IMG/VR virus record: IMGVR_UViG_3300009120_000016
Location: 1-20,593 of that record
Source of the DNA: a virus
Reading direction: 5' to 3' (one strand)
DNA: 20,593 nt
Shown piece by piece: positions 1 through 20,593 of this stretch. The position numbers were made by a program, and so were the translations under genes. Under the pieces are notes generated by a model, which saw only the letters and a program-made list of their open reading frames with translations, made no database searches and was not told the DNA's origin. The first letter of the stretch is position 1. Each line of letters opens with the position of its first letter.

Positions 1-65
1 GTATACAACCAGAACTAACTGAAGTCAATTAACTAATTTTTATTATTAATTTTAAAGGAGAAAAT

Positions 66-443
66 ATGTCTAGATTATTAATTAGCGAAGAACCATTAAT
101 TATTAATGCGGATTTAGCTAAATCTCTTAATTGCGTTGAGGCGGCAGCTATGCTTCAGCAATTTCATTTTTGGATTATAAAGCCAGATGCGATTGAAATA
201 GAAAATAAAAAATGGCACAAAGCTTCATATGAAGATTTACATAAAACATTTTTTTGGACTTCAAAATCAAGTCTTCGAAAAATTATTAGCTTTATGGAAA
301 ATATAAAAATAATTATTTCTAAAGAATTTGATTTAACTAACAATAAAAAAACAAAATATTACACTATCGATTACGAAGAGCTTGAAAAGTATTGCGGAAA
401 AGTAAGAGATTCGCTATTGACCGATTCAAAAGTAGTGTATTAG
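66..443 (+). CDS. Short winged-helix replication-initiator-like protein
   Basis: A 125-residue protein that matches only the N-terminal DNA-binding part of the replication initiator encoded next (577-1452). Both start MS[RK]LLI and share, in order, a C-V-x-A-A-x-x-L-Q segment (about residue 23), KKW (about 48), FFW-x-SK-x-x-LR (about 62) and IISKEF (about 83), then T-K-x-[YW]-Y-T before a Y-x-x-L. This pattern is known from winged-helix N-termini of phage and plasmid replication proteins. The protein stops where its paralogue begins the linker that contains the repeats, so it lacks the C-terminal partner-binding domain. The start is firm: AAAGGAG lies 6 bases before the ATG. It could be a regulator that competes for the origin, or a decaying duplicate. 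The family call is fairly sure; the role is inference. Confidence 0.7.
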   Translation: MSRLLISEEPLIINADLAKSLNCVEAAAMLQQFHFWIIKPDAIEIENKKWHKASYEDLHKTFFWTSKSSLRKIISFMENIKIIISKEFDLTNNKKTKYYTIDYEELEKYCGKVRDSLLTDSKVVY

Positions 444-468
444 TGTATACGCACATTTTTTAAATGAA

Positions 469-490
469 AAGCCCGGCGACAACCGGGCTT
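469..490. terminator. GC-rich hairpin, terminator-like
   Basis: A perfect 8-bp stem, AAGCCCGG (469-476) with CCGGGCTT (483-490), closes a 6-base loop, just after the stop of the short winged-helix gene. On the + strand no T run follows (CAGTGG), so it would be a weak intrinsic terminator there. Read on the - strand the stem is followed by TTCATTT, which is somewhat better. It may instead protect or separate the two replication-type transcripts. Confidence 0.5.
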
Positions 491-497
491 CAGTGGC

Positions 498-529
498 TAA
501 TATGTCATACTATCAAGTGCGACATATTA
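498..529. promoter_or_regulatory. 9-bp inverted repeat, possible operator
   Basis: TAATATGTC (498-506) is matched perfectly by GACATATTA (521-529), with 14 bases between them. The centre-to-centre spacing of the arms is 23 bp, about two helix turns, as expected for a dimeric DNA-binding protein. It lies in the 133-bp gap before the replication initiator. No convincing -35/-10 pair was found here, so the operator role is inference. Confidence 0.35.
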
Positions 530-550
530 TCTTTAACTTAAATATTTATG

Positions 551-571
551 TCAAGCTTTTTGCTTGAGGAG
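551..571 (+). promoter_or_regulatory. Hairpin overlapping the initiator ribosome binding site
   Basis: TCAAGC (551-556) and GCTTGA (562-567) form a perfect 6-bp stem with a TTTTT loop. The 3' arm shares its last two bases with the Shine-Dalgarno sequence GAGGAG (566-571), which sits 5 bases before the ATG at 577. In mRNA this could limit ribosome access and tune the initiator level. The geometry is read directly; the regulatory effect is inference. Confidence 0.4.
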
Positions 572-576
572 TTAAT

Positions 577-1452
577 ATGTCTAAATTATTAATCGAAGAT
601 GAAAATTATCTTATTTTGTTTCCTATCTTAGTTAAAGCATTTCGATGCGTCAATGCAGCCCTTTTTCTTCAAGGTTTGCATTACCGGATATCGAGCGATA
701 AGGCTCCTGAGCGTGAAGGAAAAAAATGGTATTACTCGACCTACCATCAATGGTTAAAAGAATTTTTTTGGATATCTAAAACTACTCTTAGGGGAGTGAT
801 TAAACAACTTGAAGATTTAAATGTAATTATTTCTAAAGAATTTAGCACGTCCGATGGCGATAGAACTAAATGGTATACTGTCAATTATGATCAGCTTTTG
901 AAAATGAAAATTATTACCAACAAGACCGAATCAAAAACTGACACCCCATGTGTCGAAATCCGACACCCCATGTATCAAAATCCGACACTTGTATATAAGG
1001 AAGAAGAGATAAATAAATATAATAAACAAAATAACAACAACAAGGGTAATACTAATACCTTAGAGACCACTAACGAAACTGTTGTTGTTTTATGTGACAT
1101 TGGTTTTAATAAACATGACGCCGAGCAAATTCTGGCAAAACATGGTGAACAAAAGGTCCTTGAGAAAATAAAAATGATGAAAGACCTTACCGAGCTCCCC
1201 TACAACCAAATTGGATGGCTTAAATCTGCTTGTAGTAAAGACTTCTGTCAAATAACGCATGACAGGAAGAGTAGGGATGAAAAAATCGCTCAGCAGCGAA
1301 ATTTGGAAGAATTAGAGATGAGGAAGAGATTTCAGGAAATGGACCACATTGCTAAAACAAAACATACCGCTGATGGAGTGCGTGCCTACCAGGTAGCAAT
1401 GAGGTTAGTTGGAAGGAAACCTAAAGATATCCCAATTATTGGAGGAGCATAA
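577..1452 (+). CDS. Phage replication initiation protein (O-like)
   Basis: A 291-residue protein with three parts. Residues 1 to about 112 form the winged-helix domain (KKWYYSTY, FFWISK, IISKEF, then DRTKWYT), typical of phage and plasmid origin-binding proteins. Residues about 113-165 are a low-complexity linker, ending in an N/K-rich run, and are encoded by the repeat and A-rich stretch proposed as the origin. Residues about 165-291 are a mainly helical C-terminal domain (GF-x-x-x-x-A-x-x-I-L, then a GWL motif near 214), as in C-terminal regions that recruit helicase or its loader. By analogy with lambda O it should bind its own internal repeats and load the host helicase. The start is set by GAGGAG 5 bases upstream. 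The next gene overlaps its stop by one base. No helicase or loader gene is visible, so the partner is probably the host's or lies outside. Confidence 0.75.
   Translation: MSKLLIEDENYLILFPILVKAFRCVNAALFLQGLHYRISSDKAPEREGKKWYYSTYHQWLKEFFWISKTTLRGVIKQLEDLNVIISKEFSTSDGDRTKWYTVNYDQLLKMKIITNKTESKTDTPCVEIRHPMYQNPTLVYKEEEINKYNKQNNNNKGNTNTLETTNETVVVLCDIGFNKHDAEQILAKHGEQKVLEKIKMMKDLTELPYNQIGWLKSACSKDFCQITHDRKSRDEKIAQQRNLEELEMRKRFQEMDHIAKTKHTADGVRAYQVAMRLVGRKPKDIPIIGGA
939..995 (+). repeat. Iterons, proposed origin-binding repeats
   Basis: Two directly adjacent 22-bp units (939-960 and 961-982) share the core GACACCCCATGT and the A-rich tail TC[GA]AAATC, differing at only a few positions. A third, partial unit starts at 983 with CGACAC-TTGTAT. 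The core holds a dyad: GACAC-cccat-GTGTC is perfect in unit 1 and has one mismatch in unit 2. A matching tail fragment, TCAAAAAC (931-938), precedes unit 1. Tandem dyad-bearing repeats inside the initiator gene are the lambda O/ori arrangement. Confidence 0.65.
991..1065. other. A-rich stretch, proposed DNA unwinding element of the origin
   Basis: Directly after the repeats comes a segment of about 75 bases with very few C residues and strong purine bias (GTATATAAGG, AAATAAATATAATAAAC, then AAC repeats). It encodes the N/K-rich linker of the initiator, which is poorly constrained at protein level. In lambda the region just after the iterons plays the unwinding role. Assigned from position and composition only. 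Confidence 0.5.
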
Positions 1453-1640
1453 TGTCTACGCCAAAATACGAAATTGAAAAACAAACGCAGTCTGAAACTG
1501 AGAAAAAGACACAGGAAGAAATAGATGAGACTCAGGTCATATTGTCTTTTATGAGTTTGAAGCCTACTAAAAAACTGCTTCATAGACGATTAAGTTTTCA
1601 TGAGATGTTTGACAAAGAGGATGCGGACAAGGCCTTCTGA
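1452..1640 (+). CDS. Small charged protein of unknown function
   Basis: A 62-residue protein whose ATG overlaps the last base of the initiator stop codon (TAATG), with GGAGGA about 7 bases upstream, so it should be translated with the initiator. The first 25 residues are very polar (E/K/Q/T), and the C-terminal half is basic then acidic (KKLLHRRLSFHEMFDKED). There is no signal peptide or membrane segment. I do not recognise the family. Its last 51 bases overlap the 3' end of the opposing - strand gene. Position suggests a replication accessory or control role, but nothing in the sequence proves it. Confidence 0.55.
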   Translation: MSTPKYEIEKQTQSETEKKTQEEIDETQVILSFMSLKPTKKLLHRRLSFHEMFDKEDADKAF

Positions 1641-1718
1641 TGTTCTTGGGTTATTTAATACTTCTAAATAACGGTTAAATAGACTTAAATTTTGCAAATT
1701 TTCTTCACTAATGAACAT
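1590..1718 (-). CDS. 42-residue leftward protein under a palindrome-controlled promoter
   Basis: Read on the - strand, a 42-residue frame starts at the ATG at 1718, 6 bases after a strong AAGGAG (1725-1730 in + coordinates). A near-consensus promoter with two palindromic operator-like sites lies just beyond. The product (MFISEENLQNLSLF..., ending VKHLMKT) is probably one or two short helices with a basic end; no family recognised. The frame stays open upstream to 1826, but that would place the promoter inside the gene, so 1718 is preferred. It is the only - strand gene accepted here, and it ends within the 3' end of the 62-residue + gene. It could be a regulatory peptide, or the transcript could act as an antisense RNA. 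Confidence 0.6.
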   Translation of the reverse strand: MFISEENLQNLSLFNRYLEVLNNPRTSEGLVRILFVKHLMKT

Positions 1719-1739
1719 AATTTTCTCCTTGTATAAAAT

Positions 1740-1751
1740 ATATGTACATAT
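1740..1751. promoter_or_regulatory. Operator-like palindrome, copy 1
   Basis: ATATGTACATAT is a perfect 12-bp palindrome. It covers the expected start of transcription (about 5-16 bases past the -10) of the leftward promoter. An identical copy lies at 1764-1775, 24 bp away centre to centre, so the two sites face nearly the same side of the helix. Binding here would block initiation. Confidence 0.6.
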
Positions 1752-1755
1752 GAGA

Positions 1756-1783
1756 ATATTAGCATATGTACATATCTTGTCAA
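1756..1783 (-). promoter_or_regulatory. Leftward sigma70 promoter with extended -10
   Basis: On the - strand, TTGACA (1778-1783) is a perfect -35. After 16 bases comes TAATAT (1756-1761), preceded by TGC to give the extended -10 form TGCTAATAT. It would start transcription near 1749 and drives the 42-residue gene. The same TGCTAATAT occurs in the promoter before the capsid gene. Confidence 0.65.
1764..1775. promoter_or_regulatory. Operator-like palindrome, copy 2
   Basis: This second perfect copy of ATATGTACATAT lies wholly in the spacer between the -35 (1778-1783) and -10 (1756-1761) of the leftward promoter, as in classic repressor-controlled promoters. It also ends 17 bases before the -35 of the divergent + strand promoter, so one bound protein could affect both. 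No repressor gene was identified in the window. Confidence 0.6.
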
Positions 1784-1791
1784 GTATTTTA

Positions 1792-1819
1792 TTGAAATAG
1801 ACGTCATTTGTTGTATATT
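1792..1819 (+). promoter_or_regulatory. Rightward sigma70-like promoter
   Basis: TTGAAA (1792-1797), a 16-base spacer and TATATT (1814-1819) point to the right, divergent from the leftward promoter. It would start near 1826 and drive the lysine-rich gene, small terminase and later head genes. It is weaker than the leftward promoter by match to consensus. Confidence 0.45.
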
Positions 1820-1872
1820 TATCCAAGATTGTCTATTATTTAGTTTCCTAGGTCTAAACGGAGCATATACAC

Positions 1873-1995
1873 GTGGCTAAAAAAGAAATGGCAAAAGAAT
1901 CAAAATCTCACGAAAAGAAAGAAATGAAGATTCTTAATAAGTTAGTTAAGACTGATGAAAGAGCTCATAAAGAAGCTAAAAAGAAAAAGAAATAA
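1873..1995 (+). CDS. Lysine-rich 40-residue protein
   Basis: A small frame starting at GTG (1873), 9 bases after CGGAG. An internal ATG at 1888 would give 35 residues but has no better ribosome site. The product is extremely basic: it starts MAKKEMAKES and ends in KKKKK, with a short K/L/E helix-forming centre (MKILNKLVKTDERAHKEA). Such peptides often bind nucleic acid, but no family is recognised. It is the first gene after the divergent promoter region and lies 43 bases before the small terminase, probably in the same transcript. Confidence 0.55.
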   Translation: MAKKEMAKESKSHEKKEMKILNKLVKTDERAHKEAKKKKK

Positions 1996-2038
1996 TGCAT
2001 TTAGCTGTCTAATATGTTACTTCCCATAAAGGAATTAC

Positions 2039-2590
2039 ATGGATCGCGATATATCAGAAAAGATTGAAAGAATCAGTAAAAGAATCATTGGGAAGTACCC
2101 TTTAAAGTACAATCCAGAGATACACATTCCAATGTTAATAGACCAATTCATGCAGGGCAGAGGTATATCTGCCTTTTGTTATGGTGCTGAAATATGTGAA
2201 AAGACATTTAACAATTGGGTTAATACTCATAAAGACTTCAGTGAAGCTTATTCAATAGCTAAACAGATGTCTAAACTCTGGTGGGAACAAAAGGCTAATG
2301 ACCATTTAGTCAATTTCACTGGCGAGACATTCAATACTACGCTTTGGTCAATCATCATGCGTAATAAGTTTAACTACACTGAGCATCGTAAGATTGAAAT
2401 TCCAGAACTGAAGAAAGCCAAAACTCTAAAAGCTCAAATTAAATGCATCATGGACTACGTATCTGATAACAAGTTAACTGCCAATGAAGCTAATCAGGTA
2501 AGCAACTTGGTTCTTGCTTGCATGAAGGTTGATGAGAATATGGAGCTTAGGAAGAAGGTTGAAGAACTGGAGGCTATGGTTGCTAAATGA
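2039..2590 (+). CDS. Probable terminase small subunit
   Basis: A 183-residue protein. The small terminase binds the packaging site and hands DNA to the large-subunit motor at the portal. The pattern matches the family: an N-terminal segment with a target-search sentence (PEIHIPMLIDQFMQG, then GISAFCYGAEICEKTFNNW, residues about 26-60) reads as a helix-turn-helix, followed by HKDFSEAYSIAKQMSKLWWE, a core of NTTLWSIIMRNKFNYTEHR (residues about 99-117), and a helical C-terminus with a coiled-coil-like end (MELRKKVEELEAMV). Start: AAAGGA 5 bases before the ATG. It sits directly before the portal operon, but no large terminase follows. The alternative is a HTH regulator; the LWS-IIMRN core favours terminase. 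Confidence 0.72.
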   Translation: MDRDISEKIERISKRIIGKYPLKYNPEIHIPMLIDQFMQGRGISAFCYGAEICEKTFNNWVNTHKDFSEAYSIAKQMSKLWWEQKANDHLVNFTGETFNTTLWSIIMRNKFNYTEHRKIEIPELKKAKTLKAQIKCIMDYVSDNKLTANEANQVSNLVLACMKVDENMELRKKVEELEAMVAK

Positions 2591-2727
2591 GTCTATTGAA
2601 TAGAGTTAAATCGCTCAGCAGAAAATTGGCTAAGATTAATTCTAAGAAAGATATTATATTTACATTAGATTCAAACGAAATAGATTTATCTAAAACCGAT
2701 ATTATATATGTGCATATGAAGATATAG
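2587..2727 (+). CDS. 46-residue protein coupled to the small terminase
   Basis: The ATG at 2587 overlaps the stop of the small terminase (ATGA), and the frame runs 46 codons to TAG at 2727. This overlap is the usual sign of translational coupling. The N-terminus is basic (MSLLNRVKSLSRKLAKINSK), followed by a more hydrophobic, acidic beta-like part (DIIFTLDSNEIDLSKTDIIY). No family is recognised. Its last codons contain a one-mismatch copy of the palindrome seen at 1740 and 1764. Confidence 0.5.
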   Translation: MSLLNRVKSLSRKLAKINSKKDIIFTLDSNEIDLSKTDIIYVHMKI

Positions 2728-2739
2728 GGATACTGTAAT

Positions 2740-3081
2740 ATGAAATTTAAAGATGTGTTCAAGAAGCTAGCTGCTCCAGTTGTTGCAGTTTCAGTTGGTC
2801 CATTACTTGGTTATAAGGTACATCAAGCTCAGAAAGCTCATGAGAATAGAAAGCAAGGCGGACCTCAACAAGCTGGACCATCTCAGTACGATCAACAACA
2901 GGCTGAGATAGCAAGACAGGCTAGTCTTGTCGAAGAGCAAAGAAGAAGAATCTCAAGCGAAAGAGAAATTTCAACTCGTCGAATAAAGGAAGGCATGATG
3001 CGTTCAAATAGAAGACGAGTGCGCGGAGGATTATTTGGGGACACTCAAGTAGACCAAAATATATCTCAAAGATTGGGATAA
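2740..3081 (+). CDS. Small basic virion-region protein of unknown function
   Basis: A 113-residue protein directly before the portal gene (3-base gap). The N-terminus holds a short hydrophobic, glycine-bearing stretch (about residues 10-26, AAPVVAVSVGPLLGY). A Gln/Gly/Pro-rich middle follows, then a very basic Arg-rich helix (about residues 63-98, with RRRISSERE and SNRRRVRG) and an end reading GLFGDTQVDQ. The position resembles small genes beside the portal in other T7-like podoviruses. The Arg-rich tail suggests contact with DNA or with the portal interior, which is inference. There is no strong Shine-Dalgarno (AGGGA 11 bases upstream), so it may depend on upstream translation. Confidence 0.55.
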   Translation: MKFKDVFKKLAAPVVAVSVGPLLGYKVHQAQKAHENRKQGGPQQAGPSQYDQQQAEIARQASLVEEQRRRISSEREISTRRIKEGMMRSNRRRVRGGLFGDTQVDQNISQRLG

Positions 3082-3084
3082 CCT

Positions 3085-4635
3085 ATGTCTAATATTAAGC
3101 TTGAACGATACAAAAGAAGATACGCGAGAGCTCAGTCTGTTGCTTATCAATGGTGGGCATTGCTGCAGGCGTGCTATCACTACTTAACTCCTCAAAGAAA
3201 CTTGTACTACCAAACAAACCAGACTCAGTCGGCTCAAAGAAACGTTAGAGTATATGATACGACTCAGGTCGCAGCGGGTAGAACATTTGTCTCTAAGCTT
3301 CACAATTTCCTTTGTCCTCCGCAGTTGGTCTGGGCTTATTTAGAGCCTGGTTCAGGTATTCCAGAAGAATTCAAAGCAGAAGCCAATGAAAAGCTTCAAG
3401 CGTACAATCAACGTTTGTTCGAGTATATCCGAAGCTCAAATTTCGATATGGCGATAAATGAGTCTTTTCAGGATTTATTAACTGGAACAGGCGTTCTTGT
3501 GGCAAATGAAGGGCCATCGGATGAGACGCCACTCGTTTTTGGCTCAATTCCTTTGGCTCAAGTTGCCATAGAAGAGTCTATTAACAATAGAGCAGAAAGC
3601 TGTTACAGAACTTGGCAGGAAGTAAAGATAACTGACATTGAAATCATGTGGCCCAGAGCTAAGCTTACTGAAAACATGAGGACACTGATGGAGCAGGACC
3701 CAACTACTACTTTGAAGAATGTAGTTGAGGCTGTCATATATAATCATGGTTCGCCATTTCCATATAATTATTGTATTTGGCATGAGAGCGATATATTGCT
3801 CGACGAGGAAGACACATCTAGTCCTTTAATTATATTCCGTTCATCCAAATTAAATAATGAAGTCTTTGGTCGTGGCGTTGCCATGGATGCATTACCTTCT
3901 ATCATGTCACTTCAGACTGCTTTTTATTTTGAAATGACAGCAGCTAATTTGAATATCTGTAAGCCTTACATGGCGTATAGCGATGGTGTGTTTAACCCAT
4001 GGACATTCTCCATGCAACCAAACACTGTTATTCCTGTATCTCCAACAACTGGTGGCCAGTTCCCAATTCAGCCATTACCTGATGTTGCTAATCCTGCATT
4101 CATGCAATTAACAACTGCAGATTTAAGATTACAGATTAATAAGCTTATGTTTGCAGACCCATTAGGGCCTGCCGAGGTTCAACCTAGAACTGCTTATGAA
4201 TTGTCTCAGCGTCAAAGAGAATTGGCTGAAGAGATTGGTCCAATGTTTACTCGTCTTCAAGATGAGTTCATGCGACCAGTCATTCATAGAATTATTCATA
4301 TCTTAGAGAAGAAAGGGCTGTTGCCTAAGATTGTAATTGATGGAAAAGTTATTTCTGTTAAATACAAATCTCCATTATCTGCTACTCAAGGTCAGCAAGA
4401 CGTTCAAAACTTTGTACAGTATCAGCAAATCATGCAAAGCATTGTCGGACCTGAGTCAGCTTTGTTATATTGCAAACCAGAGCAAGTTGGTGAATGGATT
4501 GCTAATAAGATGTCAATCGATCAAAAGCTTTATAAGACTTCAGAAGAGATGCAGAAGTTCTTTAAGGAACAAAATGAAATTAAGATGCAACGTGAAGAAG
4601 AAGCTAAACAAATGGCAATGATGGGTGCTGCCTAA
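3085..4635 (+). CDS. Portal protein (T7 gp8-type head-tail connector)
   Basis: A 516-residue protein, close to the length of T7 gp8 and its relatives. The portal forms the dodecameric ring at one capsid vertex through which DNA is packaged and ejected. Family features: N-terminal aromatic helix (AYQWWALLQACYHYLTPQRN, residues about 20-39), VYDTTQVAAGRTFVSKLHNFLCPP (about 55-78), a clip/stem-like region with an E-V-FGRGVAMDALPS segment (about 257-271), and RQRELAEEIGPMFTRLQDEF with HRIIHILEKKGLLP (about 378-415). The C-terminus is a charged, Met-rich helix. This order is typical of the podovirus head-to-tail connecting protein family. It lies directly upstream of the scaffold and capsid genes, and its stop overlaps the next start by one base (TAATG). 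Confidence 0.9.
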   Translation: MSNIKLERYKRRYARAQSVAYQWWALLQACYHYLTPQRNLYYQTNQTQSAQRNVRVYDTTQVAAGRTFVSKLHNFLCPPQLVWAYLEPGSGIPEEFKAEANEKLQAYNQRLFEYIRSSNFDMAINESFQDLLTGTGVLVANEGPSDETPLVFGSIPLAQVAIEESINNRAESCYRTWQEVKITDIEIMWPRAKLTENMRTLMEQDPTTTLKNVVEAVIYNHGSPFPYNYCIWHESDILLDEEDTSSPLIIFRSSKLNNEVFGRGVAMDALPSIMSLQTAFYFEMTAANLNICKPYMAYSDGVFNPWTFSMQPNTVIPVSPTTGGQFPIQPLPDVANPAFMQLTTADLRLQINKLMFADPLGPAEVQPRTAYELSQRQRELAEEIGPMFTRLQDEFMRPVIHRIIHILEKKGLLPKIVIDGKVISVKYKSPLSATQGQQDVQNFVQYQQIMQSIVGPESALLYCKPEQVGEWIANKMSIDQKLYKTSEEMQKFFKEQNEIKMQREEEAKQMAMMGAA

Positions 4636-4967
4636 TGTATATTGAGAGTCCAGACAAACCAAATCCTTTTACTTCAATTGAAGACCCTTACGCTCAATTG
4701 CAGGATAGCATTGAAAAGATTCATATTGAAAACCCACATGCTGTTGACTTAGATAGGTTGGCTTATGAAACATTTATAGCTAACAAGCATGGTCAATCTT
4801 TTTTTAATGAATGGAAACGAAGATTCCTAGAGGAATCTAAAATTGACCCAATGCATCCTCAAGCTCAGCAAGCCGCTATTTATTGGGAAGGCTACCGAGA
4901 CTGCATGCGTTCTGCATATAAACAAGCAGTGGCTCATAGGCAAAGAATCTTATCATCAACCTCGTAG
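4635..4967 (+). CDS. Small protein between portal and scaffold, unknown function
   Basis: A 110-residue protein whose ATG overlaps the portal stop, so it is probably coupled to it. It is soluble, mostly helical, with no signal or membrane segment. Conserved-looking features are FFNEWKRRFLEESK (about residues 56-69) and, after a PMHPQAQQ turn, AAIYWEGYRDCMRSAY (about 80-95). Similar small proteins with a W-x-G-Y/F-x-D-x-x-R pattern occur beside podovirus portals, but the function is not known to me. A role in head assembly is inferred from position. Confidence 0.6.
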   Translation: MYIESPDKPNPFTSIEDPYAQLQDSIEKIHIENPHAVDLDRLAYETFIANKHGQSFFNEWKRRFLEESKIDPMHPQAQQAAIYWEGYRDCMRSAYKQAVAHRQRILSSTS

Positions 4968-4978
4968 GAGAACATAAA

Positions 4979-5206
4979 ATGACATCATTAGTTGACTTTG
5001 AAGCCAAGATTGAAGCAATCATTACGTCAATTGCAGAATTAGTAATACCTTTTATTGCTAATCCACCGCTTCATAAATTGGCGCAATTGAATGTATTGCA
5101 TAATGCTATACAGCAAATCAGAACATTACAGCATCAAGAAAAGCAAACTGCTCCAGCTCAAGATGCTGCTCAAGCTCCTGCAATTCCTGCCGTAAAGGCT
5201 AACTAA
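4979..5206 (+). CDS. 75-residue protein of unknown function
   Basis: A short protein with TAGGAG 8 bases before its ATG. Residues 1-50 form amphipathic helices (EAKIEAIITSIAELVIPFIA, then LHNAIQQIRTLQHQ). The end is Ala/Pro/Gln-rich and probably unfolded (QDAAQAPAIPAV). It lies in the head-assembly operon, 2 bases before the scaffold gene. Small acidic or helical proteins at this place may help scaffold or capsid, but nothing visible proves it. Confidence 0.55.
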   Translation: MTSLVDFEAKIEAIITSIAELVIPFIANPPLHKLAQLNVLHNAIQQIRTLQHQEKQTAPAQDAAQAPAIPAVKAN

Positions 5207-5208
5207 TT

Positions 5209-5913
5209 ATGGGATTAATTACCGGAGAAACTCCGAAGGAAGATGTTCAACATGAGCATCAAGCCAAAGAAAGCTCGGATGTCTGGTATATAAGGGAAGG
5301 GGTCCCCGGTGAGGGGCCTCGACCTGATTGGCTGCTTCCAAAGTATAACAACATGGAAGTTCAAGCTAAATCCTATCCTGAGCTTATGAAGGTAAAGAGC
5401 ATTGATGTGCAGGTTCCAGAGTCATATCAGCTTGAAAGTGTTTCTGAAATTTTTGACTTAAACAATCCTCACATTTCAGCTATTGCCGCTAAAGCTAAAT
5501 CACACAAACTATCTCAAGATGCTTTGTCTGATATAGTCAGTGAATTTGCCGAGTATCAGAAGTCATTGATGCCAAACGTTGATGAAGAAATCAAAAAGCT
5601 TGGTAACAATGCTCAACAGAGACTCGATACAGTTAACACTTGGGCTACCAATCATTTGTCAAAGAAAGCAGTTGAGACTTTAGGTAAGATTTCATATACA
5701 GCGGATGTTGTTGAAATGCTGGATGAGATTAGACAGATTCATCATGGTATGTCATCAAGAATACCGGTTGGTCAAAATGTCGAACCTGTTAAGATTGAAT
5801 CAGTTGCTGAAATTGATAATGAGATGGCTGCAAATTATTCTAGATACAAAACTGATGCGGTTTATCGGAATAATCTAAATAAGAGAAGAGCCCAAGCTTT
5901 AGGCGAAGATTAG
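5209..5913 (+). CDS. Capsid assembly scaffolding protein
   Basis: A 234-residue protein, acidic at the start and basic at the end. The scaffold guides assembly of the procapsid shell and leaves before or during packaging. Diagnostic features are the early segment with GEGPRPDWL then KYNNMEVQAKSYPEL (residues about 35-60), the 'RPDWL..K+.....A.AY.EL' sentence common to podovirus scaffolds, long helices (about 80-180), and a short basic C-terminal helix (NNLNKRRAQALGED) of the kind that binds capsid subunits. It lies immediately before the capsid gene, as in T7 (gp9 before gp10). It has only a poor Shine-Dalgarno (AAAGG 11 bases before ATG). Confidence 0.82.
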   Translation: MGLITGETPKEDVQHEHQAKESSDVWYIREGVPGEGPRPDWLLPKYNNMEVQAKSYPELMKVKSIDVQVPESYQLESVSEIFDLNNPHISAIAAKAKSHKLSQDALSDIVSEFAEYQKSLMPNVDEEIKKLGNNAQQRLDTVNTWATNHLSKKAVETLGKISYTADVVEMLDEIRQIHHGMSSRIPVGQNVEPVKIESVAEIDNEMAANYSRYKTDAVYRNNLNKRRAQALGED

Positions 5914-5928
5914 TTCTACATGGAACAG

Positions 5929-5998
5929 TGGGCTGATTGCCTCCCGTCCTTCATCGCTTAATCATGAACTAGCTCTGGAGAAGAAGCAACACAGCCCA
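5929..5998 (+). terminator. Long imperfect hairpin after the scaffold gene
   Basis: The outer stem TGGGCTG (5929-5935) pairs with CAGCCCA (5992-5998). It continues inward with TTGC (5937-5940) to GCAA (5986-5989) and CTCC (5941-5944) to GGAG (5977-5980), and a small inner hairpin TTCAT (5950-5954) with ATGAA (5964-5968). The T-rich TTTATTATAT follows. It could end transcription of the portal-scaffold operon or protect the mRNA 3' end. It is not a tRNA (no T arm). All pairings were made by eye. Confidence 0.5.
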
Positions 5999-6015
5999 TT
6001 TATTATATAAGCTAT

Positions 6016-6043
6016 TTGCATATATTCAAATGTTTGCTAATAT
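6016..6043 (+). promoter_or_regulatory. Capsid-gene promoter with extended -10
   Basis: TTGCAT (6016-6021), a 16-base spacer and TAATAT (6038-6043) preceded by TGC make an extended -10 promoter. Transcription would start near 6050, leaving a leader of about 170 bases before the capsid ATG. The TGCTAATAT block equals that of the leftward promoter at 1756-1783. A separate promoter after a terminator-like hairpin would let the most abundant virion protein be made independently. Confidence 0.5.
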
Positions 6044-6220
6044 AAAGCTGTTAAAGCTAATCTTAGATAAGTGGATACTCTCGAGTACTGAGCCCTAACG
6101 GCACCTCAAAGCTCTTGACCCTACTGGATGAAGATAAGGGCCTGAAAAGCACCCCTGAATCGGAATCACGAAGATACGCGAAACATAACTGTTTTGTTTA
6201 TTTTTAAGGGGTCATTTGCC
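6044..6220 (+). other. Long leader of the major capsid gene
   Basis: No convincing reading frame. Short complementary blocks are visible: TACTC (6077-6081) with GAGTA (6084-6088), GCCCT (6092-6096) with AGGGC (6137-6141), and CCCT (6119-6122) with AGGG (6137-6140), the last two alternative to each other. The segment is richer in GC than the DNA before it. It ends in a U-rich stretch and AAGGGG (6206-6211), the capsid ribosome site. It may be a stability or translation-enhancing leader, or may hide a small RNA. I cannot name it. Confidence 0.35.
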
Positions 6221-7066
6221 ATGTCTTTAAGTTTAACCAACGTCCAACAACAAGAATTCGATGCAATGGTGAAAATTGAATACCATTCTGCGGGTTTCAT
6301 CTTGCGTGACACTATTCGTATGCGTACCGACATCATCGGTAATACCTGCCAATTTCGTAAAGTCGGTCAGGTTATCGCTAACCCTGTAGCATTCCAAAAT
6401 ACGATTGCTATTCAGGACCCAGGATTCACTGCTCAAATCGCAACACTGCAAAAGTATGCTGCAGGTACAGCAGTAGATGAAATCCAAGATTTAACTGTAA
6501 ATTTTGACAGTAAGCAGGAACTTGCAATGGTTGTTGCGATGGCTATTGGTCGTCGTTCAGACCAAATCGCAATTGATGCATTGGAAACTGGCGCAGCAGC
6601 TAACGTAATTGCTGCTGGCGGTACCAACTTAACCTACGCTAAGTTCCGTCAAGTTGTTGCTTTATTTGAATCAAACGCTGTTCCTCATGAAAACAGATAC
6701 ATGATGATGTCAGGTAATAACTTATCTGCATTATTAGCTGATGACCATTTCACCAACAGATTCTATACATCAAATGATGCTGTTGTGACTGGTACGATGC
6801 AGTATCGAAACGTGATGTCTGTTAACTGCAGAATCATCCCAACCATGACTGAGGGTGGTATTCCTTTAGTTGGAACCGTTCGTCGCTGTGTTGCTTGGCA
6901 TAAGATGGCTGCTGGCTTTGCTATCGGTCAAGACTTCAGAACTGAAATTAACTACTTACCACGTGAAACATCATGGTTCGTTAATGGATTGTTCTATGCT
7001 GGCGCTGTCACCATCGATAACCGCGGTACAATTCGTGTTGATTGTGATGAAGCAGTAAATCCTTAA
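6221..7066 (+). CDS. Major capsid protein
   Basis: The shell subunit. I place the start at ATG 6221 (MSLSLTNVQQ, 281 residues), 9 bases after AAGGGG; the in-frame ATG at 6194 would put that site inside the gene. The opening sentence (QEFDAMVKIEYHSAGFILRDTIR, then a V-G-x-[VT] beta segment with FRKVGQVIANP) is typical of capsid proteins of this podovirus group. A block with RRSDQIAIDALE (about residues 108-119), a LFESNAVPHENRYMMMSG loop and the closing GLFYAGAVTIDNRGTIRVDCDE fit an HK97-type fold, which is inferred. Scaffold lies just upstream. Codon choice and a private promoter suit high expression. Confidence 0.88.
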   Translation: MSLSLTNVQQQEFDAMVKIEYHSAGFILRDTIRMRTDIIGNTCQFRKVGQVIANPVAFQNTIAIQDPGFTAQIATLQKYAAGTAVDEIQDLTVNFDSKQELAMVVAMAIGRRSDQIAIDALETGAAANVIAAGGTNLTYAKFRQVVALFESNAVPHENRYMMMSGNNLSALLADDHFTNRFYTSNDAVVTGTMQYRNVMSVNCRIIPTMTEGGIPLVGTVRRCVAWHKMAAGFAIGQDFRTEINYLPRETSWFVNGLFYAGAVTIDNRGTIRVDCDEAVNP

Positions 7067-7087
7067 TTCTAGATAGAGGTAGCGCAC

Positions 7088-8446
7088 ATGGCTTTTGATT
7101 TTCGAAACTGGGGCGTAATCTCTACGTCTGGAAATACTCAATCAGAAACACTTCAGGATGGCTCCGTAATTGGAGCCCCTGGAATGTATACTTATCAGTC
7201 AGCGACAGAAACGTTACTCGATATATCTTCTGTAGATTACTTTTCACCTGTTGGTAATACGTTATCAGTTGGTGACTTCATATATATTCAGGCCAGCGAT
7301 TCTGCTGGATTATTTCATGTTCTTGCTGTTGATTTTGAAACTGGTAATTTAATTATTGCCCTATTGAGTGGCGGCGGTGGCGGTGGAATTATTGGTCCGC
7401 TTACGTCCACTCCTAACTCTCCGGCGCTTTGGAATTCATTAGATGGTTCAACCATAAAAGATGGTTCACCTTGGTTATTTGTTGGCGCCGATTTAAGTGG
7501 TGGCACAAATATCAATGTCTCTGGATATGTTGGTGCGGCGGCTCATATCTTCAAAGACACGGGCTCTGTTCATATTATTGGTGTTTATGCTCCGTCTTTA
7601 ACTGGAGATTCAATATATTTCTTGCCTCCTTCTTTACCTGGCCAAGCATCCATGATGTTCTTAACATGTAATGACACAGGGTTTCAAAGCTGGGGATTAC
7701 CAGGTGTTTTACCTGGAACTCATAATAGTTTTATCGGAATAAGCTCCGGAAGTCTTGGCATTCTTGGCGATGACAATACTTATATGGGTTGGTCTTCTGG
7801 TGCAGCTTCAACCACTGCAAGCAATAATACAGCTTTCGGAAGTCAAGCGTTAGACCAGCTAACAACTGGTTCTGGTAACGTATGTATAGGAAGAAGAGCG
7901 GGTCATTTATTTACTGGCTCAGAAACCAATAACGTTTGCGTTGGCTCTGAGGGTATCGTTAATCTTAGCAATACCATTTTCCTTGGTGAATTTGGGGTTC
8001 ATGATACAACTTATGTTGCTGGTATTCTCGGTAATACTGCAACAAGTCCAAGAATGGTAACAATTGACAACTCAACTGGTCAGTTGTGCGAACAGGCTGT
8101 TCCTGCAAGCGCTGCGTTTACTCCAGTCACTGTAACTGGTGCAACCCAAGCACTTCTTAATCTTGGAACATATTATGTAAGTTCAGGCGTTCAAACTGAA
8201 TTTACAATGCCATTAGCGCCTTCTCCTGGCGATGTGTATCGAATCACATTAATTAATGGTTCTGGTTCTTCATTTAAGGTTACACCAAATACTGGACAGG
8301 TTATTCAAGTTGCAGATGGAATCACATCAAGTGGTGGATACATTACGTCTATTGGAAATGGCGGTTCAATTACGATTGAATGCATACAAGCTGCATCCGA
8401 TATATTTGCTGTTGTAGCTCAAACTATTGCTGTGGATGTTGTTTAA
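7088..8446 (+). CDS. Fibre protein with YadA-head-like repeats
   Basis: A 452-residue protein with AGAGGT before its ATG. Three parts are visible. Residues 1 to about 95 form an N-terminal domain (NWG, then DYFS, LSVGD-F-I-Y) shared with the genes at 11251 and 12148, so probably the virion-anchoring part. After a seven-glycine hinge (about residue 95) and a beta region, residues about 215-300 carry YadA-head-like repeats (NTAFGSQAL, GNVCIGRRAGHLF, NNVCVGSEG), which in other proteins form trimeric left-handed beta rolls. Residues about 345-452 are a C-terminal beta domain (YRITLINGSGSSFKV...) seen at ends of phage fibres. It probably forms a trimeric fibre. Being right after the capsid gene, it could also be a head fibre. 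Confidence 0.7.
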   Translation: MAFDFRNWGVISTSGNTQSETLQDGSVIGAPGMYTYQSATETLLDISSVDYFSPVGNTLSVGDFIYIQASDSAGLFHVLAVDFETGNLIIALLSGGGGGGIIGPLTSTPNSPALWNSLDGSTIKDGSPWLFVGADLSGGTNINVSGYVGAAAHIFKDTGSVHIIGVYAPSLTGDSIYFLPPSLPGQASMMFLTCNDTGFQSWGLPGVLPGTHNSFIGISSGSLGILGDDNTYMGWSSGAASTTASNNTAFGSQALDQLTTGSGNVCIGRRAGHLFTGSETNNVCVGSEGIVNLSNTIFLGEFGVHDTTYVAGILGNTATSPRMVTIDNSTGQLCEQAVPASAAFTPVTVTGATQALLNLGTYYVSSGVQTEFTMPLAPSPGDVYRITLINGSGSSFKVTPNTGQVIQVADGITSSGGYITSIGNGGSITIECIQAASDIFAVVAQTIAVDVV

Positions 8447-9861
8447 TGACTATATATAACTCTATCAACAACGGGAGCCAGAGAGGTGTTCATAACACCA
8501 TTCTTGGCCTTGGTGCTGGTAACTCAACATACGATACAAATACCTGCATAGATAATACTTGCTATGGTTATTTAGCTGGAAGATTTTTTTCTGCTTCTGC
8601 AAGTAACAATTGTCTTTTTGGAAGTTATGTTGGCGCAAATTTGAATATGGGTGGCGGAAATGCATTGTTTGGTTTTCGCGCCGGTATATTAATGACGGAT
8701 GCAAATGCAAATATTGGTATAGGTGATTCCGCAATAGATAATTTAACTAGCGGTATATTAAATATTTGTGTTGGAAGATATAGCGGTACAAATTACGTAT
8801 CAACAGAATCTTCAAATATTTGTATTGGAAATTCTGGAACTGTAAACGAATCTAATGTCATTAACATAGGCACAAGCGGTTCCGGTCCCGGTCAGCAAAA
8901 TATTTGTAAAATAGCTGGAATATCAACAAATCTTGTTACAGATGGCACTCCTTACAGGATGATGGTTCTTGATCAGAACAACGATACAATTAAATCAATA
9001 ACTCAACAAAACTTAACATCACCAATCGTTACTGTTTATAGCACGCCTGGAAACTATACGTGGACTAAAAATGCTAATACTAAATACGTAACTGTCTATG
9101 GTTGGTGTGGTGGTTCTGGAGGTGGTTCTGGAAGCAAATACTCAGACGCAAATAACGCCGGTGGCGGCGGTGGTGGTAATGGAAGTGCTTTTTATGTTTC
9201 TGGTCCCGCTCTTATGTTCGGTGCTACTGAAAGTTTGAGCGTTGGCGCAGGCGGTAATGGTGGTGCCGCTGTTACAACTGATTCAACAGACGGTAATCCA
9301 GGGCAATTAGGTGGGTATACATTCTTTGGAGCTTTAAGACCGTTTATTAGCTCTACAGCCGGAGGCGGTGGTGGTAATAACGTCGGAGGAGGCGGTGGTG
9401 CCGCAGGAACCGTATCAAATGATGGCGGCAACAATATTGACGCAAGTGGCGGTGGCGATGGTTCTCAAACGTCAGGTTCACCGGGAATTGCTATTACTGG
9501 TTCATATCCATTAGCTACTGGCGGTGGCGGTGGTGCAGGTGGCGCAAACGTTTTAGATTCAGGTGGTGCAGGTGGAAGCATATACGCTTTCGATGGATCG
9601 ACCCTTTTAAGTGCTGGCGGTGCTGGCGGAGCAACACATGGTGTAGCAGGTGACGATGGCGCGCCTTATCGTTCAAACGGCGGTTTAGTGCTTGGTGGAA
9701 CTGGCGGTGGCGGTGGCGGTTCACACGGTGGCGCAGGCGGTCGAGGCGGTCAACCAGGTGGCGGCGGCGGCGGCGGTGGAGCAGGACTAAATAGTTTTGC
9801 TGATTCTGGACCAGGCGGCGCCGGTGGTGATGGCATGGTTATTGTTATTGAGTTTAGGTAA
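8446..9861 (+). CDS. Adhesin-like fibre with glycine-rich tip domain
   Basis: The start is ATG 8446 (MTIYNSINNG, 471 residues), which overlaps the previous stop by one base and matches the start of the next paralogue; the frame extends further upstream but that part is Cys-rich noise. Residues about 15-165 are YadA-head-like repeats (NTILGLGAGNS, NNCLFGSYVG, ANIGIGDSAI, LNICVGRYSG) ending in GTSGSGPGQQN-x-x-K-IAGI. From about residue 198 (YTWTK...KYVTVYGW) begins a glycine-rich domain reaching the end (GDGMVIVIEFR), with many GGGGG runs. Such glycine-rich tips occur at fibre ends, and glycine-rich sandwiches form the host-binding tip of T-even gp38 adhesins. It is probably a receptor-binding fibre. 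There is no N-terminal anchoring domain like its upstream neighbour's. Confidence 0.7.
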   Translation: MTIYNSINNGSQRGVHNTILGLGAGNSTYDTNTCIDNTCYGYLAGRFFSASASNNCLFGSYVGANLNMGGGNALFGFRAGILMTDANANIGIGDSAIDNLTSGILNICVGRYSGTNYVSTESSNICIGNSGTVNESNVINIGTSGSGPGQQNICKIAGISTNLVTDGTPYRMMVLDQNNDTIKSITQQNLTSPIVTVYSTPGNYTWTKNANTKYVTVYGWCGGSGGGSGSKYSDANNAGGGGGGNGSAFYVSGPALMFGATESLSVGAGGNGGAAVTTDSTDGNPGQLGGYTFFGALRPFISSTAGGGGGNNVGGGGGAAGTVSNDGGNNIDASGGGDGSQTSGSPGIAITGSYPLATGGGGGAGGANVLDSGGAGGSIYAFDGSTLLSAGGAGGATHGVAGDDGAPYRSNGGLVLGGTGGGGGGSHGGAGGRGGQPGGGGGGGGAGLNSFADSGPGGAGGDGMVIVIEFR

Positions 9862-9874
9862 AGGCATTTAAATT

Positions 9875-11167
9875 ATGACAATATATAATTCTATCAATAA
9901 CGGTGTAATACTTGATAATACATGCCTATTTGTTGGGCTTGGCGCAGGGAATTCTGCATTTACACCTGTTTCAAATAATTGCACATTTGTAGGTTCACAA
10001 GCAGGTCATTTATTTTCTTCTTCGTTAGATTGCACTGCAGTTGGATTTACATCAAGTTACTCATTAACTACAGGCTCAAGATGTACGTCATTAGGCTCTA
10101 AAGCTTTAGCATTTAACGTGAACGGAGATGACAACACTGCATCAGGTTATGGAGCTCTTAATTCTTGCACTGGCTCTTATAATACTGCTTTTGGTTCAAA
10201 TGCTGGAGCTTTATTAGTTAACGGATATCACAATATTTATCTTGGTAGAAACGCAGGTTTAAATCACACAGGACCTGAATCACATAACATTATTATCGGT
10301 GAAGTTGCAGGGATTCTTGGTGATACCAACAAAATAAGAATTGGTTCTACTGGAACAGGTGCTGGACAGCAAAATGATACATATATTGCTGGAATTACAA
10401 CTAATACCGTTTCATCTCTTACATCTGAACAAATTACCTTGGTAGACACAAATAGTAATATTAAATGTATCTCTAAAGCAGATTTCATGGTCGATACAGC
10501 ACCTAAGGTAACAGTTTATAGCACTCCTGGAAGTTATACTTGGACTAAAGATCCAAGCACTAAATACGTAACAGTATACGGTTGGTGCGGTGGATGCGGT
10601 GGAGCATCAGGAAGAAAAGACGTTGATGGTTCAAACTTTGGTGGTGGCGGTGGCGGCGCTGGAAGCGCATTTGTTGTTTCTGGTCCTTCGTTAATATTTG
10701 ACACTACAGAAACTGTCACTGTAGGCGCTGGCGGCGCTGGCGGTGCAGCTCAAACAGTTGATTCGACTGATGGTAACGCCGGTTCTGTTGGTGGTGCGAC
10801 TTCATTTGGAAATGTTAGACCATTTCGAATTGAAACAGCTGGTGGCGGTAATGGTACTGGCGGAAATAATGGTTCATTTAATGCTCAAAATGGCGCCTTA
10901 TACGATTATGGTCCAGCAGGAAACGGAGATTATAACAGCGGATTTCCTGGATCCGACATGGTTGCCACTACTGGGTGTTACCCTATGGGTACCGGAGGAG
11001 GCGGCGGTGCTGGCAACAACAACATCGCTAACAATGGCGGAAGAGGCGGTGAAATTCAAGCTTTTAACGGCACAGTAATTTTAAGCGGAGGAACCGGTGG
11101 AGGCATAACTCAATCAGGAACAACTGGTCTTCCATATCTTTCTCAGGGCGGCTTAATGGAGGAGTAA
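9875..11167 (+). CDS. Adhesin-like fibre paralogue, C-terminus lost to a frameshift
   Basis: A 430-residue frame, paralogue of the gene before: same start (MTIYNSINNG), YadA-head-like repeats (about residues 18-165, with NTAFGSNAGALL and GTGAGQQND-x-YIAGI), and the glycine-rich domain from about residue 216 (YTWTK...KYVTVYGWCGG). The paralogue ends GDGMVIVIEFR; here the frame stops early with GGLMEE at 11167. The missing ending (GDGRVIVIEFR, stop at 11238) is present in the -1 frame immediately after. One extra A at 11155-11156 (TTAAT to TTAAAT) would restore it as GGLNGGVNGG. So either a recent 1-base deletion, a base-calling error in the A run, or, less likely, recoding. If real, the tip loses its last strand. 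Confidence 0.7.
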   Translation: MTIYNSINNGVILDNTCLFVGLGAGNSAFTPVSNNCTFVGSQAGHLFSSSLDCTAVGFTSSYSLTTGSRCTSLGSKALAFNVNGDDNTASGYGALNSCTGSYNTAFGSNAGALLVNGYHNIYLGRNAGLNHTGPESHNIIIGEVAGILGDTNKIRIGSTGTGAGQQNDTYIAGITTNTVSSLTSEQITLVDTNSNIKCISKADFMVDTAPKVTVYSTPGSYTWTKDPSTKYVTVYGWCGGCGGASGRKDVDGSNFGGGGGGAGSAFVVSGPSLIFDTTETVTVGAGGAGGAAQTVDSTDGNAGSVGGATSFGNVRPFRIETAGGGNGTGGNNGSFNAQNGALYDYGPAGNGDYNSGFPGSDMVATTGCYPMGTGGGGGAGNNNIANNGGRGGEIQAFNGTVILSGGTGGGITQSGTTGLPYLSQGGLMEE

Positions 11168-11238
11168 ATGGCGGCGTAAACTCTGGCGCTGGCGGGAATG
11201 GTGGCGATGGCAGAGTAATAGTTATAGAATTTAGATAA
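11168..11238 (+). pseudogene. Displaced C-terminal end of the fibre gene at 9875
   Basis: In the frame one base behind the gene upstream, the codons from about 11155 read NGGVNGGVNSGAGGNGGDG then RVIVIEFR and stop at 11236-11238. This equals the ending of the paralogue at 9861. There is no own start or ribosome site for it, so it is not an independent gene. It marks where the intact gene should have ended, 12 bases before the next start. Confidence 0.65.
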
Positions 11239-11250
11239 AGGGGTGCATAT

Positions 11251-12132
11251 ATGACATTTAACGTTCAAGGATGGGGCAGGTCCGACAGAACCGCAGCCAA
11301 TCCAATTTATATTTTAAGCGATGGTACAGCTACCGGTACATTCAAACAATTTAACTATTATTCAGCTGATACTTTGGCAGTCATTAGCGCCGATGGTTAT
11401 TTTGATTCAATTTTTCCAGAATTATCTGTTGGCGATATTATCACGGTTTATTCATCAACCGATTTAGAAACAGCAACATATTATGTTTCTTCAGTTAATC
11501 CATTATCTGGCGGAGTAATTGTAGTTATTGAGCAATTTAATTTTGGAGCAGGAGAAGTAACTACGGCTCAATTTGCAAATGGTTCTGTAACTTACGCAAA
11601 AATTCAGGATATGCCTACAGAAACGTTGTTAGGAAATTCGACAGGTATTGCATCGGCTCCGTCAGCAATAACTGTTTCAAGCGCTTTTGAATGGGATGTC
11701 AACTTTTTGAGTATTGCTCAGAACGTTCTTTTAAGAGACGCAGGAACAATTACTGCCGCCGACTGGAACAATATGTATGCAGTTCCCATTCAAGTAAGCA
11801 CAGGCGTTCCTCCGTTTGGTTATAAATATGCACTACATCAGTTCTATTTAAGGCAAATATTTGGAACGGCTCAATATATTAACGGTGGAGCGGTTGCTGT
11901 TCAGTACGGTAATGCTGTTCATGGTGCAGGACCAAGCGCTTCTCAAAATATATCTGCAGCTACAATTAACAGCATGGTAGCCTCAAGTGCTGTTCAAAGA
12001 ACTTTTGATGGCCCAGTTGATTCATTGGCCGCAAACGGAGAAGCGTTGTTTTTGTCAAACGGAACAGCTCCATTTGCTGCAGGCGATGGCACATGGGAAT
12101 ACTACGTTTACTATCGATTAGTACCAGTTTAA
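11251..12132 (+). CDS. Fibre/virion protein with anchoring and C-terminal beta domains
   Basis: A 293-residue protein with AAGGGG 7 bases before its ATG. Residues 1 to about 95 are the N-terminal domain also found at 7088 and 12148 (GWG, GYFDSIF, LSVGDIITV). A linker of the common fibre form GSVTYAKIQDM...LLGNSTG follows (about residues 112-132). The C-terminal part (about 155-293) starts with ITAADWNNMYAVP and contains YINGGAVAVQYGNAVH and a closing W-Y-Y-V-Y-Y-R segment, and is shared with the gene after it. Overall beta-rich, no enzyme motif. It is probably a trimeric structural fibre or decoration. The shared C-terminal domain is not one I can name. Confidence 0.65.
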   Translation: MTFNVQGWGRSDRTAANPIYILSDGTATGTFKQFNYYSADTLAVISADGYFDSIFPELSVGDIITVYSSTDLETATYYVSSVNPLSGGVIVVIEQFNFGAGEVTTAQFANGSVTYAKIQDMPTETLLGNSTGIASAPSAITVSSAFEWDVNFLSIAQNVLLRDAGTITAADWNNMYAVPIQVSTGVPPFGYKYALHQFYLRQIFGTAQYINGGAVAVQYGNAVHGAGPSASQNISAATINSMVASSAVQRTFDGPVDSLAANGEALFLSNGTAPFAAGDGTWEYYVYYRLVPV

Positions 12133-12147
12133 TTTAGGGAGAAAGAA

Positions 12148-13038
12148 ATGTTTAGAGCGGCAAATTGGGGCAGAGCAAGCACCACATCGAATGAACCTTT
12201 AACTACGTTACAATCAGCAGCTATCACTGGCTGTTTTAAAACGTATAACTATTACGCGCAAGCCGCACCAGCAGGTGACGGAGATACCCAAGCAACGATT
12301 GCAGCGGCAAGCTATTTTGATGCTGTAAATTTCGATTTGCAGACCGGGGACGTGATTTTCGCAGAATCAGCTCAAGACCAGACAGTAGTTACTTACTTAG
12401 TAACCAACACAGCTGGAGTTATTACAACAACAGCATTTAATTATGGTGCCGGTGCTATTGGAACTCCAAACATCTTGGATGGCGCAGTAACTTATGCAAA
12501 AATCCAAAACGTTGCGGCTAGCTCTTTAATGGGTAACCCAACAGGAGCGCCTGCTGCACCAACAGATGTTGGTATGGGTAATGGCTTAACTTTTACCGCT
12601 GGCGCGTTGGCTATCAGAGATTCATATCTCAACTATGCAACAGGAAACATTACAGCAGCTCAGTGGAATGCTATGTATGGCGCTCCTCAATTAATCATTC
12701 CTGCACCAGGTGCAAATAAAATGATTATTATTGAAGAATTCTTGTTGAATATGAGCTTTGTTACAACTCAGTACGCTGCAGGTGGCGCGGTTCAAATTCA
12801 GTATGGCAATACTGTTCATGCTGGTGGCGTAAATGCCGGTGGAGCAACAATTGCTGCTGCAACCATCAACGGTTTAGCTGCAAGCTCGGCAATCGGTATT
12901 AATAATTTTACCGCTGTAACAGCTACAGCAACAGCAATCAATGCTGCTCTATATCTTACCAATGCCACAGCCGCATTCACCACCGGTGATAGCACCTGGA
13001 CATGGCAGTGCTGGTATAGAATAGTTAACGCCCTTTAA
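12148..13038 (+). CDS. Fibre/virion protein, paralogue of the preceding gene
   Basis: A 296-residue protein with AGGGAG 5 bases before its ATG. It repeats the plan of the gene at 11251: N-terminal domain (NWGRAS, SYFDAVNFDLQTGDVIF), linker (GAVTYAKIQNVAASSLMGNPTG), then a C-terminal domain beginning ITAAQWNAMYGAP and including GGAVQIQYGNTVHAG and a W-x-CWYRIV ending. It has a more regular Ala/Thr/Gly composition than its sister. The pair is likely a tandem duplication followed by divergence. The two could form different fibres or a heteromer. No catalytic motif seen. A GC hairpin follows directly. Confidence 0.65.
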   Translation: MFRAANWGRASTTSNEPLTTLQSAAITGCFKTYNYYAQAAPAGDGDTQATIAAASYFDAVNFDLQTGDVIFAESAQDQTVVTYLVTNTAGVITTTAFNYGAGAIGTPNILDGAVTYAKIQNVAASSLMGNPTGAPAAPTDVGMGNGLTFTAGALAIRDSYLNYATGNITAAQWNAMYGAPQLIIPAPGANKMIIIEEFLLNMSFVTTQYAAGGAVQIQYGNTVHAGGVNAGGATIAAATINGLAASSAIGINNFTAVTATATAINAALYLTNATAAFTTGDSTWTWQCWYRIVNAL

Positions 13039-13048
13039 TGTTGCGACC

Positions 13049-13072
13049 TCAAGGGGGCATAGCCCCCCTTGA
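13049..13072 (+). terminator. Strong G/C hairpin after the fibre cluster
   Basis: TCAAGGGGG (13049-13057) pairs with CCCCCTTGA (13064-13072) around the 6-base loop CATAGC. It lies 11 bases after the last fibre stop and just before the gatekeeper gene. No T run follows (TTCTGG), so it may slow or partly end transcription, or protect the fibre mRNA, more than terminate it fully. Confidence 0.5.
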
Positions 13073-13085
13073 TTCTGGATAGCTT

Positions 13086-13994
13086 ATGACGATGACAAAA
13101 GTCCAAGTAGTCTCTATGGCTATTCAAATGCTTGGCCAAAGAGGAATTACACTTATTAACAATCAGTCTGATATTGTTAATAGTGCTTCTTTTGCTTTTG
13201 ATATGCTGCTTCCAACTATCATTCAAAGGGGTGCATGGAGATTTGCAACAAAACTAGATTACCTTTGGATAAGCTCAAATAATCCAATATTGACTTACTG
13301 GACATACATATTTGATTTACCTGCAGACTACCTTAAGATGATAAGATTGTATCCTCAATCGTATGCTTGGGAAGTATATGGAAATCAGATTTATTCTAAC
13401 TTTGGTGGGCCGATTCTACAGATAGCAGGAACACCAATCACTGGGTTCAATAATTTTGCCAACACTTTAACTGCGGTCAATCATGGGTTTCCAGTTGGTG
13501 AACCACAAATTATTCAATTCCAAACAAATAATACGTTGCCAGACTTAGTCCCTGCTGTAACTTCTACAAACTTTTATTACGCAAGAGCAATTAATGCTAA
13601 TGATTTTGCTGTTTATTCTAGTGCATTAGAAGCGCAAAGTGACATCAATAGATTTGTTGTAGTTGATGCAGGAGCAGGAGCATCGGTAGAAGGGTTCGAA
13701 AATAACACATTTATAGAATATGTTTATTCTCCAGATCCAAATTTATTGCCTAATATATTTGGTATATATTTTTCTTATGAAATAGCAAACTTTCTATGCC
13801 TATCTAATGCTCAATACTCTCAGTACGCTCAATTCATAAGCGGACAGTTAGCTGAGCAGCGTGGTATAGCCCAAGCTTGGGATGCTATGAACAGACCGCA
13901 ACAAGGTATTGTGTCTCAACCTATCATTACAAATCGATTTGTCAGTGGCTTCCTTGGTGGTCCAACGGGCGGAGGCGCGGGCGCGAGTGGCTAA
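13086..13994 (+). CDS. Tail gatekeeper / adaptor (T7 gp11-type tail tubular protein A)
   Basis: A 302-residue protein. In T7-like phages gp11 forms the ring under the portal that holds the nozzle. Family features: N-terminal helical start (VQVVSMAIQMLGQRGI), N-S-A-S-F-A-F-D-M-L-L-P-T-I-I-Q-RGAWRFATK (residues about 32-56), then F-D-L-P-A-D-Y-L-K-M-I-R-L-Y (about 76-89), and a C-terminal helix (LAEQRGIAQAWDAMNRPQ). Between about residues 115 and 208 lies an extra beta-type module (NHGFPVG...TNFYYARAINANDFAVYSS...), also found twice in the nozzle and absent from short gp11-type proteins (T7 gp11 is about 196 residues). The ribosome site is weak. The ATG at 13092 is an alternative start. Confidence 0.8.
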   Translation: MTMTKVQVVSMAIQMLGQRGITLINNQSDIVNSASFAFDMLLPTIIQRGAWRFATKLDYLWISSNNPILTYWTYIFDLPADYLKMIRLYPQSYAWEVYGNQIYSNFGGPILQIAGTPITGFNNFANTLTAVNHGFPVGEPQIIQFQTNNTLPDLVPAVTSTNFYYARAINANDFAVYSSALEAQSDINRFVVVDAGAGASVEGFENNTFIEYVYSPDPNLLPNIFGIYFSYEIANFLCLSNAQYSQYAQFISGQLAEQRGIAQAWDAMNRPQQGIVSQPIITNRFVSGFLGGPTGGGAGASG

Positions 13995-16479
13995 TGTTAA
14001 TGTCATTCAATCATCATTTTCGTATGGCGAGCTGTCACCGCTTTTATATGCCCAAGCAAATTTCGAAGGATACCAAAAGGGCGTCAAGAATTCACAGAAC
14101 TGGTTATCTATACCTCAAGGCGGATTCATAAAACGTTGGGGCACCTCTGTATCTCTTAATACAACAGCTTTGTCTACTAATAAAAAATACATAGAAATAT
14201 CAACGTTTGCGTACGACCCTGGTACATCTTATCTTTTAATCTGGTCTAACAATTCTTTAAATATCGTATTTGAGAATGTAATTGTTGCGACAGTTGCGAC
14301 AACATATCCTCAAGAAATAGTTCAAGAACTGTACTTTGTCTCTGTTGATACAAGGTATATTATTCTTCACAAAAACAAACATTCCAGACAACTGATAAGA
14401 AGCGCTAGTGCCGCTAACCCAATTGCCGCGGTTGGCGCCAATACATTAGACGTTACCAACGCGTTAACCGTTGGTCAGATTCTACCTATCACTTTTACAA
14501 CAGCCGGAACACTTCCTACATCGAATCCTCAGCTTTATATTAACACCATCTATTACGCAAAAGTCCTTGGTGCAAACCAGATAGCCGTATACAATACCTC
14601 AGCAGATGCAGCAGCAGATGTAAATAGAATCACATACTCAGCACCAGGAGCAGGCGTTAGCAATGTTATCGTTCAAAATACATGGACATTATCTGATATT
14701 GCGTTTAGCAATTATCCGGCTTACGATTTTGACCAGTTTGCTACTTATTCTGCCGCTGGCTTTACTTTTCAAGTATCTGCCGTCTCTGGCACAATCGCAG
14801 CCCCTACAACTATTACGTCAAGTGCGGCAGTTTTTACCGCTGCAAATGTCGGAGGATTATTTACAGGCGGTGGCGGAGTTGCCAGAATAATTGGGTTCAC
14901 AAACGCAACCAACGTAACAGCAACCACATACGTGCCATTTAATGTCGCAGTTGGCGCGGCCGGAAGATTTTCAGGAGCAGAGGTTTTCCTTGGTGAGCCT
15001 GCATGGTCTGACGCGAGAGGGTGGCCAGCCGTTGGAGCATACTTCCAGGAACGTCTATGGCTTGCATCATCAAGAAGTATACCTAACGGATTGTGGGGTA
15101 GCTCATTATTTCAGGTATATGATTTTGATGATTCTGAGGAACTGGATAATAACGCCATAAGTGATTACTCCTGCAAAACTACTATACGAGCATTGAGTGC
15201 CGCCAAGACATTAATTGTTCATTGCGACGTTGGTATATATTCCACATCATTAACTGCAAACGTGCCATTGACACCCAGAACGTTTAATCTAGACGAACAA
15301 AACCCAGACGGTATAAACAATATTCAACCAGTATTTATTGATAACCAGATAATCTATGTCGATAAAGCTGCAAATAATGTCAAAAACATGAACTGGGATA
15401 TTGTCCAATCTTCATATGTTAATACGAACATATCCGTCCAAAGTTCTCATATCCCTAGCGCCCCAATTGATATGGCCACATTTTCGGAGCCCGTATACAC
15501 AGACGGTCTATATGTATTTATTGTTAATGAGGATGGAAGCCTAGCCATTTATCAAACGCTTTTAGAGCAAAATATTAGATCATGGACTCACGCAATAACT
15601 GATGATATTGCTGGACAGTTTGCTAGGGTTGCGACAATTAATAACAGATGCTGGTTTTTAATGATTCGATATATCTGGGCGATTAATAGAAGCGTCGCAA
15701 TTACAGGTATTGTAGGCACTTTTGCTTTTCGTACAGCCGCTCATGGTATTACTGTTGGTGAATTAGCTTATGTAACTTTTACAGGTGTTGTGCTGCCATC
15801 GACAAACCCTCAAATAGTGTTAAATCAATTTTATTGGGTTAGAGCTTTAACGGCAGATACTATTCAGGTTTTTGCAACATTAGCAGATGCTGAAGCAGAT
15901 ATTAACTTTATTAATGTTTTTGATTCAGGAACGTTAGCGTTTGTTGATATATGGGAATTAACGCCTAATTCATTTATTGAAGAGCTAAGGTATGACTATA
16001 AAACAGATTGCACAACCTTGATTGAAAACAACGTTCCGTTTAATTCAATAGTGCTGCCTGCATTTTACGCTGGAAAATTGGTTCAGGTTAAATCTACAGA
16101 TACTTATATTGGACTATTCGATGTCCCAGCAAATTTAACAATTAATCTTGGGGCGCCATACACCTCAGTCCAATCTGGCTTTGGTATTGATGCAACCCTT
16201 GAATTCTTACCTTTGTCCATGGGGCTGCCAACCGGACCAAACCTATATAACAGAAAGCATATAAGAACCTTGTATGTTCAGTATTATAATACTGCAGTTT
16301 TCAAGCTAAATGGCTATAATGTTCCAGGAATATTCCAAAATCCAATAAATCCAGTAAGCGGGGTTTATTATTCAACATCTATGGACGGATGGGACAGTTT
16401 CGCTTTTAATATTACTATTACCCAAAATCTTCCCTTAGAAACAACTATACTAGGGATTGGATATAATGTTGAGGTTTAA
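13987..16479 (+). CDS. Tail nozzle (T7 gp12-type tail tubular protein B)
   Basis: The nozzle tube at the tail tip. I place the start at GTG 13987 (MANVNVIQSSFSYGELSPL, 830 residues), 11 bases after GGAGG and overlapping the gatekeeper end by 8 bases. The frame is open upstream but lies inside the gatekeeper. The opening 'SFSYGELSPLLYAQANFEGYQKGVKNSQNWL...PQGGFIKRWGT' is the classic start of the family. Near residue 336, EPAWSDARGWPAVGAYFQERLWLASSR-S is another hallmark. Two copies of a beta module (about 142-231 and 568-652) match the one in the gatekeeper. The size is similar to T7 gp12 (about 794). It is expected to form a hexamer below the gatekeeper. Confidence 0.85.
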   Translation: MANVNVIQSSFSYGELSPLLYAQANFEGYQKGVKNSQNWLSIPQGGFIKRWGTSVSLNTTALSTNKKYIEISTFAYDPGTSYLLIWSNNSLNIVFENVIVATVATTYPQEIVQELYFVSVDTRYIILHKNKHSRQLIRSASAANPIAAVGANTLDVTNALTVGQILPITFTTAGTLPTSNPQLYINTIYYAKVLGANQIAVYNTSADAAADVNRITYSAPGAGVSNVIVQNTWTLSDIAFSNYPAYDFDQFATYSAAGFTFQVSAVSGTIAAPTTITSSAAVFTAANVGGLFTGGGGVARIIGFTNATNVTATTYVPFNVAVGAAGRFSGAEVFLGEPAWSDARGWPAVGAYFQERLWLASSRSIPNGLWGSSLFQVYDFDDSEELDNNAISDYSCKTTIRALSAAKTLIVHCDVGIYSTSLTANVPLTPRTFNLDEQNPDGINNIQPVFIDNQIIYVDKAANNVKNMNWDIVQSSYVNTNISVQSSHIPSAPIDMATFSEPVYTDGLYVFIVNEDGSLAIYQTLLEQNIRSWTHAITDDIAGQFARVATINNRCWFLMIRYIWAINRSVAITGIVGTFAFRTAAHGITVGELAYVTFTGVVLPSTNPQIVLNQFYWVRALTADTIQVFATLADAEADINFINVFDSGTLAFVDIWELTPNSFIEELRYDYKTDCTTLIENNVPFNSIVLPAFYAGKLVQVKSTDTYIGLFDVPANLTINLGAPYTSVQSGFGIDATLEFLPLSMGLPTGPNLYNRKHIRTLYVQYYNTAVFKLNGYNVPGIFQNPINPVSGVYYSTSMDGWDSFAFNITITQNLPLETTILGIGYNVEV

Positions 16480-16977
16480 ATGTCTTTAGAATTTTTATTG
16501 CTTGCAGCCCAAATAGGCGGTACCGTTCTTGAACAAAGAGGGAAGAGACGCGCCTTTAAGGAATACAAGAAAGGTACAGAACTAGAGATAGCACAAATTG
16601 ACCTACGACTAAAGCAGGAGCAGTTGGCTTCTGAAGAGCAGTCTTTGTTGTCTGTAGAGAAGGTTAGAGAAGTCTTAGCATCTCAACAAGCTTTGTTTGC
16701 TGCTCAGAAAAGAGTTCCAGGTGTTGGTAGCACAGCAGCTATAACTTCTAGAACCATTAGAGACTTTAATAGAGACGAATCATCTAGGGCTTTATCATTG
16801 GGATTTAGGCAGCAGTATTTAAATGCTCAGAAGGCTGCTAAACGCATGTCAATTGATAATGCGAAAAAAGATTACAAATCAGATATGTTTAGCAGTATCT
16901 TCAATAAGATTCCTTTTGGTACATTGTTTGGGGGAGGAGGCTCATCGGGCTCCCAATCTCCATTAGCGGGGTTATAA
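16480..16977 (+). CDS. Small internal virion protein (T7 gp14-like)
   Basis: A 165-residue protein starting on the base after the nozzle stop. The N-terminus is a short hydrophobic segment (LEFLLLAAQIGGTVLEQ), then a long Lys/Glu/Gln helix (about residues 25-75) and a glycine-flexible motif (VPGVGSTAAITSRTIRDFNRDESSRALS, about 88-115). The C-terminus is Gly/Ser-rich (FGTLFGGGGSSGS). This layout and position match the small internal proteins that leave the T7 head first and form a pore in the outer membrane. Assigned by pattern and order; sequence identity to gp14 is not claimed. Confidence 0.68.
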   Translation: MSLEFLLLAAQIGGTVLEQRGKRRAFKEYKKGTELEIAQIDLRLKQEQLASEEQSLLSVEKVREVLASQQALFAAQKRVPGVGSTAAITSRTIRDFNRDESSRALSLGFRQQYLNAQKAAKRMSIDNAKKDYKSDMFSSIFNKIPFGTLFGGGGSSGSQSPLAGL

Positions 16978-16978
16978 G

Positions 16979-19219
16979 ATGTCTAGAGGGCAAGAACCGC
17001 CACAATACGAAAGAACGCAAGGTATAGTTCCTGGAGCGCAGTCTGTTGACTTCAGCGTTGCCATGCGAGGCTCAGAATCATTTGCCAAGGCTCTTGGGGC
17101 AATTGGTGCTCAAATTGCTCAAAGAGCGTCTAATCAGCAAGCTACTCAATTAGGTATAGAAGCAGCTCAGAATCCAGGAAGAACTTTGCTTCCTGATATC
17201 AATGAAGCAACTGCTCATTTTAATGAAGCTTATAAAAATGAAGAATACAAAGTCCTACAGTTTGAAGGCGAGAAATACCTAAGCAACATCTACAATGATT
17301 TGGCTAGCGACCCAAATCCTACTTCAGAATCATTATTAGAGTTCGAGAAAAATGCTCAAAATGGAATTCAATCTATTCTTGGCCAATCTAAGGGACCTCA
17401 TGCTTCAGAGTTAAAAAGACATTTCGAAAAAGTCTATAACTCTCAATTCATGGACCTGTCTAATAAAGTTGAAGCTTCTAACAGAAGATATTTAAAAGAA
17501 CAAACAGCAGCTCAATTAGAACAGTCTTCTGATGGTATGGTAACTGCAATCAGGAATGGTGACGTTGAACTTGGGCAGTCATACTTCAATCAATCATTAA
17601 AGAATTTATACGAATCTGCTGCAATTAATAATACGCCATTAGAAAAGGTTGCAATTCAAGAGCAGCAGTTAAGGTCTCAGTATTTATCTGCTCAACTTCA
17701 AAAAGGTTATATTGATTCTCCAAATAAAGATAAGCCGAAATATTTAGCAGAAGCAAGAGATAATCTGCCTGAAGATATGTCTGCTGAAGACAAGGATTCT
17801 ATTGTTGCAGGTTTAGAGCAATTCTCTAGAAAGTATGATTCTGCATTTAAAGGTCAGCAGTATCTTAATTACAATCAAGCTAAAATGAAGATAGCTTCAA
17901 GAGAATTTACAGCTTCTGATTTAGCAGATTTAGAAGACAAGGTAAATGCGTATCAATTGTCAGATTTAGAAATTGAAGCAACAAAGGTTTCCGCCGCTGA
18001 ATCAAGGAATCTTTCATCTGCTCAAGAGATATTAAAGTATTCCGATAATCCAGTATTCCTAGCGAATCAAAGTGATAAAAACATAAACTACACGGTAGAT
18101 TCTGTAATATTGCCACAAGCAGAAGCCGAAAAAGGAGAACCATTATCACTGTCTGAGCAAGCAATGGTTTTATCAAACTTCAAGACTCCAGTCCCATCAT
18201 TGTCTAAAAGATTATCAGCAGCTATAAGAGACGGATCACCAATGGACTTGGTTGATGCATCGATAGCCGTGTCATTTGCTCAAGCTAATAATCCTGCATT
18301 GATTCGCAATATGAGTAAAGACGATATTGCTGTTGCTAATTTATATCAGTCAATATCAAAGAATCCAAAGTATTCAGGCGAAGAAGGCGCAATTAGGGCG
18401 CGTGATAGTGTCTATAATTTGACGCCAGAAATCAAAGAAGAAAGGCAAAGAAAAGTAGATGCTTACTATAAGAGCAAAGAATTGAATACATCTAAAGGCG
18501 CAATTAGGGAAGCAAGCAAATCCATTCAAACCGGATTCTTTAGCACAACAAAGAAATTACCTGCAGGTGCAAGTACAGTTTATTTGGATATCTTAAGAAA
18601 CGAAATCATGCGAAGCGGTGACCCTGTTATTGCTGAAAAAATGGCAAAAGACCAGATGAAAGAGATATATCAGGAAACAGATATCAATAACATTAGTGGC
18701 GAGGTCATGGTTAATGCGCCAGAGAAAGCTTACCCAAATTTAGGATATGTGCTAAAGAACGATATGGTTCGAGCATTAAAGGGTGTAGTAGATTCGAATA
18801 AACAAATGCAAGCAAATGGTGATTTTGTATTCACTGAGCTAGACTGGGAAAATGCACCAGATACTTCAAATATTTTAGATGAACCAATACATCAAGGTGA
18901 TTTGAAGATTAAGATTAACGGTAAGGAAAGGAAGGTTGTTGTTATATCTGATTTAGCGACACAGTTTTCTCCTGTACCACAAGCGACCTATGCGTTTGCT
19001 TATCTCGACGATAATGGTATATCACAGCCAATTCTATCCCCGACCGGGAAAGGGACACCTTATAGATGGATTCCAGATTCCGGCTTATATAAAGATATAG
19101 TAGATAATTATCCAAATATCCAATTAAAAATAGCGCAAGAAATAAAGCGAAAAGCTCAGGCTATACATCCGTCAGATAAAGACTTATCTACCTTGCAAGG
19201 AATTCCATTAAATGAGTAG
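16979..19219 (+). CDS. Medium internal virion protein (T7 gp15-like)
   Basis: A 746-residue protein, the same size as T7 gp15 (about 747). It is almost wholly helical with no membrane segment, rich in Q/A/N. The N-terminus (QYERTQGIVPGAQSVDFSVAMRGSESFAKALGAIG, residues about 8-42) is a start common to such proteins in podoviruses. Helical repeats such as LEEFEKNAQNGIQSIL-like and QEQQLRSQYLSAQLQKG (about 230-246) fill the middle, and the end is a beta-rich part (ITDLATQFSPVPQATYAFAYLDD region, about 655-680). Between the gp14-like and gp16-like genes, it should form part of the ejected periplasmic channel. The next ATG overlaps its stop by 8 bases. Confidence 0.72.
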   Translation: MSRGQEPPQYERTQGIVPGAQSVDFSVAMRGSESFAKALGAIGAQIAQRASNQQATQLGIEAAQNPGRTLLPDINEATAHFNEAYKNEEYKVLQFEGEKYLSNIYNDLASDPNPTSESLLEFEKNAQNGIQSILGQSKGPHASELKRHFEKVYNSQFMDLSNKVEASNRRYLKEQTAAQLEQSSDGMVTAIRNGDVELGQSYFNQSLKNLYESAAINNTPLEKVAIQEQQLRSQYLSAQLQKGYIDSPNKDKPKYLAEARDNLPEDMSAEDKDSIVAGLEQFSRKYDSAFKGQQYLNYNQAKMKIASREFTASDLADLEDKVNAYQLSDLEIEATKVSAAESRNLSSAQEILKYSDNPVFLANQSDKNINYTVDSVILPQAEAEKGEPLSLSEQAMVLSNFKTPVPSLSKRLSAAIRDGSPMDLVDASIAVSFAQANNPALIRNMSKDDIAVANLYQSISKNPKYSGEEGAIRARDSVYNLTPEIKEERQRKVDAYYKSKELNTSKGAIREASKSIQTGFFSTTKKLPAGASTVYLDILRNEIMRSGDPVIAEKMAKDQMKEIYQETDINNISGEVMVNAPEKAYPNLGYVLKNDMVRALKGVVDSNKQMQANGDFVFTELDWENAPDTSNILDEPIHQGDLKIKINGKERKVVVISDLATQFSPVPQATYAFAYLDDNGISQPILSPTGKGTPYRWIPDSGLYKDIVDNYPNIQLKIAQEIKRKAQAIHPSDKDLSTLQGIPLNE

Positions 19220-20593
19220 GCCTGTAGATTTTGGCGGATTAAAGTCTGGAATATATGAAATTGCGTCTACCATTCCAAAACAGCCATCACAGGAAGAAGA
19301 AACAAAATATGGCGTAATGGATACTGCAGCAGCAATGATTGCTAAAGATAATTTTTTACCTAACACGGTATGGAAATTATCTAACGAGCATTTAGCTTCA
19401 GCTGAATCTTTACAGTATTCTGGTACCGACGGATACGATCCTTTATCAGAAGATGAAAGAAACAAATACGACCCGAAGTATTGGCCAATTATTGCAACAG
19501 CTAGAAGCCCTCTAGAAGCTGGAAGAAAAGTTTTAAAAGCTCAAGAAGAGGAAGCTTACAATAAAGTAATTGAAAACGGTTCAATGACTGGCGCTCTTCT
19601 TGGTGGAGCATTTAATGCTGTTACATCACCATGGATTGCATTTCCTATAGCAAGGGCCGTGAATGCGCCAAAACTTTTAACTTCTTTCTCAGAAACGGCA
19701 AAAGGTATACCTGCGTTTGCTATCGGTGCAACTGTTGAAGAAGCTAATTTGCTATGGGCGCAAGAAACAAGAACCATTGAAGAATCCGCTTTTAACGTTG
19801 CATCAGCTACAGTTTTCGGCGGCATATTATCGGGAACTGGAAACGCATTAAGAAGCCTCAAGGTTGGTCTATACAAAGACCTTATAGAAGACACAATGAA
19901 AGGCTCTATGGCTAAGTTTGTTTATGATGGAACTAAGAGTAAATCAGTTGTAGGATTTGATGTCATAGATTCTGCTGGCGCCATGAGACGCATTGATTTA
20001 ACGTCTGACAATAAGCTTTTAGGCCTTGATAAGCAAGGAAAGATATCTACGGTAGCTCCTTTCTTTTGGTGGTCAGCAAAGTGGGGTAACCCGGTTGTCA
20101 AAGGTCTATCATCAAAATCTTCTACTGTTCGTCAGTTTGTTGATGATGCGTATGAGCATAACTTCCATGTAGTCAGTAGCGCTTTAAGAAAAGAAGAAAG
20201 AACCTCATCTCTTCAATCGTTGATTTCAGATTGGAGAGCAAAAGCATTAAACCACGATGGTGATTTAGCCGATTTTTATTATGAACAAATTGGTTTAGAT
20301 GCAAACGGGAACAAGATTGGTAATGCTATTAAGTCTGTATTTGCCAGTGGCGATGGTTACATGAAGTATGATGACTTCTTGAAACGCCATGCTATTGCAG
20401 TTATTAATGGCGGCGTAGATGAAGAGTTTCCTGTAATAGGTCGAGCAGCTAAAAATACCATAGACAAATATATAGCGCCCGCAACTGAAGAGCTAGTTAA
20501 GCTAAAGCTTTTGCCTCCAAACGTAACGCCTTATGGTGCATCTCAATATATGTCACGCATATATGATAAGGATTTTATTACAGCCAAAAGACC
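19212..20593 (+). CDS. Large internal virion protein, N-terminal part (T7 gp16-like), partial
   Basis: Starts at ATG 19212 (MSRPVDFGGLKSG), inside the last 8 bases of the previous gene, and stays open for 460 codons to the end of the window, so the 3' end is missing. It carries a Gly/Ala-rich region that could cross a membrane (MTGALLGGAFNAVTSPW, about residues 125-141, and AFNVASATVFGGILSGTGNA, about 195-214), then helices. The segment ASQYMSRIYDKDFI near the window end resembles the 'Y.PR.YD...I' sentence common in large podovirus internal or minor virion proteins. No lytic transglycosylase domain is visible in this part. It could lie beyond the window or on another gene. Confidence 0.65.
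   Translation, partial: MSRPVDFGGLKSGIYEIASTIPKQPSQEEETKYGVMDTAAAMIAKDNFLPNTVWKLSNEHLASAESLQYSGTDGYDPLSEDERNKYDPKYWPIIATARSPLEAGRKVLKAQEEEAYNKVIENGSMTGALLGGAFNAVTSPWIAFPIARAVNAPKLLTSFSETAKGIPAFAIGATVEEANLLWAQETRTIEESAFNVASATVFGGILSGTGNALRSLKVGLYKDLIEDTMKGSMAKFVYDGTKSKSVVGFDVIDSAGAMRRIDLTSDNKLLGLDKQGKISTVAPFFWWSAKWGNPVVKGLSSKSSTVRQFVDDAYEHNFHVVSSALRKEERTSSLQSLISDWRAKALNHDGDLADFYYEQIGLDANGNKIGNAIKSVFASGDGYMKYDDFLKRHAIAVINGGVDEEFPVIGRAAKNTIDKYIAPATEELVKLKLLPPNVTPYGASQYMSRIYDKDFITAKR

Follow-up and report, generated by a model that had tools for sequence, protein, structure and literature searches.

A conserved twin-operator promoter upstream of the small terminase gene of a phage, probably controlled by an RHH (Arc/RelB-like) repressor

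The covering of a promoter by a small dimeric repressor is a classical mechanism. By operator sequence, the closest precedent for the locus described here is provided by yefM-yoeB and axe-txe: the YefM/Axe operators consist of two TGTACA-core palindromes that overlap the promoter at a distance of 12 bp, centre to centre, and in one case one of the repeats lies in the promoter spacer (PMC7730913, PMC4803016). In acr loci, an Aca repressor acts on one or two inverted repeats placed in the strong early promoters that serve small accessory genes (PMC9410906). Two further points of comparison are the phage RHH repressors of the Arc/Mnt type and the phage morons.

The window, that is, the entire 20,593-base virus record analyzed here (a fragment without end repeats), contains two DnaD/O-like replication genes, the region 1740–1783 and then a rightward terS-portal-structural block. 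Like the yefM-yoeB and axe-txe promoters, region 1740–1783 has paired TGTACA palindromes over a promoter; however, these are 24 bp rather than 12 bp apart, and no YefM/Phd gene was found, so that we did not assign the pair to the yefM-yoeB type. YefM and Axe also have a fold different from that of RHH proteins. With acr-aca the region shares the logic of inverted repeats in the core promoter of small accessory genes, whereas Aca is an HTH protein encoded in the operon that it controls; no acr or aca gene was identified here, and the leftward genes examined in the window and in its nearest relative, contig L007, include none with an HTH family match. The Arc/Mnt type is matched by a small RHH protein in L007, by paired palindromes over a promoter and perhaps by autoregulatory-looking sites at the L007 RHH gene. 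Unlike in that type, the operator is TATGTACATA, in two complete palindromes 24 bp apart, and the RHH gene is neither beside the controlled gene nor on the window fragment. Finally, as in morons, a separately promoted gene is set against the late operon and its cargo varies, including some Lom/OmpX-like barrels, although here there is no clear own terminator and most of the cargo has no known function. No phage reader of such a paired operator is described in the literature that we searched; a probable repressor class can now be proposed for it.

Operator pair and leftward promoter

The palindrome ATATGTACATAT is present in two mismatch-free copies, O1 and O2 (Table 1), which lie 24 bp apart from start to start, with 12 bp in between, and form the sole identical 12-bp palindrome pair of its kind in the window. 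The hexamers of the leftward promoter are separated by a 16-bp spacer that harbors O1, the final T of which is also the T of the extended -10 TG, while O2 lies over the expected start at about 1749. Palindromes that are perfect or near-perfect and overlap the promoter to be controlled are what is looked for in RHH operators. The AAGGAG precedes the ATG (1718–1716) of a 42-codon leftward ORF, here called the microgene, by six bases. The divergent promoter-like site faces the 40-aa ORF and the terminase/structural operon; the operators are on the leftward promoter only, and the rightward one is without them.

Table 1. Features in and around region 1740–1783 of the window
Feature	Position	Strand	Basis or remark
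Operator O1 ATATGTACATAT (predicted)	1764..1775	.	inside promoter spacer; L007 counterpart 4270–4277
Operator O2 ATATGTACATAT (predicted)	1740..1751	.	over expected start site; L007 counterpart 4246–4253
-35 hexamer TTGACA	1778..1783	-	identical hexamer in L007
-10 hexamer TAATAT, TG at 1764–1763	1756..1761	-	identical hexamer in L007
Ribosome-binding site AAGGAG	1725..1730	-	sequence
Microgene ORF, 42 codons (putative)	1590..1718	-	ORF and AAGGAG; no recognized relatives
Divergent promoter-like site TTGAAA-N16-TATATT	1792..1819	+	consensus match only
ATAGACGTCAT	1797..1807	.	common to L007 (~4488–4498), upstream of small terminase
DnaD/O-like replication initiator or helicase loader	577..1452	+	phrog_6493, E 1e-21; L007 homologue
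40-aa lysine-rich ORF, GTG start	1873..1995	+	between divergent promoters and terS
Small terminase subunit (terS), synteny anchor of slot	2039..2590	+	phrog_309, E 9e-5

Chance is excluded as the origin of the palindrome pair: an identical 12-bp pair within 60 bp did not arise in any of 900 Markov simulations (orders 1, 2 and 3), and even 10-bp identical pairs arose in only 5 of the 900 simulated sequences. As the leftward -10 matches the consensus at only four of six positions and sigma-70-like sites are not enriched (14 found versus 17.4 expected), the case for a promoter is made by its conservation in L007 and not by the consensus match. Region 1740–1783 is a real, conserved twin-operator promoter.

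L007 is the nearest relative among the viral contigs, with a portal 74% identical and a small terminase 50% identical to those of the window, and it carries a homologue of the replication gene. Between that homologue and terS lies a minus-strand TTGACA-N17-TAATAT, with the same hexamers as in the window, together with ATGTACAT palindromes (TGTACA core) exactly 24 bp apart, one of these operators being a perfect 16-bp palindrome, ACAAATGTACATTTGT. The TGTACA cores follow the -35 by 2 and 26 nt in L007 versus 5 and 29 nt in the window. The phase of the pair relative to the promoter has thus shifted by 3–4 bp while the 24-bp spacing has been kept, as expected for a pair that is read as a unit; a fixed, conserved spacing is likewise looked for in RHH operators, and here it is seen in two members of the phage group (n=2). 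The L007 promoter precedes three closely packed leftward ORFs of 84, 44 and 110 codons with ribosome-binding sites; the 84-aa product is unrelated to that of the microgene, even though the promoters are alike, and the RHH gene of L007 lies elsewhere. From these comparisons, the operator pair looks like a conserved unit with replaceable cargo.

Much of what a sequence-only reading had claimed for this region held: the coordinates of the two perfect palindromes, 24 bp apart in the spacer and at the start site, were confirmed, the AAGGAG was found, a promoter-like site adjoins on the divergent side by consensus match, and a repressor-controlled leftward promoter is supported by the recurrence in L007 of the pair, its 24-bp spacing, the hexamers and the genome position. 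The near-consensus extended -10 that it had described is present as to the TG and the hexamers, although the -10 itself falls short of near-consensus. Its further expectation, conservation of the palindrome in related phages, is borne out by L007, the one close relative covering the region, but not by the more distant portal relatives, which are without the pair and many of which do not cover a comparable region. A blastn search of the region against phage records gave no match.

Several other elements were noted in the same part of the two genomes. Between the divergent start and terS, close to the former, the two genomes share the ATAGACGTCAT element in surroundings that are otherwise dissimilar. 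The window has a single GACGTC. An operator-like ATATGTGCATAT with one mismatch is found at 2706–2717 of the window and at 5269–5280 of L007, in the terminal part of a 46-aa ORF that is conserved between the phages; we rejected it as an operator, since it lies in coding sequence and is probably due to the Y-V-H/Y-M peptide. A hammerhead-like core seen by eye upstream of L007 terS was not supported by Rfam, which gave only a sub-threshold chance match for the window and its relatives.

Leftward slot upstream of the small terminase gene

In a survey based on gene calls from a simple script that were inspected by eye, 21 of the 22 relatives that have upstream sequence showed a leftward gene immediately before the small terminase gene; in the window, gene 577..1452 anchors the synteny of this slot on the left. 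A large subgroup carries one conserved protein there (155–156 aa in most members; phrog_3108, unknown function), while relatives outside this subgroup have differing small genes, including outer-membrane beta-barrels of the OmpX/Lom type in L061 (7284–7835, minus; PF13505, E 2.5e-9) and L058 (180–725, minus; a weaker PF13505 match, E 0.0012). Because the slot is leftward and varies throughout the group, the microgene can be taken as the filling of this slot in the window phage. The claim that it is the only leftward gene in the window is a fair one, in that the remaining minus-strand ORFs are antisense to better genes; its description as a lone microgene proved too narrow, since a leftward ORF is indeed present but the slot is filled with different genes in nearly all relatives. 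The nearest portals in phage records show about 31% identity or less, which indicates that the phage group is poorly sampled. By eye, the -10 of the leftward promoter in L061 appears to lie within an imperfect inverted repeat of another sequence, TATGTGT-N9-ACACATA.

The microgene has a codon score of -0.08, compared with a median of -0.27 for spurious ORFs and 0.10–0.54 for real genes. Family searches (Pfam, PHROGs, NCBIfam and PDB sequences) yielded no credible hit, a match to a xylanase (E 0.08) being attributed to chance, and tblastn against all relative and operator loci compared found only the microgene itself. When the microgene was aligned with RHH proteins, CopG, Phd, YefM and the first leftward gene of both L007 and L061, no p fell below 0.05; the best value with the L007 leftward genes was 0.07. 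The end of the microgene falls inside the convergent ORF 1452–1640, and there is no clear terminator for the leftward transcript until 1299–1286. With no convincing terminator ahead of the convergent genes, a leftward RNA without mRNA function is conceivable.

Candidate repressor and alternative readings

An exact scan for ATATGTACATAT-N12-ATATGTACATAT over 2.9 million viral contigs detected the pair in four other contigs, which are unrelated to the window phage. In each of the four, no more than 5 bp separate it from the ATG of a small Arc-like gene, the product of which has a TTVKL strand followed by two helices' worth of sequence and a weak match to an Arc-like PHROG (E 6e-4 and 2e-3 in whole-record searches of the two contigs tested). 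A wider scan for TATGTACATA pairs 14–44 bp apart yielded 50 loci, 34 of them distinct, around which every ATG ORF of 38 codons or more was considered if its start lay no further than 160 bp from the pair. The Arc-like phrog_582 was the commonest family beside these pairs, at 9 of the 34 distinct viral loci, versus none of 12 distinct loci obtained with a scrambled palindrome of the same composition. This association is modest (Fisher p 0.048), the loci being partly related, with the nine ORFs falling into two or three sequence clades. Furthermore, 4 of 14 loci with a 12-bp pair in bacterial genomes adjoin the phrog_582 family. Spacings among the Arc-like loci vary (16, 24 and 29–36 bp) between subfamilies, so that 24 bp is not universal. 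A separate set of TATGTACATA pairs, spaced 32–33 bp and enclosing a GTGTA/TTACA-like element, was seen in L014, L016, L027, L031 and similar related contigs; because no Arc-like gene lies beside pairs of this type, a different class of protein may recognize them.

L007 encodes a 70-aa protein (2881–3093) that matches phrog_582 (E 7e-5, whole-record search) and the RelB/DinJ-type RHH family TIGR02384 (E 8e-4); among viral contigs, its search for relatives returned only itself. When a weight matrix built from four operators, L007's own included, was run over L007, the best pair outside the leftward operators (2827/2847) was located in the promoter region of the RHH gene itself; this pair is degenerate and has a 20-bp spacing, and we estimate by hand that it would arise by chance about once in 100. 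Structure prediction was uninformative, giving two helices and no strand for the L007 RHH monomer (pLDDT 74) and likewise only helices, at low confidence, for the monomer of a second RHH candidate, from the L003 family. Judged from these sequence comparisons, an RHH (Arc/RelB-like) protein is the best candidate for the repressor that reads the operator pair. The sequence-only reading had held that the repressor is not visible; this is true of the window, a 20.6-kb fragment without an RHH gene, for which reason the repressor has to be deduced from relatives, but its class can be proposed through the L007 RHH protein and the Arc-like loci.

We consider it probable that 1740–1783 controls a leftward promoter for an accessory gene and carries twin operators for a dimeric repressor, most probably a phage-encoded RHH (Arc/RelB-like) protein whose gene would lie outside the fragment. 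This reading draws on the operators and their spacing, their conservation at the same locus in L007, the association with Arc-like genes and the pair before the L007 RHH gene. The promoter, of a type suited to the host polymerase, would be active when the phage enters the cell or when the repressor is lost and would afterwards be shut off, with one dimer in the promoter spacer and another over the start site, 24 bp apart; such side-by-side dimers, possibly binding cooperatively, would exclude RNA polymerase. The microgene would be translated as cargo of the variable accessory slot.

If, instead, the leftward transcript were an antisense RNA that silences the convergent replication gene (577–1452), the ORF would be incidental; the location of the ORF end, the lack of a clear early terminator and the inconclusive coding score would suit this, but the good ribosome-binding site at the correct distance and the packed leftward ORFs behind the L007 promoter make it unlikely. 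It is decidedly unlikely that the microgene product is itself a miniature autoregulated repressor. CopG-type RHH repressors have only 45 aa, twin-operator autoregulation is common and no other repressor gene was seen in the fragment; however, the product matches no Pfam, PHROGs or NCBIfam entry, aligns significantly with neither RHH, CopG nor Phd proteins, and by eye has no recognition strand ahead of its first helix, and in L007 the same kind of promoter drives an unrelated protein, with the RHH gene located elsewhere.

The paired TGTACA palindromes of yefM-yoeB and axe-txe, together with the fact that 24 bp is twice 12 bp, raise the idea that a Phd/YefM-type antitoxin of phage or host binds the operators and that the microgene is part or remnant of such a module. 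Against this, the 12-bp spacing is strictly kept in those systems, a PF02604 search of L003, L004, L007, L061 and the window gave no match even with the threshold relaxed to E 1, the microgene compares with Phd at p 0.07 and with YefM at p 0.62, and in other phages the genes next to pairs of this sort are of the Arc-like rather than the Phd-like kind; we regard this reading as very unlikely. The most improbable reading is a lysogeny-type switch, in which the pair would be an immunity-repressor operator and the left/right divergence would switch the late genes: divergent promoters do face away from each other beside terS, and prophage-type outer-membrane barrel genes occupy the slot in relatives, but the operators are confined to the leftward promoter and no tyrosine integrase was found in 14 records, several of them 29–36 kb long (none was detected in the L061 record).

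Extending the RHH-repressor reading to the group, we suggest only tentatively that the slot upstream of terS may be a fixed leftward accessory position of a podovirus-like group, holding varied small proteins (host-takeover, anti-defence or surface-modifying) and, in part of the group, run by a portable TATGTACATA pair at 24 bp together with an RHH repressor whose gene is at another place in the phage genome. A slot of this kind, with variable accessory genes under a conserved switch, could be a source of anti-defence or host-takeover genes, and searches for the operator pair could uncover Arc-like regulons in metagenomic phages.

Elements around the replication gene

The two replication genes of the window (66–443 and 577–1452) are tandem paralogues (37% identical) of a DnaD-like helicase-loader N-terminal domain, which in 66–443 stands alone as a protein of 125 aa. 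A short leftward unit lies immediately before the replication gene, at 554–469 (minus) in the window, ~843–728 in L007 and ~3800–3680 in L061, with TTGACA-N17-GATAAT in the window and L007 and a weaker match in L061. In all three, a GC hairpin and a T run follow the promoter (fold z -2.9, -2.3 and -2.9, respectively). In position and orientation, the unit resembles the lambda OOP RNA, which adjoins gene O (PMC5869508). Within the replication gene itself, direct repeats with GACACCCCATGT are present at 931–974 of the window, and GTGTCACCATGACACC-like repeats at 1239–1300 of the L007 homologue; by analogy with lambda O, these repeats are possible iterons of an internal origin.
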